Below, in pieces: positions 1 through 64,000 of a DNA stretch of 64,000 nt; the stretch's first letter is position 1; every line of letters begins with the position of its first letter. Under the pieces are notes generated by a model, which saw only the letters and a program-made list of their open reading frames with translations, was not told the DNA's origin and did no database searches. The position numbers and the translations under genes are program-made. The stretch comes from an uncultured Actinomycetes bacterium (GTDB lineage Bacteria; Actinomycetota; Actinomycetes; Actinomycetales; Bifidobacteriaceae). The stretch covers positions 310,001-374,000 of the forward strand of contig OMWX01000002.1 of assembly GCA_900314875.1 (NCBI GenBank). Direction: 5' to 3'.

Positions 1-1445
1 CAGAAGCAAACGATCGCGTTATATCTGCGCTGCAGTCCACGTTTGAACAGTTCAGAGTAGATGCGAGCGTTGTCGGTTTCCTGCGCGGTCCGTCGGTAAC
101 TCAGTATGAAATCGAACTGGGTTCGGGAGTTAAAGTCGAAAAAGTTACAAATCTGCAAAAAAATATTGCTTATGCTGTCGCGAGTTCTGATGTAAGAATC
201 CTTTCGCCCATTCCCGGCAAATCGGCCATCGGCATTGAAATACCCAATGCAGACAGGGAGATTGTTTATTTGGGCGATGTTTTGCGCTCTGAAACTTTGC
301 GCAGCGATTCGAATCCGATGGTTGTCGGAATCGGAAAAGACGTGGAAGGCAATTTTGTTAAAGCTGATTTGACGAAAATGCCGCATTTGCTCGTCGCCGG
401 AGCTACCGGATCCGGCAAATCAAGTTTTATCAACTCTATGCTTATGTCTCTGATAATGCGCTCTTCTCCGGATCAGGTGCGTCTTATCATGGTGGATCCC
501 AAACGCGTTGAATTAAGCGCGTATGCAGGCATTCCTCATCTGCTGACCCCGATTATCACCGATGCAAAGCGCGCGGCTCAGGCGTTGGAATGGGTTGTAA
601 AAGAAATGGATGCGCGGTACGACGATCTGCAATTCTTCGGATTCAGACATGTGAAAGATTTCAACGAAGCCGTGCGCGCCGGCAAGGTTCACGCTCCTGA
701 AGGAAGCAATCGCAAAGTTGCTCCTTATCCGTACCTGCTTGTGGTTGTCGATGAAATGGCAGACCTTATGATGGTTGCAAAAAATGACGTGGAAAGCTCT
801 ATTCAGCGCATTACTCAGCTTGCGCGCGCAGCCGGAGTTCATTTGGTTCTCGCCACTCAGCGTCCGTCTGTGGATGTAGTCACGGGTCTTATCAAGGCTA
901 ATATCCCCTCTCGACTGGCTTTTGCCACGTCTTCGGCGACCGATTCCCGCGTTATTTTAGATTCTACGGGAGCCGAATCGCTTATCGGGCAGGGGGACGC
1001 TCTTTTCCTTCCGATGGGCGCTGCAAAGCCTTCGCGCATTCAAGGATCATGGGTTACTGAAACCGAAATACGCAAAGCGGTTGAGTTTGCAAGCGGACAA
1101 AGAAAGCCGAAGTATCGCGAGGATATCGCTAAAATGGCTGACGAAGCTGTGCAGAAATCTGTATCTGTCGCGGAAGATATCGGCAATGATATGGACGAGC
1201 TTTTGCAGGCTGCCGAGCTTGTCGTGAGCGCTAATTTCGGTTCCGTGTCAATGCTTCAGCGAAAATTGCGAATCGGTTTCGCAAAAGCCGGAAGGCTTAT
1301 GGATTTGCTCGAATCGCGAGGAATCGTAGGTCCTTCGGAAGGTTCGAAAGCAAGAGAAGTCCTTGTGCAGCCGCAGGATTTGCCTCAGGTTTTGGCTTAT
1401 ATTCGCGGTGAAATTCCTTCTTTGGACGCAAAATCCGAGTCCTGA
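1..1445 (+). CDS. ftsK: DNA translocase FtsK, C-terminal part (5' end outside window)
   Basis: This is the motor and DNA-reading part of the septal DNA translocase that pumps chromosomal DNA through the closing septum. The open frame runs from the window edge (first complete codon at 3), so the gene starts upstream and about 480 codons are visible. The GPSVTQYE segment near nt 110 is typical of the alpha domain. Walker [10 protein letters not shown] lies at about nt 396-422, and Walker B follows as [12 protein letters not shown]. The last ~65 residues form the winged-helix gamma domain that reads polar KOPS sites ([19 protein letters not shown]). The N-terminal membrane domain is not in view. 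Downstream pgsA is separated by 86 nt. Order ftsK-pgsA-cinA-clgR-recA is conserved across actinobacteria. Confidence 0.96.
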
Positions 1446-1531
1446 CCGCTGTGCGGAATTAATTTTGAACAGAGTATTATTGTCATGTAATCCGTTTTTA
1501 ACGGCAGATTTGAACTGAGGGAGCGATTTTT

Positions 1532-2287
1532 ATGAAAAAAGAAAACGGCTTTGCCAGGTCTTCCTCGGATACTGACAAGTCCGGCTTTATTTCTCAAGAA
1601 GCCGTCCGGGCTGTTTCTTCCGCTTCTTCTTTTGAAGCAGAAAACAAAAAAAACGGGTTTTTTTACGGATGGAATGCGCCTGCAAATCTTATTACGTATT
1701 TTCGCCTTGTTTTGTCTGTCGCATTTTTGATTGTGACTTTGAAAGCCGGAACTTACGGATGCAATTCCGTGACGTTAAGATGGATATCATATCTGCTTTT
1801 TGCGATCGCGGCTTTCAGCGACAAGCTGGACGGATATCTTGCAAGAAAATACAATCAGATTACCGAACTGGGCAAGCTGCTTGATCCCATTGCAGACAAA
1901 CTGCTCGTTTGCGGAGGACTTATCGTTCTGTCAATCATGGGAGAGCTCTGGTGGGCTGTTACGATTCTGTTTTTGGTTCGCGAAATCGGAATTACGATTA
2001 TGCGTTTTTTTGCAAAGGACGAGAACGGAAAAGTGATTGCTGCTTCAAAAGCCGGAAAAATGAAAACATTTTTCCAGTGCAGCGCCGTAGGTTTGCTTCT
2101 TATTCCCGTAAATTCGATATTTCCGGGCAATGATGTTCTGTTTGGCAAATATCGGGCAGTATGTTTGGGAATTCTGTTTTTTGCGCTTGTTTTGTGTCTG
2201 TATTCGGGATTCTGCTATGCGGCTGCGGTTTTTAAGAATTCGAAAATTCTTAAAAAGAGCAGAAAAAAGACTGAAATGAAAATCTAA
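1532..2287 (+). CDS. pgsA: CDP-diacylglycerol-glycerol-3-phosphate phosphatidyltransferase-like protein
   Basis: Membrane CDP-alcohol phosphatidyltransferase, probably making phosphatidylglycerophosphate from CDP-diacylglycerol and glycerol-3-phosphate. The complete family signature D-x2-DG-x2-AR-x8-G-x3-D-x3-D is visible: D97, D100, G101, A104, R105, G114, D118, D122. Several hydrophobic segments flank it, ending in a basic tail. Residues 1-45 are a polar, Ser/Lys-rich extension ahead of the NLITYFR start of the domain; it is unusual but preceded by a good ribosome site (GAGGGAGC, 8 nt before the ATG). Substrate choice (glycerol-3-phosphate or inositol-phosphate) cannot be settled from motifs; position between ftsK and cinA matches actinobacterial pgsA. 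Confidence 0.9.
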   Translation: MKKENGFARSSSDTDKSGFISQEAVRAVSSASSFEAENKKNGFFYGWNAPANLITYFRLVLSVAFLIVTLKAGTYGCNSVTLRWISYLLFAIAAFSDKLDGYLARKYNQITELGKLLDPIADKLLVCGGLIVLSIMGELWWAVTILFLVREIGITIMRFFAKDENGKVIAASKAGKMKTFFQCSAVGLLLIPVNSIFPGNDVLFGKYRAVCLGILFFALVLCLYSGFCYAAAVFKNSKILKKSRKKTEMKI

Positions 2288-2342
2288 AACATAGAAACAT
2301 CTGATGTTCAAATGCGGCCGATAATTGAAAAGGACGGGCGAA

Positions 2343-3182
2343 ATGACAGACGGCAGCAGACTTTGCAGCATAAATGAATTGCGCGAAATGATTTGCGAAC
2401 TGATGTGCGATCGCGAATCCGGCTCATCAGGAGAAGCAGATTTTTCGAAAAATGTTTCGGCAGATGGAATTTCAATTTTTTGCGATGAAGCTGCAAAATT
2501 TGCGCTGAATAAATGTCTGAGCGCAAACCTGTATATTTCATGCGCCGAATCGCTTACCGGCGGACTTTTGTCAGACGCATTCGTGCGCATTCCCGGCGCT
2601 TCTGAAGTTTTCCTCGGTTCTGCGGTCACGTATGCGACAGAAGAAAAAATCAGCATGCTGTCTGTTGACAGAACGGTTGCGGAAAAATACGGGGTTGTCA
2701 GCTTTCAAACCGCTAATCTTATGGCGTTGGGAAGTCTGAAATTGTATTCTTCCGCGTCCAAAGACTTTGAGAACCGCGTTATTTCATTGTCGACTACGGG
2801 CGTAGCCGGTCCCGGTTTTCAGGAAGGAAAGCCGGCGGGACTTTTTTATGTCGGCTGCAGCAGAAGCGCAGATTTTTTCAAAGATTTTGTTTTTCAGGAT
2901 TTTGCTTCTTTTTCGCCGGCTGACAAAGCCTGTCGCAGTATAGCGACACCTGAGCTGAAAAAAGCGCAGTCTGACGATAAAGCGCAGTCTGACGGCGATA
3001 TTTTGCAAAATGCGAATCCGGAAAAATCAGATCCGAAAAAAACAAATTCGCAGATTATTGCCGAAGCGTATGAATTCCGATTTTGTTCGCACAAAGAAAA
3101 AGCAGACAGACAAACCGTTCGCAGACTGGCCGTCGCAAATGCTTTGCATGTGCTTTGCGAAACTCTCGTTTTCTTGCGTTAA
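2343..3182 (+). CDS. cinA: CinA C-terminal domain protein (nicotinamide-nucleotide amidohydrolase family)
   Basis: Stand-alone CinA_C/PncC-type domain; the family deamidates nicotinamide mononucleotide in pyridine-nucleotide recycling. Recognisable parts are SCAESLTGGLLSDAF (the conserved Ser/Thr-Gly loop), a PGASEVF-LGSAVTYATE segment and the STTGVAGP loop. The ATG at 2343 is preferred over an in-frame TTG at 2325 because AAAGGAC sits at the right distance before it. A polar stretch of about 45 residues (nt ~2950-3060, rich in Lys, Asp, Ser, Asn) interrupts the domain before its last helix and is not typical of the family. The ~70-residue N-terminus is also variable. Neighbours agree with actinobacterial cinA-clgR-recA. 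Confidence 0.87.
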   Translation: MTDGSRLCSINELREMICELMCDRESGSSGEADFSKNVSADGISIFCDEAAKFALNKCLSANLYISCAESLTGGLLSDAFVRIPGASEVFLGSAVTYATEEKISMLSVDRTVAEKYGVVSFQTANLMALGSLKLYSSASKDFENRVISLSTTGVAGPGFQEGKPAGLFYVGCSRSADFFKDFVFQDFASFSPADKACRSIATPELKKAQSDDKAQSDGDILQNANPEKSDPKKTNSQIIAEAYEFRFCSHKEKADRQTVRRLAVANALHVLCETLVFLR

Positions 3183-3359
3183 TTCTTGTTTTTCACTGTT
3201 TATTCTTAATTTTTCACTGTTTTTCAGTCATTATTTTTGCTTAAAGCATAAATTTTCTTCGCATGCCCTCAGATGATAGAGTTTTACTTGCGGATCGAAA
3301 AATCGGTTGCGCCGATTGGGTTCGCGCCGTTCGGAATTAAATTTCGGAAAGGGTGTGTT

Positions 3360-3890
3360 TTGAAATATTTTCGACTGATTCATTGTGACGATAATTTTTT
3401 GTCTGCCGCAAGGAACAGAGTTTCCGAGGCTCGACGCCGCAGGGAACTTACACCTGAACAGCTTAAAGCGGTGGAGCTTGCAAAAAAGCAGATAATTAAA
3501 GCAAGAAATATAAGAATCGCAAAAGAGAAAATGCGCCGGCTGCGTCTGACAGCATATCGCGACAAGTCGGGTTCGATTGTCGTCGGAAGAACAAATTCCG
3601 ATGTGACGACGTCTCTTTTGCGGTCCGACGGCACAATTGCGATTCGAAAGATTCAGGGAGCCGTTCTTCGCGTTCTGCGCGTTAAAAAAGGTCGGACGCT
3701 GCGCGAAATATCTCAGACTGCGGGAATTTCTCTGGGATACCTGTCCGAGGTGGAAAGAGGACAGAAAGAAGCAAGCTCGGAGCTCTTGGCGTCGATTGCG
3801 CGCGCGTTGGGCGTGAGACTGTCGGATATGCTTGTTTTTGTGGCCGGTCATGTGCGCGAATTGGAAGAAATTTCGTCTGTAGGAAAATAA
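3360..3890 (+). CDS. clgR: ClgR-type XRE-family transcriptional regulator with N-terminal extension
   Basis: DNA-binding regulator of the ClgR/PopR family, known in actinobacteria to activate clp protease and other proteostasis genes. The C-terminal ~75 residues are near-canonical: [20 protein letters not shown] followed by the [12 protein letters not shown] signature. It lies directly before recA as in other actinobacteria. Upstream of the HTH there is a basic, Arg/Lys-rich helical extension of about 100 residues that ClgR proteins normally lack. The TTG at 3360 is chosen because GGAAAGGG lies 6-7 nt before it. The frame is open back to an ATG at 3273 with no good ribosome site, and an internal ATG at 3531 would shorten the extension. 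Start is therefore uncertain. Confidence 0.82.
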
Positions 3891-3984
3891 ATTTTAAAAT
3901 ATTTTTTATTCTTGTTTTCTCTTTTATTCTTGCCGCTTTATCAGATTTTTAACGAAATTTTATTCTAATTGAAGCTCGCTTGTA

Positions 3985-4014
3985 TTCGAATATGTGTTCG
4001 GAATGCTGTATACT
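3985..4014 (+). promoter_or_regulatory. recA promoter with LexA (SOS) box
   Basis: CGAATATGTGTTCG at 3987-4000 matches the Gram-positive LexA box CGAAC-N4-GTTCG with a single mismatch. TATACT at 4009-4014 is a good -10, and TTCGAA (3985-3990) occupies the -35 place with an 18-nt spacer, so LexA binding would block the promoter. The recA start is about 125 nt downstream. LexA itself is not in the window. Confidence 0.75.
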
Positions 4015-4139
4015 CGAAAACAGCTGCTTTCCGCGACGGGGGTTTCATTTATCCACATTTTTGTCGGGGCTTTGAAAATCGTTCGGGAAGAATTTAGTGT
4101 GAGAAGCGGAAAAAGAAAAAACAATAAGGAGGTTTTGCG

Positions 4140-5240
4140 GTGCAAGATTCGAAGAAAGACAACGTGTCTCAAATCGACGCGAGACGTCAGGCTGCTTTGG
4201 ATTCAGCTCTTGCTCAGGTTGAAAAACAGTTCGGAAAAGGTTCGGCAATGCGGCTCGGAGACAAGCCTGTGCAGGAAGTCGACATTATTCCCACGGGTTC
4301 TCTGGCTTTGGATTTGGCATTGGGGATAGGCGGACTTCCGAGAGGAAGAATAGTTGAAGTCTACGGTCCGGAATCATCGGGAAAAACCACTTTGGCGCTG
4401 CATGCGGTAGCGAATGTGCAGAAACGCGGGGGAGTTGCGGCATTTATTGATGCCGAGCATGCTCTCGATCCTGAATACGCAAAAAAACTCGGAGTTGATA
4501 CCGATTCTCTTATAGTATCGCAGCCCGACAGCGGAGAGCAGGCTTTGGAAATTGCGGATATGCTTATCCGTTCCGGCGCCTTGGACGTTATTATTATCGA
4601 TTCCGTGGCAGCTCTTGTGCCCAAAGCGGAAATTGAAGGCGAAATGGGAGACAGTCATGTCGGTCTTCAGGCTCGTCTTATGAGTCAGGCTTTGCGTAAA
4701 ATGACAGGAGCTTTGTTTCAATCGAATACTACGGCGATTTTTATCAATCAGCTTCGAGAGAAAATCGGAGTTTTCTTTGGAAGTCCCGAAACAACTACAG
4801 GCGGAAAGGCCTTAAAGTTTTACTCTTCGGTAAGACTGGATATAAGACGCATTCAGACGCTGAAGAACGGAGATGAGGCAGTGGGCAATCGCACTAAAGT
4901 CAAGATTGTCAAGAACAAAATGGCTCCTCCGTTCAAAACTGCAGAGTTTGACGTTCTCTACGGAGAAGGCATTTCACGCGAAGGTTCGGTTTTGGATATG
5001 GCTTTGCAGACGGGAGACGTGAAGAAATCAGGCTCTTGGTTTACTTATGACGGCGATCAGCTCGGGCAGGGAAGAGAAAATGTAAGGCAATTTCTTAAAG
5101 ATAATCCTGCTCTGACTGACGAAATCGAACATAAAGTCAAAGCAGCTTACGGAATTGAATCGGGCGTTCCCGCGGATTCTCGGGGAGAATCGCAGAAAAC
5201 AGAAGAAAAAACTGTCGGAAAATCGGCTGCGAAAAAGTGA
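4140..5240 (+). CDS. recA: Recombinase A
   Basis: RecA forms filaments on single-stranded DNA, drives homologous strand exchange and triggers LexA self-cleavage. At 366 residues it is normal length and shows no intein. Walker [10 protein letters not shown] is at residues 76-84, Walker [11 protein letters not shown] follows, and loop L2 region appears as [22 protein letters not shown]. The C-terminus is polar and charged as usual. The GTG start at 4140 is fixed by AAGGAGG eight nucleotides upstream. A LexA-type box lies in its promoter (3987-4000). recX follows after 39 nt, so the two are probably co-transcribed. Confidence 0.98.
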
Positions 5241-5279
5241 TTTTCTGCGGTTTGTTTTGAAAACAAGAAGAATCAAAAA

Positions 5280-5825
5280 ATGATTGATGCCGAAACGTTT
5301 TTGAAATCATACGATTCAGACAGCAATCCTGTCATCGAATCAGTAAACGAATCGAATGCAGAATCAGATAATGAGAATGCGCAAAAATGCCTGCACAGCG
5401 CTTTGCGCATTCTCAATGCTGCCGCGCAGTCGTGCCGTTCTCTTGAGGATAAACTTGAAAAAAAGGGTTTTGACCGCAGGACAGCTGAAAAGACCGTGAC
5501 TGATTTGAAAAAGATCGGTTTTTTGAATGACGAAGCATTTGCTGAAAATATTGTTGACAAATGTCTTAAAAAACATTCCGGAATTATTGCGGTTCGTCAT
5601 GAACTTTTAAGAAAAGGCATAGAGGGCGCCATTGCCGAAAATTTGATTTCGGAAACGATTCGGCAGGATCTGTTCAGAAAATCAGCGTTTGAATTGGCAG
5701 AAACAGTTATTGCGCGAAATCCTGAAGCAAATCGAGAAACGCGACTGAAAAAATTTTGGTCGGCTGCAAAGCGAAAAGGTCATAATTTTGAGACTGCGAA
5801 CGAAGCTGCTCGCGAAATGTTTTGA
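5280..5825 (+). CDS. recX: RecA regulatory protein RecX
   Basis: RecX binds RecA filaments and dampens their activity. The 181-residue protein shows the family's repeated three-helix units: ALRILNAAAQSCRSLEDKL, then KKGFDRRTAEKTVTDLKKIGFLNDEAFAE split over two helices, then a C-terminal unit ending FETANEAAREMF. The first ~35 residues are acidic and Asn/Ser-rich, as often seen in actinobacterial RecX. It follows recA by 39 nt without its own promoter, with only a weak AAGAAG ribosome site before the ATG, consistent with low expression from the recA transcript. The stop lies about 25 nt before the 3' end of the oppositely oriented RNase P RNA gene. Confidence 0.92.
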   Translation: MIDAETFLKSYDSDSNPVIESVNESNAESDNENAQKCLHSALRILNAAAQSCRSLEDKLEKKGFDRRTAEKTVTDLKKIGFLNDEAFAENIVDKCLKKHSGIIAVRHELLRKGIEGAIAENLISETIRQDLFRKSAFELAETVIARNPEANRETRLKKFWSAAKRKGHNFETANEAAREMF

Positions 5826-5849
5826 AACTGAAATCCTTCCAAAAAATAT

Positions 5850-6196
5850 AGCGAGACCTCTTATACCCCGGGTTCTGTCATCCTGAAAGGAAGGACGATC
5901 ATCCATCTGGACCTGACGTTGCCGTCAGGCTCAAGCGGCCTACCCGAAGACTCGAACGAGCAGCTCTTAATGTCTTCTGCTTGGCCTTGCTCCCGATGAG
6001 GCTTGCCATGCGGTTCTTGTTGCCAAAAACCCGGTGGTCTCTTACACCGCCGTTTCACCCTTACCCGACAAGTCGGGCGGTCTGTTCTCTGTTGCGCTTT
6101 CTCTCGGGTCGCCCCGGGCGGACGTTATCCGCCATCGTGCTCTGCGGAGCCCGGAAGTTCCTCAGCTTGCGCCGCGACCGTCAAGAGGTCTCGCAC
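5850..6196 (-). ncRNA. rnpB: RNase P RNA, bacterial type A
   Basis: Catalytic RNA that removes 5' leaders from precursor tRNAs. Read on the minus strand, the ends pair perfectly: GCGAGACCTCTT near 6194-6183 and AAGAGGTCTCGC near 5862-5851 form a 12-bp P1 helix. The conserved core is present: GAGGAACTTCCGGGCTCC shortly after P1, and ACAGAACCCGGGGTATAAG close to the 3' end. Length of about 347 nt fits type A. A run of T follows the 3' end on the minus strand (5846-5841 side). It is transcribed against recX. The several open frames crossing this locus on both strands are not genes. Confidence 0.96.
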
Positions 6197-6409
6197 CAAA
6201 GATATCAGCCGATAAAGACATAAGAACATTTATTGCAAAATATGTTTTGGAGAGGGGAAAAATTTTCTTGCGGAAAACTTAAAATTTATTGTTTTTTAAT
6301 CGTTCCGGCGGCGTTTCTTTTTGAAAAATCGGGTAATATTACAAATATGAACGGCATGGTTGTCGTTTAAAGCACAGCGGTTTATCCGCCCATACTAAGG
6401 AGGGTTCGC

Positions 6410-7060
6410 ATGGAAGTCGTCATTACCGGACGTCATATGCAGGTTAAGCAGAAGTTTCGTGACGTTGTTGAAAGTAAAGTAAGTCGTGTGACCGCTATTG
6501 CTCCTGATGCGCAGCGCGTTCAGGTTGTTTTGACTCATGAGGGAAATCCCCGTCGAGCGGATACCGCTTTGCGAGTGGAGATTACGGTTATTGCAGGTCG
6601 CAATGTAATTCGTGCCGAAGCTTCGGGTGCCGATGCTTTCAGTGCGTTTGATCTTGCGCTGGATAAGCTGACTTTGCGTCTGCGCCGCGTTCGCGACCGT
6701 CGCAAAGATCATCACCGCGGATACTCGGAACTTCCGGCGGAATCAGAGGTTGCAGAGATTAATTCTGTTGAGGAAGAAGAGAAAGAAGAAACCGATGTAA
6801 GCCCGGCTGAAGCAGTTGCGGGAGAATTGGGTCCGGGAGAATCTGTTGAGGTTCAGGTAGGAGAAAGTCCGATTGTTATTCGGCGAAAGCTTCATGTCGC
6901 AGAACCTATGACAATAGATGATGCATTGTATGAGATGGAACTTATCGGTCACGATTTCTTCTTGTTTGTAAATAAGGATTCCGGACGTCCGTCGGTGGTT
7001 TATCGTCGTCACGGATGGAGTTACGGTGTGTTTGAGATTGAGTCTCCCGATAAGGCGTAG
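6410..7060 (+). CDS. hpf: Ribosome hibernation promoting factor, long form
   Basis: Long-form HPF binds the decoding centre and dimerises 70S ribosomes into inactive 100S particles when growth slows. The N-terminal ~100 residues are the S30AE fold (MEVVITGRHMQVKQKFRDVVESK split by sheets and helices). A charged linker rich in Glu follows (residues ~105-150). The C-terminal dimerisation domain begins IVIRRKLHVAEPMT and carries the typical ALYEMELIGHDFFLF and FVNKDSGRPSVVYRR segments. Ribosome site TAAGGAGG is ideal. A strong terminator follows at 7085, so the gene is probably a single-gene unit ahead of secA, the usual actinobacterial neighbour. Confidence 0.95.
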   Translation: MEVVITGRHMQVKQKFRDVVESKVSRVTAIAPDAQRVQVVLTHEGNPRRADTALRVEITVIAGRNVIRAEASGADAFSAFDLALDKLTLRLRRVRDRRKDHHRGYSELPAESEVAEINSVEEEEKEETDVSPAEAVAGELGPGESVEVQVGESPIVIRRKLHVAEPMTIDDALYEMELIGHDFFLFVNKDSGRPSVVYRRHGWSYGVFEIESPDKA

Positions 7061-7084
7061 GAGAGCATAGAAAAATTTAACCGG

Positions 7085-7120
7085 ATGCGGTCCCGGGCAT
7101 TGCACCGGGGCCGCATTTTA
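7085..7120 (+). terminator. Rho-independent-type terminator after hpf
   Basis: ATGCGG-T-CCCGG and CCGGG-G-CCGCAT form a 12-bp stem (one T-G pair) around an 8-nt loop, followed by TTTTA. It separates hpf from secA. Confidence 0.85.
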
Positions 7121-7286
7121 TATTGCGAATCATAAGACAAATACGCGGACGCATGTGCAGTTTTGCAAAAGAAAATTTGTTTAGTTGGCGTTTTATCCTG
7201 TGTTTCGCGTAGTATAAATTTCAGATTTGAGAACGGGCGGTCCGACAGTCCGCCGGGAATTTATAGCTATAAATAAGGGAGTTCAA

Positions 7287-10124
7287 GTGTCAGTTCTGGA
7301 CAAGGCTTTGCGAGTCGGCGAAGGAAAACAGCTTCGCAGACTTAAAGAAGTTGCCGAAGCGGTAAACAATCTCGAAGACAAGATTACGTCTCTGTCTGAT
7401 GAAGATTTGCGCGGCAAAACTGCGGATTTTAAGAAGCGTATCGAAAACGGAGAATCCTTGGATTCGATAATGCCTGAAGCATTCGCGGTTATGCGAGAAG
7501 CGTCGAATCGCGTTCTCGGACAGCGTCATTTTGACGTGCAGCTTATGGGCGGAGCCGCGTTGCATTGGGGAAATATCGCCGAAATGAAAACCGGTGAAGG
7601 AAAGACGCTTGTCGCGACGCTTCCAAGTTATCTTAACGCTTTGGAAGGCAAGGGAGTTCACGTCGTTACCGTCAATGATTATCTTGCCGGATACCAGTCA
7701 GAACTCATGGGTCGAATTTTCCGCTTTTTGGGCATGACTTCAGGATGCATTCTTACAGAGCAGAATCCTGTCGAAAGGTATAAGCAGTACCGCGCAGACG
7801 TGACTTACGGAACCAATAACGAGTTCGGTTTTGATTATTTGCGCGACAACATGGCATGGGAAAGCAAAGACTTGGTTCAGCGCGGACACCGTTTTGCCAT
7901 CGTCGATGAGGTTGATTCGATTCTTATCGACGAAGCTCGAACTCCTCTGATTATTTCCGGACCTGCGGAAGGCGGAGTTTCCCGCTGGTATTCCGAGTTT
8001 GCCGCTCTTGTGCTTAAACTTACTCGCGACGAAGATTATGAAGTCGACGAGAAACGCAAGACCGCCGGAATTTTGGATGCCGGTATTGCGAAGATTGAAG
8101 ATTATCTCGGCATCGACAATCTCTACGAACCCGAGAACACGCCTCTTATCGGTTATCTGAACAATGCTTTGAAAGCAAAAGATCTGTTTGTGCGCGATAA
8201 GGATTACGTCGTAACTCACGGAGAAGTTCTTATCGTTGACGAACATACAGGACGTATTTTGAACGGACGCCGTTACAACGAAGGATTGCATCAGGCGATT
8301 GAAGCGAAAGAACACGTGGAAATCAAGCCTGAAAATCAGACGTTTGCAACAATTACTCTGCAGAATTATTTCCGAATGTATGACAAGCTTGCCGGTATGA
8401 CCGGTACGGCAGAAACAGAAGCTGCCGAGTTTATGAATACCTACAATTTGGGCGTCATTCCTATTCCGACGAACCGTCCGATGCAGCGTATCGACCGGGA
8501 TGATTTCATTTTCCGCACAAACAAGGAAAAGAAAATCGCGATTGTCAATGATGTTGCGAAACGTCATGCAAAGGGACAGCCGGTTTTGCTCGGTACGGCT
8601 TCGGTAGAATCATCAGAAGAAATTTCTTCGCTGCTTTCAGCCGCAGAGATTCCTCACAAAGTTCTTAATGCAAAGCATCACGAGCAGGAAGCAGCGGTTG
8701 TTGCCGTTGCGGGACGAAAAGGAGCAGTTACCGTCGCGACCAACATGGCAGGTCGAGGAACGGATATCATGCTTGGCGGAAACGTTGAATTTTTGGCAGA
8801 TGCCAAGCTTAAAGCAGACGGATATTCTCCTGATGACACTCCTGAAGATTACGAACGTCTTTGGCCTGAAACTCTGAACGAAGTAAAAGCTCAGGTTAAG
8901 GATGAACATGAGGAAGTTATCGAACTTGGCGGTTTGTACGTTTTAGGAACGGAACGTCATGAATCCCGCCGAATTGACAATCAGCTTCGAGGACGTTCGG
9001 GACGTCAGGGAGATCCGGGCGAATCGCGTTTCTACCTGTCTCTTGAGGATCGTCTGATGCGTTTGTTTAACACGCAGCTTGTCGCTCGCGTAATGTCCGA
9101 AGGACTTCCTGAGGGCATGCCTATTGAAGCCAAGAGCGTTTCAAAGGGCGTTCGAAATGCCCAGAAGGCAGTTGAATCCAGAAACTTTGAAATTCGAAAG
9201 AATGTTTTGAAGTATGACGACGTTATGAATAAGCAGAGGACTGTTGTTTATGAAGAGCGTCAGCATGTTCTTAAAGGCGACGACTTGTCTGAAGACATCA
9301 GCCAGTTCCTTTCTTCCACTGTAGCTTCTTACGTGCATAACGCGACGATTGCTTCCGACAAGCCCAAAGATTGGAATTTGGACGAACTTTGGGAAGCTAT
9401 CGACCAGATTTGTCCTTCCGATATCGACAAAGAAGCTGTAACAGAAAAAGCCTCTTCCAAGAAGGGCGACGATGCGCGTCAGATTCTTATTGATGCAATC
9501 GAAGAATCGGCTTCGAAAGCATATAAAGATCGCTGCGAGGGAATCGGAGAAGAAGCAGCGCGTCAGATTGAGCGCCGTGTTGTTCTCGCCGTTTTGGATC
9601 GCAAGTGGCGCGAACATCTTTATGAGATGGACTATCTCAAGGACGGAATCGGTCTGCGCGGAATGGGACAAAGAGATCCTCTCGTCGAATATCAGCGCGA
9701 AGGATTCCAAATGTACAACTCTATGGTTGAAGGAATCAAAGAAGAAGTAATCCAGCTTCTTTTCCACCTTGATATCGCGCAGGTTGCCAGAGCCGAGGCT
9801 GAAGAAGAAGAACAGCGCGCAAACGCACAGGAACAGATTACTTATTCCAACGCTGATGACGACAGTGACAACGGCAATGAAGATATCGACGCAACATTGC
9901 GCGAAATGAACGGTGAAGAAGAAATCAAGTACGGAATTACAGGTCCTGCCCCGATTTCGCACGAAGAAAAAGAAGTTCATGTTTCTGCGCAGGAAGCTAA
10001 AAAGCGCGAGGCACGTTCTCCTTGGGCTGACGGTAAAACATATCCGGGAACTTCCAAGAACGAACCTTGTCCGTGCGGTTCTGAGCGCAAATACAAGATG
10101 TGTCACGGACATAACGAAGAATAA
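7287..10124 (+). CDS. secA: Preprotein translocase ATPase SecA
   Basis: Motor ATPase that threads unfolded preproteins through SecYEG. The GTG at 7287 is chosen (945 residues) because AAGGGAG lies six nucleotides upstream and [12 protein letters not shown] is the usual actinobacterial SecA1 N-terminus; a TTG further up at 7227 has no ribosome site. Walker [10 protein letters not shown] is at about residues 99-107 and the [15 protein letters not shown]alker B follows. The helicase motif NMAGRGTDI and the [10 protein letters not shown] motif are intact. The protein ends with the zinc-binding SEC-C motif ([14 protein letters not shown]), which is retained although some actinobacterial SecA1 proteins lose it. 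Next comes trpD on the same strand. Confidence 0.97.
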
Positions 10125-10167
10125 TTGACGATTATTCGAATGCTTTGCGCAAACAAAGCAGGTATAG

Positions 10168-10209
10168 TGCAAAAGGCGAAGTTTCTTAGTCGTTGCTTTG
10201 CCTTTTGCA
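10168..10209 (+). terminator. Possible terminator hairpin after secA
   Basis: TGCAAAAGGC-GAAG (10168-10181) pairs with CTTT-GCCTTTTGCA (10196-10209): ten perfect pairs plus four with one wobble, 14-nt loop. No clean T-run follows, so it may be a weak terminator or a processing hairpin between secA and trpD. Confidence 0.45.
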
Positions 10210-10284
10210 TATTGTCATAAAAAGTGCGATATTGCAGATATTTGCATATTCGCGCGAGCAAAGCCGCAACATAAGGAATCAAAA

Positions 10285-11340
10285 ATGACCGAAGAAATAA
10301 CATGGAAGTCGCTGCTGACAAAACTTGTAAATCGCCAGACTCTCAACTATGAAGAAAACTCATGGTGGATTAATGCGCTTATGAACGGTCAGGCGCCGGA
10401 AGCGGCAACGGGCGCAGTGATGGCATTGCAAATGCAGTCAGGTCTTACAATCGATGAAATAACGGCAGCGGTCGACGCAATGCTTAAGCATGCTGAAAAA
10501 CTTGATATTGATGCCGAAACGACAGATATCGTCGGAACAGGCGGAGACGGCGCTGCAACTGTAAATTTGTCGACAATGGCTTCGATTGCAGCTGCTGCAG
10601 CCGGCGTTAAAATCGTTAAACACGGCAATCGCGCGGCTTCAAGCAAATCCGGCGCAGCAGACTGTCTTGAACAACTCGGGCTGCCGCTTGAACTTTCGCC
10701 TGAGAATGCTGCGAAAGTCTTTAATGAAGTCGGCATAACGTTTGCTTTTGCAAAAACTTTTCATCCCGCAATGCGTTTCGTTGCTCCCGTAAGAAAAGCA
10801 TTGGGAATTCCTACTGTTTTCAACATATTGGGTCCCTTAACCAATCCTGCCGGTCCTAAACATGTCGCAGTAGGGTCTGCGGACAGAAAATTAAGTCCTC
10901 TTATGGCTCAGGTGTATGCATCCAGAGGACAGACAGGATTCGTTTTCACTTCTTGTTCGGGATTCGATGAAATGGTAGCGGACGGTCCTGTAACAGTATG
11001 GGATTTTGCGGACGGAAACGTGAAAGAAGTCAGATTCGATCCTGCAGCCGAACTGTCGATTCCGCAGGCAAAAATTGAAGACATCAGGGGAGATACTCCC
11101 GAATATAATGCAAAAGTTTTGCGCGATTTTGTAAACGGAGAAAATGTTCCGTCTCGATCTACCGCGCTTCTTAATGCTGCTGCTGCAATCGCGGCAGACG
11201 GAAAACTTGCCGGTTCTGCTGAAAAATCGCTGTCGGAACGTTTTGCGAATGCCTATCGCATTGCGCAAGAAACGGTTGATTCAGGGAAAGCTGCGAAACT
11301 TCTTGACGATTGGATAACAGTCGCAAAGAAATATGCATAA
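10285..11340 (+). CDS. trpD: Anthranilate phosphoribosyltransferase
   Basis: Transfers phosphoribose from PRPP to anthranilate in tryptophan synthesis. The glycine-rich PRPP loop DIVGTGGDGAATVNLSTMAS is at residues ~82-101, and KHGNRAASSKSGAADCLEQLG and the metal-binding region near DGPVTVWDF are recognisable. Length (351) is normal. ATG at 10285 is preceded by AAGGAATC; an upstream TTG at 10198 lies inside the intergenic hairpin and is unlikely. No other trp gene is nearby, the usual situation for the isolated trpD in actinobacteria; glucokinase follows after 131 nt. I looked for a Trp-rich leader ORF upstream and found none. Confidence 0.95.
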   Translation: MTEEITWKSLLTKLVNRQTLNYEENSWWINALMNGQAPEAATGAVMALQMQSGLTIDEITAAVDAMLKHAEKLDIDAETTDIVGTGGDGAATVNLSTMASIAAAAAGVKIVKHGNRAASSKSGAADCLEQLGLPLELSPENAAKVFNEVGITFAFAKTFHPAMRFVAPVRKALGIPTVFNILGPLTNPAGPKHVAVGSADRKLSPLMAQVYASRGQTGFVFTSCSGFDEMVADGPVTVWDFADGNVKEVRFDPAAELSIPQAKIEDIRGDTPEYNAKVLRDFVNGENVPSRSTALLNAAAAIAADGKLAGSAEKSLSERFANAYRIAQETVDSGKAAKLLDDWITVAKKYA

Positions 11341-11471
11341 AAGCTGTTTCGGACAGAAAAAACAGCAAAACGATACAGATTTTGTAAAGACCCCGGAATA
11401 TATTATTTTAGGTTTGCAGAAACATGTCAGTATGCGCAAAAATAATCCGTGAAGAAAGATTGGAGTTGAAA

Positions 11472-12422
11472 ATGCATAAGCTCGCCGTTGATATAGGCGG
11501 TACAAAGATTGCCGCCGCAGTATGCGACGAAAATGACAGGATTGTCGAAAAACATACCGTATCGACTCCTGCGGATGCTGATGTGATAAACGGGCATATC
11601 GCTGACTTGTATAAGAAGACTGCCGAAAAATTCGATGATATTTCAGCGATCGGAATTTCAGCCGCAGGAAACGTTAAAGCAGACAGACGCACTGTTTCTT
11701 TTTCTGCAAATATTCCGGCTTGGACTGATTACCCTCTGTCTGAAAAAATTGAAGAACTCATCGGAAATGACAAGGTTTCAGTAATCGTAGAAAATGATGC
11801 AAACTGTGCCGGCTGGGGGGAATACGTGTACGGCGCAGCTGCCGGAACAAAAAACATGGTTATGCTGACCGTTGGAACCGGATTGGGCGGCGCGGTCGTG
11901 ACAGACGGACATCTTTTCAGAGGCGCATTCGGAATGGCAGCCGAACTGGGACATCTTCCCATGGTTCCGGCAGGCGACATCTGCGGATGCGGTCTTAGCG
12001 GCTGCGCAGAAAGATATGCATCCGGAACTGCTCTTGAACGTTTTGCGCACGCAGCTTTGAGAAGAAACCCCGACAGCGGCAAAAAGCTTTTGGATATGTG
12101 CTCCGGAGACATAAATAATCTGCAGGGAATAATGGTTACCGAAGCTGCAAAAGAATCCGATGCAGCCGCTTTGGAAGCTTTTAATATGACAGGACAGTGG
12201 CTCGGACAAACAATGGCGGCAATTTCTGCCGTTCTTGACCCCGAAATATTTGTCGTTGGCGGCGGAGTCGCGGCGGCAGGCGATTTGCTTCTTAAACCCG
12301 CGCGAGAAGCTTATGAACGTTATTTGCAGGCTGCTTCATATCGTCCTCATGCAAAAATCGCTGCAGCGTCTGCGGGACAGGATGCCGGACTTATAGGAGC
12401 TGCAAATCTGTCGGTTTTGTAG
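11472..12422 (+). CDS. glk: ROK-family glucokinase
   Basis: Cytosolic sugar kinase of the ROK family, most likely phosphorylating glucose. The first residues AVDIGGTKIAAAV are the ATP phosphate-binding motif; ENDANCAGWGE and GTGLGGAVVTDG follow, and the ROK zinc site is CGCGLSGCAERYASG at about residues 175-190. No N-terminal DNA-binding domain is present, so it is an enzyme, not a ROK repressor. ATG at 11472 is supported by TTGGAG upstream; an upstream in-frame ATG at 11424 is less likely. Glucose as substrate is inference from family and actinobacterial gene context (near trpD and the PASTA kinase). Confidence 0.92.
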   Translation: MHKLAVDIGGTKIAAAVCDENDRIVEKHTVSTPADADVINGHIADLYKKTAEKFDDISAIGISAAGNVKADRRTVSFSANIPAWTDYPLSEKIEELIGNDKVSVIVENDANCAGWGEYVYGAAAGTKNMVMLTVGTGLGGAVVTDGHLFRGAFGMAAELGHLPMVPAGDICGCGLSGCAERYASGTALERFAHAALRRNPDSGKKLLDMCSGDINNLQGIMVTEAAKESDAAALEAFNMTGQWLGQTMAAISAVLDPEIFVVGGGVAAAGDLLLKPAREAYERYLQAASYRPHAKIAAASAGQDAGLIGAANLSVL

Positions 12423-12458
12423 CTGCGGCAAAACATAACGAAAAAGCGTTAAATATAA

Positions 12459-12513
12459 AAATATCCCGAAAACCCGCATTTTCAACGAAATGTTTTTGGC
12501 AGCCGGGATATTT
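12459..12513. terminator. Bidirectional terminator-like inverted repeat
   Basis: AAATATCCCG (12459-12468) and CGGGATATTT (12504-12513) are perfect complements, with A/T-rich flanks on both sides. It lies between the convergent glucokinase and membrane-protein genes. The rest of the 227-nt gap shows nothing recognisable. Confidence 0.6.
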
Positions 12514-12649
12514 ATGTATTTATTACTGATTGGCAGACTGTCAAACAGCAGGATATTAATCGGCAGACTTAAGAACCGCACTTGAATATGTGCGTTTCAA
12601 ACGTTTTTTGCGTGTTTTGAACCGAACGGCCGGCTGTCGCGCAGAACGC

Positions 12650-13204
12650 TTAAATCCTTGCTCCGTCGTCAAACTCGTCTTTTCGCGTTTCGTTAAATCC
12701 TTTATGATTTGCCAAAAAAAGTCCGAACCCTAAAAGGATACAAATTCCTCCGATTGAACCGACAATGCTCGGAACTGCAGAAAAAATCAGTGAGCATACG
12801 GCGGCAGCTATTCCCGCGACAATTAAAATTAAAACGGCAATTCCTGCGGCAGAAGGTGAAGGCAAAACAGGATTTTCAGGCGAAAAACTGCCGGGATCGT
12901 CGTCAATCCAGCTGATTCCGGAAACATCTCGAGGACCGGGTTTCGTGTTTATTGCCGCAAAATCATCATTAAAAGACGCATTTTTTATCGCCTTTTTTAT
13001 TTCCTTTTTTCTTTTTCTTTCGATTTTCTTTGCATTTTTTTCGAACTGCTTTTTTATGCTGTTTATCTGTTCGTCATTGAAATCGCCTTCATATTCGTTT
13101 ATGAAATGTTCCCATTGTCTGTCTTCTGCAGAATGCGAAAAACCGTTTGAATCGCCGTTGCCGGAATTTTGCCCCGCGCTGTTGGTATTCTTGTTGTCAG
13201 TCAT
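12650..13204 (-). CDS. Actinobacterial two-helix membrane protein of unknown function
   Basis: A 184-residue protein. Residues 1-25 are Asn/Gly/Ser-rich and polar, 25-80 are highly charged with a Lys-rich predicted helix (EKNAKKIERKRKKEIKKA), and a GPRDVSGISWIDDDPGSF segment follows. Two hydrophobic helices (about residues 118-140 and 145-165) come next, then a short charged tail. The layout (GPRD motif, acidic stretch, two helices) resembles a widespread small actinobacterial membrane family whose role is not known to me. ATG at 13204 is 54 nt from the divergent plsC start, so the two share a promoter region. No catalytic motif seen. Confidence 0.72.
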   Translation of the reverse strand: MTDNKNTNSAGQNSGNGDSNGFSHSAEDRQWEHFINEYEGDFNDEQINSIKKQFEKNAKKIERKRKKEIKKAIKNASFNDDFAAINTKPGPRDVSGISWIDDDPGSFSPENPVLPSPSAAGIAVLILIVAGIAAAVCSLIFSAVPSIVGSIGGICILLGFGLFLANHKGFNETRKDEFDDGARI

Positions 13205-13258
13205 ATATTCAACTTTAATCGCTGCGGCAAACTTGCGACAGGACGGACGGATAAAATT

Positions 13259-13951
13259 ATGTATTGGTTTTTTGTTAAAACTCTCGGACCTATTGCAAAA
13301 CTGATTTTTTATCCAGAAAGCGAAGGCGTTAAAAATATTCCTAAAAACGGCGGCGCGATTATTGCTTCAAATCATCTTGCCGTAATAGACGATGCGGTTA
13401 TTCCGATGACCTGTCCGCGAATGGTTCATTTTATGGGAAAGTCGGACTATTTTACCGGCAAAGGCTTCAAAGGTCGCATTAAGAAATGGTTTTTTACCAG
13501 CGTCGGCGTTTTCCCCGTTGACAGATCAGGCGGAAAAAAATCAGCCGAAGCGATGAATAATGCGCGAAAAGTGCTTGAAGAAGGTCATTTGTTCGGAATT
13601 CACCCTGAAGGCACGCGAAGTCCCGACGGGCGTCTTTATAAAGGACATACCGGAGTTGCAAGACTGTCTCTTGAAACGGGCTGTCCGATTATTCCGGTTG
13701 CGCTTATCGGAACCGGAGAACTTCAGCCTGCGGGCAAAGTGTGGCCTCGTCGCGGGAAAGTCAAAGTAATTTACGGAAAACCGATTTATGTGTCAAAAAT
13801 TGCCGCTAATAAGATCACTCACGAACAAATCCGCTCTCTTACCGATCGTATGACGGAAGAAATAAGGAAAATGAGCGGACAAACTTATGTCGACGAGTAT
13901 GCTCAGACAGTCAAAAAACGCATTGCGGGAGAAAAACAGACTCAGGCTTAA
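13259..13951 (+). CDS. plsC: 1-acyl-glycerol-3-phosphate acyltransferase (PlsC/LPLAT family)
   Basis: Membrane-associated acyltransferase that adds the second acyl chain to lysophosphatidic acid. The catalytic NH-x4-D motif is SNHLAVIDD (residues ~42-50). FPVDRSGG is motif II, and GIHPEGTRSPDGRLYKGHTG contains motif III, with a Pro-rich motif IV in CPIIPVALIGT. Length of 230 residues is normal. ATG at 13259 is preceded by ACAGGACGG. The same type of gene (Rv2182c) lies close to pknL in mycobacteria, so this locus order is old. It is convergent with the kinase gene; GGCTTAAA-AA-TTTAAGCC over the stop codon may act in termination. Confidence 0.92.
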   Translation: MYWFFVKTLGPIAKLIFYPESEGVKNIPKNGGAIIASNHLAVIDDAVIPMTCPRMVHFMGKSDYFTGKGFKGRIKKWFFTSVGVFPVDRSGGKKSAEAMNNARKVLEEGHLFGIHPEGTRSPDGRLYKGHTGVARLSLETGCPIIPVALIGTGELQPAGKVWPRRGKVKVIYGKPIYVSKIAANKITHEQIRSLTDRMTEEIRKMSGQTYVDEYAQTVKKRIAGEKQTQA

Positions 13952-14057
13952 AAATTTAAGCCGCCGGTTGACGGTTTCGCGCTCGTCTTTCGATGTAATA
14001 CTCGGCTTAAGCTCAGTCTCAATCTCAAGTCCGGAGCTGAACAGTCTTAAAACTGTT

Positions 14058-16124
14058 TTAAAACAGGGAAGTGTAAACAGTAATAGTTACAGCTGACGGA
14101 TTGCCGTCTTTATCGCGCTTTCTGACAGCCGTTCCCGCTTCCGGGCTTTGTCCCGCGACTTTCTTGTCATCCGAAGGGAAAATTGTCAGCTGAGTTTTAT
14201 AATCGACTTTCAATCCGAGATTTTCCAGAATCGATTTTGCTTCAGAAGAAGATTTGCCTGTCACGTTCGGCATGGAAATAGTTTCAGGTCCTTTTGAAAC
14301 CGTCACATTTACGGTATCCGACCAGTGAAGAGACGTTCCTTCAGAAACAGAAGCTGAGATTATAATGTCTTTGTCTGCAGTATCTGAATATTCCTCTTTC
14401 CAAACAGGATTTATATGCAGGCTGTTCAGTATCTGCGCAGCATCATTTTTTGACATGCCCTCAATTTTGGGCATGGAAACCGGTTTCAGCCCTTTTGAAA
14501 AAGTCAGCACAATTGCGGTATCATGCTTCGCCGTCGTTCCGGGGGAAAGGTTTATGTCAATTAATCCGCCCTGCGGAACCGTGAGCGAATATTCGTCTGA
14601 ATTTTGCGAATGCACAATGTTGTCAAACCCGGCATCTGCTAATGCTTTTTCTGCGTTAAGGTTGGAATCGCTGCCGGAGAATAGGATATCCGACGGAACT
14701 GTTGCAGTTTTTACGCCTTTTGACTCGATAATCTGCACGCGCCCGAACTTTTTCGAGATATGAGATCCGACTGCTGACGGGTCGGTCGAAATTATTTTGC
14801 CTTCTTCAATCGAATCGGAATAATCGTAAGATATATCGTATTTGACGGAAGCGTTATCTAATTTTTGCGCGTATTTTTTGCTGTCTGCGCCGGTTACAGT
14901 GCAGTCAAGAGCGTTTGCGCACGGCACATCATCGGCTTCGGGAAGCAAAAAATAGCTTCCCGGACCTGAGAATTTCCACCATCCGAAGACAGCCAATGCA
15001 GTCAGAACAGCACCGGCTGAAATAATTGCTGCAATTGTTTTGCTTGAAATTGCGCGTTTTTTTGCGGTTGCGGATTCTAAGTCCGTTTCCGCGTTCTCCA
15101 AACCTCTCACTTCTGTTTCGGCTTCGCTTCCGGAAGAAAAATTATCAGGCATTACAGCCGTTGTTTTTGGAGAATATGCTTCTGTATTTTGTCTGAAAAC
15201 ATTTTGTTCGGTTTTGCGCGGCTCACCGATTGAGGGTTCGGATATTCTGATTCTGTAATCCCGCTGCTTATCCGTCAGATTTTCCGCAGTTTTTCGCAGT
15301 CTGTTAAGAGCTTCTCCGGCATCGTGAGGACGCGCGGAAGGATCTCGCGACGTCATGGAAAAGACAAGGTCGCTGAATTGTTCGCAAATGCCGGGATCAA
15401 TATTTTTCAAAGCCGGAACATCCTCATGAACATGTTTGAAAATAACCGTTACCGGATTTTCGGAGGCAAAAGGAACGCGTCCCGTAATCATTTCCCAAGC
15501 GATAATCCCGACGGAATACACGTCGCCGGACTTTTCTGCCTCATTCTTTTCAATCATTTCGGGCGGCAGATACGATGCCGTTCCCAAAAGCATTCCGGTG
15601 CTTGCCAGAGTAGTCTGCGATTCGGCTCTCGAAAGACCGAAATCGGTTATCTGAATGTGTCCCCGGCTGTTTATGAGAATATTTTCAGGCTTTATGTCTC
15701 TGTGAATGACATTAATGTCGTGCGCTGCGCAAAGACCTTCCAGAATTTCGGAAATTACGTCAATCGTTTCCGAAACCGAAAAATTGCCGTTTCGTCTTAT
15801 CTCTCTGCGAAGATTTGCGCCCGGAACGTATTCCATTACAAGAAAGTCAAGCCCGTCGTATTCTCCCGTATCGTAAACCTGCACGACATGAGAATTTGCT
15901 ATTGAGGCCGCCGAATGCGCTTCGCGCCTGAATCTTCTTTTGAACTGTTCTCGCCGTTCTGAATCGGCAAGCCTTGAATGCATGATTTTTACCGCGACTT
16001 TTCGGGAAAGACGATTGTCAGACGCCTCATAAACGCTTGCCATTCCTCCGTCGGCAATTTTGCGTTCGATTGTATATCTGTTTTCGATTACTTTTCCGAT
16101 CAAATTTTCCCCGCAAGTGCTCAT
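14058..16124 (-). CDS. PASTA-domain serine/threonine protein kinase (PknB/PknL type)
   Basis: Transmembrane receptor kinase that senses cell-wall muropeptides or lipid II and phosphorylates division and envelope proteins. Kinase domain is residues ~12-275: glycine loop ADGGMASVYEA, VAVKIM lysine, catalytic HRDIKPENIL, DFGLSR and APE-like ASYLPPEMIE. A ~80-residue polar linker follows, then one transmembrane helix (about 358-380, IIAAIISAGAVLTALAVFGWW-like). The outside carries about four PASTA repeats; the last two are clearest (VSMPKIEGMSKNDAAQILN and ISMPNVTGKSSSEAKSILE). Adjacent polyprenyl synthase and nearby plsC match the mycobacterial pknL neighbourhood. Confidence 0.93.
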   Translation of the reverse strand: MSTCGENLIGKVIENRYTIERKIADGGMASVYEASDNRLSRKVAVKIMHSRLADSERREQFKRRFRREAHSAASIANSHVVQVYDTGEYDGLDFLVMEYVPGANLRREIRRNGNFSVSETIDVISEILEGLCAAHDINVIHRDIKPENILINSRGHIQITDFGLSRAESQTTLASTGMLLGTASYLPPEMIEKNEAEKSGDVYSVGIIAWEMITGRVPFASENPVTVIFKHVHEDVPALKNIDPGICEQFSDLVFSMTSRDPSARPHDAGEALNRLRKTAENLTDKQRDYRIRISEPSIGEPRKTEQNVFRQNTEAYSPKTTAVMPDNFSSGSEAETEVRGLENAETDLESATAKKRAISSKTIAAIISAGAVLTALAVFGWWKFSGPGSYFLLPEADDVPCANALDCTVTGADSKKYAQKLDNASVKYDISYDYSDSIEEGKIISTDPSAVGSHISKKFGRVQIIESKGVKTATVPSDILFSGSDSNLNAEKALADAGFDNIVHSQNSDEYSLTVPQGGLIDINLSPGTTAKHDTAIVLTFSKGLKPVSMPKIEGMSKNDAAQILNSLHINPVWKEEYSDTADKDIIISASVSEGTSLHWSDTVNVTVSKGPETISMPNVTGKSSSEAKSILENLGLKVDYKTQLTIFPSDDKKVAGQSPEAGTAVRKRDKDGNPSAVTITVYTSLF

Positions 16125-16233
16125 GATTGAATGTTAAATGCGAATACGGCTAAAATCGCGCGCATTGGATTTTTCAAAAAAATTTGATTTTTCGCAAAAC
16201 GCGCAAACAATATTATAATCCGCCTTTGCTTTA

Positions 16234-17352
16234 TCATTTGAAGATTTTCTCGGGAATAAAAGCATTGAATGCTCTGCAAATGTTTTCTTTTCCTTCATTC
16301 GTCAAAATTTCGCCGCTGCAGGACATGATTTCGTATTGTGCGGATTTGAGCAGATCTTCGGTCCTGTTTTTTGCCCGTTCGATTGCGCCCGTCGAATGCA
16401 TAAGATCCGCAACTCTTTTAACGCCTTCGGAATCTCTTTTGCGATCTGCGTAAAAATCGAGAAGCCAAAGATAATCTTCTCTGCTCTCGCTGCCGCCTTC
16501 CTTTAAAGCGTTGAGAGTATCTGCAAAAATCGAGGTTCTTTTGCCTTCTCTTATGTCGCCGCCGATCGGTTTGCCGGTGTCTTTTTCAGTGGAAATAATA
16601 TCCAAAAGATCATCTGCAATCTGAAAAGCGACCCCGACAGGTTTTCCGGCTTTTAATGCGATTTTCCTGGCAGTGTCAGGTTCGATTCCCGCACACATGA
16701 ATCCCAGCGCCAAAGGAGCAATCGTCGTGTAGCTGGCAGTTTTGAACTGATAAACAGTTTCTGCGATTAACGTCAGATTTTTCGCTTTGGACAAATCTGT
16801 AATTTCTGAAGAAATATCCATAACCTGACCGAATTCTACCATTTGCTGCATGCCGAGAAAGTCAGCAAGAATGCTTCCGTGAAGAAAAAAACCGCTTGCA
16901 GCCGCGTTCACAGCCTGAACGCTTACAGTCGCAAGAATGTCTCCCAGCATTATTCCCAGTCCGGTTCCGACGGTTTCGTCGGGTTTTTTCGTTAAATAAG
17001 ACAATGCTTTGTGAGCGGAAGGCTGTCCTCTTCTTACATCCGCATTGTCGATTATATCGTCGTGAACGAGCGCTGCTGTCTGAAAAATTTCCAAAGCGCA
17101 CGCTATGTCAAAAACCTTGCTTTCCTCAAGCGCGTTGAAAAAATTATTTTGTTCTGCGCGCTGAGTCGCAAAGCGCGCGGCTGTTATGAGCAGCATTGCT
17201 CTTAAACGTTTCCCGTTTCGTCCTGAAATAACAGCCTGATCGCATACGGTTTTAACCGATTCGAATCCGAGCAGATGCCCGTATTTGGAACAGTATGCAG
17301 AAATAAGTTCTTCAATGCGTTTTTCCAGCGCAGTTTTATTGATTCCGTTCAC
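16234..17352 (-). CDS. Polyprenyl diphosphate synthase (trans-isoprenyl)
   Basis: Chain-elongating prenyltransferase that condenses isopentenyl diphosphate with an allylic primer, supplying polyprenyl chains for the envelope or prenyl quinone-like lipids. First Asp-rich motif is LVHDDIIDNADVRRG and second is FQIADDLLDI, both complete. The RGKRLRAML-like entry (NGKRLRAMLL) is also present. Length of 372 residues fits the IdsA/GrcC-type group. The start appears to be GTG at 17352 (VNGINKTALEKR) with no obvious ribosome site. The gene precedes the PASTA kinase on the same strand (109-nt gap). Chain length of the product cannot be read from motifs alone. Confidence 0.92.
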   Translation of the reverse strand: MNGINKTALEKRIEELISAYCSKYGHLLGFESVKTVCDQAVISGRNGKRLRAMLLITAARFATQRAEQNNFFNALEESKVFDIACALEIFQTAALVHDDIIDNADVRRGQPSAHKALSYLTKKPDETVGTGLGIMLGDILATVSVQAVNAAASGFFLHGSILADFLGMQQMVEFGQVMDISSEITDLSKAKNLTLIAETVYQFKTASYTTIAPLALGFMCAGIEPDTARKIALKAGKPVGVAFQIADDLLDIISTEKDTGKPIGGDIREGKRTSIFADTLNALKEGGSESREDYLWLLDFYADRKRDSEGVKRVADLMHSTGAIERAKNRTEDLLKSAQYEIMSCSGEILTNEGKENICRAFNAFIPEKIFK

Positions 17353-17564
17353 GTTTCAATGATATAACCTGCCCGTTCCCAAATTTGTTAAATCGCATAT
17401 TTGCGGCAAAATACAGTTTATCCGGCATATTGATAAACAGCACGGGGGTCGCATTGATGCACATTTTTCATATTTGTTGTTCAAAACCCGCATTTTGAGA
17501 GAAATTTGTTTTACGAAAATTTTTTCAAATTCAAAAAACATAACCGAAGAAGTAAGGACAAAAA

Positions 17565-18245
17565 ATGAACGACAGCGCAAAATCTGTTTTATGCGAAGAA
17601 AAAATCGAAAAAAATCTTTCGGACGAAAGATTGGAAAATGCTGTTTCGAGCACAGAATTTGAAGTCGCAGCGCAAAGATTTCGGCAGCTTGCAAAAGAAG
17701 AAGGAATTGAAACGGCCGCCGGTTTATGGATTTGCCGTCCTTTGAAACAATGGATAAAAAATTTGAATAAAACTCAATCTTTGCAAAACGCGAGTCCGCA
17801 TCTGGATCGGAACAGTCTGCTGCATTTGGCCGTCGGAATGAACAATTCCCTTCATATTCGAGATTGCCTGCTTGTGTCTGCCGTATCGGACTGCGACTTT
17901 GACAGTCTTATGAAGATAGCTTCGCGTCCTCATTTTGAAGAAACCGTAAAACTTGTAGAAGGCTGCCTGAGAAAGGCTTTTCATGATTCTTCCGCGCATC
18001 CTGACAAAAGAAAATGCGAGAGGGCTTCCGAAATGTTCAAACAGATAATCAGAAGCATACCCGAACAATACAGCGCTCAGCCGTATGCCGTTCTCTCATA
18101 TCTTATGTGGTGGATCGGCGAACCCGAACAGAAAAACCGGTATTGGAAACAGGCTCTTGCCCGGGATCGGAACTGCACTCTGGCTTTGATTGTGGCAGAA
18201 GCGATCGTCAATAAAATAGAACCGGCATGGAATTGCGAACAATAA
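17565..18245 (+). CDS. DUF4192-like protein
   Basis: A 226-residue cytosolic protein with no catalytic motif that I recognise. Its central RDCLLVSAVSD and its C-terminal half (AVLSYLMWWIGEPEQKNRYWKQALARD with ALIVAEAIVNKIEPAWN at the end) match the pattern of actinobacterial DUF4192 proteins, where a helical-repeat C-terminus ends in a similar Pro-Trp motif. The N-terminal part looks reduced relative to the family. ATG at 17565 is preceded by AAGTAAGGAC. It lies 150 nt upstream of the principal sigma factor, the typical place for this gene in bifidobacteria-like genomes. Function unknown. Confidence 0.7.
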   Translation: MNDSAKSVLCEEKIEKNLSDERLENAVSSTEFEVAAQRFRQLAKEEGIETAAGLWICRPLKQWIKNLNKTQSLQNASPHLDRNSLLHLAVGMNNSLHIRDCLLVSAVSDCDFDSLMKIASRPHFEETVKLVEGCLRKAFHDSSAHPDKRKCERASEMFKQIIRSIPEQYSAQPYAVLSYLMWWIGEPEQKNRYWKQALARDRNCTLALIVAEAIVNKIEPAWNCEQ

Positions 18246-18397
18246 ACATTGCATTCGGCAGGTCTGATATTTGCGTCGATTATTTTCTGCGAACACAAAA
18301 TCTTCTTATAGTGTATAATAGCGAGGTAAAAAGTTGCATTTGCCCGGATTGTATCTTTTTAAGGTTTAAGTGAGTATCGACAACAGGAGGATTCTTG

Positions 18398-20146
18398 GTG
18401 GCAGCCGGAAAAACAGTCGCAGACAAATCCGAGGAAGTCAAGGAAAAGCCGGCAGCGGCAAAAACCGCATCGAAGACTGCGGCTTCTAAGAAAGTTTCCG
18501 CTTCTAAGAAAGTTGCCGCTAAAAAAACATCTGCTTCAAAAACAGCTTCTGCTCCTAAGAATGCGTCGGCGAAGAAAACTGCTGCAAAGAAAACAGCCGC
18601 CAAAAAGACAGCTGCTAAAACAGCATCGGCTTCGGCAAAATCAGCTTCTGTCAAAACATCTGAAAACAAGACTTCAGCCGTAAAGAAAACAACGGCGGGG
18701 AAGACTTCTGCCTCCAAGTCTGATTCTTCCGAAACAGCGGATGAAAAAAAGACGCCTGCTAAAAAAACTGCTGCAAAAAAGACGTCGTCAGCGAAAAAGA
18801 CGCCTGCTAAAAAAACTGCTGCAAAAAAGACGTCGTCAGCGAAAAAGACGACTGTCAAAAAGACTGCTGTCAAGAAAAAATCTGCTTCTAAAACAACCGG
18901 AAAGAGTTCTTCAATTAAAGAATCTGAAGAGAAGCAGGTACTTGAAGACGAAACTGTGCAGACTTCTGCGCAAACTGATGATATCGACGATTTGAATTCG
19001 GCTGACAGTTTTGACGAGACCGATGATTTCGATTCGGTTCTTGAAGACGGGGCGGATTCGGACGGAACCGACGATGTTAATGTCGAAGATGAAGAAGAGG
19101 AAGAAGACGACACCGATACTCCTCCGATAGAAGAACTGGAAGAAAAAGGCGCCTTTATCGTCAATGACAGCGATGACGAGCCTGCGGCGCGAGTAAAAGG
19201 AAATCCCAAGCGTCATGTAGTTTCTGCAGGCGCAACTGTAGATCCCGTTAAAGATTATCTGAAGCAAATCGGCCGCGTAAATCTTCTGACCGCCGAACAG
19301 GAAGTAGATCTTTCCGAGCGTATCGAAGCGGGATTGTACGCGCAGCATCTGTTGGATACTGTCGGCGATGATTTGGATTTCAAAACCAAACGCGAACTTA
19401 AATGGGCTGCATCCGACGGACGCAAAGCCAAAGATCATCTTCTTGAAGCAAACCTTCGACTGGTTGTTTCTCTCGCGAAACGTTATACGGGAAGAGGAAT
19501 GCTTTTTCTGGATCTTATTCAGGAAGGCAACCTGGGTCTGATTCGAGCTGTAGAAAAGTTTGACTGGACTAAAGGTTTCAAGTTTTCTACGTATGCGACA
19601 TGGTGGATTCGCCAGGCAATTACTCGAGCGATGGCAGATCAGGCAAGAACAATTCGAGTTCCCGTCCATATGGTTGAAGTAATTAATAAGCTTTCCAGAG
19701 TTCAGCGTCAAATGCTTCAGGATTTCGGACGCGAACCCACTCCGGACGAGCTGGCGCGCGAACTTGATATGCCTGTCGAAAAAGTTCAGGAAGTTCAAAA
19801 ATACGGACGCGAACCCATTTCGCTTCATACTCCTTTGGGGGAAGACGGAGATTCCGAATTCGGAGATCTGATTGAAGATACCGATGCGATTGCTCCTCAG
19901 GATGCGGTTGCTTTTTCACTGCTTCAGCGTCAGATTCGTCAGGTTATGGAAACGCTCAGTCCTCGCGAATCCGGAGTTATCGAGATGCGATACGGAATCA
20001 AAGACGGTCAGCCGAAAACTCTGGACGACATCGGTCGGGTATACGGAGTCACTCGCGAACGAATCCGTCAAATCGAATCCAAAACTATGTCAAAACTCAG
20101 ACATCCGTCCCGCTCGCAGACTCTGCGCGATTTCCTTAACCAGTAG
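18398..20146 (+). CDS. rpoD: Principal RNA polymerase sigma factor (SigA/HrdB)
   Basis: Housekeeping sigma-70 factor. Residues 1 to ~170 are a Lys/Ala-rich tail of [11 protein letters not shown] repeats, then a strongly acidic stretch (~175-260), then conserved domains: region 1.2 ([21 protein letters not shown]), 2.1-2.4 ([31 protein letters not shown]), 3 and 4.2 ([20 protein letters not shown]). This architecture matches mycobacterial SigA. GTG at 18398 is preferred over TTG at 18395 because AGGAGG ends 7 nt before it. A consensus -10 TATAAT sits at 18314-18319. Two perfect 48-nt tandem units lie in the tail. parE follows as in other actinobacteria. Confidence 0.97.
18751..18846 (+). repeat. 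Two perfect 48-nt tandem repeats inside the sigma factor tail
   Basis: Units 18751-18798 and 18799-18846 are identical and begin GACGCCTGCTAAAAAAACTG. Each encodes 16 residues ([16 protein letters not shown]). A third, diverged unit follows in frame (GACGACTGTCAAAAAG). Copy number could change by slippage without breaking the frame. Confidence 0.93.
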
Positions 20147-20160
20147 AGTTTCAGCAGCAA

Positions 20161-20174
20161 AACGGTTAACCGTT
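20161..20174. promoter_or_regulatory. 14-bp perfect palindrome between rpoD and parE
   Basis: AACGGTTAACCGTT is fully self-complementary and lies 15 nt after the rpoD stop, about 86 nt before parE. It could be an operator for parE or part of an end-of-transcript structure; no T-run follows. Confidence 0.4.
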
Positions 20175-20259
20175 AAAACCGAAAATGTTTACGCGTTTTG
20201 AAAATCCTGTGCATCAGCGCGAGTTTTAAACGCATAACAGAACAGCGAGCATAAAACTG

Positions 20260-22419
20260 ATGACATCAAAAACAGAAGCCTTTGAAGAATACGGCGCACA
20301 AAATCTTACGGTTCTCGAAGGCTTGGATGCCGTGCGCAAACGTCCCGGAATGTATATAGGAACTACGGACAGTCAGGGACTTATGCACTGTCTGTGGGAA
20401 ATAATCGACAATTCTGTCGATGAGGCTCTTGCGGGCAAATGTGACAGAATATGCGTAACGCTGCACGCTGACGGCTCTATAACGGTTGAAGATAACGGGC
20501 GGGGAATTCCCGTGGATATCGAGCCGAAAACAGGTTTAACCGGCGTGGAAGTGGTTTTGACGAAACTTCATGCCGGAGCAAAATTCGGCAGTGCTTCCTA
20601 CAATGCTGCCGGAGGTTTGCACGGCGTCGGTTCTTCTGTTGTCAATGCGTTAAGCTCTCGTTTGGATGTTGAAGTCGATCGCGGCGGCAAAACATATCGC
20701 ATGGAGTTTAAACAGGGACATCCCGGCGTATATGACGACAAAGGAAAAGAACCTTCTGCGCATTCGGAATTTAAGAAAACCCGAAAAAATAAGCCGACTG
20801 AGCTCCGAATAGTCAATACATATTCAGACAATCACACGGGGACGCGCATCAGATACTGGGCAGATCCCGAGATTTTCAACAGCACCGCGAAATTTAATTA
20901 TGAACAGCTCATTGATCGCGCGCGCCAGACTTCATTTCTTGTTCCCGGTCTTCGAATAATCGTAATTGATGAGAATATCGACGAAAATACTGCACAAGAA
21001 GGCATTTCTGACGAAATCGCTGCAAACAGTCATCCGCGCGAACAGCAGTTCTTCCATGAAGGCGGAGTAGTTGATTTTGTTGACTTTTTATCTCGCGGAG
21101 AACCGATAAGCGACATATGGCGCATAAAAGGACAATCTTCATACAATGAAGAAGTTCAATCAGTCGACGAAAACGGAAATCTTCATGCGCAGAATGTTGA
21201 GCGCACTTGCGATGTCAATATCGCTTTGCGGTGGGTCAACGATTATGAAACAGTTATTCGCAGTTATGTGAACGTTGTTCAGACTCCCGGCGGCGGAATG
21301 CATGTAGACGGATTTTTGAACTCAATCACCAAGCAGATTCGCAAAGCGGTTGAAGCGAATGCCAGGAAATTAAAAGTAAGTCTTAAAGATTCAAGCATGA
21401 GAATAGAACGCGACGATGTTCTTGCCGGTCTTGTCGCGGTTATTGCCGTGCGCATTGCCGAACCTCAGTTTCAGGGACAGACAAAAGATGTTTTGGGAAC
21501 TGCGCAGGTTAAACCCGTCGTGTCGTCTATGACAGACAGACAGTTCAAAGAACTTATTACCGGTTCGAAGCGAGGATTTAAAGAACAGTCGGGTAAAGTT
21601 CTCGAAAAAATTGTCGGCGAAATGCAGGCGAGAGTTCAGGCGCGAAAAACCAAGGAAGTCACCAGACGCAAGAATGCGCTTGAATCAGCTTCAATGCCTT
21701 CGAAACTTTCGGATTGCCAGCCCGGAAACGATGATATCGCCGAACTTTTTATCGTTGAGGGAGATTCGGCTTTGGGAACGGCTAAAGCTGCCAGAAATTC
21801 GATGTTCCAAGCTCTTTTGCCGATAAGAGGAAAAATTCTCAATGTTCAGAAAGCCTCTGTGTCTCAGATTCTTGCAAATAAAGAATGTTCTGCAATTATT
21901 CAGGTTGTAGGCGCAGGTTCAGGCGCAAGTTTTGATATCAGTCAGGCAAGATACAATAAAATCGTTATGATGACCGATGCCGATGTCGACGGCGCTCATA
22001 TTCGAATTTTGCTTCTCACGCTGTTTTACAGGTATATGAGACCTTTGATCGAACAGGGGCGCGTATATGCCGCTGTTCCTCCTCTTCATCGCATTGCGCT
22101 CGCTGGGAAACGCAAAGGCGAATATATTTACACGTATTCCGATGACGAACTGTCAGTCAGACTTGACGAGCTGAACAATAGCAATATCGCTTTCAGCGAG
22201 GATGTTCAGCGTTACAAGGGTCTGGGAGAGATGGATGCTGACCAGCTTGCCGACACTACTATGGATCCCCGTTCGAGAATGCTCAGGCGCATACGCATGG
22301 AAGATGCGCAACAGGCTTCGAAAATTTTTGAGCTGCTTATGGGAGACGAAGTTCCGCCGCGAAAAAAGTTTATTATCGAAAATGCGGACGATTTCGACAG
22401 AACAAAAATCGATACGTGA
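20260..22419 (+). CDS. parE: DNA topoisomerase IV-like subunit B (GyrB/ParE family)
   Basis: ATPase subunit of a type IIA topoisomerase. N-terminal GHKL ATPase: VLEGLDAVRKRPGMYIG, WEIIDNSVDEALAG and GLHGVGSSVVNALS. The TOPRIM core follows (LFIVEGDSALGTA, MTDADVDGAHIRILLLT), ending with QRYKGLGEMDADQL. Length of 719 residues and the neighbouring sigma factor, with the matching A subunit ~10 kb away at 32,478-35,174, match the second topoisomerase set of actinobacteria (the ParE/ParC-like pair near hrdB in Streptomyces) rather than the dnaA-linked gyrase. A medium insert (~nt 20,950-21,030) is acidic. The ATG lacks a strong ribosome site. Confidence 0.93.
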   Translation: MTSKTEAFEEYGAQNLTVLEGLDAVRKRPGMYIGTTDSQGLMHCLWEIIDNSVDEALAGKCDRICVTLHADGSITVEDNGRGIPVDIEPKTGLTGVEVVLTKLHAGAKFGSASYNAAGGLHGVGSSVVNALSSRLDVEVDRGGKTYRMEFKQGHPGVYDDKGKEPSAHSEFKKTRKNKPTELRIVNTYSDNHTGTRIRYWADPEIFNSTAKFNYEQLIDRARQTSFLVPGLRIIVIDENIDENTAQEGISDEIAANSHPREQQFFHEGGVVDFVDFLSRGEPISDIWRIKGQSSYNEEVQSVDENGNLHAQNVERTCDVNIALRWVNDYETVIRSYVNVVQTPGGGMHVDGFLNSITKQIRKAVEANARKLKVSLKDSSMRIERDDVLAGLVAVIAVRIAEPQFQGQTKDVLGTAQVKPVVSSMTDRQFKELITGSKRGFKEQSGKVLEKIVGEMQARVQARKTKEVTRRKNALESASMPSKLSDCQPGNDDIAELFIVEGDSALGTAKAARNSMFQALLPIRGKILNVQKASVSQILANKECSAIIQVVGAGSGASFDISQARYNKIVMMTDADVDGAHIRILLLTLFYRYMRPLIEQGRVYAAVPPLHRIALAGKRKGEYIYTYSDDELSVRLDELNNSNIAFSEDVQRYKGLGEMDADQLADTTMDPRSRMLRRIRMEDAQQASKIFELLMGDEVPPRKKFIIENADDFDRTKIDT

Positions 22420-22447
22420 TGAAAAATGCAGTTTGCAAGCTTCAGCT

Positions 22448-23476
22448 TTACATGGTTTCCAAACGTTTTCTTGCGGTTTCGATGTCGTAATCGGCTGCGG
22501 GCCATGTCAGATTCATTCCGCGAAGCGTAATGCGCAGGAGTTCGGAAACGACTGCCCTGGAATACCATCGGTTGTCAGCCGGAACCAGATACCATGGAGC
22601 ATAGTCGGTGCTTGTTTTTTCAAAAACTTCCTGCCATGCAAGCATGTAATCGTCCCATTTTTCTCTGGCTTCCAAATCGGAAGCAGGATCGAATTTCCAA
22701 TATTTTGTAGGATCTTCCAGCCGCTGCAGGAAATGCTGTTTTTGTTTTTCTTTGCTCGATACAAGAAATATTTTGATTATTGAGCATCCCGAATCAGTCA
22801 GCTGCTGTTCGAAATCGTTTATTTCTTTGTATCTTTCCCGCCAGATATTTTCCGGAATTGTTTTGTAAACGTTGGGCATTACAACATCTTCGTAATGAGA
22901 GCGGTCGAAAATAGAAATCCATCCGTTTTTGGGAAGTTCTTTCTTTATTCTCCACAAAAAATCGTGTTTCAATTCTTCTTCTGAGGGAGCGCCGAACCCG
23001 TGATAGTGCATTCCCATCGGGTCTCCCTGAGAAAACACATGTTTTACTATTCCGCCTTTGCCCGAGGCGTCCATACCCTGAAGAATAAGCAAAAGTCTGC
23101 GTTTTGCGCCTTTTGTTCCGTTTGCGAAAAGCAGCTGCTGATATCGGGCGATTGACGTGGAACTCAAAAGTATAAACTGCTGTCCTTCTTCGCGCGTTCC
23201 GCTAAATCCTGTGCGTTCTGCAGCGTTAATATCATTAATATTCGTCTGTCCGGGAATAAAGCGCAAAGCTGAAGCGGGAGAATCTGACCATATTCGGCTT
23301 AAGTTTTCAGAAGATTTTTCTGCCAAATAAAATTTTTTGGCCATTGAAATATGATCGCGACCGTTGTCTTTAGTTATCTTGTCAGAATCTTTCACGACAG
23401 AGTGTAATGTTTTTACAACCGATTTTTTAAGTTCTTTTTCTGTTTTCTTAGCTTTTTTTGATTTCTTGTCGCTCAT
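22448..23476 (-). CDS. ppk2: Polyphosphate kinase 2 family protein
   Basis: PPK2-type phosphotransferase moving phosphate between polyphosphate and nucleoside diphosphates or monophosphates. Walker A is LQGMDASGKGGIVKHVF (residues ~132-148), Walker B is ISIFDRSHYEDVV, and the lid contains PTKYWKFDPASDLEAR. The C-terminal WYLVPADNRWYSRAVVSELL completes the family signature. A 40-residue Lys-rich N-terminus (SDKKSKKAKKTEKELKK) precedes the domain. Nucleotide class (AMP, ADP or GDP) cannot be assigned by eye. The gene is convergent with parE, the stops only 28 nt apart, and has no visible terminator of its own there. Confidence 0.92.
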   Translation of the reverse strand: MSDKKSKKAKKTEKELKKSVVKTLHSVVKDSDKITKDNGRDHISMAKKFYLAEKSSENLSRIWSDSPASALRFIPGQTNINDINAAERTGFSGTREEGQQFILLSSTSIARYQQLLFANGTKGAKRRLLLILQGMDASGKGGIVKHVFSQGDPMGMHYHGFGAPSEEELKHDFLWRIKKELPKNGWISIFDRSHYEDVVMPNVYKTIPENIWRERYKEINDFEQQLTDSGCSIIKIFLVSSKEKQKQHFLQRLEDPTKYWKFDPASDLEAREKWDDYMLAWQEVFEKTSTDYAPWYLVPADNRWYSRAVVSELLRITLRGMNLTWPAADYDIETARKRLETM

Positions 23477-23625
23477 AAATTTTTCCCTGCCTGCTCACTT
23501 TTTTCTGATCTCTTCCGTATCCTTGCGCGTATTCTCTTAAATTTTATCGATTTTGCGCTAACTTTTCTGCTTTGATTGATTATTATGCGCTTATTTTGTT
23601 TATTTTACGCCGGCATTAAAAATTA

Positions 23626-23667
23626 ACGCCGGTCTTTTGCGCAAGTTATGCGTTTTTTGACCGGCGT
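23626..23667 (-). terminator. Terminator-like hairpin downstream of the DUF805 gene
   Basis: ACGCCGGTC (23626-23634) and GACCGGCGT (23659-23667) form nine perfect pairs. On the minus strand the stem is followed by TTAATTTTTAA. A partial third copy of the arm (ACGCCGG at ~23607-23613) lies just beyond. Confidence 0.6.
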
Positions 23668-23686
23668 AAAAAAATTATTGCAAGAC

Positions 23687-24235
23687 TTACTTGTCAAATC
23701 TTACGCCCTCAGGACGGCTTTTGCGGCAGTAAAGCCACAATCCGAGAATGCCCGAAAACAGGAGAATTCCGATGCCTGCCCACATAACTGTGCCGTTTGC
23801 GGCAGCTTTAAATACTTCGCCGAACTTGTCGGTGTCTGACGGAATCTCTTTATATCCCATATTGTCGGAAGCAATTGCCATGCCGATTGCAGCAGTGAAA
23901 AATCCCGCAAAGGCGACAAAAGGAGGCACAAGAATCCAAGCCGCATTCAGATTCGAATCGTGAAGACGCCGGAAGTTAAGCGCAAGATCCGGAATAAAGG
24001 TGACAAGGGTCCATATCGAATAAAGAGGTTTGATTTGTTCCGCATGGAGTACAGAAATATCAATCAAAAACAGCGCGATCGGAGCTAAAAAGCGCAGCCA
24101 AAACCATGCTTTCCAATATTCCGAACGGCTTGCGCGTCCGCTGAAAGTCGCATATTTCTTAAAAAAGCGAGTTATTGCTTCTCCTGAGCTGGCTGCGGGG
24201 TACGGCTTGCTTATATCCGGTTTGTTTTCTTCCAT
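23687..24235 (-). CDS. DUF805 family membrane protein
   Basis: A 182-residue integral membrane protein of the DUF805 (YhaH-like) family, function unknown. The family opening is clear: FFKKYATFSGRASRSEYWKA followed by two helices, then the short cytoplasmic motif LALNFRRLHDSNLNAAW, and two further helices near residues 105-125 and 150-172. ATG at 24235 is chosen because AGGAAGAG lies directly upstream; the frame continues 21 codons further without a ribosome site. It is divergent from the FtsX-like permease gene with 263 nt between, in which I see no further gene. Confidence 0.87.
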   Translation of the reverse strand: MEENKPDISKPYPAASSGEAITRFFKKYATFSGRASRSEYWKAWFWLRFLAPIALFLIDISVLHAEQIKPLYSIWTLVTFIPDLALNFRRLHDSNLNAAWILVPPFVAFAGFFTAAIGMAIASDNMGYKEIPSDTDKFGEVFKAAANGTVMWAGIGILLFSGILGLWLYCRKSRPEGVRFDK

Positions 24236-24498
24236 GATCTCTTCCTTTCTCTTTTTGCCAACGCTGACGAGCGAAGGCGCTATCCCTGATAATATCAAAG
24301 AAATAGCCGTGTCGGCGGCATTTATATCGTATTTTTGTGAAGGAAATTCTCAGATTTTGCCTCATCTTTTAAATCTCGCATCTGCTTCCGGCTGTCGGCA
24401 TGCAAAACGCTTTTAACGCGACAGTTTAAACAATCGGGTAAAATGAACCTTGTACTTTAACGTATCTCGCACTTATTGCGAAAGATCGGGATGACTTT

Positions 24499-25815
24499 AT
24501 GTTTGTTTTGAAAAATGCTTTTAAAGCTGTAATCGGGCATAAAAAGCGCGCAATTGCAATGTTTTTTGTCGCGTTTTTTGCAGCTTTCGCGTCCGTGTCC
24601 GCCGCGTGTGTTTCGGGCGGACATGACAAGTATGCCGACAAAATTGACAATACTTTGACGACGGAAGCTTTTTTGCGCCGCACAGAAAAGAAAAAAGCCG
24701 AATATACCGGTTCAAATTCAGAATGGACAAAAACTTATCTCACTGATGCAGTTATTAATCCTTTGCTGTCGACGGCTGATTCTTTTTCTTTTGCAGAATC
24801 CGTTCCTGTTCGAAGCGATGAAAATTCTAAATCTGTCGCTGAAGCAATTTTGTCAGATGATACTGCGGATAAAACGGGAGGCGAACTGACTTTCAAATCA
24901 TTCAAAAGTCCGTATGCGCAATTTTGCAATTCATACGGAAAATTTGAAATCATCGAAGGCAAGGATTTGAGTTTTGCTTCTATGGGAACGGCTCCCGTGC
25001 TTGTTTCCGAAGCGTTTGCTGCGAAAAATAATTTGAAAGTCGACTCGTCTTTTACTGTCGGAGACGGTCAGATCGAGTCAAAAAAACATGAACTGACGGT
25101 AGGCGGAATATACCGCTATACTGAAGAAGCCGACAAATCGGCCATTGTCGATACGGGGTACAGAAAAGACAATCGCGAAAACGTTATTTATGCCGAATAT
25201 TACACTTTCTACAGCGGCTGGAGCGATGACGAAACAACAGGCTGGGATAAAGCCGATATAGATTTGAATATTGTTTTTACGGGAGTCGCAAAATATGAGA
25301 ATATGCTTGATTCTGCCAAAAAGGACGGTATTGTTCCCGACGGATACGAATTCTATTCTCCTTCTCTTGAAAAGATTAAAGACGAAAGAAATCGTTTCAA
25401 CAAATTTGCCGGTATCGCAAAATTTGCTTCAATTGCGATATTTGTTGTTTCATTCGCATCTTTTGCATATATGACTGTCACATTCTCGACAAAGTTGAGA
25501 AAAAAAGAAATTGCGAATAATTTTATCGTCGGATATTCCTCTTTGCGTTTAAGCGGACAGTTTATGATTGAATCTCTTATGTTTACCGTTCCTTCGGCTG
25601 TTTTGGGAGTAGCCGCTGCGGGGCTTGTCTCAAAATGCTATGCCGGATTTGCCGGAAATGTCGAAGACGTTTCCACTGCGATAACTGCCGATATTATTCG
25701 AAGCGCTGCATTGCGCGGAACTTTCGCATGTTTTGTCTTGGCGGTTTTTGCGGCTTTCAGCATTAAATTCTTTGACAAGTCAAGTTTGTTCGAAACACGT
25801 TCGGAGGAAAGATAA
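24499..25815 (+). CDS. FtsX/MacB-like ABC transporter permease
   Basis: A 438-residue membrane protein with MacB/FtsX topology. One N-terminal helix (residues ~15-37, IAMFFVAFFAAFASVSAACVSGG-like) is followed by a ~260-residue extracytoplasmic domain, then three C-terminal helices (about 300-325, 350-378, 400-425) with a conserved-looking cytoplasmic loop STKLRKKEIANNFIVGYSS. Such permeases act as mechanotransmission proteins rather than pores. Its stop overlaps the start of the next gene (TAATG at 25813-25817), so the two are translationally coupled. The partner ATPase is degenerate, so its energy source is unclear. Ligand unknown. Confidence 0.8.
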   Translation: MFVLKNAFKAVIGHKKRAIAMFFVAFFAAFASVSAACVSGGHDKYADKIDNTLTTEAFLRRTEKKKAEYTGSNSEWTKTYLTDAVINPLLSTADSFSFAESVPVRSDENSKSVAEAILSDDTADKTGGELTFKSFKSPYAQFCNSYGKFEIIEGKDLSFASMGTAPVLVSEAFAAKNNLKVDSSFTVGDGQIESKKHELTVGGIYRYTEEADKSAIVDTGYRKDNRENVIYAEYYTFYSGWSDDETTGWDKADIDLNIVFTGVAKYENMLDSAKKDGIVPDGYEFYSPSLEKIKDERNRFNKFAGIAKFASIAIFVVSFASFAYMTVTFSTKLRKKEIANNFIVGYSSLRLSGQFMIESLMFTVPSAVLGVAAAGLVSKCYAGFAGNVEDVSTAITADIIRSAALRGTFACFVLAVFAAFSIKFFDKSSLFETRSEER

Positions 25816-26954
25816 TGTCAGATTTCGGCAAAGAGAATTTCGGCAAAGAGAAAAAAGAAGTGAGCGGCGAACAAAATTTTTTCGAAGAAAACCGGGCTTA
25901 TGACATGCCGATAACCGTCGTATATGATGATGAATCAGAACCCGCTGTTTCGCTCGGCGGCAGCAAAGACGGCGACACTTGTGATTTTGGAGCTGAAAGT
26001 TCATATGAGTCATATGATTCGTATGAGGGTTTTGAAGAAAATTCAGCCGGTGAAGAGAAATCGTATTTTGATTCTGAATCTGAAGACGAGGCTCCGCGCG
26101 GAGAAGCGATTTCGGATTTTCTTCCCGAATTTGACGATGAAAGTGAGGAAGCCGAAGAACTTTCAGACTCCGAAAATTTTGAGAATGCTGAAGAATATGA
26201 ACAGACGGAAACCGGACAACTGTATGCCGGGAGCGGAATCAACGCGAAAATAAACGAAACGGTCGGTTCTTCCGATAATTGGATGAAAGTTTCGTCGGAT
26301 TTGAGTTTTGAACATGTTACGTTTATTGACGGGAAAACTGAAAAACGAATCCTGAACGACGTTTCGTTCTCGTTTGAAACAGGACGTTTAGGGCTTATAA
26401 ACATTGTTTCGGGAGATGACGAACAGCGCAGAATCCTTATGGGAATCATCGCGGGATTCGCTTTTCCTCAAAGCGGGCAGGCTCTTATAAAAAGCACTCC
26501 GATATTTGAACTGGACAGTCTGGAATTAAGAGGACACAGACTGGGACTTATTACGCAAAAATATTCGCTTCGCGAAGATTTTAATTCAATTGAAAACATT
26601 GTTTACGCGATGGAAGCATCCGGACGAAGTTCGCTTAAAGCGCGAGATGAAATTGCGCGAGAACTGCTGGAAACAGTCGGATTTAATCCGGATAAAACAG
26701 ATAATGCGGTTTCGGAGCTTGAAGAAACAGACAAGAGACTGGTTTCTCTGGCTCGCGCAATGTCTTGCAGTCCTACTGTCATTGTTGCGGACGGTCTGAC
26801 TTCAGGACTGCCAGAAGGCGGCAAAGAGATTGTTTTGAACGCGCTCAGAAATGCTTTGGCTCGCAGGAAACGCGAGCTGTGCATTGTTCTTGTGTCTTCA
26901 GGAGAAGAAAATCTGGCAGCAGCATGCGACGATGTTTTTGAGATTGATTTCTAA
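25815..26954 (+). CDS. ABC-type ATPase homologue with degenerate catalytic motifs and acidic N-terminus
   Basis: A 379-residue protein. Residues ~1-155 are disordered and strongly acidic (many Glu, Asp, Ser, Tyr, e.g. SSYESYDSYEGFEEN). From about residue 158 an ABC nucleotide-binding fold is recognisable (LSFEHVTFIDG, RILNDVSFSFETG, the Q-loop GLITQKYSL, the SLARAMSCSPTVIVADG region). Key residues are missing. Walker A GPSGSGKST is replaced by SGDDEQRRI, the LSGGQ signature by LEETDKR, the Walker B glutamate by Gly (VADGLTSGLP), and the H-loop His by Ser (VLVSSGEEN). It overlaps the upstream permease stop by one base. I infer a non-hydrolysing scaffold or regulator of the permease. No frameshift is seen. 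Confidence 0.78.
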   Translation: MSDFGKENFGKEKKEVSGEQNFFEENRAYDMPITVVYDDESEPAVSLGGSKDGDTCDFGAESSYESYDSYEGFEENSAGEEKSYFDSESEDEAPRGEAISDFLPEFDDESEEAEELSDSENFENAEEYEQTETGQLYAGSGINAKINETVGSSDNWMKVSSDLSFEHVTFIDGKTEKRILNDVSFSFETGRLGLINIVSGDDEQRRILMGIIAGFAFPQSGQALIKSTPIFELDSLELRGHRLGLITQKYSLREDFNSIENIVYAMEASGRSSLKARDEIARELLETVGFNPDKTDNAVSELEETDKRLVSLARAMSCSPTVIVADGLTSGLPEGGKEIVLNALRNALARRKRELCIVLVSSGEENLAAACDDVFEIDF

Positions 26955-27052
26955 ATCTTGCAAATTTTTAGGCTTCCTGTTTTTAAACATCGTTTTGCGG
27001 AAAATTATGCTCGTTTGAAGTTATATCTTTTTTAAAATGGCAGATTTTTGAG

Positions 27053-27090
27053 GAAGAGTCCGACATTTTTTGCGGGACTCTTCGTTTTTG
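27053..27090 (+). terminator. Terminator after the permease/ABC pair
   Basis: GAAGAGTCC (27053-27061) pairs with GGACTCTTC (27075-27083), nine perfect pairs, followed by GTTTTTGCTTTTT. It ends the 24,499-26,954 operon. Confidence 0.85.
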
Positions 27091-27145
27091 CTTTTTCTGC
27101 TTGCGGTTTTTATGCTGTTTTCGGCTTGTTTCCCTGTTATGCGCT

Positions 27146-27226
<81 letters not shown>

Positions 27227-27277
27227 ATATTTTCGTTTTTGATTCGCATTTTGACTTTTTTGCTTTTCATCGTATTA

Positions 27278-27307
27278 TTGTTTTATCGAAAACATGTTCG
27301 ATATATT
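27278..27307 (+). promoter_or_regulatory. LexA-type (SOS) box and promoter of the Y-family polymerase gene
   Basis: CGAAAACATGTTCG at 27287-27300 fits CGAAC-N4-GTTCG with one mismatch at the same position as the recA box. It lies between a -35-like TTGTTT (27278-27283) and -10 TATATT (27302-27307, 18-nt spacer). Damage-inducible expression is inferred. Confidence 0.72.
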
Positions 27308-27413
27308 GAGATGTGTCGGAATGTTTTAAAATATGTTCGAAATATGTTGAGGACTGCCAGAAGAATTTGCGTTCGCATATTATGCGCAAAAACAGGGAAG
27401 GAGGCATGTGCGC

Positions 27414-28979
27414 ATGGAGTCGAGTTGCGAAGAAGCGCATTCGAAAAGGACAAACGGACGTATTTACGCAGCTATCGATTTAAAGTCATTTTTTGCTTCT
27501 GTAGAATGCCGCGAACGCGGGCTTAATCCTCTTACGACCAATCTTACGGTTGCAGATAAGTCGAGAACAAATAAAACGATATGTCTGGCAGTTTCGCCTT
27601 CGCTTAAATCATACGGAATCCCCGGCAGACCCAGACTTTTTGAACTGGAAAGAAAAGTTGAAGAAATTAATGCGATAAGGCGGCTTGCTTTGCCAAACCG
27701 TTCTTTTTCGGGCAAATCCTGGGATAACGAAACTGTTAAAAACAGACCTGACGTACAGCTTGATTATATTGTCGCAAAACCCGGAATGTCTCGTTATGCA
27801 GATTACAGCACAAGAATATATCGCATTTATTTAAAATATGTTTCTGCCGACGACATTCATGTTTATTCTATTGACGAAGTGTTTATCGATTTGACTAAAT
27901 ACTTGAAATTATACGATCTGTCAGCGTATGAACTGACTGTGAAAATGATTTCTGAAGTTCTTTCGACAACGGGAATTACTGCGACTGCCGGAATCGGAAC
28001 TAATTTGTATTTGGCGAAAGTCGCAATGGATATTGTCGCAAAGAAAATGCCGGCAAACAGGGACGGCGTAAGAATCGCGCAATTGGATGAAATGTCGTAC
28101 AGAAAAGAATTGTGGGAGCATACGCCCTTAAGCGATTTTTGGCGAGTAGGAAAAGGGTATTGCCGAAAACTTGAGCGCGCCGGACTTATGACTATGGGAG
28201 ATGTAGCGCGATGTTCGATCGGCAAAAGCAGCAGTTATCACAACGAAGACCTGCTGTATTCAATGTTCGGAGTGAATGCGGAACTGCTTATCGATCATGC
28301 GTGGGGATGGGAACCTTGCACTATAAGCGATATAAAAGCATATAAACCCGCAGTCAAAACTCTGGGAGCCGGACAGGTTTTGCGCGAGCCGTACAGCTTT
28401 GAAAAAGCGCGTTTGATAGTAAAAGAAATGGCTGACGGTCTGGCTTTGGATCTTTTGTCGAAAAATCTTGAAACCGACAGCGTGGTTTTGAATATATCTT
28501 ACGACGTTAAATGTTTAAAACAGGAAAACATGCGCAAATATTACGATTCGATCGGCGGAAAAATTTCTTCGGACAGATACGGAAGAGCAGTGCCCGAATC
28601 GGTTCGCGGCTCTGCTGATATCGGGGTTTTCACATCGTCATCGCGTCTTATTACAGAAGCGTTTTTAAAGATTTTTGACGAAAAAGCAGATCCGCGTCTG
28701 CTTATACGGAGAATAAATGTAACTGCAAAAAATGCTGTTCCCGCGCAATCCGGAAAAAAGAACGGCTGCGTTCAGCTTGATTTATTCTCCGAATGCGCAG
28801 AATACGGCGAAAAAAACGATAAAAGAGAGGAAAAACTAAAAAAAGAAAAAAATGTGCAGTTAGCTGTTTTAAACGTAAAAAGAAAATTCGGAAAAAATTC
28901 TGTAGTGAAAGGAATGAATCTGGAAGAGGGCGCCACAAGCATGATAAGAAACGGTCAGATAGGAGGACACAGTGCCTGA
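27414..28979 (+). CDS. Y-family translesion DNA polymerase (UmuC/YqjW-like)
   Basis: Error-prone polymerase that copies past damaged bases. Palm motifs are intact: YAAIDLKSFFASVECRERG near the start and VYSIDEVFIDL with the catalytic SIDE. The region TATAGIGTNLYLAKVAMDI and a helix-hairpin-helix-like KLERAGLMTMGDVAR follow. Near the C-terminus CVQLDLFSE contains a perfect beta-clamp binding pentapeptide (QLDLF), and the protein ends with the hallmark GMNLEEGAT...QIGGH. This long form is common in Firmicutes and found in some bifidobacteria. The ATG at 27414 has AAGGAGG 10 nt upstream; GTG at 27408 is the alternative. A LexA-type box lies ~110 nt upstream, and its stop overlaps the next small gene. 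Confidence 0.92.
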   Translation: MESSCEEAHSKRTNGRIYAAIDLKSFFASVECRERGLNPLTTNLTVADKSRTNKTICLAVSPSLKSYGIPGRPRLFELERKVEEINAIRRLALPNRSFSGKSWDNETVKNRPDVQLDYIVAKPGMSRYADYSTRIYRIYLKYVSADDIHVYSIDEVFIDLTKYLKLYDLSAYELTVKMISEVLSTTGITATAGIGTNLYLAKVAMDIVAKKMPANRDGVRIAQLDEMSYRKELWEHTPLSDFWRVGKGYCRKLERAGLMTMGDVARCSIGKSSSYHNEDLLYSMFGVNAELLIDHAWGWEPCTISDIKAYKPAVKTLGAGQVLREPYSFEKARLIVKEMADGLALDLLSKNLETDSVVLNISYDVKCLKQENMRKYYDSIGGKISSDRYGRAVPESVRGSADIGVFTSSSRLITEAFLKIFDEKADPRLLIRRINVTAKNAVPAQSGKKNGCVQLDLFSECAEYGEKNDKREEKLKKEKNVQLAVLNVKRKFGKNSVVKGMNLEEGATSMIRNGQIGGHSA

Positions 28980-29181
28980 AGCGAAAATGCATGACTGTTC
29001 TGATAAACCTGATCAGACAGGCAAATATGCGGACATAATAAATCTGCCTCATTACAAATCGAAACGAAGACCTCAAATGCCCAAATCTTCTCGCGCAGCG
29101 CAATTTATGCCGTTTTCGGCTCTTTCCGGGTATAAAGAAAGCATTGACAATGCGCGAGAAGATTTTCAGAGAGATTACTGA
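28972..29181 (+). CDS. YolD-like small partner protein of the Y-family polymerase
   Basis: A 69-residue protein whose core IINLPHYKSKRRPQMPKSSRAAQF and MPFSALSGY match the small YolD-like proteins encoded just downstream of UmuC-like polymerases in Firmicutes (their usual form is IINLPHHVS...RPQMS...RAAQFSPFAALTGY). GTG at 28972 is preceded by AGGAGG five nucleotides upstream and lies within the last codons of the polymerase gene (8-nt overlap), so translation is coupled. No enzymatic motif; role in controlling the polymerase is inferred from this pairing. The gene runs convergently into the aminotransferase gene, with a 7-nt overlap of the two ends. Confidence 0.82.
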   Translation: MPEAKMHDCSDKPDQTGKYADIINLPHYKSKRRPQMPKSSRAAQFMPFSALSGYKESIDNAREDFQRDY

Positions 29182-30686
29182 CGGTATGTCTGCAAAAAGT
29201 TTTTCAAATTTGCAGTCGCTTTTTTGAGGACTTCAATCTGAGGCAGATAGACGATTCTGAAATGATCCGGAGCATGCCAGTTGAATCCGCCTCCGTGAAC
29301 AATCAGAATCTTTTTTTCTTTAAGCAAATCTAAAGCAAACTGCTCGTCATCGAAGATATTATATTTTTTAGTATCAATTTTCGGGAATATATAAAAAGCA
29401 GCTTTCGGTTTAACAGCTGAAATTCCGTCTATCGAATTCAGCGCTTCCCAAATATAATTGCGCTGTTCGTATATTCTTCCGCCCGGAACAATATAATCGT
29501 TTACGCTTTGATATCCTCCCAAAGCAGTCTGAACAATCGACTGAGCCGGAACATTTGAACACAATCTCATGTTGGAAAGCATATTAAGACCTTCTATATA
29601 GCCTTTTGCGGTCGATTTGTTGCCGGACAGTATCATCCAGCCGACGCGATATCCGGCAATCATGTGAGATTTGGAAAGTCCGGAATAAGTTACGCAAAAC
29701 AGGTCGGGAGCCAGGGAAGCAATTGAGATATGTTTTAAATCGTCCATAACAAGACGATCATAAATTTCGTCGGAAAAAATAATCAGACCGTATTCTCTGG
29801 CGATTTCCGTTATCTGTTCAAGCAATTCGCGCTCATACAGCGCGCCGGTGGGATTATTGGGATTTATAATCACAATGGCTTTTGTCCGGCTTGTTATTTT
29901 TGAACGGATATCGCTTATGTCCGGATACCAGTCAGACCGTTCGTCGCATATGTAATGGACGGGTTTGCCGCCCGAAAGATTGACGCACGCAGTCCAGAGG
30001 GGATAGTCGGGCGAGGGAATAAGGACTTCATCGCCGTTGTTCAAAAGCGCGGACATTGACATGTTTATAAGTTCGCTTACGCCGTTTCCTGTGTAGATAT
30101 CGTCAATTCCCACATTCGGAATCTGCTTGATCTGCGCATACTGCATAATGGCTTTTCGTGCGGAAAACAGACCTTTCGAAGGCGAATACCCCTCACATTC
30201 AGACAATTGATCAGCCATATCGCAGATAACCTCGTCGGGAGCTCGGAAACCGTATGTTGCAGGATTTCCGATGTTTAATTTCAAAATTCCCGTACCCGTT
30301 CTTTCCATGCGGTTCGCTTCGTCGACAACCGGACCTCTGACGTCATAGAGAACATTATTCAATTTTTCGGATTTGTCGAATGTTCGTTTTCTTGATTTCG
30401 CTGCGGATGCGGATTCTGTTTTTTCTGTTTTTTTATCGGATTTTATGCCTGTCTTCATATCGGCATCCGTTTCTCCGGAAAGCCATTCCGGCGAAACATT
30501 GAGATAATCGGCTATAAAGTTCAAAATTTCGCGCCTGGGAACAGTTTTGCCGCTTACATACTGACTCATGTTGCTTTTTCCAAGCTTAACGCCTTTTTCC
30601 TTCGCAATGTTTACAAAATCAGCCTGCCTTATTCTGCGATCGTTCATTGTTTTTTTCAATCTTGAAGCAAATATGCCGGTATTCAT
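29175..30686 (-). CDS. XRE-type HTH domain fused to AlaA-like aminotransferase
   Basis: A 503-residue fusion. Residues ~1-75 are a Cro/C1-type HTH (ASRLKKTMNDRRIRQADFVN, then KSNMSQYVSGKTVPRR). Residues 76-110 are a Lys/Ser-rich linker, and ~115-503 are a fold-type I PLP aminotransferase. The latter is close to E. coli AlaA: NPNNPTGALY, FSDEIYDRLV, the PLP lysine in YSGLSKSHMIAGYRVGW, KGYIEGLNMLSNMRLCSNVP and PGGRIYEQRN are all intact, so it should be active, probably alanine-pyruvate transamination. ATG at 30686 has GGGGAG upstream; the frame extends 22 codons further without support. It probably regulates itself through the repeats at 30,769-30,850. Confidence 0.88.
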   Translation of the reverse strand: MNTGIFASRLKKTMNDRRIRQADFVNIAKEKGVKLGKSNMSQYVSGKTVPRREILNFIADYLNVSPEWLSGETDADMKTGIKSDKKTEKTESASAAKSRKRTFDKSEKLNNVLYDVRGPVVDEANRMERTGTGILKLNIGNPATYGFRAPDEVICDMADQLSECEGYSPSKGLFSARKAIMQYAQIKQIPNVGIDDIYTGNGVSELINMSMSALLNNGDEVLIPSPDYPLWTACVNLSGGKPVHYICDERSDWYPDISDIRSKITSRTKAIVIINPNNPTGALYERELLEQITEIAREYGLIIFSDEIYDRLVMDDLKHISIASLAPDLFCVTYSGLSKSHMIAGYRVGWMILSGNKSTAKGYIEGLNMLSNMRLCSNVPAQSIVQTALGGYQSVNDYIVPGGRIYEQRNYIWEALNSIDGISAVKPKAAFYIFPKIDTKKYNIFDDEQFALDLLKEKKILIVHGGGFNWHAPDHFRIVYLPQIEVLKKATANLKNFLQTYRQ

Positions 30687-30768
30687 TGCGTCTCCCCGAT
30701 CTCTTGTGCTGCGGTTCGGTCCGGCAGGAGTTTGATTTAAGATTGATTTCAAGCAATCAGACTGCTGA

Positions 30769-30850
30769 TTTGAACCGCAATTTTGAACTTATTTTATGTC
30801 CTCAGTTCAAATTATACAGATTTGAACTTAAATTTTACAATGAAGTTCAA
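30769..30850. promoter_or_regulatory. TTGAAC operator array and promoter of the HTH-aminotransferase gene
   Basis: Five copies of TTGAAC or its complement lie in 82 nt (30769, 30782, 30804, 30821, 30844). The middle pair AGTTCAAAT (30804-30812) and ATTTGAACT (30820-30828) is a perfect 9-bp inverted repeat. On the minus strand it frames a consensus -10 TATAAT (complement of 30811-30816) with TTGTAA as a plausible -35 at 18 nt. A protein binding here would cover the promoter; the divergent transporter promoter starts ~10 nt further on. Confidence 0.65.
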
Positions 30851-30860
30851 TTTCACGTAT

Positions 30861-30889
30861 TTGCAATTTTGTATTGCCAGCAGTGTATC
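30861..30889 (+). promoter_or_regulatory. Putative promoter of the MFS transporter gene
   Basis: TTGCAA (30861-30866), 17-nt spacer, TGTATC (30884-30889). A start site about seven nucleotides later would fall on the ATG at 30895, making the mini-ORF there leaderless. Confidence 0.4.
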
Positions 30890-30894
30890 TTGGT

Positions 30895-30912
30895 ATGAGA
30901 AGGAGGCGCTAA
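30895..30912 (+). CDS. Possible four-arginine leader peptide (MRRRR)
   Basis: ATG AGA AGG AGG CGC TAA encodes Met-Arg-Arg-Arg-Arg. No ribosome site precedes it, but the predicted transcription start coincides with its ATG. Its stop codon lies in the left arm of a perfect 10-bp hairpin (30906-30935). It may be a regulatory leader or chance. Confidence 0.3.
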   Translation: MRRRR

Positions 30913-30935
30913 GCCTGACTTGCCCGGCTTAGCGC
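30906..30935 (+). promoter_or_regulatory. Leader hairpin upstream of the MFS transporter gene
   Basis: GCGCTAAGCC (30906-30915) and GGCTTAGCGC (30926-30935) are perfect complements around a 10-nt loop. A T-run starts about ten nucleotides after the stem (30947), too far for a standard terminator. It overlaps the MRRRR frame and sits ~90 nt before the transporter start. Confidence 0.55.
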
Positions 30936-31027
30936 GAATATCGGTCTTTTTTAAAATATCAAAACGATCGATACGGACCGGCGGGTTGCTGCAAAAATAA
31001 AAGCTGCTACAAGCAAAAGGAGACCGG

Positions 31028-32371
31028 ATGATGTCTGAAGCGGACGAAAAGAACAGCAAAAAAACGAGAAAAACAAAATCTGCAAAAATAAAAAAAGATC
31101 GTGCGAATCAGGACTCGGTATCCAAAGTGTTAACTGCTTCCATAGTCGGAACCGGCGTGGAATTTTATGATTTTTACTGTTACGGAGTTGCGGCAGCAAG
31201 CTATTTTCCGTCAGTATTTTTTCCGGAACAGACTCCCTTTATCGCGCTTATGAGCACAATGCTTACTTTTGCGGTGGCTTTTCTTTCCCGTCCGTTCGGT
31301 TCGCTTCTTTTCGGACATTTCGGCGATAAACTGGGGCGCAAGCGCACTCTTGTCACTTCTCTTATGCTTATGGGAGGTTCGACATTTCTTGTCGGATGTC
31401 TTCCCGGATATGCGCAGATCGGAAACATGTCTGTCGTGCTTCTCTGTCTGTGCAGAATGTGCCAGGGGATAGGCTTGGCCGGGGAATGGTCGGGAGCCGC
31501 TCTTGTGGCAACCGAAAACGCTCCGGCTTCCAAACGCGCTCTTTACGGATCGTTTCCGAATCTGGGAGCTCCGGCAGGTTTTATATGCAGTTACGGTCTG
31601 TACCTGATTCTTCAGACATATCTGACAAAAGAACAAATGTATTCATACGGCTGGCGCATACCTTTCCTTCTTTCGGCAGGTTTGATTGCAGTCGGGCTGT
31701 TTGTGCGCGGAAAAATGAACGAAACTCCCGTCTATCGTCAGGCTGAGGCTGAAAATCGCACTTCGAAATCTCCTCTGCGCGACATTCTGCCTTATTGGAA
31801 ACAGGTTTTGCAGGGAACCTTTTCCATCAGCGTCACCTACACGCTTTTCTGGCTTTTGGGAACATGGTCTTTGTCTTATGCAACGAAGAAGCTCGGATAT
31901 GAAACTTCGAAATACATAAGTCTGCTTCTGTTTTCTATTATTTTCATGGCGATTTTTATTGTCGTCGGATGCCTGTCGGCAGACAAATTCGGCCGCAAAA
32001 CAGTTCTGATAGTCTTTACGTCTCTTACTGCCGTATACGGTCTTTTCTGCATGAACGTTTTTACGCCGGGAAATGTCTCAGGCACGCTTTTCATGCTGAT
32101 TATCGGATTCTGTCTTATGGGAGGCACTTTCGGTCCTTCAGGAGCTTTCCTGCCTGAGCTGTTTCCGATGAGCGTAAGATATACAGGCGCCGGACTTTCA
32201 TACAATTTGGGAGCGATTGTCGGAGCTGCGTTTGCTCCTTCGATTGCCACATGGCTTGCTGAAAATCACGGAATTAAATCCGTGGGCATTTACATTTCCG
32301 CAATGGCAGTCTTGTCTCTTGCCGCTCTTATAACTTCTCGCGACGGCACTTCATTGAATTATGAAGAATAA
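31028..32371 (+). CDS. MFS transporter, metabolite:H+ symporter (ProP/ShiA-like) family
   Basis: A 447-residue permease with about 12 hydrophobic helices. The opening GTGVEFYDFYCYG and the loop RPFGSLLFGHFGDKLGRKRTL (TM2-TM3, the MFS signature) place it in the metabolite:H+ symporter group that includes ProP, KgtP and ShiA. A Lys-rich cytoplasmic N-terminus of ~30 residues precedes the first helix. ATG at 31028 (or 31031) has AAAAGGAGA upstream. Substrates in this group are small organic acids, betaines or amino acids; which one cannot be told. It is divergent from the HTH-aminotransferase gene and shares its operator-rich intergenic region, so a linked substrate (alanine, pyruvate or a related compound) is possible but unproven. 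Confidence 0.87.
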   Translation: MMSEADEKNSKKTRKTKSAKIKKDRANQDSVSKVLTASIVGTGVEFYDFYCYGVAAASYFPSVFFPEQTPFIALMSTMLTFAVAFLSRPFGSLLFGHFGDKLGRKRTLVTSLMLMGGSTFLVGCLPGYAQIGNMSVVLLCLCRMCQGIGLAGEWSGAALVATENAPASKRALYGSFPNLGAPAGFICSYGLYLILQTYLTKEQMYSYGWRIPFLLSAGLIAVGLFVRGKMNETPVYRQAEAENRTSKSPLRDILPYWKQVLQGTFSISVTYTLFWLLGTWSLSYATKKLGYETSKYISLLLFSIIFMAIFIVVGCLSADKFGRKTVLIVFTSLTAVYGLFCMNVFTPGNVSGTLFMLIIGFCLMGGTFGPSGAFLPELFPMSVRYTGAGLSYNLGAIVGAAFAPSIATWLAENHGIKSVGIYISAMAVLSLAALITSRDGTSLNYEE

Positions 32372-32477
32372 CGGCTGTGCGCGCTAAAGTCCCCGAATAC
32401 GCTCAGAGTGTATGCTGAAATTCGAAAAAACTCCGGAAGCCTGCGCATATTCGTTTGAAAACAGACAGAAAAAGCCG

Positions 32478-35174
32478 TCAGGCAAGATATTTGATCGTCA
32501 TGCTCAGTTCGGTTCCCGAACCGTCGCGTTTTTCGCTTATTTCCGGAAGTTCAATTTTTTGTCCGCTTCTGCTTGAAGCGCGAACAGGCCAAAGCCCGAC
32601 ATATGCTTTCAGCAGACGGTTCTGTCCTTTCAAAAATCTCTGCGAGCGCACTCCGCCGGTAGCGCGGCTTTTAACCGGATAAAGTTCAAGCGGAGTGACT
32701 TTTGCGGTTCCGGGTTCGGTTTCCTCCAAAAGGTCGCTGTTGCCGGCAATTGTGACGACTGCGGCTCCTTCGGCAGAAATAAGTTCGCCGTTTTCTCCGC
32801 GCTGCTCTTTCCATTTGACTTTGTCTTCCGGAATAACCGCGAAAGAGATCGCTTCGCTGTTTTCGTTCAGTTTCATCCCCGCCATTCCTGAAGCGGTTCG
32901 TCCCTGAGGTCTTACATTCCTGGCATCGTATGTTAAAAGCGAAGAATTCGACGCTATGAATACAAGCCTGTCTGCGTCGGCAGCGTTTGCTGCGAACAGT
33001 ATTTCGTCACCGTCTTTAAGGCTCATTATCGGCCAGGAATCCATTGTCGTCGGGCTTTCTCTGTTCCATCGTTTTACGACTCCGAATTTGGTTCCCATTG
33101 CCACGGGAGTATCGTCAGTCAGCGAAATAACGGCAACGGTTCTTTCGTTTTCGACCGGTTCCGTGCTTTCCGTATATGCCAGCAGTTCGTCAGCTTTTAC
33201 GCCCTGACCCGCGTCTGCAGTTTCGTTTAAAGCAATATCCGGCAAATCGGACACGCGAACCGTTACGAGTCTGCCTGCTGTTGTGATAAGCGCGCAGTCG
33301 GACATTGTTGTGGTTGAAATAATTGAAACAATGCAATCATGCGATGTTCTCGGTCCGTCTGCTGTTCTCGAATTCCAAAGCTGCACAGCTTGCGGGGAAG
33401 TGCGCGCGATCAGTCCGTCTGCGCTGAAAATTACGGCACACGGAACATCTTCAATTTTCAGCCCTTCGGCTGCTGCTGCTTTTGAAGCAGTTTTAGTGCT
33501 CGCAGTCTGCAAAGCCGTCTGCAATATGTCAGAACGGTAAGCGCCGGAAAGATTTTCTGCCGAGTCCGCCGAATTTCGGGCGTCTGAATTTAAAATCGAA
33601 TCGCCGGAGTCCGCATTCGTTTCCGTATTTGCATTCAAAGCATTCACTTGCGCAAAACCGCTGTCCTCCGTCCGGTCAAGAATAATTGTCCTTCTGGGAG
33701 AATTCCACTGTTTAACCGCTTCTTCCATGCTTTGAACCACAACAGAATCAAGCATTTCGGAAGAGCCGAGTATTTTATCGAGAAGTTCAATTTTCTCTTT
33801 AAGCTCGTCGCGTTCTGATTCAAGTTCAATTCTGCTGATTCTTGTCAGTCTTCTCAGCTGCAGGTCAAGGATGTATCGCGCCTGAATCTCGTCAAGTTCA
33901 AAAGCATTCATAAGGCGCGTTTTGGCTTCTTCTGCGTTTTCAGACGTTCTTATGACTTTAATTGCTTCGTCAATATCCAGCAGAGCAGTCAAAAGCCCTT
34001 CGACAAGATGCAGTCTTTCAAGAGCCTTGTTTTTGCGGAATCTGCTTCGTCTTGCGATTACTTCTCTGCGGTGATCGATCCATACTTGAAGCAGTTCGCG
34101 CAGACCCATGGTTTTCGGCCGTCCGTTCACGAGGGCAACATTGTTGATTGTGAACGATTCCTCTAAAGGCGTGTATTTGAACAGCTGCGACAAAACCGCA
34201 TGAGGGTCGAATCCGGATTTGATTTCGATGACGATTTTCAGACCGTTGTGACGATCAGACAAATCCACTGCGGAAGAAATGCCTTCCAGTTTTTTATTTT
34301 TTACTCCGTCGCTGATTTTTTCGAGAACTTTTTCCGGTCCTGCCATAAAGGGCAGTTCGGTTACTATAATCGCTTTTTTCCTTGCAGTGACGTTTTCGAT
34401 GCGCGCAACAGCCCGGGTGACAAATGAGCCCCGTCCTTTTTCATAGGCATCTTTTATGCCGTCTCTGCCCATGATTATCGCACCGCCCGGCAGATCGGGG
34501 CCGGGAATGTATTTCATCAGTTCTTCGACGGAAGCATCAGGACGGGACATAAGATATTTTGCCGCTGCGACGGTTTCGCCGGGATTATGCGTAATCATGT
34601 TTGTCGCCATGCCCACGGCAATGCCTGAAGCTCCGTTTATCAAAAGATTCGGAACGGCAGAAGGCAAAACTGACGGTTCTTTTAACCTGTTGTCGTAATT
34701 GGGCACAAAATCGACCGTATCCTCATGAATCGAATCAATCATGCCCGCAGCCGGAGCGGCAAGACGCGCTTCTGTATATCGCGAAGCTGCCGGACCGTCG
34801 TCTGGAGAACCGAAATTTCCGTGTCCGTCGACAAGCGGAACTCGCATTGCAAACGGCTGAGCAAGACGAACCATTGCCTCATAAATCGCAGAATCTCCGT
34901 GCGGATGAAGTTTACCCATAACCTCGCCGACTACGCGGGCCGACTTCATGTAAGGTCTGTCGGGAGCAAGGTTCATCTGACCCATCTGATAGATGATTCT
35001 GCGCTGAACAGGCTTCATTCCGTCCCTCGCATCGGGAAGGGCTCGAGCGTAAATTACCGAATACGCATATTCCAGGAAGGAATTGCGCATTTCTTCGCTT
35101 AACGGAGTTTCGATAATATTTTCTTCTGTTGTTCGCGGGTCGTATTCTGCCGTTCGTGTGCTTCGTCTTGCCAT
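32478..35174 (-). CDS. parC: DNA topoisomerase IV-like subunit A (GyrA/ParC family)
   Basis: DNA-cleaving subunit partnering the parE product. The breakage-reunion domain is complete: [40 protein letters not shown], and catalytic Tyr in [10 protein letters not shown] (residue ~124). The C-terminal beta-pinwheel follows from ~residue 590 but without a canonical GyrA box (QRRGGKG); the nearest match is [13 protein letters not shown] low-complexity insert of ~70 residues rich in Ala, Asn, Ser, Thr (nt ~33,450-33,660) separates the two halves. These features and the link to parE, sepH and dut argue for the topoisomerase IV-like set. ATG at 35174 has AAGGAGAAGC upstream. Confidence 0.92.
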
Positions 35175-35314
35175 GCTTCTCCTTACCGGACTGATTGTTT
35201 ATTATTCCATACGGGTAGGGAAAACTTATTTTTTGCATGTCGCAGCCGGTTTCGCGCAATAAATTTTTGCCGAAGTTTTTATGCGCGACAAGCCGTTGTG
35301 GTTGAATAATTTTT

Positions 35315-36526
35315 ATGTTCGCGAATTCTGATAAACTTCTTGATTTTGTTTCTGCAAAAACATTCAAATCTGCATATGCGGCAAGCGAAAACGGCGCAAG
35401 ACATTTAAGCTGCGTTTTGCCTGCTGTTGCGGATGCTCTGGGAATCCCGACAAAAACAAGGCTTTACGGCAATTCAAAATTTTTGCGCGAAACTCTGAAA
35501 ATCCCCGAAGCCGACTCTGCGGTCGCCGTTGTCGCCGACGGTCTGGGATTTTGGAATATTATGCAAAAAAAAGGACATTTCAAATATTTGAGAGCTCTTA
35601 TAAGCGAAGAAATCAACTCAAAACCGATTATGACATGTCTTCCCAGCACGACAACAGCGGCAATGTCTGTTTTCGGAACCGGAACATGTCCTTCGATGAC
35701 AGGAATGTACGGCTACACGCAGCTGAATCCCGCGAACGGAAAAATATCTCAAATGATTAAATTTCGCGATGCGCCGGCTCCGTCAGAACTGCAGCGAGAA
35801 CCTACAATTTTTGAACAGCTGGCAAAGCAGGGCATTCGCGCGACTTCGGTAGGACTGAAAAAATTCGATTCGTCCGCGCTGACCGCTGCCGCTTTCAGGG
35901 GAGCACAATATAAAGGCTCAAACGATTTTAATGCGCAGATCGAACTGACCGCTCAGGCTGCAAAAACGCCGGGACTGACTTACCTGTACATGCCTGAGGC
36001 TGACAAAACGGGGCATTCGCACGGATGGGAATCGGAAAAATGGATTGCGGCCGCCGAAAATATCGATGCGAGGCTTGCTTCTCTGCGGCGAATGCTGCCT
36101 GAAGGGACTTTAATCGTCATTACGGCGGATCACGGGATGATTTCTTCAAATCCCGATTCTAGAATTGACATAGCGCAGCATGAACAGCTGACTCGCGGAG
36201 TAAAACTTGTCGGCGGAGAGCCCAGAGCAGTCATGCTTTATTGCGAAGAAGGCGAAAATGCCGAATGCGTTGCAGACAGGTGGCGTAATTTTTTGGAAGA
36301 CAAAGCCCGGATTTTGACAAAAAAACAGGCTTTGGAAATGAGACTGTACGGTCCGGCTGAAGAAAGAACGGAACCGTATGTCGGAGACGTCATCGCTTTT
36401 GCTGCTTCAGATGTTACTTTGGTCGATTCGCGCATTCAGACCGATATTGCCACGCGGCTTCCTTCTGTGCACGGTTCCGCAACGATTGCAGAAACTCAGA
36501 TTCCTCTTCTGATAGACATAGCGTAA
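35315..36526 (+). CDS. Alkaline phosphatase superfamily nucleotide pyrophosphatase/phosphodiesterase
   Basis: A 403-residue protein of the type I phosphodiesterase/nucleotide pyrophosphatase group. The metal and nucleophile region is VVADGLGFWN with the catalytic Thr in LPSTTTAAMSVFGTGTCPS. YMPEADKTGHSHGWES and VITADHGMIS supply the other metal ligands, and VHGSATIAETQIP matches the last His motif. No signal peptide is visible, so it is probably cytoplasmic. It is divergent from parC (140 nt), the same neighbour as in other actinobacteria. Physiological substrate unknown. The ATG has no clear ribosome site. Confidence 0.87.
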   Translation: MFANSDKLLDFVSAKTFKSAYAASENGARHLSCVLPAVADALGIPTKTRLYGNSKFLRETLKIPEADSAVAVVADGLGFWNIMQKKGHFKYLRALISEEINSKPIMTCLPSTTTAAMSVFGTGTCPSMTGMYGYTQLNPANGKISQMIKFRDAPAPSELQREPTIFEQLAKQGIRATSVGLKKFDSSALTAAAFRGAQYKGSNDFNAQIELTAQAAKTPGLTYLYMPEADKTGHSHGWESEKWIAAAENIDARLASLRRMLPEGTLIVITADHGMISSNPDSRIDIAQHEQLTRGVKLVGGEPRAVMLYCEEGENAECVADRWRNFLEDKARILTKKQALEMRLYGPAEERTEPYVGDVIAFAASDVTLVDSRIQTDIATRLPSVHGSATIAETQIPLLIDIA

Positions 36527-36620
36527 AACCTTAAACTGCGCAAAATTAGGATTTAATCAAAAATTGACGCTGAACAAAACCCGGTACAGCTAAAACTTGA
36601 CAATGCACAATGAGAAACGG

Positions 36621-37688
36621 TTATCCGAAAAGTATTTCATCCCAGCTTGGCACAGCCGATCTTTTGCTTTTCTTCTTTTGAGATTTTGCGTCGGACACGT
36701 TTTCGCGACTCGAATTTTCAGCAGTATTTCCGGCAGCGTCATTTGCAATATTGCCGCCGGATTTCGTCTGTGCTTCAGGCGCATGCGCAAAATCGCGAGC
36801 ATAACCCGAATTGATTGAATTTTCAACGTTTTCGCTGCCGTCGCTCAAAGACTGTGCTGCAGAACCTGTATGTTCTTCGGCAGGAATTCCGATAAGTTCG
36901 TCCAAAGTTCCCTGAACCGGGCTGTTTTGCGCTGCCGCATTTTGAAAATTTCCTTGAGAAATCGCTCCTGAATTGTCTGAAATGTTCTCTGAGTTCGCAA
37001 CAGGAGCGGAATCGGCGTAAGCATTCAGCGCCGGAATTTCCGTCTGCTGTGCGGAATATCCCATGGCAGCCGCCAGAGGGCTTCCCGCAAGATTTATCGA
37101 TTCAGGCTGTATTTGCCGCAAAAGAAGCTTTGCCGGAGTATTTAAACATATAACCGCATTTGCCCGCATATTCCATGAAAACTCTGCGCGCGTTATTTTT
37201 TCGTTTACCTCAAAAGTTGCTTTTATGCGCCACGGTTCGCGATTGCGGCGCACAGCTGTCCATTCGATTGTTTTAGCGTTTGCTCTTGTGGAACTCAAAG
37301 TATCAAAAATGACTTCCTGAATCGTGCGGCCGCGCGTGTCTGCGGGACAGGCAGCCTGCAGAAACTGTTCTATCGCATATTGTTTTTCGGTTTCCACCGG
37401 TTTTGCAAAACGCCTTACAAGAGCATCGTCTATCGAGAAATCGCGGGCTGTTTGGGAAACGGAAGCGCCTGAACGGATTAAAGCCTGAATTGCGGAAATA
37501 GGAAGTGGACCGCTTTGTTTAGCCTCAGGCTTTTCCTCGTTTTCTCTGCGTATTTGAGCAGCGGACAGCACAGCCCGTTCGACCGACTCGTCGGCTTCGA
37601 GCAGGAATATTTCTCCGTCTGCTTCCAAAACCAAATCGCCCAAGTCGTTTACGCCTTTTAATGCGGCTCTTCTGTCCGAATTTGCCAT
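36621..37688 (-). CDS. sepH: Septation protein SepH (DUF3071)
   Basis: Actinobacteria-specific division protein that stimulates FtsZ assembly. The N-terminal ~65 residues carry the DUF3071 start (DLVLEADGEIFLLEADE). An HTH-like core follows (ISAIQALIRSGASVSQTARD), then TRGRTIQEVIFDTL and a beta-rich part with EPWRIKATFEV. The C-terminal ~150 residues are Ala/Asn/Ser-rich and disordered, ending with a basic KSQKKKSKRSAVPSWDEILFG motif, as usual for SepH. Context sepH-DUF4193-dut is the standard actinobacterial order. The gene is convergent with the phosphodiesterase gene, with 94 nt between. ATG at 37688. Confidence 0.93.
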   Translation of the reverse strand: MANSDRRAALKGVNDLGDLVLEADGEIFLLEADESVERAVLSAAQIRRENEEKPEAKQSGPLPISAIQALIRSGASVSQTARDFSIDDALVRRFAKPVETEKQYAIEQFLQAACPADTRGRTIQEVIFDTLSSTRANAKTIEWTAVRRNREPWRIKATFEVNEKITRAEFSWNMRANAVICLNTPAKLLLRQIQPESINLAGSPLAAAMGYSAQQTEIPALNAYADSAPVANSENISDNSGAISQGNFQNAAAQNSPVQGTLDELIGIPAEEHTGSAAQSLSDGSENVENSINSGYARDFAHAPEAQTKSGGNIANDAAGNTAENSSRENVSDAKSQKKKSKRSAVPSWDEILFG

Positions 37689-37847
37689 GCTGACTCTCTC
37701 GATTCTTTTTGCGATATTACATATCCAATTGTATATTTTCGGCGTGTCAAATTTTGCGTATTTGATATTTAGTGTATTCTATGGCGCGTAGAGCGTTTTT
37801 CGCGAACATTTATGTTATAAAAGGATTTGAAAGAGAAGGAGAGAAAA

Positions 37848-38141
37848 ATGCCGAAAGATTATGACAGTCCCCGCGATAAAGATGAAGCCGAAGAAAGCCT
37901 TGAAGCGCTTAGCAAACCTGCTCCCGTGCAGGGAAGCGACTTAGATGATGACGAGAATGCGCTGGCAGAGGATTATGAGCTTCCCGGAGCAGATTTGAGC
38001 AACGAGGATGCTTCCGTCACGGTTATTCCTTTGCAGGGCGACGAATTTGTATGTTCAGAGTGCTTCCTTGTAACGCATCGCAGTCAGCTTGCTTTCCGCA
38101 ATGATTCAGGAGAACCGGTCTGCTCTGAATGTGCGGAATGA
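37848..38141 (+). CDS. DUF4193 family protein
   Basis: A 97-residue acidic protein characteristic of actinobacteria, function unknown. It starts PKDYDSPRDKDEAEES, has a long Asp/Glu-rich middle, and ends with two CxxC pairs (FVCSECFLVTHRSQLA and VCSECAE) that should bind one zinc. ATG at 37848 follows AAGGAGAG; an upstream TTG at 37827 is not needed. The stop codon overlaps the dut start (ATGA, 38138-38141), so the two are translationally coupled. Preceded divergently by sepH. Confidence 0.92.
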   Translation: MPKDYDSPRDKDEAEESLEALSKPAPVQGSDLDDDENALAEDYELPGADLSNEDASVTVIPLQGDEFVCSECFLVTHRSQLAFRNDSGEPVCSECAE

Positions 38142-38647
38142 CAGAGAAAAAAGCAGCAAAAGAGCGAATAATGTCTGACGAATCATACTGCGAACCTGAA
38201 AAAGTAGAAGTGCTTATCCGTTTCGACGGCAATAAAACAGCGATGCCTTCATATGCTCACGCATCGGATGCGGGCGCAGATTTGTGCGCTGCGCAAGATT
38301 TTTCTCTGGCGCCGTTCGAAAGAGCTCTTGTTCCCACGGGAATAAGTCTGGCTTTGCCGCACGGATATGTCGCGCTGATTCATCCGCGTTCCGGGCTGGC
38401 CGTTAAAAAAGCGGTTACGGTTTTGAATGCGCCGGGAACTGTCGATGCCGGGTATCGCGGAGAAATCAAGGTTCCGCTGATAAATCTGGATCCGAAGAAC
38501 ACTGTTTCTTTCAAGACCGGAGACCGCATCGCGCAGCTTGTTATTCAGCGTTACGCAAAAGCAGAATTTATCGAAGCGCAAATTTTGCCGGGATCCGACA
38601 GAAGCGAAAACGGTTTCGGTTCTACCGGTTTGCGACAGATTAAATAA
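38138..38647 (+). CDS. dut: dUTP diphosphatase
   Basis: Trimeric dUTPase that hydrolyses dUTP to dUMP, keeping uracil out of DNA. All five motifs are present: ASDAGADLCA, HPRSGLAVK, LNAPGTVDAGYRGEI with the catalytic Asp and Tyr, GDRIAQLVIQ, and a C-terminal NGFGSTG P-loop-like arm. Length ~169 residues. ATG at 38138 overlaps the DUF4193 stop; alternatives are ATG at 38129 and 38171, with the conserved domain starting only at ~38205. relA follows on the same strand after 169 nt. Confidence 0.95.
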   Translation: MTEKKAAKERIMSDESYCEPEKVEVLIRFDGNKTAMPSYAHASDAGADLCAAQDFSLAPFERALVPTGISLALPHGYVALIHPRSGLAVKKAVTVLNAPGTVDAGYRGEIKVPLINLDPKNTVSFKTGDRIAQLVIQRYAKAEFIEAQILPGSDRSENGFGSTGLRQIK

Positions 38648-38744
38648 CTGCGATTAAAACGGATTTTTGTCCGCAAATTTTCGGAACAATCTGCGCGGCG
38701 CGTTTGCAGTTTGTCTGCGGTCGTGAAAAAATGAAAGGAAAGCG

Positions 38745-38770
38745 GGCGACCGGTTGAAGAATCGGTCGCC
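38745..38770 (+). promoter_or_regulatory. Leader hairpin upstream of relA
   Basis: GGCGACCG (38745-38752) and CGGTCGCC (38763-38770) are perfect complements with a 10-nt loop. It ends 46 nt before the chosen relA start and has no T-run, so a regulatory or stabilising role is more likely than termination. Confidence 0.45.
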
Positions 38771-38816
38771 TTGCGGCGTATGTGTAACTGACAGTGCGAA
38801 AGGGAAGGAAGTTCTC

Positions 38817-41168
38817 GTGATTGACGGCGAAGACAGCATCAGAGAATACTCGGCTTACGCTTTAGGTTGCGAGATCAGCGAAGACCCTTCCGACCCGCTT
38901 CTTCCGATTTGGCAGGTATGCAAGTCTCACTATCCCGACGAAGACTTGTCTGTTTTGCACAGAGCATACGAACGCGCGGTCAGACAGCATACCGGTCAGC
39001 GAAGAAAATCCGGAGAGCCGTATATTATTCATCCGCTTGCAGTTTCGCAGATTCTTGCAGATTTGGGCATGGGGCCGAAAGTTGTTGCCGCAGGTCTTTT
39101 GCACGATACTGTAGAAGACACTGATTACACGCTTGACGAGTGTCGCGAAGAATTCGGAGATACGATTGCGGGTCTGGTCGACGGAGTCACAAAACTTACG
39201 AAACTCGAATACGGAGATTTGGCGCAGGCGGAAACGATTCGCAAAATGATTATTGCGATGAGCCGCGATGTGCGCGTTCTTGTGGTTAAACTTGCCGACA
39301 GGGTTCACAATGCAAGAACCTGGAGATATGTAAAAGCGCGAAGCGCGCGAAGCAAGGCCTTGGAGACCATTGACGTATATGCTCCTTTGGCCAACAGACT
39401 GGGAATCAATACGATAAAAACCGAGCTTGAAGAACTTTCTTTTAAAGTTTTGTATCCGGATGTTTATCCCGGACTCGTTATGGCCGTTCAGCGAAAAGTC
39501 GGACAGGGCGAGCTTAATCTTCAGCATGTCATAAACCATATAGAAACAGATTTGGGCGAGCAGAATATCGAAGCATATGTTGCGGGACGGCTGAAAGATC
39601 ATTACAGCATATATCAAAAACTTCAGCGGGGACACGATCTGAGCGGAATATATGATCTTATTGCAGTAAGAATCATTACCGATTCGATTCGAGACTGTTA
39701 TGCGGCTTTGGGAATAGTTCATTCCAGGTGGAGTCCGGTTCCGGGACGCTTTAAAGATTACATCGCAATGCCCAAACTGAATATGTATCAGTCGCTTCAT
39801 ACGACGGTAATAGGACCAGGCGGCCGTCCCGTGGAAATTCAAATTCGCACATGGGATATGCACAGGCGCGCAGAATTCGGAATTGCAGCGCATTGGAAAT
39901 ACAAAGAAAACGGGCAGGCGGGACGCGCTCTGTCTTCGCCCGACAAGTCCGACCGTGAACGCGAAAGCAATGTTGCAAGCAATTCGGACAAAATCGAACT
40001 TACCGAAGAAGACAGCCTCAAATGGATTCAAAATCTTGCTGACTGGACTAATGAGACTCCTTCGGAAGAATTCCTCGGAACGCTTAAAAACGATATCGGT
40101 CCGAAAGAAGTATACGTATTTACTCCCAAAGGAAATATAATTACTCTTCCGGAAGGAGCCACGCCGGTCGATTTCGCTTATGCGGTTCATACCGAAGTGG
40201 GACACAGAGCGCAGTCTGTTCGAATCAACGGTCGGATGATGCCCATGGATACCGTTCTTGAAAACGGGGACACAGTTGAAATTCTTACGTTTAAAAACGG
40301 ACGCCCCAGCCCTTCTCAAGACTGGCTGTCTTTTGCAAAAAGCGCTAAAGCGCGCAATAAGATACGTCAATGGTTTGCCAAAGAGCGTCGCGAAGAATCT
40401 ATTGAAGCCGGACATGAAGACCTTGTAAAAGCAATGCGCAAGCGCAATGTGCCGCTTAAAGAATTTATGAAGCCCGCATCTCTTGCGAAAGTCGCTTCGG
40501 AATTGAAACTAAATGATGCGGACAGTCTGTATGAAGCCATAGGAACGGGGCAGATTTCCACACAGAATGTTATTTCCCGTCTCGTAAAAGATTTTGAAGA
40601 GAAGAACGGCAAAGAATCCGAAGAGCTGATTCTAGCATTTAATAATGCAGTTTCCGAACGGAAAAAACGCCGCAAAAAAGACAGTGTCGGAGTCGAAGTC
40701 ACCGGGCTTAAGGATGTGTGGGTAAAACTTGCCAAATGCTGCATGCCGGTTCCCGGGGATGCGATTATCGGGTTTGTTACCCGTCTGCAGGGCGTGTCTG
40801 TTCATCGCGAAGACTGCGAGAATATTATTTCAATGCGCAAGAAATCTCCGGAAAGAATTGTCGATGTCAGATGGACGACGTCTCGCGGAACATTTCTTGT
40901 AAAAATTCAAGTTGTCGCGCTTGACAGGGGGCATTTGCTTTCTGAAATTACGGGAGTGCTTTCGGATTTCGGAGTAAATATTTTTTCGGGTTCCCAGTCT
41001 ACAAACGACGACCGGGTTGCGATAAGCGAATTTACATTTGAAATGGTCGAACCGTCTCTTCTTAACAGGCTTCTTACTCAAATCAGACGCATTGACGGAG
41101 TTTATGATGCATACAGAATCACCGGAACTGCAGACAATGACAGAAGAATGAGGCATTTGCGCCGCTGA
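38817..41168 (+). CDS. relA: Bifunctional (p)ppGpp synthase/hydrolase RelA/SpoT (Rel)
   Basis: Stringent-response enzyme making and degrading (p)ppGpp. The HD hydrolase domain is intact (YIIHPLAVSQILADLG, LLHDTVEDTDYT), as is the synthetase domain (GIYDLIAVRIIT, RFKDYIAMPKLNMYQSLHT). TGS (EVYVFTPKGNIITLPEGATPVDFAY), a zinc-finger-like KCCMPVPGD segment and a C-terminal ACT domain follow. At 783 residues it is the single long Rel of actinobacteria. GTG at 38817 is chosen for AGGGAAGGAAG upstream; the TTG at 38754 lies in a hairpin. Hydrolase and synthetase motifs being intact suggests a bifunctional enzyme. Confidence 0.96.
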   Translation: MIDGEDSIREYSAYALGCEISEDPSDPLLPIWQVCKSHYPDEDLSVLHRAYERAVRQHTGQRRKSGEPYIIHPLAVSQILADLGMGPKVVAAGLLHDTVEDTDYTLDECREEFGDTIAGLVDGVTKLTKLEYGDLAQAETIRKMIIAMSRDVRVLVVKLADRVHNARTWRYVKARSARSKALETIDVYAPLANRLGINTIKTELEELSFKVLYPDVYPGLVMAVQRKVGQGELNLQHVINHIETDLGEQNIEAYVAGRLKDHYSIYQKLQRGHDLSGIYDLIAVRIITDSIRDCYAALGIVHSRWSPVPGRFKDYIAMPKLNMYQSLHTTVIGPGGRPVEIQIRTWDMHRRAEFGIAAHWKYKENGQAGRALSSPDKSDRERESNVASNSDKIELTEEDSLKWIQNLADWTNETPSEEFLGTLKNDIGPKEVYVFTPKGNIITLPEGATPVDFAYAVHTEVGHRAQSVRINGRMMPMDTVLENGDTVEILTFKNGRPSPSQDWLSFAKSAKARNKIRQWFAKERREESIEAGHEDLVKAMRKRNVPLKEFMKPASLAKVASELKLNDADSLYEAIGTGQISTQNVISRLVKDFEEKNGKESEELILAFNNAVSERKKRRKKDSVGVEVTGLKDVWVKLAKCCMPVPGDAIIGFVTRLQGVSVHREDCENIISMRKKSPERIVDVRWTTSRGTFLVKIQVVALDRGHLLSEITGVLSDFGVNIFSGSQSTNDDRVAISEFTFEMVEPSLLNRLLTQIRRIDGVYDAYRITGTADNDRRMRHLRR

Positions 41169-41269
41169 AATTTTTGGTTCAGTCAGATTTTTCTCAACAG
41201 AAGTTAACCGGAATAAGTTCAACGTTAAGCAGAGATTTTTGTTCTAAAAATCATAACCTACTTAACCTA

Positions 41270-41298
41270 TTGACACAGTAGGAAAAGAATGTTAATCT
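41270..41298 (+). promoter_or_regulatory. Promoter of the cysteine-transporter operon and its leader
   Basis: TTGACA (41270-41275), 17-nt spacer, TAATCT (41293-41298). Transcription would start near 41305, giving a ~350-nt leader before the first structural gene. Confidence 0.75.
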
Positions 41299-41331
41299 TT
41301 TTTCATGCTTCAAAATATCGAAAGGAAAAGC

Positions 41332-41469
41332 ATGAATTTTAAAGGAATTCAGACATGCATGGCCATTCCGGAAAAAACGATTTTGAAAATCAGCATGCGA
41401 ATGCGAATGTGCTGCGTTTGCTGTTGTTCTCGGAAAATAGTCTGCAATCTGAAAATATATTCCGCATAA
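41332..41469 (+). CDS. Poly-cysteine leader peptide (attenuator uORF)
   Basis: A 45-codon frame absent from longer gene calls. ATG at 41332 has AAAGGAAA five nucleotides upstream. Its middle reads MRMRMCCVCCCS (nt 41395-41430): five of six consecutive residues are Cys, with two further Cys codons at 41356 and 41443. A ribosome starved of cysteinyl-tRNA would stall at 41410-41427. The 3' part of the frame (41428-41450) is one arm of an antiterminator, and a terminator follows at 41504-41526. The downstream genes encode a likely cysteine uptake system. The peptide has no other apparent function. Confidence 0.8.
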   Translation: MNFKGIQTCMAIPEKTILKISMRMRMCCVCCCSRKIVCNLKIYSA

Positions 41470-41509
41470 AATTGCCGAATAACAGCAAAGATTGAGACTG
41501 AAGCCGGGA
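41428..41509 (+). promoter_or_regulatory. Antiterminator structure of the cysteine attenuator
   Basis: Left arm: TCTCGG (41428-41433) and TAGTCTGCAATCT (41438-41450). Right arm: AGATTGAGACTG (41489-41500) and CCGGGA (41504-41509). They give 12 pairs with one bulged G (41444), an internal loop, then six pairs with one wobble. The right arm takes up the 5' half of the terminator stem, so the two structures exclude each other. A ribosome finishing the leader ORF (stop at 41467) would cover the left arm. Confidence 0.65.
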
Positions 41510-41526
41510 AAGAATCCGGATTTTTT
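41504..41526 (+). terminator. Intrinsic terminator of the cysteine attenuator
   Basis: CCGGG (41504-41508) pairs with TCCGG (41515-41519) around AAAGAA, one wobble pair, followed by A and six T (41521-41526). The stem is short but the U-run is good. It lies 134 nt before the binding-protein start. Confidence 0.6.
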
Positions 41527-41659
41527 ATATTAAAAAATGCTGCAGCGAAAAAATATAAGCAGCAAGACGGACAAAAAGCCGAATATGTTTAAACCTGAAA
41601 CAATTCGTGTTTTGAAACATTTTGTCGCAAACGAATAAGAAAGAAAAAGAGGACGGAAA

Positions 41660-42556
41660 ATGAAGAAGCAGACTTTTGCGGGAATTAGAAAAACAGCCGC
41701 GTTTTTCGCGGCGGCAGCAGGAATAATCGCATTTTTAAGCGCATGCTCCGGAGTAGAAAGCGTGTCTAAAAATAACGGTTCTGAAGTTTCTTCGCAGTCT
41801 GACGGAAAATACCGCACTTTGGATGAAATAAAAAAGGACGGAAAAATCAATATCGGAGTGTTCTCCGATAAAAATCCGTTCGGTTACGTCGACGAAAATA
41901 ACGAATATCGCGGATATGACATTTACTTTGCGGAAAGACTGGGCAAAGATTTGGGAGTCGAAATCAATTATGTTTCTACCGAAGCTGCGAACAGAGTCGA
42001 ATATCTTAAAACCGGGAAAGTTGACATAATTCTCGCCAATTTCACTGTTACCGAAGAAAGAGCAGAAAAAGTCGATTATGCGTATCCGTACATGAAGCTG
42101 TCCCTGGGAGTTATTTCTCCCGACAGCCGCGTTATAAACGACCTTTCCGAAGTTAAAGGCGATGATGAGGTTATTGTAATCTCAGGAACCGTTGCAGAAA
42201 CTTATCTTACGAAGAATTATCCGCAGATTAAACTGCAAAAATATGATACTTATGCGAATGCGAAAACGGCTTTGGAGAATCGAAACGGGATTGCATGGGC
42301 AAACGATAATACGGAAGTTATAGCTTTTGCCAAGCAAAACAGCGGATATACGGTAGGAATTTCGCAACTTGGCGAAAATCAGACGATTGCTCCTGCCGTA
42401 GCAAAAGGCAATTCGCAGCTGCTCGACCGGATTAACGAAGAGATAAAGATTTTGGGCGAAGAGAAGTTTTTCCACAAAGACTACGAGGAAACTCTTGCAG
42501 ACACATACGGACTTGATTACGAGGACAGCCTTGTGATTGAGGGCGGGAAAATCTGA
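41660..42556 (+). CDS. Amino-acid ABC transporter substrate-binding lipoprotein, cysteine-binding (CjaA/BspA-like)
   Basis: A 298-residue family 3 solute-binding lipoprotein. Signal peptide with lipobox LSAC places the acylated Cys at residue 29. The mature part follows the layout of the Campylobacter cysteine-binding protein CjaA: FSDKNPFGYVDENNEYRGYDI, EAANRVEYLKTGKVDIILANFTVTEERAE split over the ligand pocket, PYMKLSLGV, and ending DSLVIEGGKI. The comparison is from memory, not alignment. ATG at 41660 follows AGAGGACGG. The upstream poly-Cys attenuator independently points to cysteine or cystine as ligand. Two permeases follow; no ATPase gene is attached. Confidence 0.88.
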   Translation: MKKQTFAGIRKTAAFFAAAAGIIAFLSACSGVESVSKNNGSEVSSQSDGKYRTLDEIKKDGKINIGVFSDKNPFGYVDENNEYRGYDIYFAERLGKDLGVEINYVSTEAANRVEYLKTGKVDIILANFTVTEERAEKVDYAYPYMKLSLGVISPDSRVINDLSEVKGDDEVIVISGTVAETYLTKNYPQIKLQKYDTYANAKTALENRNGIAWANDNTEVIAFAKQNSGYTVGISQLGENQTIAPAVAKGNSQLLDRINEEIKILGEEKFFHKDYEETLADTYGLDYEDSLVIEGGKI

Positions 42557-42570
42557 CCGGAGACAGACAG

Positions 42571-43221
42571 ATGAGAACGGATATTATCGGACAATATCTT
42601 CCGCTGTTCGAAAAAGCGGCAGTTTTGACGCTGAAACTGGGTTTTTCAGGAATAGCAATTGCCGCTTTAATCGGGCTTGCATGCGCGCTGATTCGATACT
42701 GGCGCGTGCCGATTTTTCAAAGAATTGCAGCCGTTTATATTGAAATCAGCCGCAATACGCCTTCGATTGTTCAGCTTTTCTTCATATATTACGGATTGCC
42801 GAAAATAGGTTTTCCGATTAACAGGTATGCATGCGCTGTCGCGGGAATCGCTTTTCTGGGCGGAAGCTACATGACCGAAGCGTTCAGAAGCGGTCTGGAA
42901 TCCGTTGCTGCGGGGCAGTCGGAAGCAGGTTCGAGCCTGGGAATGACCAAAGTTCAGGTTATGCGTTACATAATTTTTCCGCAGGCTCTTTCCGTGTGCA
43001 ATTCTGCTTTAATCGCAAATATGATTTTTTTGCTCAAAGAAACAAGCGTTTTTTCTGCAATCGGCGTTATGGATTTGATGTTTACGGCGAAAGACCTGAT
43101 CGGAATGAGCTATAACACAACTGAAAGCCTGTTTCTTCTCGTTGTGTTTTATCTGCTCATATTGCTTCCGATTTCCGTTTTGGGAAGCTTTTCGGAAAGA
43201 AGGCTGAAAAAATATGTTTAA
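42571..43221 (+). CDS. Polar amino-acid ABC transporter permease (first)
   Basis: A 216-residue inner-membrane permease of the HisM/GlnP family with about five helices. YIEISRNTPSIVQLFFIYYGLPKIG is the typical early loop, and the EAA coupling motif is EAFRSGLESVAAGQSEAGSSLGMT (split by the conserved Gly), followed by MRYIIFPQAL. ATG at 42571 is 14 nt after the binding-protein stop with GGAG nearby. Its last codons overlap the second permease by 8 nt, so the pair is translationally coupled and likely forms a heterodimeric channel. Confidence 0.9.
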   Translation: MRTDIIGQYLPLFEKAAVLTLKLGFSGIAIAALIGLACALIRYWRVPIFQRIAAVYIEISRNTPSIVQLFFIYYGLPKIGFPINRYACAVAGIAFLGGSYMTEAFRSGLESVAAGQSEAGSSLGMTKVQVMRYIIFPQALSVCNSALIANMIFLLKETSVFSAIGVMDLMFTAKDLIGMSYNTTESLFLLVVFYLLILLPISVLGSFSERRLKKYV

Positions 43222-43900
43222 TATGTCAAATTTGGGATTTGACATTCTGTTTAACGGGATGAATTTTCAAAGACTTTGCCAAGGATTGGCTGTTTCTCTG
43301 AAAATCAGCATGATTTCGATAATTCTGTGTTTTCCGCTCGGACTTGCCATGGGAATGCTTATGACCTTAAAAAATAAGGTTCTTCGCTTCTTTCTTCGCT
43401 TTTATTTGGAATTTATCCGAATTATGCCGCAGCTTGTTCTGCTTTATGTCATATATTTTGGCACGGCTTCGACCTTGGGCTTAAAGTTTACCGCAGAACT
43501 TGCTTCGATTATCGTTTTTACGCTTTGGGGAACTGCCGAAACCGGAGATTTGGTTCGCTCAGCGTTAAACTCCGTGCCCAAACATCAGCATGAGAGCGCA
43601 ATTGCTTTGGGAATGAGCCCTTATCAGACTTTTATGCATATTGTTTTTCCGCAGGCTGTAAGAAGGCTTATTCCTCAGTGCGTTAATCTTATGACCAGAA
43701 TGATTAAAACTACGTCTCTTGTTCTTATGATCGGAGTTACGGAAATAATGAAAACAGCTCAACAGATTATCGAAGCGAATCGCATGAGCAGTCCGAATGC
43801 GGCTTTCGGAGTTTATTTCGCAGTCCTTGTTATGTATTTTGTTCCCTGCTTTCTTTTGAGTCTGCTTGCAAGAAAACTGGAAAAACGTTGGAAATACTGA
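43214..43900 (+). CDS. Polar amino-acid ABC transporter permease (second)
   Basis: A 228-residue HisQ/GltK-type permease, about five helices. It shows RFYLEFIRIMPQLVLLYVIYFG and the EAA-like loop GDLVRSALNSVPKHQHESAIALGMS followed by FMHIVFPQAVRRLIPQCVN. ATG at 43214 lies within the end of the first permease gene. It completes a binding protein plus two permeases; the ATPase that such importers need is not encoded before the bidirectional terminator at 44090, so it must come from elsewhere in the genome. Confidence 0.9.
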   Translation: MFNMSNLGFDILFNGMNFQRLCQGLAVSLKISMISIILCFPLGLAMGMLMTLKNKVLRFFLRFYLEFIRIMPQLVLLYVIYFGTASTLGLKFTAELASIIVFTLWGTAETGDLVRSALNSVPKHQHESAIALGMSPYQTFMHIVFPQAVRRLIPQCVNLMTRMIKTTSLVLMIGVTEIMKTAQQIIEANRMSSPNAAFGVYFAVLVMYFVPCFLLSLLARKLEKRWKY

Positions 43901-44089
43901 CATCCTATATATTGCATAGCAGTCGCGTTGTGTTGTATGCATGTTTTTGATTTGCGATTTTGCAGCTGTTTTGCAAGAAGTGTCATGCATATTCGACTGC
44001 GCAGAACTGCCGTATCAAGAATTGAATTTTAATGCTCCTTTCTGCGCAGACGAAACGTATTTCAAACGATTTTTGAGGCATAAAGAAAA

Positions 44090-44130
44090 CCTCCCGTTTT
44101 TCGAATGTCAGAAAAGCGGGAGGCGTTTTG
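44090..44130. terminator. Bidirectional terminator between the transporter operon and glnB
   Basis: CCTCCCGTTTTTC (44090-44102) pairs with GAAAAGCGGGAGG (44111-44123), 13 pairs with one wobble, 8-nt loop. T-rich tracts follow on both strands. Confidence 0.88.
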
Positions 44131-44157
44131 CAATCCGTTCCGGTGTTTTGGTCTGAT

Positions 44158-44553
44158 TCAGACCTGCGACTGCACGGCTTCGCTTCCTGTTTCTCCCGTG
44201 CGGATTTTAACTGCTCGTCTTATCGGATAACTGAAAATTTTTCCGTCGCCGGGATGTCCGGTAAAAGCCGTTTTCTTAATGGTTTCTATGGTTTTCTCTT
44301 CCCAATCGCCTGAAGATACGACGATTTCGAACTTGATTTTAGGAACTGTATGAACATTCACTTTCTGTCCGCGCACGAACTCGCAAACGCCTCTTTGAGC
44401 GCCGTAACCGGCAACTTGATAGGCGGTCATTCCGTTAATTCCTATTTCTGCAAGCGCATTGCGAACATCTACGAACATTTCGTCTCTGACTATCGCCTCA
44501 ATTTTTATCAGTTCGATTTCTTTTTTGCCGTCTGTCATTTTCGGTTCAGTCAT
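44158..44553 (-). CDS. glnB: Nitrogen regulatory protein P-II
   Basis: PII signal protein, a trimer that binds ATP/ADP and 2-oxoglutarate and blocks AmtB when nitrogen is plentiful. Family landmarks are KIEAIVRDEMFVDVRNALAEIG, the T-loop entry YQVAGYGAQRG, and the C-terminal TGHPGDGKIFSYPIRRAVKIRTGETG. The T-loop reads VRGQKVNVHTVPK, so the tyrosine that is uridylylated or adenylylated in many bacteria (AEYMVD-type) is absent. ATG at 44553 is preceded by GGAG; a second ATG at 44538 is possible. It lies 65 nt downstream of amtB on the same strand, the standard pair. Confidence 0.92.
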   Translation of the reverse strand: MTEPKMTDGKKEIELIKIEAIVRDEMFVDVRNALAEIGINGMTAYQVAGYGAQRGVCEFVRGQKVNVHTVPKIKFEIVVSSGDWEEKTIETIKKTAFTGHPGDGKIFSYPIRRAVKIRTGETGSEAVQSQV

Positions 44554-44618
44554 TTTTTCTCCTTTAAACTGCCAAAATCGTTCAAACTTGTCATAAATTG
44601 TTCAAAGTTCGGTTTTGC

Positions 44619-45860
44619 TTACTCTAAACCGTTGAATGCGGGATATGCAGATTCGCCGTGCTCGGTTGCGTCCAAACCGAGCATTTCATCTTTTGCGCCC
44701 GCGCGAATCGGTCCTGCAATCATGCGGGTAAGGAAAAAACATATAAGCGTTCCTGCGACTGAAATTGCTATTGTTATGGCAATTCCTTCCGCTTGCGCCC
44801 AGAATTGTTTCCAGTTTCCAAAAACTGCTCCGTCAACTCCGCCGATATTTTCAGCCGCAAAAATTCCTGTAAGCAGTCCGCCCCAAATTCCGCCGACCCC
44901 ATGGCAGCTGAAAGCATCCAAAGCATCGTCAAATTTGAGTTTTTTCTTTGCGAAGGAAATGAACAGGAAACATACCTGCGCGGATGTAAAGCCGATGATA
45001 AGCGAAGCCCAAATCGGAACGAATCCCGCAGCCGGAGTTATTCCGACAAGACCCGCAACCAGTCCGGTGCAAGCTCCGATAAGAGTCGGTTTTTTATATG
45101 CGATCATGTCGCAAATCATCCATGCGAGAAGCGACGCGGCTGCCGAAGTTATTGTGGCTGCAAAAGCGTGAGCTGCCTGTCCGTTTGCCTCCAGGGCGCT
45201 TCCGGCATTAAAACCGAACCATCCGAATGCAAGAATCGCTGCTCCCAAGACGACTGTAGGAATATTGTGAACGCGGTAAACCGCTTTTTCGTAATCATAA
45301 CGCTTTCCCAAAATAATGCACAGAACCAGCGCGGATATTCCGGAACTTATATGCACAACGTCTCCGCCGGCAAAATCAAGAGCTCCTATTCCGTCTGCTG
45401 AGAGCAGTCCGCCCTGCGCCCAAACCATGTGCGCCAGCGGATAGTAGACGATAACAGACCAGAAAACAATAAAAAGAAACAGAGATTTAAACTTCATTCT
45501 TCCCGCAACCGCGCCCGTTATCAGAGCCGGGGTAAGAATCGCAAACATCATTTGGAAAACAGAAAAAACCATATTCGGTATTGCAGAATCCTGAGAGTAT
45601 CCTTCGGTTAAAGAAACGCCTTCGTATCCGGCCCAGTTCAGATTTCCTATAAAACCGTTTTCGGACGGCGAAAATGAAAGAGAATATCCGAACAGCACCC
45701 ACATAACCGCGCCTGTTCCGATAATGAAAATTGAGGACATCATTGTATTGACAACATTCTTTTTTCTGACCAGACCGCCGTAAAACATGGCAAGTCCGGG
45801 CGTCATAAAGAAAACGAGCGCAGAGCAGATGATCATGAACCCGATGTTTCCCGCATCCAT
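44619..45860 (-). CDS. amtB: Ammonium transporter
   Basis: Trimeric Amt/MEP/Rh channel protein for ammonium uptake. About 11 helices. It starts GNIGFMIICSALVFFMTPGLAMFYGGLVRKKNVVN, written here in parts: the FMTPGLAMFYGGL motif and NVVNTMM are typical. The pore His pair is in DFAGGDVVHISSG and DAFSCHGVGGIWGGLLTG, and AMFYG and GAILAFGWFGFN-like segments are present. The C-terminal tail ends DEMLGLDATEHGESAYPAF, the conserved PII-interacting end. 413 residues, no signal peptide. ATG at 45860 follows TTAAGGAG. An upstream inverted repeat may regulate it. Confidence 0.95.
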   Translation of the reverse strand: MDAGNIGFMIICSALVFFMTPGLAMFYGGLVRKKNVVNTMMSSIFIIGTGAVMWVLFGYSLSFSPSENGFIGNLNWAGYEGVSLTEGYSQDSAIPNMVFSVFQMMFAILTPALITGAVAGRMKFKSLFLFIVFWSVIVYYPLAHMVWAQGGLLSADGIGALDFAGGDVVHISSGISALVLCIILGKRYDYEKAVYRVHNIPTVVLGAAILAFGWFGFNAGSALEANGQAAHAFAATITSAAASLLAWMICDMIAYKKPTLIGACTGLVAGLVGITPAAGFVPIWASLIIGFTSAQVCFLFISFAKKKLKFDDALDAFSCHGVGGIWGGLLTGIFAAENIGGVDGAVFGNWKQFWAQAEGIAITIAISVAGTLICFFLTRMIAGPIRAGAKDEMLGLDATEHGESAYPAFNGLE

Positions 45861-45869
45861 TTTTTCTCC

Positions 45870-45888
45870 TTAAACTTCAAATGTTTAA
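45870..45888 (-). promoter_or_regulatory. Inverted repeat directly upstream of amtB
   Basis: TTAAAC-N7-GTTTAA (45870-45875 and 45883-45888) lies just before the amtB ribosome site and partly overlaps it. It could be an operator for a nitrogen regulator, but it matches neither GlnR nor AmtR consensus clearly. The rest of the 360-nt gap (to 46,220) holds only the terminator at 46,172; a short open frame at 45,922-46,128 looks spurious. Confidence 0.3.
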
Positions 45889-46165
45889 CAGTTTGCAACT
45901 GATTGCATAAAAAGTTTTAACTTGCGCAAATTAATTTTTTGTTTCGCTTTTGTTTCGATTGAAAATTCCGCTGACGTTAAAAAGCTTTTTGACATACGGC
46001 TTTCTGGACAAAATGATGCAAATACGGCAAAAAATTCTGTGGGAAATCGCAGCCGGGTGTGCACAAAAAGCGCAAAAACAACGCAAAAACGGATGAATCG
46101 TCCGCAAAGAAGATTGAGAAGGAAATAATTTTAAACAGATTTTACATGATTGTAATCTGATTTAT

Positions 46166-46200
46166 AAAAAACGGGACAGACTTTTTTAAGTCCGTCCCGC
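46166..46200 (-). terminator. Terminator of the DUF349 gene
   Basis: On the minus strand GCGGGACGGACTT pairs with AAGTCTGTCCCG (12 pairs, one wobble) around a short A-loop, then TTTTTTATA. It directly follows the stop at 46,221. Confidence 0.88.
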
Positions 46201-46220
46201 AAATAATTGTTCACAAAATT

Positions 46221-47627
46221 TTACTGAACCGCGTTAAGCCACTGCTGCTTGGTTGCTTTCTCGGCTTCAAGAGCAGCTTTTTTGTCTGCATCGGTTTCGG
46301 CAGCGATTTTCTCGTCCAATTCCTTCAGCTGCGCATTAAGCTGAGCGACAAAACCCGACTTTCTTGCGTCTGTTTCGCTGTTAGTCTTCTTCCACTGAGA
46401 ATCTTCGACTTCCTTGATCTGTTTTTCTACATCGTCAAGAGCGTTTTCAATTCTGCGAAGTTCAGTGCGCGGAACATGTCCGATTGCATCCCATTCCTCT
46501 TGGATTTTAGCAAGTTCCGCTCTGGCTTTCTTCGCCGATTCCGCATCTTCAACGGGAACAAGAGCTTCGGCTTTGGCGAGCAATTCTTCCTTTTTAACAA
46601 GATTTTCTTTTTCGTCCGCGCTTACTTTGTCGCGATCGGCCTGTCTTGCGTTAAAGAAAGTGTCGGCCGCAGCGCGGAAACGTGCCCAAAGCTCGTCATC
46701 CGTTTTGCGTCCCGCGCGTCCGGCCTGTTTCCATCTGTTCATAAGATCGCCGAACTTTCGTCCGGTTTCTGCCCACTGAGTCGAATTTTTAATTTCTTCG
46801 GCTTCGGCGATAATCGCTTCTTTCATGGTTTTTACGTTTTCGCGCTGAATGTCGCGAGCCTGAGCCCACTTGCGGCGCGAAGAATTAAAAGCGGATCTCG
46901 CAGCGGAAAAACGCTTCCACAATTCATCGTTTACGTTCTTGTTCAGACGGACAGAATTCTTCTGATGCGTCTGCCAGCGGTCAAACAGGTCGCTGAATTT
47001 GTCGGCAGTTTCCTTCCAATTCGTGCGATCGGAAAGATTTGCGGCAAGCTGTTCTGCTTCTTCGACAATTTTTTTGCGCTCTTCATATGCTTTTTCGACA
47101 GCTTCTGCATGAGCCTTGGAAATTTCTTCCTTTTTTGCTGCCGCTTTTTCTTTAAGCTTTGCAAATGATTCGCGCAAAGCGGGAATATTGCCGACAACCT
47201 CGGGATTTTCCGTCTCTTTTTCAAGAGTTTTTACAGTTTCGTCAATTTCGCGCGTTTTTACGTTTTTTGTCGACAGACGCGAAATAAAAAGATCTACTCT
47301 CGATTTAAGATCCAAATATCTTTTGGCATAGAATCCGAGAGCTTCTTCTTTGTTTTCGGCATCCGGATACTGTCCGACCGCCCTTTCTTCGTTTCCGTCT
47401 TTGACATATACGGTGCCGTCATCGGAAACGCGCCCGAATTTTTCTGCATTATTAATGTCTTCTTCCGAGTGCTGAACTGCAACGGGAGCGGAAACTTTCG
47501 GCGTTTTCTTTGCAAAAGCCGCAGGAGACGGAGCATTCGGCTTTGTTGCCGATCCGGTCTTCTTCTCCTTATCTGCATTGACATTCGCCTTTGTGCTGTC
47601 TGGCGTGGTTACGGTCTCGTCGGACAT
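46221..47627 (-). CDS. DUF349 domain protein, coiled-coil
   Basis: A 468-residue cytosolic protein made of repeated three-helix DUF349 units, each with a W-x-L/F-x-x-R-W pattern: KETADKFSDLFDRWQTHQK, AETGRKFGDLMNRWKQAGR, and the unit with LAKIQEEWDAIGHVPR. The first ~75 residues are Lys/Pro/Thr-rich and disordered, and the last ~60 form an Ala/Glu/Lys coiled coil. ATG at 47627 has AAGGAG six nucleotides upstream; the open frame extends further to 47,720 without support. Divergent from hisS, with only 77 nt between the two starts. Family function is not established. Confidence 0.87.
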   Translation of the reverse strand: MSDETVTTPDSTKANVNADKEKKTGSATKPNAPSPAAFAKKTPKVSAPVAVQHSEEDINNAEKFGRVSDDGTVYVKDGNEERAVGQYPDAENKEEALGFYAKRYLDLKSRVDLFISRLSTKNVKTREIDETVKTLEKETENPEVVGNIPALRESFAKLKEKAAAKKEEISKAHAEAVEKAYEERKKIVEEAEQLAANLSDRTNWKETADKFSDLFDRWQTHQKNSVRLNKNVNDELWKRFSAARSAFNSSRRKWAQARDIQRENVKTMKEAIIAEAEEIKNSTQWAETGRKFGDLMNRWKQAGRAGRKTDDELWARFRAAADTFFNARQADRDKVSADEKENLVKKEELLAKAEALVPVEDAESAKKARAELAKIQEEWDAIGHVPRTELRRIENALDDVEKQIKEVEDSQWKKTNSETDARKSGFVAQLNAQLKELDEKIAAETDADKKAALEAEKATKQQWLNAVQ

Positions 47628-47704
47628 AGTCATCTCCTTGAATGAGGAAAGTGAAGGAAAAAGCATCGCGCAAATTTCCACAACATAATCTATTATAAGG
47701 AATC

Positions 47705-49084
47705 GTGGTAAAAGGTGCATCTATATCAGGATTTCCGGAATGGCTCCCGTCAGAAAAAGCGGTAGAGCAGCGTGTTTGCGACACGCTCAGAACGATTTTT
47801 GAGCTCAACGGTTTTATAGGTATCGAAACTCGCGCGGTGGAAACCGGAGCAAGTCTTTTGAAAAAAGGCGAAACAAGCAAAGAAATATATCTTCTCAGCC
47901 GTCTTCAGGAAGTCGGTCGCGAGTCCGACACTCCGATTGAAGACAGGCTGGGGCTGCACTTTGATTTGACTGTGCCGCTGAGCAGATATGTCGTTGAAAA
48001 TGCGGGTTCGCTGACTTTTCCTTTCAAACGCTGGCAGATTCAGAAGGTTTGGAGAGGGGAGAGACCTCAGGAAGGGCGTTTCCGCGAGTTTGTTCAGGCA
48101 GACATAGATGTTATAGGACAGAATGAATTGCCGGATCACTACGAAGTCGAACTGCCTCTCGTAATGGTTTCTGCTTTGGAAAAACTTCGCGAATTCGGAC
48201 TTCCGGCAGCGACTGTGCATGCAAACAATCGAAAACTTTCAGAGGGTTTTTATCGCGGAATCGGTTTGGAAGACATCGAAGGCGTTTTGCATCAGATAGA
48301 CAAAATCGACAAAATCGGACCTGAAGAAGTATCGCGTCTTCTGAAAGAAGAGTGCGGCGCGTCCGATTCTCAAGCGGAGGCATGTCTTAAGCTCGCCGGA
48401 ATTCAGTCATCCGACAGCAAAGAACTTGTCGAAACCGCGGAAGCGCTGGCAGACGAATACGGAATTGACAAAACCTGCGAAGCGCGCGAACTAATGAATC
48501 AGGGTCTGAGGACTTTGTCGATGATTGTCGAAAAAGCCGCTTTGATTCGTCCCGAATCGATTATCGCTGATTTGAAAATCGCGCGCGGACTGGATTATTA
48601 CACCGGCTCCGTTTACGAGACATTCCTTGAAGGAGCGCAGTCTCTCGGATCGGTATGTTCCGGAGGGCGTTACGACAAGCTTGCTTCAAAAGGAAGCAGA
48701 ACATATCCCGGCGTCGGACTGTCAATCGGCATGTCCAGGCTTGTTTCGTATATGCTTCATTCGTCCTCAGCCCGCCCGGCGCGCGTTTCCCCGGCAAGCG
48801 TTCTTGTTGCCGTATGGAATGAAGAAGACCGTTCAAGGTCGGACAGAATTGCCGATGATCTTCGCAAGCGTTCTATTGCCTGCGATGTGGCTCCGTCTGC
48901 CGCAAAGCTCGGCAAGCAGATAAAATATGCCGACAAGCTCGGCATTCCGTATGTCTGGTTCCCGGGCGAAAACGGCGAAAGCGACGAAGTAAAAAATATT
49001 ATTACCGGAGAACAGGAAACGGCAGATGCCGATTCCTGGCTTCCTGAAGAAAAATATGCTTCAAACAAGATAATTTTCGGATAA
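47705..49084 (+). CDS. hisS: Histidyl-tRNA synthetase
   Basis: Class II aminoacyl-tRNA synthetase attaching histidine to tRNA-His. Motifs: GLHFDLTVPLSRYV (motif 1/substrate), FKRWQIQKVWRGERPQEGR and REFVQADIDVIG (motif 2), histidine-specific ARGLDYYTGSVYE, and CSGGRYDKL with GVGLSIGMSRL (motif 3). The C-terminal ~95 residues are the anticodon-binding domain. 459 residues. GTG at 47705 follows TAAGGAATC. aspS lies downstream as in most actinobacteria, here separated by 190 nt that include a 9-bp hairpin. Confidence 0.96.
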   Translation: MVKGASISGFPEWLPSEKAVEQRVCDTLRTIFELNGFIGIETRAVETGASLLKKGETSKEIYLLSRLQEVGRESDTPIEDRLGLHFDLTVPLSRYVVENAGSLTFPFKRWQIQKVWRGERPQEGRFREFVQADIDVIGQNELPDHYEVELPLVMVSALEKLREFGLPAATVHANNRKLSEGFYRGIGLEDIEGVLHQIDKIDKIGPEEVSRLLKEECGASDSQAEACLKLAGIQSSDSKELVETAEALADEYGIDKTCEARELMNQGLRTLSMIVEKAALIRPESIIADLKIARGLDYYTGSVYETFLEGAQSLGSVCSGGRYDKLASKGSRTYPGVGLSIGMSRLVSYMLHSSSARPARVSPASVLVAVWNEEDRSRSDRIADDLRKRSIACDVAPSAAKLGKQIKYADKLGIPYVWFPGENGESDEVKNIITGEQETADADSWLPEEKYASNKIIFG

Positions 49085-49215
49085 TTTATTTTCGACAGTT
49101 TGCGAGTCTGCCGCTCGCGTATGCCGATTTTGCGCAAGAGCGCCGAAATTTTTCGCGTTGCCGGTATATGCGGCGGTGTAGTCTTGCAAGTATAAGAAAT
49201 TTTAAGTATTTTGTC

Positions 49216-49248
49216 TGCGGTCAGACGCTTTAGGGCAGCCTGGCCGCA
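49216..49248 (+). promoter_or_regulatory. Hairpin in the hisS-aspS gap
   Basis: TGCGGTCAG (49216-49224) pairs with CTGGCCGCA (49240-49248), nine pairs with one wobble, 15-nt loop, 27 nt before aspS. No T-run; I see no T-box features. Confidence 0.35.
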
Positions 49249-49274
49249 TATGCGAATGATTAAGAGGTGGAAAT

Positions 49275-51074
49275 ATGAGCCGGACGGCTTACAGAACACA
49301 TCGCGTAAATGATGTGACAGAAAAACTGACTGGTCAGGAAGTTACCGTTTCCGGCTGGGTAGATCGCCGCCGCGATCACGGAGGCGTTGCTTTTTTGGAT
49401 GTGCGCGACAGCAGCGGTCTGGTGCAGGTTGTCGTTTATGACGAAGAAATTGCGCGTCCTTTAAGAAGCGAATTCGTCGTCCGCATAACGGGCGAAGTGC
49501 GCGAACGTCCCGAAGGCAACGAAAACAGCCGTCTTGCGACCGGAAAAATCGAAATTGTCGCGAAAAAAGTAGATGTTCTCGCAAAGTCCGCAGCTCTTCC
49601 TTTCCAAGTGTCCACAGCTTTGGCGAATGAAACTTCCGAACAGCTTCCCGGCGACGAAGTTCGTCTTAAATACCGCTATCTTGATTTGCGCAGACCGCAA
49701 ATGCAGAACAACATCCGCATGCGTTCGAACATGGCAAAAGCTGCGCGCAATATTTTGGACAAGCTCGGATTTACCGAAGTCGAAACGCCGACTTTGATTA
49801 AATCGACTCCTGAAGGCGCTCGAGATTTCGTTGTTCCCGCGCGTCTGTCTCCGGGTTCCTGGTATGCGCTTCCTCAGTCGCCTCAGCTTCTTAAGCAGCT
49901 GCTTATGGTTTCCGGCGTCGAACGTTATTACCAGATTGCGCGATGCTACAGAGATGAAGATTTTCGCGCTGACCGCCAGCCTGAATTTACGCAGCTGGAT
50001 ATGGAATTAAGTTTTGTGGATCAGGAAGACGTTATCGCTATAGGAGAGCAGGTTATTAAAGCTGTCTGGGAATCTGCGGGATTTGAAGTTGAAACGCCTT
50101 TTGAACGCATCTCTTATGCCGATGCGATGAATTTTTACGGTTCAGACAAACCTGATTTGCGTTTTGACAACAAGCTTGTCGATTTGACCGAGTATTTCAA
50201 AGACACTCCTTTCCGCGTTTTCAAAGCGGAGTATGTAGGAGCTGTCGTATATGCGCAAGCTGCAGATCTGCCCAGACGACAGTTTGACGCATGGCAAGAA
50301 TGGGCTCGCCAACGCGGAGCAAAGGGTTTGGCATACGTGCAGTTTGCAGAAGACGGAACTCTTAAAGGGCCTGTTGCGAAGAATCTCTCTGATTCCGAGC
50401 GTGAAGGCTTGCGCGAAGCGGTGAACGCAAAGCCGGGAGACGCAGTATTCTTTGCTGCCGGAGCGAAAGAAGCTTCTCAGACTCTGTTGGGAGCTGCCCG
50501 CGTCGAGATAGCGAAACGTTCCGGACTGTTGGATCCGAAAAAGTTTGCTTTTGCATGGGTTGTCGATTTTCCGCTTTTCAAGCCGACCGACAATCCTGAC
50601 GATGATGACATTTCCGTAGGCAACTCTGACTGGACTTCAATGCATCATCCTTTCACAATGCCTTCGGCGCAGCATATCGATACTTTCGATAAAGATCCGG
50701 GCAGCGCGTTGAGCGATGCTTACGATATCGTCTGCAACGGAAATGAAATCGGCGGAGGTTCTGTCCGCATTCACCGCGACGACATTCAAGATCGCGTCCT
50801 GAATGTTTTGGGAATTGACGAAAAAGAAGCGCAAGACAAATTCGGATTCCTGCTGGAAGCATTCAAATACGGAGCTCCTCCTCATGCGGGAATTGCTTTG
50901 GGGTGGGATCGCGTTGCCGCAATTTTGGCTGGTGAAGATTCTATTCGCGATGTTATCGCATTCCCTAAGTCCGGCGGCGGCGCAGATCCTCTGACCGGAG
51001 CTCCGGCTCCTATTTCGGACGAACAGCGTGCGGAAACCGGCGTTGATTACGATCCTGAAGAAGACGAAGAATAA
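49275..51074 (+). CDS. aspS: Aspartyl-tRNA synthetase
   Basis: Class IIb synthetase of bacterial type. The N-terminal OB-fold anticodon domain ([21 protein letters not shown]), motif 2 with [17 protein letters not shown], the bacterial-type GAD insertion (~residues 290-410) and motif 3 [13 protein letters not shown] are all present. 599 residues. Whether it also charges tRNA-Asn cannot be decided here. ATG at 49275 follows AAGAGGTGG. A strong terminator follows. Confidence 0.97.
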
Positions 51075-51116
51075 ACTGTTGAAAACAGAATAAAACTTGC
51101 GTTTACAACGCAAAAA

Positions 51117-51158
51117 AAAAAATCCGGAAATGTTCGTCTGAGCGCTTCCGGATTTTTT
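51117..51158. terminator. Terminator between convergent aspS and mannosyltransferase genes
   Basis: AAAAAATCCGGAA (51117-51129) and TTCCGGATTTTTT (51146-51158) are fully complementary, with A- and T-tracts serving both strands. Confidence 0.9.
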
Positions 51159-51233
51159 AGTCTTCGCTGTCTGCTGTTCTCTGGCTGTTTTTTGTTATTG
51201 CTGTTTTCAAAAAGTCAGTTTAGAAATTTTTTA

Positions 51234-52400
51234 TTAATCTTCAAGACAGAGGGTTTTAACTCCCAAATACAGACCGCATTGCGCGGCGATATCATTCCAT
51301 TGCCAGTCGCCGCTCAAAACTCTCTGTCTGCCGGCTTCTCCCATCTTTTTCCGCAATCGAGGATTGTCAAACAACTGAATAATGCGTTTTGCGACATCAT
51401 CCGGATCTGTTCCTTTGACAAGGAAACCTGTTTTTCCGTGTTCTACGGCATCGCATGCGCCTCCCGAATGTCCCGCGATAACGGGTTTTCCGCAAGAAGC
51501 CGCTTCAAGAAAAACAATGCCCAGACCTTCAAAGTCAAGCCCAAAATTTCGCGTAAAACAGGGCATTGCAAATATGTCGGCCGCCGAATACCAAGAGCGC
51601 AGAGTCTTAAAATCGTCGGCGGGGATAGAATCGTTGAAAACAATATTTTTGTTTGCTTTCAGTCCCAGTTCGTCTGCCAATTTTCGGCATTCCTCCGACT
51701 GCGGACCTTTTCCGACCGCAAGAAGCCTGGCATTCGGATATTTTCGCATAACTTTCGGCCATGCTTTGATTAATGTTTTCAATCCTTTTCTTTCGACGAT
51801 TCTTCCCACGCATATCGCAATCGGATCATCATTCGAAAACCCGAGAGCCGAGCGAACTTCGTCTCCGTCGCCGGTCGGATAAAAACGTTTCGAATCAACG
51901 GCGGGAACGAGTCTTTTCAGTTTAATTTTGTCTTCATCGCGGAGAACGGAATTTATCACGCGCTTTGTATATGAGGAAATATAGGTCAGAACATCAACGT
52001 TTTTCCCTATGTTCGCAATTGCTTTTTTCGCTGCCGGCAATTTTGCCCAAGCGGCTTCATGTCCGTGAGATATCGCGACAATCCGTTCTGCTCCCGCGCG
52101 TCTTAAAACGGGACTCATAAGAGCCAGAGGAGCGGCTGCGCCGAACAAAACCCGGTCGCATCCGTTTTCTTTGAAAGCTTTGACAATGCGTTTGCGCTGA
52201 GAAGGAGAGCCGTAAAGCGTCGAATTGCTGTCGCGCAGAATTTTTCTGTCAAACTGAGCGTCAAATTCTCTGCTTCCCGGGCAGTGCGACGTGTAAATAA
52301 CAAGCTCGTCTTTTTTTAATCTTCTCGCGATTTCATAATTAAACGACTCTATTCCTCCGCGGGACGGATAAAAATCATTTGTGACAAGCAAAGTTCTCAT
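51234..52400 (-). CDS. GT4 glycosyltransferase, PimB'-like mannosyltransferase
   Basis: A 388-residue GT-B glycosyltransferase. The N-terminal LLVTNDFYPSRGGIESFNYEIA is the acceptor-side loop, and AICVGRIVERKGLKTLIKAWP and the E-x7-E donor motif FEGLGIVFLEAASCGKPVIAG follow. The stretch NFGLDFEGLGIVFLEA matches the actinobacterial phosphatidylinositol alpha-mannosyltransferase PimB', which adds the second mannose to PI. Acceptor is inference. ATG at 52400 has AAAAGGC seven nucleotides upstream; the frame extends beyond it without support. Divergent from the helicase gene (112 nt), convergent with aspS. Confidence 0.86.
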   Translation of the reverse strand: MRTLLVTNDFYPSRGGIESFNYEIARRLKKDELVIYTSHCPGSREFDAQFDRKILRDSNSTLYGSPSQRKRIVKAFKENGCDRVLFGAAAPLALMSPVLRRAGAERIVAISHGHEAAWAKLPAAKKAIANIGKNVDVLTYISSYTKRVINSVLRDEDKIKLKRLVPAVDSKRFYPTGDGDEVRSALGFSNDDPIAICVGRIVERKGLKTLIKAWPKVMRKYPNARLLAVGKGPQSEECRKLADELGLKANKNIVFNDSIPADDFKTLRSWYSAADIFAMPCFTRNFGLDFEGLGIVFLEAASCGKPVIAGHSGGACDAVEHGKTGFLVKGTDPDDVAKRIIQLFDNPRLRKKMGEAGRQRVLSGDWQWNDIAAQCGLYLGVKTLCLED

Positions 52401-52512
52401 TAAAAGCCTTTTCCTTTGAAAATATGCGCTGATCGGTTTCGGTTTTGCCGGCTTTCCGCGCAAGATGCACATATTGAGTTTACATCCTTGTAAAATTTAT
52501 TGCAGACAAAAA

Positions 52513-55155
52513 ATGCACGAAAACGAAGGAAGCGCGACGTCAGGCATGGAATCAGAAGATACGGCAGAAAAACAAAAATTTGAAAATATGGCGCAGGCGG
52601 CCGTTTATTTGCGCGAAAAATACGGCAGCGACATACCTGACGAGGATATTTTGGACGCATTTTTTTCGCAGGCGAAGCAAATGTTCGCAATTGATCCCTG
52701 GCCTCATCAGGAAGAAGCGGTTATATCGCTTATTTCCTCGAATCATACTGTTGCCAACACTCCCACCGGCTCCGGAAAATCGCTTATCGCGCTGGGAATG
52801 CATTTTATTGCGATGTGCAGGGGAAAGAAATCTTTTTATACTGCTCCGATAAAAGCGCTTGTTTCCGAAAAATTTTTTGATCTTGTGAAAATTTTCGGTG
52901 CGGAAAATGTGGGAATGATTACCGGAGATTCTCACATTAACGCTTCGGCTCCGATTATCTGCTGCACTGCAGAAATCCTGGCAAATCGCGCCTTATGCGA
53001 AGGGGAAAAAGCAGATATCGGATTTGCTGCCATGGACGAGTTTCATTTTTACGCAGATGCCGAGCGCGGATGGGCTTGGCAGGTTCCGCTTATAACTCTT
53101 CCTCAAACGATTTTTCTGCTTATGAGCGCGACGCTGGGAGATATGACGGACATCTGCGATTCGCTGGAAAAGAAAACCGGAAGAAAGGTCGATGTAATAT
53201 CCGATGCGGCAAGACCGATTCCGCTTGAATACAAATATGTGTTGACTCCGCTGTCTCAAACAGTCGAAAATGAACTGAAAAAGGGGAATGCGCCTTTATA
53301 TGTCGTTCACTTTTCTCAGATAAGCGCAGCAGATACGGCTCAGGCTCTTTCGAATTCGAATGTCAGCACGCGAGAACAGCGCGAACAAATCAAACGTGAG
53401 ATCGCAGGAACGAAATTCAGCACGGCTTTCGGCAAAAACTTGCGCAGACTGCTTCTGACCGGCGTAGGAATTCATCATGCCGGAATGCTTCCGAGGTACA
53501 GGCGTCTTGTAGAACAGCTGTCGCAAAAGGGTCTGCTTCCGGTTATCTGCGGCACCGACACTCTGGGAGTGGGAATCAATGTTCCCATTCATACCGTTGT
53601 TTTTACGTCATTGACCAAATTTGACGGAAATCGCACAAGAAAACTGAAAGCCAGAGAATTTCACCAGATTGCGGGTCGCGCCGGCCGTTCCGGATTCGAT
53701 ACTGAAGGCATGGTAATCGCTTTGGCTCCCGAATTTGAAATCGAAAATGCGGTCGCATTCGCTAAAGCGGCATCAGATCCCAAAAAACTTAAAAAATTAA
53801 AGAAAAAGAAAGCTCCGGAAGGATTTGTTTCATGGAATGAAAAAACATTTGACAAACTGATCGAATCCGAACCGGAAAAACTCAATCCGCATCTGAAAAT
53901 CACGAATTCTATTGTTCTTGCTGAAGTTTCTCAGGGAGGAAACGCTTACAGGCGCATAAAAGAACTTATTAACGACTCTCTGCAGACAAGCGAAACAAAA
54001 GAAAAACTTATTAACCGAGCCGCAGAAATTTTTTCTACGCTCATAGACTCGAAAGTCGTCGAATCCTGGGAATATGACGACGGAAGCATCGAATATTCGA
54101 CAACAGTCGATCTTCCCGACGATTTTGCGCTCGACCAGCCGCTTTCGCCGTTCCTTCTTGCAGCAATCGAACTTTTCGATCCGGAATCGCCCGACTATGC
54201 TCTTAACGTCATATCCGCTGCGGAAGCCACTTTGGAAAATCCGCCGCAAGTGCTCAAAGCGCAGAAACGCAAAGCCCGCGACGAAGCAATGCGCGAAATG
54301 AAAGACGACGGAATCGAATATGACGAAAGAATGGAACGGCTTGAAGAAGTCACGTATCCGCAGCCTCTGAAAGACATTCTCGAAGCATCGTTCGAAAAAT
54401 ATTGTTCGGATGTTCCCTGGGCGAAAGACTACAGTATTGAACCCAAATCCGTCATACGTGACATGGTCGAAACCGCGTCCGATTTTTCAGGATATATTTC
54501 CAGGTATGCAATTTCGCGTTCGGAAGGAACTCTCTTGCGTTATCTTTCCGACGCATACAGATGTCTTTCGCGCACAATCCCGCGCAGCAAACGCAACGAA
54601 CAGCTTGAAGACATAACCGCATGGCTTGCGGTTGTCGTCCGTTCAATTGATTCTTCTCTTGTGGACGAGTGGGAAAAAGCCGCAATGCTTTCGCGCGGAA
54701 CGATTTCGGGCGAAGAAACAGCCAATTTTGCCCTGACTGCGCCTTCAGCCGAGAAAAATGAGATAGTAAAGGACAGGAGAGGACTTTCTATTCTGATTCG
54801 AAACGCGCTTTTTTACAGAGTCTGTCTCATGGCTGCCGACAATCCGGAAGAACTGGGACAAATCGATGCAAACCAAGGAATGTCTTTTCATGACTGGGAT
54901 GACGTTCTCGAAGAATTTTACAAAGAACACGAAGGCATAAACATCGATGCCAATGCGAGAAGCGCAAAATTTTTCATCCTTGACGACTCGCGGGAACATA
55001 CGGAACATGTCTGGCATGCAAAACAGATAATTGACGATTATGAATCGGACAGAGACTGGGCAATCGAAGCGGATATTGATTTGGACGCGTTCGAAAGCGA
55101 AGGAGAAATAATCTTCGACAATTACAAAGCGGGACCGGCAGAAACGCTGATCTGA
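52513..55155 (+). CDS. DEAD/DEAH-box helicase with DUF3516 C-terminal domain
   Basis: Superfamily 2 helicase of an actinobacterial family. Walker A TPTGSGKSLIALG, FYTAPIKALVSEKFFDL (motif Ia), DEFHFYADAERGW (motif II, DEFH instead of DEAH), LMSATLGDMTD (motif III), and HQIAGRAGRSG (motif VI) are visible. The C-terminal ~450 residues match the DUF3516 type (LSPFLLAAIELFDPESPDYA, SDAYRCLSRTIP, WLAVVVRSIDSSLVDEWE). About 880 residues. The ATG at 52513 is chosen because a -10-like TAAAAT (52491-52496) would start transcription a few nucleotides before it. An upstream ATG at 52465 is possible; neither has a ribosome site. Substrate (RNA or DNA) unknown. Confidence 0.88.
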   Translation: MHENEGSATSGMESEDTAEKQKFENMAQAAVYLREKYGSDIPDEDILDAFFSQAKQMFAIDPWPHQEEAVISLISSNHTVANTPTGSGKSLIALGMHFIAMCRGKKSFYTAPIKALVSEKFFDLVKIFGAENVGMITGDSHINASAPIICCTAEILANRALCEGEKADIGFAAMDEFHFYADAERGWAWQVPLITLPQTIFLLMSATLGDMTDICDSLEKKTGRKVDVISDAARPIPLEYKYVLTPLSQTVENELKKGNAPLYVVHFSQISAADTAQALSNSNVSTREQREQIKREIAGTKFSTAFGKNLRRLLLTGVGIHHAGMLPRYRRLVEQLSQKGLLPVICGTDTLGVGINVPIHTVVFTSLTKFDGNRTRKLKAREFHQIAGRAGRSGFDTEGMVIALAPEFEIENAVAFAKAASDPKKLKKLKKKKAPEGFVSWNEKTFDKLIESEPEKLNPHLKITNSIVLAEVSQGGNAYRRIKELINDSLQTSETKEKLINRAAEIFSTLIDSKVVESWEYDDGSIEYSTTVDLPDDFALDQPLSPFLLAAIELFDPESPDYALNVISAAEATLENPPQVLKAQKRKARDEAMREMKDDGIEYDERMERLEEVTYPQPLKDILEASFEKYCSDVPWAKDYSIEPKSVIRDMVETASDFSGYISRYAISRSEGTLLRYLSDAYRCLSRTIPRSKRNEQLEDITAWLAVVVRSIDSSLVDEWEKAAMLSRGTISGEETANFALTAPSAEKNEIVKDRRGLSILIRNALFYRVCLMAADNPEELGQIDANQGMSFHDWDDVLEEFYKEHEGINIDANARSAKFFILDDSREHTEHVWHAKQIIDDYESDRDWAIEADIDLDAFESEGEIIFDNYKAGPAETLI

Positions 55156-55199
55156 AAATCTTTCGAACAAATATTCAATATGTGTGGCATAATATCATT

Positions 55200-56099
55200 A
55201 TGTCCCGCAAGCCGAATATGCCGAATATGAACCGAATGCAAACCCGAACAATAAGCTGTTCTTTCGCAAAAGATTTCAAAGCTCCCGAAAGCGAGAAAAT
55301 TCGCGAAACATTTGACGGCATTGCCGAAAAATATGATTTGGCGAATGTTTTATGCTCTTTCGGTCTGAGCGCATACTGGACTCGTTCGGCTGCGCGCGCG
55401 GTTATCGACTCTGCAAGCTGCAAAACAAAACAGCAAAAATCTTGCGAAAAACAGCCTTTGAAAATTCTTGATCTGGCTTGCGGAACAGGACAGGTTTCGT
55501 ATGCGCTCGCCTCTTTGGGAGCAAAAGTTGTCGGAAGCGATTTTTCGGAAGGAATGCTGAACAAAGCGAAAAACAGACTGAACAAAAAATCGGCTTTTGA
55601 AAGAAAATCGTTGAAAAAAATGCGTTATGCTCCAGAATTCGTCTGCGCAAACGCAGAAAACCTGCCGTTTGAAGACAATTCCTTCGACGCGGCCGTCACT
55701 GCTTACGGACTGCGCAATATGAAAAACAGGATACAGGCGCTAAAAGAACTCAAACGCGTGATAAAACCCGGAGGAACGGCAGTCATACTCGATTTTGACA
55801 ATCCTCAAAACAATTTTTTGCGCTCGCTGTATCGCGCATATAATCGAATTGTTCTGCCCTCAGCCGGAATGATTATCGCAAAAAATAAAGAAGCATACGC
55901 GTATCTTGCGCACAGCATAAGCACATGGGGCGGCAGAAAAGAAGTCTGTTCTCTGTTGCACGGCGCCGGTTTTAAGCAAATCGAGTCGCGTACGGAAACT
56001 TTCGGCGCAGTGTCGATATGCAGAGCGAAAGCGCCGGAAAAAACGGATGACTATTGTTCGAATGCAAATTATCATAAAAGAACGGGAAACAAGAAATGA
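55200..56099 (+). CDS. ubiE: UbiE/MenG-like class I methyltransferase
   Basis: S-adenosylmethionine-dependent methyltransferase of the UbiE/COQ5 family. It has the RETFDGIAEKYDLANVLCSFG opening in parts (FDGIAEKYDLAN), motif I LDLACGTGQVSYA, ANAENLPFEDNSFDAAVTAYGLRN and KPGGTAVILDF. The family C-methylates demethylmenaquinone, but no menaquinone gene is near. A ~45-residue N-terminal extension and a Lys-rich insert (~nt 55,565-55,625) are unusual. ATG at 55200 has no ribosome site, while CATAAT at 55187-55192 would place the transcript start on it, suggesting a leaderless message. The stop overlaps rarA (ATGA). Confidence 0.83.
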   Translation: MSRKPNMPNMNRMQTRTISCSFAKDFKAPESEKIRETFDGIAEKYDLANVLCSFGLSAYWTRSAARAVIDSASCKTKQQKSCEKQPLKILDLACGTGQVSYALASLGAKVVGSDFSEGMLNKAKNRLNKKSAFERKSLKKMRYAPEFVCANAENLPFEDNSFDAAVTAYGLRNMKNRIQALKELKRVIKPGGTAVILDFDNPQNNFLRSLYRAYNRIVLPSAGMIIAKNKEAYAYLAHSISTWGGRKEVCSLLHGAGFKQIESRTETFGAVSICRAKAPEKTDDYCSNANYHKRTGNKK

Positions 56100-57457
56100 A
56101 AAACAATACGCTTTTTGACGCTTCCGAATCGCCTGAGCTGCTTCGTCCTCTTGCCGTGCGAATGCGGCCTGAAACGACGGACGAAGTAATAGGGCAGGAG
56201 CACGTTCTTTCCCGGGGTTCTCCTTTGAGAACCGTTGCCGAGCCTGCGCAAACGTCAGGGAAAACCGCTCCGGCTTCAATTATTTTGTTCGGTCCTCCGG
56301 GTGTGGGGAAAACGACGCTTGCATATATTGTCGCAAAGCAGTCAGGCCGCGCTTTTGAAGAGCTTTCCGCAGTGACCTCCGGAGTAAAAGACGTGCGGAA
56401 TGTGCTTGTTGCCGCTCGAAACAGGCTGATTGTCGAGAACAAGGAAACAGTTCTGTTTATTGACGAAGTTCACAGATTTTCCAAATCTCAGCAGGATGCG
56501 CTTCTTCCAAGCGTGGAAAATCGCGACGTGACTTTTATTGCGGCCACAACCGAAAATCCTTCTTTTTCAGTTATTTCGCCGCTTTTATCCAGATCTGTGG
56601 TTGTAAAACTTCATTCGCTTGACGAAGAACAGATTCGAAAAGTAATCGAACGCGCAATATCTTCTCCGAAAGGACTGAACGGCGAAATAAAAGTCGAAAC
56701 CGAAGCGATTGACGACATCGTCAGGCTTTCTTCCGGGGATGCGCGCAAATCGCTTACGATACTTGAAACCTGCGCGAGCGCAGCAGCAAAATCAAATGAG
56801 AAAAACCCGATTATTACGGTTCAGACCGTTTCAAATGTTCTTAACACTGCCGAAGTCAGATACGACAAAACGGGCGACAATCATTATGACGTTATAAGCG
56901 CGTTCATAAAATCAATGAGAGGCTCAGACCCTGATGCTGCAATACATTATCTTGCAAGAATGATTCGCGCAGGCGAAGATCCCAGATTCATAGCGCGCAG
57001 AATAATGATTGCCGCTTCGGAAGAAGTCGGCATGGCAGCGCCTCAGATTTTGCAGACTGCAGTCGCGGCCGCCCAGGCTGTCGCGCTTGTCGGAATGCCG
57101 GAAGCGCGAATAATACTTGCCCAAGCGACAATCGCAGTTGCCACAGCTCCCAAATCCAATGCGAGTTATATGGCAATCGACAAAGCATTATCAGATGTGG
57201 ATGCGGGAAGAATCGGCGAGGTTCCTCTTCATTTGCGAAATGCTCCGACAAAACTTATGAAGGAATGGGGCAATCATGAAGGATATATTTACGCTCATGA
57301 TGCCCCGTCTGCAGTTGCGGCTCAGCAGTATATGCCCGACGAACTTGAAGGACGGCAGTATTATGAACCTTCGGACAGAGGATATGAAAACGAAGTAAGC
57401 GCTCGTCTGAAAAAAATACGCGCAATACTGCATTCGAAATCGCAAAAACAAAAATAG
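56096..57457 (+). CDS. rarA: Replication-associated recombination ATPase RarA (MgsA)
   Basis: AAA+ ATPase related to clamp loaders and eukaryotic WRNIP1, acting at stalled replication forks. Walker A is FGPPGVGKTTLAYI (residues ~63-76), Walker B LFIDEVHRFSKSQQDALLPSVE, the sensor 1 region FIAATTENPSFSV, and the C-terminal helical part has GSDPDAAIHYLARMI, EDPRFIARRIMIAASEEVG and LRNAPTKLMKEWG. 453 residues, normal. ATG at 56096 overlaps the methyltransferase stop by four bases, so translation is coupled. The N-terminal NNTLFD could be a weak clamp-binding motif. Confidence 0.95.
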   Translation: MKNNTLFDASESPELLRPLAVRMRPETTDEVIGQEHVLSRGSPLRTVAEPAQTSGKTAPASIILFGPPGVGKTTLAYIVAKQSGRAFEELSAVTSGVKDVRNVLVAARNRLIVENKETVLFIDEVHRFSKSQQDALLPSVENRDVTFIAATTENPSFSVISPLLSRSVVVKLHSLDEEQIRKVIERAISSPKGLNGEIKVETEAIDDIVRLSSGDARKSLTILETCASAAAKSNEKNPIITVQTVSNVLNTAEVRYDKTGDNHYDVISAFIKSMRGSDPDAAIHYLARMIRAGEDPRFIARRIMIAASEEVGMAAPQILQTAVAAAQAVALVGMPEARIILAQATIAVATAPKSNASYMAIDKALSDVDAGRIGEVPLHLRNAPTKLMKEWGNHEGYIYAHDAPSAVAAQQYMPDELEGRQYYEPSDRGYENEVSARLKKIRAILHSKSQKQK

Positions 57458-57686
57458 CAGCGTGTAAAATTTCTAATACCGAAACAAATAAACAGCGAAC
57501 CGTTTAACTGCGAAACATTGCGGAAACACAGAGCGGATATGATGTTTTCATTTGCATATCGCGGTTTGTTGCGCGGCAAAGCCGGCTTGCGGCACCCAAA
57601 CTGCTGCTCTGCGGTTTGAGTTCTAATCGCCGATTAAATTAAAAAGTATCCTGCTTAAATTAAAAGCATTTACAGACGGGACAGAT

Positions 57687-59315
57687 ATGAGTTGCGAAAC
57701 GAATATAAATATTGCTTTGGCGCAGATTGACACGCGCACGGCCGATATTGAAGCAAATGCGGAGAAAATCCTTAAATTCGCGCTTTGCGCACATGAAGAA
57801 AACAATGCCGATGTCGCCGTTTTCCCTCAGATGAGTCTTCCGGGTTTTCCTCTCGGCGACATTGTTCTGCGTTCTTCGTTCCGCAAAAACGTTAAAAATG
57901 CTTTGAACAGTCTCGCAGACAAGCTTGTGCAAAACGGTTTGGGAAGCATGTTTGTTCTTGTCGGAACATTGTCGGAAAACAGTTTTAATGAAAAACGCGA
58001 AAGCGGAGACATTGCCGTGCTTCACGAAGGCAAAGTTTCTGTTTTAAATGCATTCAGCGACGGATTCGGATTCTTCGAAATCAAAAACCGCATTATTGCA
58101 ACCTATGTGTGCAATGATTTTGCAGACAACGATTCAAAAGCGGTTTTAAATGCCGCAAAAACATTGCAGCAAAACAAAAAAGCCGATGCTTTGATTATTG
58201 CGGACAGTTCGCCTTTCGAGGAAGGCAAATCCGAGCTTAAAAATGAAGTTTTTGCCAAAATCGCTCAAAATATAAAAGCGCCCGTTATTTATGCGAATCA
58301 GGTCGGCGGTCAGGACGAATTTGTTTTTGACGGCGCGAGTTTCGTTTTGTCTCCTGAAGGCAGACAGCTGGCTGTTTTGAAATCTTTCCGGGAAGATTTG
58401 ATCGCATGGACTCTTCCTCAGCCTGATTTTGACGGAGAATATCCTGTCGGGCGCATAGAGCCGAGCATGAGCGGCGACGAACAGGTTTATCGCGCCTGCG
58501 TGCTGGGTCTTAAGGATTACATCGAAAAAAATAATTTCTCGGGAGCTGTTCTGGGGCTGTCCGGAGGAATCGACTCGGCTCTGGTCGCCGCAATGGCAGC
58601 CGATGCGTGCGGAGGAGAAAATGTTACGGGAATTTCCATGCCCACGAAATATTCTTCCGACGGTTCCAAAGACGATGCTGCCGATCTCGCCGGGCGCATC
58701 GGAGCAAAATATGAAGTTCAGCCTGTTGAGAACGTTTTTGAAACATTCGCAGAACAATTGGATGCAAAAGGGGTTGCAGCAGAAAATCTTCAGGCAAGAT
58801 GCCGGGGGATTATTGTTATGACATATTCTAATTCGCATTCTCTTCTTGCATTGGCAACAGGCAATAAGTCCGAGGCTTCATGCGGTTATGCGACCATGTA
58901 CGGAGATACTTGCGGAGGATACGCTCCGATTAAGGATGTGTACAAGACGCGCGTATGGCAGCTGGCTCGATGGCGCAATGCTTATGCGGAAAAAAGAAAC
59001 GAGATTCCTCCCATTCCGGAAAACAGCATTATCAAACCTCCCAGCGCGGAATTGCGTCCCGATCAAAAAGATTCGGACTCTCTGCCCGATTATGATAAGC
59101 TTGACGCGATTTTGCAGGGATATATTGAAAAATCATACGGTTTGGCAGAGCTGACTGCCGAAGGATTCGATGAGGAAACAGTGCTTAAAGTCATGCGGCT
59201 TGTCGATATGTCCGAATGGAAACGCCGGCAGTGCCCGACAGGTCCGAAGGTTTCTTCGTGCACATTGGGAATTGACCGCCGCATACCGATAACAAAAGCC
59301 GATAATGCACACTGA
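57687..59315 (+). CDS. nadE: NAD+ synthetase with N-terminal nitrilase-like domain
   Basis: Converts deamido-NAD to NAD. The C-terminal synthetase is intact: P-loop LGLSGGIDSALVAAM, GNKSEASCGYATMYGDTCGGYAPIKDVYKT in two motifs, and LARWRN. The N-terminal ~270 residues align with the glutaminase (nitrilase) domain, but the usual catalytic Glu (PELALTGYP-type) is Gln in FPQMSLPGFP. The usual Lys (KHHLPNYGVFDE-type) is absent in VLNAFSDGFGFFE, and only Cys (YVCND) remains, with the neighbouring Glu also changed. I infer ammonia-dependent activity. 542 residues, shorter than typical long NadE. ATG at 57687; 229-nt upstream gap shows nothing else. Confidence 0.9.
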   Translation: MSCETNINIALAQIDTRTADIEANAEKILKFALCAHEENNADVAVFPQMSLPGFPLGDIVLRSSFRKNVKNALNSLADKLVQNGLGSMFVLVGTLSENSFNEKRESGDIAVLHEGKVSVLNAFSDGFGFFEIKNRIIATYVCNDFADNDSKAVLNAAKTLQQNKKADALIIADSSPFEEGKSELKNEVFAKIAQNIKAPVIYANQVGGQDEFVFDGASFVLSPEGRQLAVLKSFREDLIAWTLPQPDFDGEYPVGRIEPSMSGDEQVYRACVLGLKDYIEKNNFSGAVLGLSGGIDSALVAAMAADACGGENVTGISMPTKYSSDGSKDDAADLAGRIGAKYEVQPVENVFETFAEQLDAKGVAAENLQARCRGIIVMTYSNSHSLLALATGNKSEASCGYATMYGDTCGGYAPIKDVYKTRVWQLARWRNAYAEKRNEIPPIPENSIIKPPSAELRPDQKDSDSLPDYDKLDAILQGYIEKSYGLAELTAEGFDEETVLKVMRLVDMSEWKRRQCPTGPKVSSCTLGIDRRIPITKADNAH

Positions 59316-59471
59316 AACAAAATAAGGCGCTTGAAAATTCGAAACGAAAATGTCGCGATGCTGTCATGAACTTTATTTGAAACGCGGTGTTGCGATGTTT
59401 TCTTTTTGCAGCATATATCGAAACATCAAATTTTTGCGAAATTACGACTTCCAAGAACCCGTTTTTTGAGC

Positions 59472-59523
59472 GTGACATTGCGAAAAAAGGCATTATAATG
59501 GATTATGGTGTCGACAATATTGT
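59472..59523 (+). promoter_or_regulatory. pflB promoter with adjacent palindrome
   Basis: GTGACA (59472-59477), 16-nt spacer and consensus TATAAT (59494-59499). ACAATATTGT, a perfect 10-bp palindrome, lies at 59514-59523 just after the expected start site and could be an operator. Neither a Rex nor an FNR consensus is seen. Confidence 0.6.
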
Positions 59524-59564
59524 TGCACTGATGCGGTATTAGAACTAGGAAAGATGTGTTTAAT

Positions 59565-61922
59565 ATGGATTCAACACAGATGAATTTATCTGTTGCGGAT
59601 GAACTGAGTTCTAAAGCCTGGGAAGGTTTTGAGCCGGGGAATTGGCAGAATGATATAGACGTTCGTGATTTTATTCAGAAGAATTATACTCCATATGAAG
59701 GCGACGAATCATTCCTTGCCAATGCAACGGACAAGACAAAGCATTTGTGGAATCTTTTGGACGAGCGTTATTTGTCTGTAGAGCGCAAGCAGCGCGTATA
59801 TGATGTAGATACTCATACTCCTGCAGACATCGATGCTTTTCCGGCAGGTTATATTGACGAACAAGACAACGTCATTGTCGGTTTGCAGACCGACGTTCCG
59901 TGCAAGCGCGCTATGATGCCCAACGGCGGATGGCGTATGGTCGAGCAGGCTATTCTGGAAGCCGGAAAAGAACCCGATCCTGAAATCAAGAAGATTTTCA
60001 CTCGCTACAGGAAAACTCACAACGACGGAGTATTCGGCGTATACACTAAGAGAATCAAGACAGCGCGTCACAGCAAGATTCTCACCGGTCTTCCCGATGC
60101 ATACGGAAGAGGCCGAATTATCGGAGATTACCGCCGAGTCGCACTCTACGGCGTAAATACGCTTATCAAATTCAAGATGCGCGATAAGGATTCGGTTCCT
60201 TACCGCAATGATTTCAGCGAAACTGAAATTGAACAGTGGATTCGTTTCCGCGAAGAGCATGACGAGCAGATTAAAGCTTTGAAAAAGCTTATTAATCTCG
60301 GAAACGAATACGGTTTGGATCTTTCGCGCCCCGCTCAGACCGCTCAGGAAGCCGTGCAGTGGACTTACATGGGTTATCTTGCTTCCGTAAAAAGTCAGGA
60401 CGGAGCAGCAATGTCGATAGGTCGTCTTTCGGCATTCTTCGACTGCTATTTCGAACGTGATCTGAAAGCCGGCAAGATTACCGAAACAGACGCCCAAGAA
60501 ATTATCGACAATATCGTAATGAAACTGCGCATCGTCCGCTTCTTGCGCACTAAAGCGTATGACGCGATTTTCTCGGGCGATCCTTACTGGGCTACCTGGT
60601 CGGATGCCGGATTCGGAGACGACGGACGAACACTGGTTACAAAGACTTCATTCCGTCTTTTGAATACGCTGACTCTCGAACATTTGGGACCGGGACCGGA
60701 ACCGAACATCACGATTTTTTGGGATCCGAATCTTCCCGAAGGTTACAAGCGTTTCTGTTCAAAGATCTCGATCGACACTTCATCAGTTCAGTATGAATCT
60801 GATCGCGAGATTCGCGGACACTGGGGCGACGATGCTGCTATTGCCTGCTGCGTTTCGCCTATGCGCGTAGGAAAGCAAATGCAGTTCTTTGCTGCTCGAG
60901 TAAACTCTGCCAAGGCTTTGCTTTACGCGATGAATGACGGTGTCGACGAAATGAGCGGCGAACGTGTTATTCCTGAGGGATACCTTGAGAAGATTAAACT
61001 GAATGAAGACGGTTCTCTTAACTATGATCAGGTGAAGAGCAACTATGAGAAGGCTCTTGAATGGCTTTCTGAGACTTATGTTCAGGCTTTGAATATCATT
61101 CATTACATGCACGACAAGTATGCATACGAATCTGTCGAAATGGCTTTGCACGACAAGGAAGTTTACCGCACGCTCGGCTGCGGAATGTCCGGTCTGTCTA
61201 TTGCGGCTGATTCTCTGTCTGCTATTAAGTATGCAAAGGTTTATCCTGTTTATAACAAGGATGCAAAAGGAACTGACGAATATGTCGAGGGCGCAGACGA
61301 TTCGCTGATCGTAGGATACAAGACTGAAGGCGAATTCCCGATTTACGGAAACGATGACGATCGTGCCGATGATATCGCTAAGTGGGTAGTTTCCACGGTT
61401 ATGGGTCAGGTTCGCCGTCTGCCTGTATACCGTTCGGCTGTTCCGACTCAGTCTATTCTCACGATTACATCCAACGTGGAATACGGTCTGAATACAGGTT
61501 CGTTCCCCTCCGGACACAAGAAGGGCACTCCTTACGCTCCCGGCGCAAATCCGGAGAATGCAATGGATACTCACGGAATGCTTCCTTCAATGTTCTCGGT
61601 CGGAAAAATTGATTACAACGACGCTTTGGACGGCATTTCGCTTACGAACACTATTACGCCCGAAGGCTTGGGACGCGACGAGAAAGAGCGCATCGACAAT
61701 CTGACTGCCATTCTCGACGCGGGCAACACGCACGGTCTGTACCATGCGAATATCAATGTCCTGCGCAAAGAACAGCTTGAAGACGCAATGGCAAACCCCG
61801 AGAAATATCCGCACCTTACGGTTCGCGTTTCGGGTTATGCAGTTAATTTCGTCAAGCTGACAAAAGAACAGCAGCTTGACGTTATCTCGCGTACATTCCA
61901 CCAGGGTGCGATTGTAGACTGA
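59565..61922 (+). CDS. pflB: Formate C-acetyltransferase (pyruvate formate-lyase)
   Basis: Glycyl-radical enzyme converting pyruvate and CoA to acetyl-CoA and formate under anoxia; in bifidobacteria-like fermenters it shifts the product balance from lactate to acetate, formate and ethanol. The adjacent active-site cysteines are in [12 protein letters not shown], and the C-terminal radical loop is [31 protein letters not shown] near the start is close to the bifidobacterial form. ATG at 59565 (785 residues) or GTG at 59556 both lie after AGGAAAG. A terminator follows before pflA, so the activase may be made at a lower level or separately. Confidence 0.96.
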
Positions 61923-61955
61923 CGTTATGAAGCTCGGATTATTTAGATAGGTTTG

Positions 61956-61990
61956 CGGGGGAATAATTCAAATTGTTCCCCCGTTTTCTT
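61956..61990 (+). terminator. Terminator between pflB and pflA
   Basis: CGGGGGAA (61956-61963) pairs with TTCCCCCG (61976-61983), with further imperfect pairs inside, then TTTTCTTTATT. Confidence 0.88.
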
Positions 61991-62083
61991 TATTATGTTT
62001 AGCATTTTAAAATGTTTTCTGCTTTGAAACACATCTGATGATACTGACAGATAAGCGGACGGACAGCGAACAACGGACAACGG

Positions 62084-62947
62084 ATGAATATTAAAAGCAA
62101 TGACCTTAAAAATTTGCATTCTTCAATGCAAAACAGCAAACTGACCGGCAGACTTGCGGGTTTTGAATCTCCGACAGGTTTAAGCAAAACCGAAATATCC
62201 CAAGCAGTCAGAACCGGCAGTCTGGGATTCGTTCATTCTTGGGATATGAGCACGTCGGTCGACGGACCTGGAACCAGAATGACTGTTTTTATGAGCGGCT
62301 GTCCTCTCAGATGTCAATACTGTCAGAATCCGGACACATGGAAAATGCGCGACGGCAAACCGGTTTTGCTGGATGCAATGATTAAAAAAATCGAAAGCTA
62401 CAAAGACATTTTTAAAATTACGCGCGGAGGAATTACTTTTTCCGGCGGGGAAGCCATGATGCAAAGCGCGTTTGTTTCAAAAGTTTTTGAAGCTGCAAAA
62501 AACATGGGAATACACACCTGCCTGGATACGTCGGGATTTTTGGGGGACAGATTTTCTGACAGGGATTTGAACAATGTGGATTTATGTCTCTTAGACGTAA
62601 AATCGGGGGATGAAAAAATATATCGCGAAGTTACCGGCGGGGAACTTCAGCCCACAATAGATTTTGGGAAAAGACTTGCTGCGGCGGGAAAAAAGATTTG
62701 GGTTCGATTCGTTCTGGTGCCGGATCTGACAGATGATGAGCAAAACGTAGAGAAAACGGCCAAAATTTGCGAACTGTTCGCAGAAGCCGTGGAACATGTG
62801 GACGTTCTTCCGTTCCATCAGCTGGGAAGAGCCAAATGGCATGAACTGAATATTCCTTATCCGCTTGAGAAAACAAAAAGCCCTTCCGCAGAGCTTATAA
62901 ATCGCGTAAAAAAACAATTTGAAAATCACGGTTTTGTCGTTTACTGA
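62084..62947 (+). CDS. pflA: Pyruvate formate-lyase activating enzyme
   Basis: Radical SAM enzyme that installs the glycyl radical on PflB. The [4Fe-4S] motif CPLRCQYC (Cys 73, 77, 80) is intact, followed by GGITFSGGEAMMQ and LDTSGFLGD. VDGPGTRMTVFMSGC precedes it as usual, and VLPFHQLGRAKWHEL with PLEKTKSPS closes the domain. An N-terminal extension of ~45 residues (Ser/Lys/Asn-rich) is longer than in E. coli PflA. ATG at 62084 lacks a strong ribosome site. It follows pflB by 161 nt with a terminator between. Confidence 0.95.
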   Translation: MNIKSNDLKNLHSSMQNSKLTGRLAGFESPTGLSKTEISQAVRTGSLGFVHSWDMSTSVDGPGTRMTVFMSGCPLRCQYCQNPDTWKMRDGKPVLLDAMIKKIESYKDIFKITRGGITFSGGEAMMQSAFVSKVFEAAKNMGIHTCLDTSGFLGDRFSDRDLNNVDLCLLDVKSGDEKIYREVTGGELQPTIDFGKRLAAAGKKIWVRFVLVPDLTDDEQNVEKTAKICELFAEAVEHVDVLPFHQLGRAKWHELNIPYPLEKTKSPSAELINRVKKQFENHGFVVY

Positions 62948-63052
62948 CATTTGCCGCTGCAAAAAACATCAAAATCGGACAAGAAAAAATTTATTTTAAA
63001 AAATTATTCTTAAATCCGAAGATATAACGTCATTGCGGATTACCATATTTAT

Positions 63053-63745
63053 ATGGCGACCATTCTACCGTTCCCTTCAGCCGGCTCAGAGTCCGGAGAA
63101 AAACGCAGCAGCGACGTGTATTTTAGTGAAGAAACCTGCAATAAACGGCCGAAAGATTATGTTTTCGAGCGTCCCGGAAGACTTTTGCTTAACGAGTTCG
63201 AAGGAAACAAAAGACCTGCAGACGTTCCGGATTCCGTCGCGAGCGTTGTGCGCAATATGTCGCTTTCTGACTTGCGGTTTCGCGATTTCGAATATGAAGG
63301 AATGCCGGTTCCCGATAATGTTGCCGATTACGGAATAGGCGTTTCGGTAAACAGCGAATCGGCGCATTCTGACGGATGGTTTATGCTTCTTTATTCTAAT
63401 GATTACTACGAATTTCAGAATTTCCCCTGGAGATGCGTCGGATTTGCCGTTTTTGAGCCGAAAACAAAGTCATTCAACTCATTATTGGCAAAGAGAATCT
63501 GGCTTGCCGCGCAAAAAACTTTAAGCGAAACCAATGCGGGAGGAATCGGCGGAAATGTCACGGTCGAATACAGCACGTATTGCGGAGTTATGGCAAACCG
63601 CCGTCCGAAAATAATTTATGAGCTGCGATGTTCTTGGACGCCATACGAAATTGACGAAAACTCTTCGAAACCGGTATTGTGCGACGGCATTGAGCAGCTC
63701 AAAATCTGGTCGGAAATTATACATTCTGTCGGTACTTTGAGGTGA
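63053..63745 (+). CDS. DUF3000 family protein
   Basis: A 230-residue actinobacterial protein of unknown function. SVASVVRNMSLSDLRFRDFEY, DYGIGVSV, and the C-terminal LRCSWTPYEI segment are recognisable, and it lies immediately upstream of the ribonuclease D gene, which is the characteristic neighbour of DUF3000. The first ~60 residues are polar and variable. No ribosome site is visible before the ATG at 63053; a leaderless transcript is possible. Confidence 0.85.
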   Translation: MATILPFPSAGSESGEKRSSDVYFSEETCNKRPKDYVFERPGRLLLNEFEGNKRPADVPDSVASVVRNMSLSDLRFRDFEYEGMPVPDNVADYGIGVSVNSESAHSDGWFMLLYSNDYYEFQNFPWRCVGFAVFEPKTKSFNSLLAKRIWLAAQKTLSETNAGGIGGNVTVEYSTYCGVMANRRPKIIYELRCSWTPYEIDENSSKPVLCDGIEQLKIWSEIIHSVGTLR

Positions 63746-63788
63746 ACTGTCATAGTCACATTTATTTCTTAAAGTTTATGGAGCGGCA

Positions 63789-64000
63789 GTGCGGGAAAAC
63801 AGTTATTTAGCCCAACCGGTTTTGCTGTCCGAGCCTCGCGGCGGCGTGCCAGACATTATCGACACAAAGCGGGCTTTCAACAGAATGATCGAAGCCTTTG
63901 CAAGCGCAAGCGGACCGATTGCGGCGGATGCGGAAAGAGCTTCGGGATACAGATACGGACACAAAGACAGGCTTGTTCAGTTCAAACGCGAAGGAGCCGG
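63789..64000 (+). CDS. rnd: Ribonuclease D (HRDC-type), N-terminal part
   Basis: Start of a 3'-5' exoribonuclease gene that runs off the window. The visible ~70 residues include VLLSEPRGGVPDII and the exonuclease I motif IAADAERASGYRYGHKDRLVQ, with the first metal-binding Asp/Glu pair (DAE). GTG at 63789 has GGAG five nucleotides upstream and is the only supported start after the in-frame stop at 63753. Linked to DUF3000 as in other actinobacteria. Confidence 0.92.
   Translation, partial: MRENSYLAQPVLLSEPRGGVPDIIDTKRAFNRMIEAFASASGPIAADAERASGYRYGHKDRLVQFKREGA

Follow-up and report, generated by a model that had tools for sequence, protein, structure and literature searches.

Attenuators of the trp type combine a run of cognate codons with an antiterminator formed by RNA segments 2 and 3 and a terminator formed by segments 3 and 4. 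With respect to cysteine, poly-Cys leaders have been reported for the cys and cbs operons of actinobacteria in the excerpted text of PMC1262725, which describes no conserved terminator hairpins for the mycobacterial regions (Seliverstov et al., 2005). The mycobacterial poly-Cys ORFs are leaderless according to the title of Canestrari et al. (2020), as cited in PMC13236596, and the excerpts of the latter source term their mechanism translation attenuation. As far as the excerpted sources go, cysteine attenuators have thus been reported for actinobacteria, and one has been predicted upstream of the cysS gene in Rhodobacterales. Leader peptides for cysteine from Bacillota were absent among the literature matches listed, and these matches likewise held no report of a clostridial Cys-leader element, with the subscription literature lying mostly outside their scope. 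The locus described here was analysed in a stretch of 64 kb of DNA, to whose full length we refer as the window. We consider it likely that positions 41266-41526 constitute a ribosome-mediated cysteine attenuator of a predicted cysteine ABC importer, which was probably acquired, together with its promoter and leader, from Lachnospiraceae-type clostridia.

All parts of the leader lie on the forward strand. The promoter read from the sequence (41270-41298) consists of a -35 element TTGACA at 41270-41275, a spacer of 17 nt, and a -10 element TAATCT at 41293-41298. It is followed by a Shine-Dalgarno-like AAAGGA (41321-41326) and a leader peptide frame of 45 codons that begins with the ATG at 41332 (41332-41469; MNFKGIQTCMAIPEKTILKISMRMRMCCVCCCSRKIVCNLKIYSA). 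Five Cys codons are found within six codons of this frame, in the cluster Cys-Cys-Val-Cys-Cys-Cys (TGC TGC GTT TGC TGT TGT; 41410-41427), and the fold model predicts the first two of them (41410-41415) as the sensing codons. The left arm of an antiterminator (CUCGG...AGUCUGCAAUCU) follows at 41429-41450, with an ensemble pairing probability of about 0.995, and ensemble folding places the right arm at 41489-41508. The 3' end of the right arm, CCGGG, is at the same time the 5' arm of a short intrinsic terminator (41504-41526; CCGGG-AAAGAA-UCCGG-A-U6; about -6 kcal/mol), whose arms CCGGG (41504-41508) and UCCGG (41515-41519) are followed by an A and by T6 at 41521-41526. An earlier note, made from the letters of this DNA, had claimed the promoter, the 45-codon frame, the ribosome site, the long antiterminator and the T6 terminator; all of them lie where they had been placed, and our scan and folding agree. 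A second in-frame ATG at 41305, 7 nt past the -10 element, would give a leaderless frame of 54 codons; the frame could start there, in the manner reported for mycobacterial poly-Cys ORFs, but the Shine-Dalgarno sequence precedes 41332.

The window was searched for the combination of a Shine-Dalgarno sequence, a frame of 12-60 codons, at least five Cys within six codons, and a terminator within 180 nt. A single ORF in the 64 kb matched, the leader frame with its two nested starts, and 60 dinucleotide shuffles of the 64 kb contained no match; hence, the combination is not a product of chance. Poly-Cys strings on their own mean little because they are common enough in this genome: TGYTGYNNNTGYTGYTGY occurs 18 times (overlaps counted), mostly in TGC/TGT repeats, versus 2 occurrences for the reversed control. 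A second CCMCCC string (C5:258991; L259) was rejected, as it lies in a long frame with no sensible gene behind it. Of 200 dinucleotide shuffles of the 241-nt leader, 199 fold less well than the leader itself (z -3.25). Its peptide has no match in NCBIfam or Pfam, and the protein database holds none that shares three words with it. When the window was scanned against Rfam at gathering cut-offs, RNase P alone was recovered and nothing at the leader; positions 41169-41660, searched at E ≤ 1, gave two matches, both far below the gathering scores. The RNase P RNA is of the bacterial class A and is located on the reverse strand at 5848-6193 (307 bits).

As the earlier note had recommended, the leader was folded in the presence of a stalled ribosome, and the predicted switch emerged. 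In these models, in which the RNA is folded ahead of the ribosome, the antiterminator has a probability of 0.995-0.996 when Cys1 or Cys2 occupies the A site; once the A site has reached Cys3, Cys4, Cys5 or a later codon, the terminator forms with a probability of 0.87-0.88 (mean over five pairs). When the edge of the ribosome was varied from +9 to +16, the terminator probability never exceeded 0.05 at Cys1-Cys2 and never fell below 0.77 at Cys4-Cys5 (four pairs), so that this contrast was unchanged at every footprint edge assumed. The outcome at Cys3 varies with the assumed edge; Cys3 may fall on either side because the footprint edge moves the switch by one to two codons. Read-through had originally been attributed to a stall on the Cys codons in general. 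This holds for Cys1 and Cys2 in the models, whereas a stall at Cys4-Cys5 is predicted to terminate. Antiterminator and terminator share 41504-41508 and are mutually exclusive in the folds, which bears out the claim that the 5' arm of the terminator is taken up by the antiterminator. Two-state behaviour appeared in 16 of 1000 sequences in which 41423-41503 had been shuffled and the terminator kept.

The untranslated leader reaches a terminator probability of 0.003 in the fold model, so the antiterminator prevails, and it prevails as well when a ribosome sits at the end of the frame, on the stop codon, provided that the RNA may pair across it. Since the antiterminator wins without a ribosome, the OFF state requires a ribosome that separates the arms. 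It is plausible that the arms are held apart in this way, because a ribosome that has reached the stop codon at 41467 would occupy most of the space between them; under the footprint assumed here, such a ribosome would lie between the arms and not, as the earlier note had it, on the left arm. The mechanism had been called classical ribosome-mediated attenuation, and the folding models retain its logic but predict that an untranslated leader reads through. Folding of the window revealed no trp-type leader hairpin that would terminate when the leader is untranslated. A 'protector' hairpin sequestering the left arm is weak in the window, where 10 of 200 shuffles equalled it, and unsupported in clostridial leaders, where it exceeded the shuffles in 27 of 70. 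The untranslated read-through and the unsupported protector hairpin thus speak for a trp-like logic and not for the full trp architecture. A possible pairing between CGAAUG and CAUUUG, ahead of the terminator, was inspected by eye and dropped, as it is not conserved.

Downstream of the leader, on the same strand, lie genes for a CjaA-like substrate-binding lipoprotein that is a predicted cysteine binder by its PDB sequence matches (41660-42556), and for two ABC permeases assigned with NCBIfam, permease 1 (42571-43221) and permease 2 (43214-43900). The best PDB sequence matches of the binding protein are 1xt8 (1.2e-67) and 2yjp (4.8e-65), which we take to be the cysteine-binding proteins CjaA and Ngo2014. 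The assignment of the first downstream gene to the cysteine-binding CjaA type in the earlier note is thereby upheld, and cysteine is the predicted substrate of the importer. In NCBIfam, the binding protein matches polar amino-acid families alone, below their cut-offs. No ATPase gene closes the operon (43900-44158), behind which glnK and amtB lie on the other strand. Elsewhere in the genome, the ATPases most similar to the clostridial one reach 52% identity; they lie at two places, close to further homologues of the binding protein. An ATPase may be missed because the genome is about 90% complete. The surroundings comprise relA, DUF4193 and dUTPase genes upstream, and P-II and ammonium transporter genes downstream. 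Among 5.8 billion proteins (7996 candidates scored), the sole other match to the binding protein at E ≤ 1e-140 is a nameless 86% fragment.

Gene content suggests that the genome is actinobacterial, probably of the Bifidobacteriaceae. Orthologues of the binding protein (E ≤ 1e-40) are present in 93 of 189 genomes of the same family, the window's own included, and the best of the others are 53-58% identical. A convincing short Cys leader was found at none of 38 same-family loci within the 800 nt to 1.5 kb upstream that were scanned, a range that a leader farther upstream than 1.5 kb would escape; the matches that did arise were rejected as off-frame readings through ABC or other genes. From a scan of named genomes, the best 80 of 509 loci were retained, all of them clostridial by title and including Lachnospiraceae, Oscillospiraceae, Monoglobus and Hungatella. 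A Cys leader, that is, a short Shine-Dalgarno-led frame with a terminator-like end, precedes the same transporter at 24 of these 80 loci, a count that may be too low as further leaders may hide beyond the short flanks. The conservation that had been proposed as a check is therefore seen in clostridia and not at the scanned loci of the window's own family. The 80 clostridial binding proteins, which were selected by their similarity to that of the window, are 65-79% identical to it (best segment). For the binding protein, the comparison is about 73% identity for clostridia versus about 60% at best within the family; for permease 1 it is 69% versus 51%, each at best, with a match in three of the 38 same-family loci, and for permease 2, 62.5% versus about 52%, again for the best of each. 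In a tree that came with warnings about long branches and bootstrap values that had not settled, the window's binding protein groups with 79 clostridial rows (100/99), as a branch outside them; three same-family rows with long branches (L007, L009 and L010) are also placed with the clostridia, and L014 and L100 were omitted as too short. The gene order of the window, from the leader through the binding protein to permease 1 and then permease 2, recurs at locus L058, which has an ATPase as well. Judged by sequence, each of the three transporter genes has its nearest counterparts in clostridia.

The clostridial leaders are positioned either directly before the binding protein gene or about 2.3 kb upstream, before the permease genes. 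Nineteen of the 24 passed an automated screen for terminator and antiterminator, and five (L056, L058, L059, L082, L106) were judged by eye; six of the 30 loci matched by pattern were dropped as off-frame or misplaced (L062, L063, L077, L081, L105, L130). Passes of L077 and L110 in the automated screen were judged spurious, and the broad pattern TGYTGYTGY was discarded because of too many matches. The commonest clostridial leader peptide is MCCRM[LF]xSRAYxMAG. Its register, M-C-C-x-x-x-x-S-R, is common to the window (MCCVCCCSR) and to this commonest type (MCCRMLYSR), so that the window leader has the MCC-xxxx-SR geometry with xxxx filled by extra Cys codons. A different type of leader, MMCCDMCCEM (MMCCDMCCEMHMRFVIPI), occurs before the same transporter in Oscillospiraceae-type genomes (L076:566-643 and L078:510-587) and has its own terminator-like end. 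Nine of the 24 clostridial leader regions align with the window leader above all 200 shuffles, mainly through the stretch of the promoter box described below, and 15 fail to do so. Rfam gave no match at the clostridial leaders tried (seven loci, E ≤ 0.1), and eight leader peptides searched against Pfam and NCBIfam had no meaningful match; the leader peptide of L113 has three matches in the protein database. At seven clostridial loci (L113, L056, L070, L097, L106, L123, L128), the cysteine-binding protein is part of one frame of about 550-615 aa. The second half of this frame in L113 (2890-4611) resembles, by eye, a binding protein of the MetQ/NlpA kind, with genes similar to MetN and MetI downstream; perhaps this fusion belongs to a joint cysteine/methionine importer.

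Seventeen of the 24 leaders were aligned (A1), leaving aside the type with a GGGCG arm (L056, L057, L058, L059, L106) as well as L076 and L078. The antiterminator of A1 is paired in 98.2% of cells, and three of its ten pairs changed on both sides; its covariation score exceeds all 500 shuffles, and its number of further pair types was equalled by 97 of 500. The hexamer CGAATG is invariant in A1, and its CGA, which comes after the last Cys codon, marks where the switch turns; CGA is possibly a slow codon or a pause signal. An Arg-Met pair is present in 66 of the 71 rows of A1 and A2 taken together, and its Arg is encoded by CGA in 65 of the 66. The left arm, which is complementary to the 5' arm of the terminator, begins 11 nt from the Arg codon in 57 of the 59 leaders in which our expression located it. 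We folded 66 of the 71 leaders, two likely duplicates counted and five without the Arg-ATG landmark dropped. With the codon before CGA, which is Cys in 54 of the 66, in the A site, the mean antiterminator probability is 0.82, and it falls to 0.50, 0.14 and 0.02 when the ribosome stands one, two and three codons further; even with the A site on the codon before CGA, nine of the 66 leaders do not favour the antiterminator. In the fold models, the window leader and the 66 clostridial leaders hence switch alike, one to two codons past the sensing Cys codons.

A covariance model (R1) built from the 17 leaders of A1 found 52 places in 39 of 299 genomes (E ≤ 0.01) of one clostridial family, that of G211, the genome of L123, which is titled Lachnospiraceae. 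In a sample of the phylum, matches were obtained in five of 398 genomes, G211 included (E ≤ 0.001). For 54 matches (50 of the 52 family places and four from the phylum sample), the antiterminator is paired to 96.6%, seven of ten pairs changed on both sides, and all five covariation measures exceed 500 of 500 shuffles; this alignment was fitted to R1, two of its rows (L195 and L254) seem to duplicate leaders of the training set, and the figures concern the clostridial leaders. Sulfur amino-acid genes are present within 1.5 kb downstream at 46 of the 54 places, as recognized with reference proteins drawn mostly from the same loci: MetY-like at 24, the cysteine-binding protein at nine, cystathionine lyase/synthase at five, permease 1 at three, CysK at two, MetN at two and MetQ at one, with the matches at L231 and L240 about 1 kb away. 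The other downstream genes encode a sulfopropanediol dehydratase-like enzyme, a cyclase and a LysR protein, and five places are without assignment. The first of these, in L220 (1501-3155), is a (2S)-3-sulfopropanediol dehydratase-like glycyl radical enzyme preceded by a Cys leader; it scores 780 bits against a cut-off of 1000, the protein being truncated by the end of the locus. This arrangement suggests that sulfonate use in this clostridium may be under cysteine control. R1 itself gave no match to the window's leader at E up to 10. Consequently, we do not file the window leader in the R1 family but regard it as a relative by module, and the kinship of its RNA rests on box, register and operon.

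The box in question (CCTATTGACACAGTAGG; 41266-41282, forward strand) is a near-palindrome, CCTAYTG-N3-CARTAGG, that contains the -35 element. It matches CCTATTGACAnAGTAGG at 17 of 17 positions, and nothing else in the window scores above 13. Among 78 stretches upstream of clostridial leaders, CCTATTGACAnAGTAGG is found at 15/17 or better in 51 and at 14 or better in 53, while 27 stay below 15 and 25 score 13 or less; letter-shuffled stretches (n = 1560) gave none at 15/17 or better and three at 14 or better. Most of the clostridial leaders listed have the identical -35 box upstream, and then a -10-like stretch. In the window's genome the box is the sole copy at up to two mismatches (the reversed pattern gave 1 and 1), and none of the 188 further genomes searched in the family contains it at up to one mismatch. 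Because it is nearly palindromic and overlies the -35 element, the box is likely an operator, and we take it as the candidate site of a repressor. The genome encodes a single Rrf2 protein (117.5 bits), whose gene is adjoined by luxS and cysK on the opposite strand (L263:1495-3381; C5 near 246400). This protein scores about equally against CymR (123.1 bits; cut-off 195) and IscR (122.1 bits; cut-off 207.55), below both cut-offs, and among PDB entries it matches an unnamed Rrf2 protein best and CymR of S. aureus (3t8r) second best. In B. subtilis, cysteine genes are controlled by CymR together with CysK, according to the excerpts of PMC3828012. The Rrf2 protein may be considered a candidate repressor for the box; that it binds there is a guess.

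These data lend themselves to the following model. When charged tRNA-Cys runs short, a ribosome translating the leader would halt at Cys1 or Cys2 (41410-41415) and leave the left arm (41429-41450) free to pair with 41489-41508; this pairing would block the terminator, and the importer genes would be transcribed. With sufficient cysteine, the ribosome would cross the left arm and reach the stop codon, the arms would be separated, and the terminator at 41504-41526 would stop transcription. The 17-bp box over the -35 element would add a second tier, through a repressor that we infer to read the cysteine state as well. Box, leader and operon were probably acquired together. We claim a common origin, and a like way of working, for this module (box, Cys leader in register, operon) and the clostridial ones. 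A broader proposal, to which we give an even chance, is that a two-tier cassette of a CymR-type operator over the -35 element and a Cys-Cys attenuator runs a sulfur regulon of the Lachnospiraceae (MetY, CysK, cystathionine lyase, cysteine and methionine importers, and even sulfopropanediol dehydratase), and that it crossed phyla into the actinobacterium as a working unit with the importer, the sensing pair being kept in place and the RNA sequence rewritten.

Other readings of the locus have to be weighed against the attenuator of clostridial descent. The leader might have arisen convergently in the actinobacterial lineage, like the poly-Cys attenuators of mycobacteria or the one ahead of B. 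longum cbs, and have been joined to a transporter obtained separately. The failure of R1 to match it and the poly-Cys leaders reported for actinobacterial cys and cbs operons in the excerpts of PMC1262725 are in line with such an origin, which we nevertheless deem unlikely: the box is perfect, shared with leaders of clostridia and present once in its genome, nine of the 24 leader regions from clostridia outscore every shuffle when aligned with that of the window, all three genes are clostridial-like, and the 38 same-family loci scanned are without such a leader.

A perfect box next to a diverged leader could also mean that control is transcriptional only, exerted by a CymR-like repressor at the box, and that the frame and the folds are functionless relics in the present host. 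The single Rrf2 protein beside luxS and cysK, with its nearly equal CymR and IscR scores, would suit this view, but it remains below the CymR cut-off and its binding is guesswork, while the Cys run, the arms and the terminator are all intact and shuffling seldom yields a two-state switch; we rate this possibility as very unlikely. That a Cys-rich frame and hairpins merely coincided by chance in intergenic DNA strikes us as extremely improbable, even though Cys strings alone are not rare in the genome and the second CCMCCC frame looks meaningless, because the combined features were absent from all 60 shuffled windows and clostridial counterparts stand before the same transporter.

With covariation and a regulon of its own, the clostridial family would represent a cysteine sensor of gut and rumen clostridia that annotation overlooks, as far as the loci and leader peptides tried show, and would bear on how cysteine and sulfide are turned over in the gut. 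The copy in the window would be a case of a leader-peptide attenuator changing phyla along with its operon, and it raises the question whether in such switches the geometry is conserved and not the sequence.

Compared with the trp-type attenuator, the window has the run of cognate codons, the antiterminator and the terminator in common, and differs in being without a leader hairpin that terminates untranslated RNA. The excerpts of PMC8632094 describe uORFC-8-2 before cysS of the Rhodobacterales, which resembles the window in two tandem Cys codons, a terminal U run and a proposed ribosome-mediated attenuation, and differs in that it belongs to another phylum, stands before cysS only and has, by its description, another structure. 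Gram-positive leader-peptide attenuation is likewise represented, in the excerpted sources, by the His leader of bacilli (PMC2965389) and the leucine-rich attenuator peptide of Staphylococcus aureus (PMC5794164), each for another amino acid. With the ORFs of the mycobacterial cys operons, the window shares Cys runs in a short frame before sulfur genes and a cysteine-responsive attenuation, which is predicted in the case of the window. The earlier note had linked the locus to such actinobacterial poly-Cys uORFs; by box, frame register and operon, its nearest relatives are instead clostridial, and the window is set apart from the mycobacterial systems by its intrinsic terminator, its antiterminator, the transporter gene that it precedes, and its clostridial kin.
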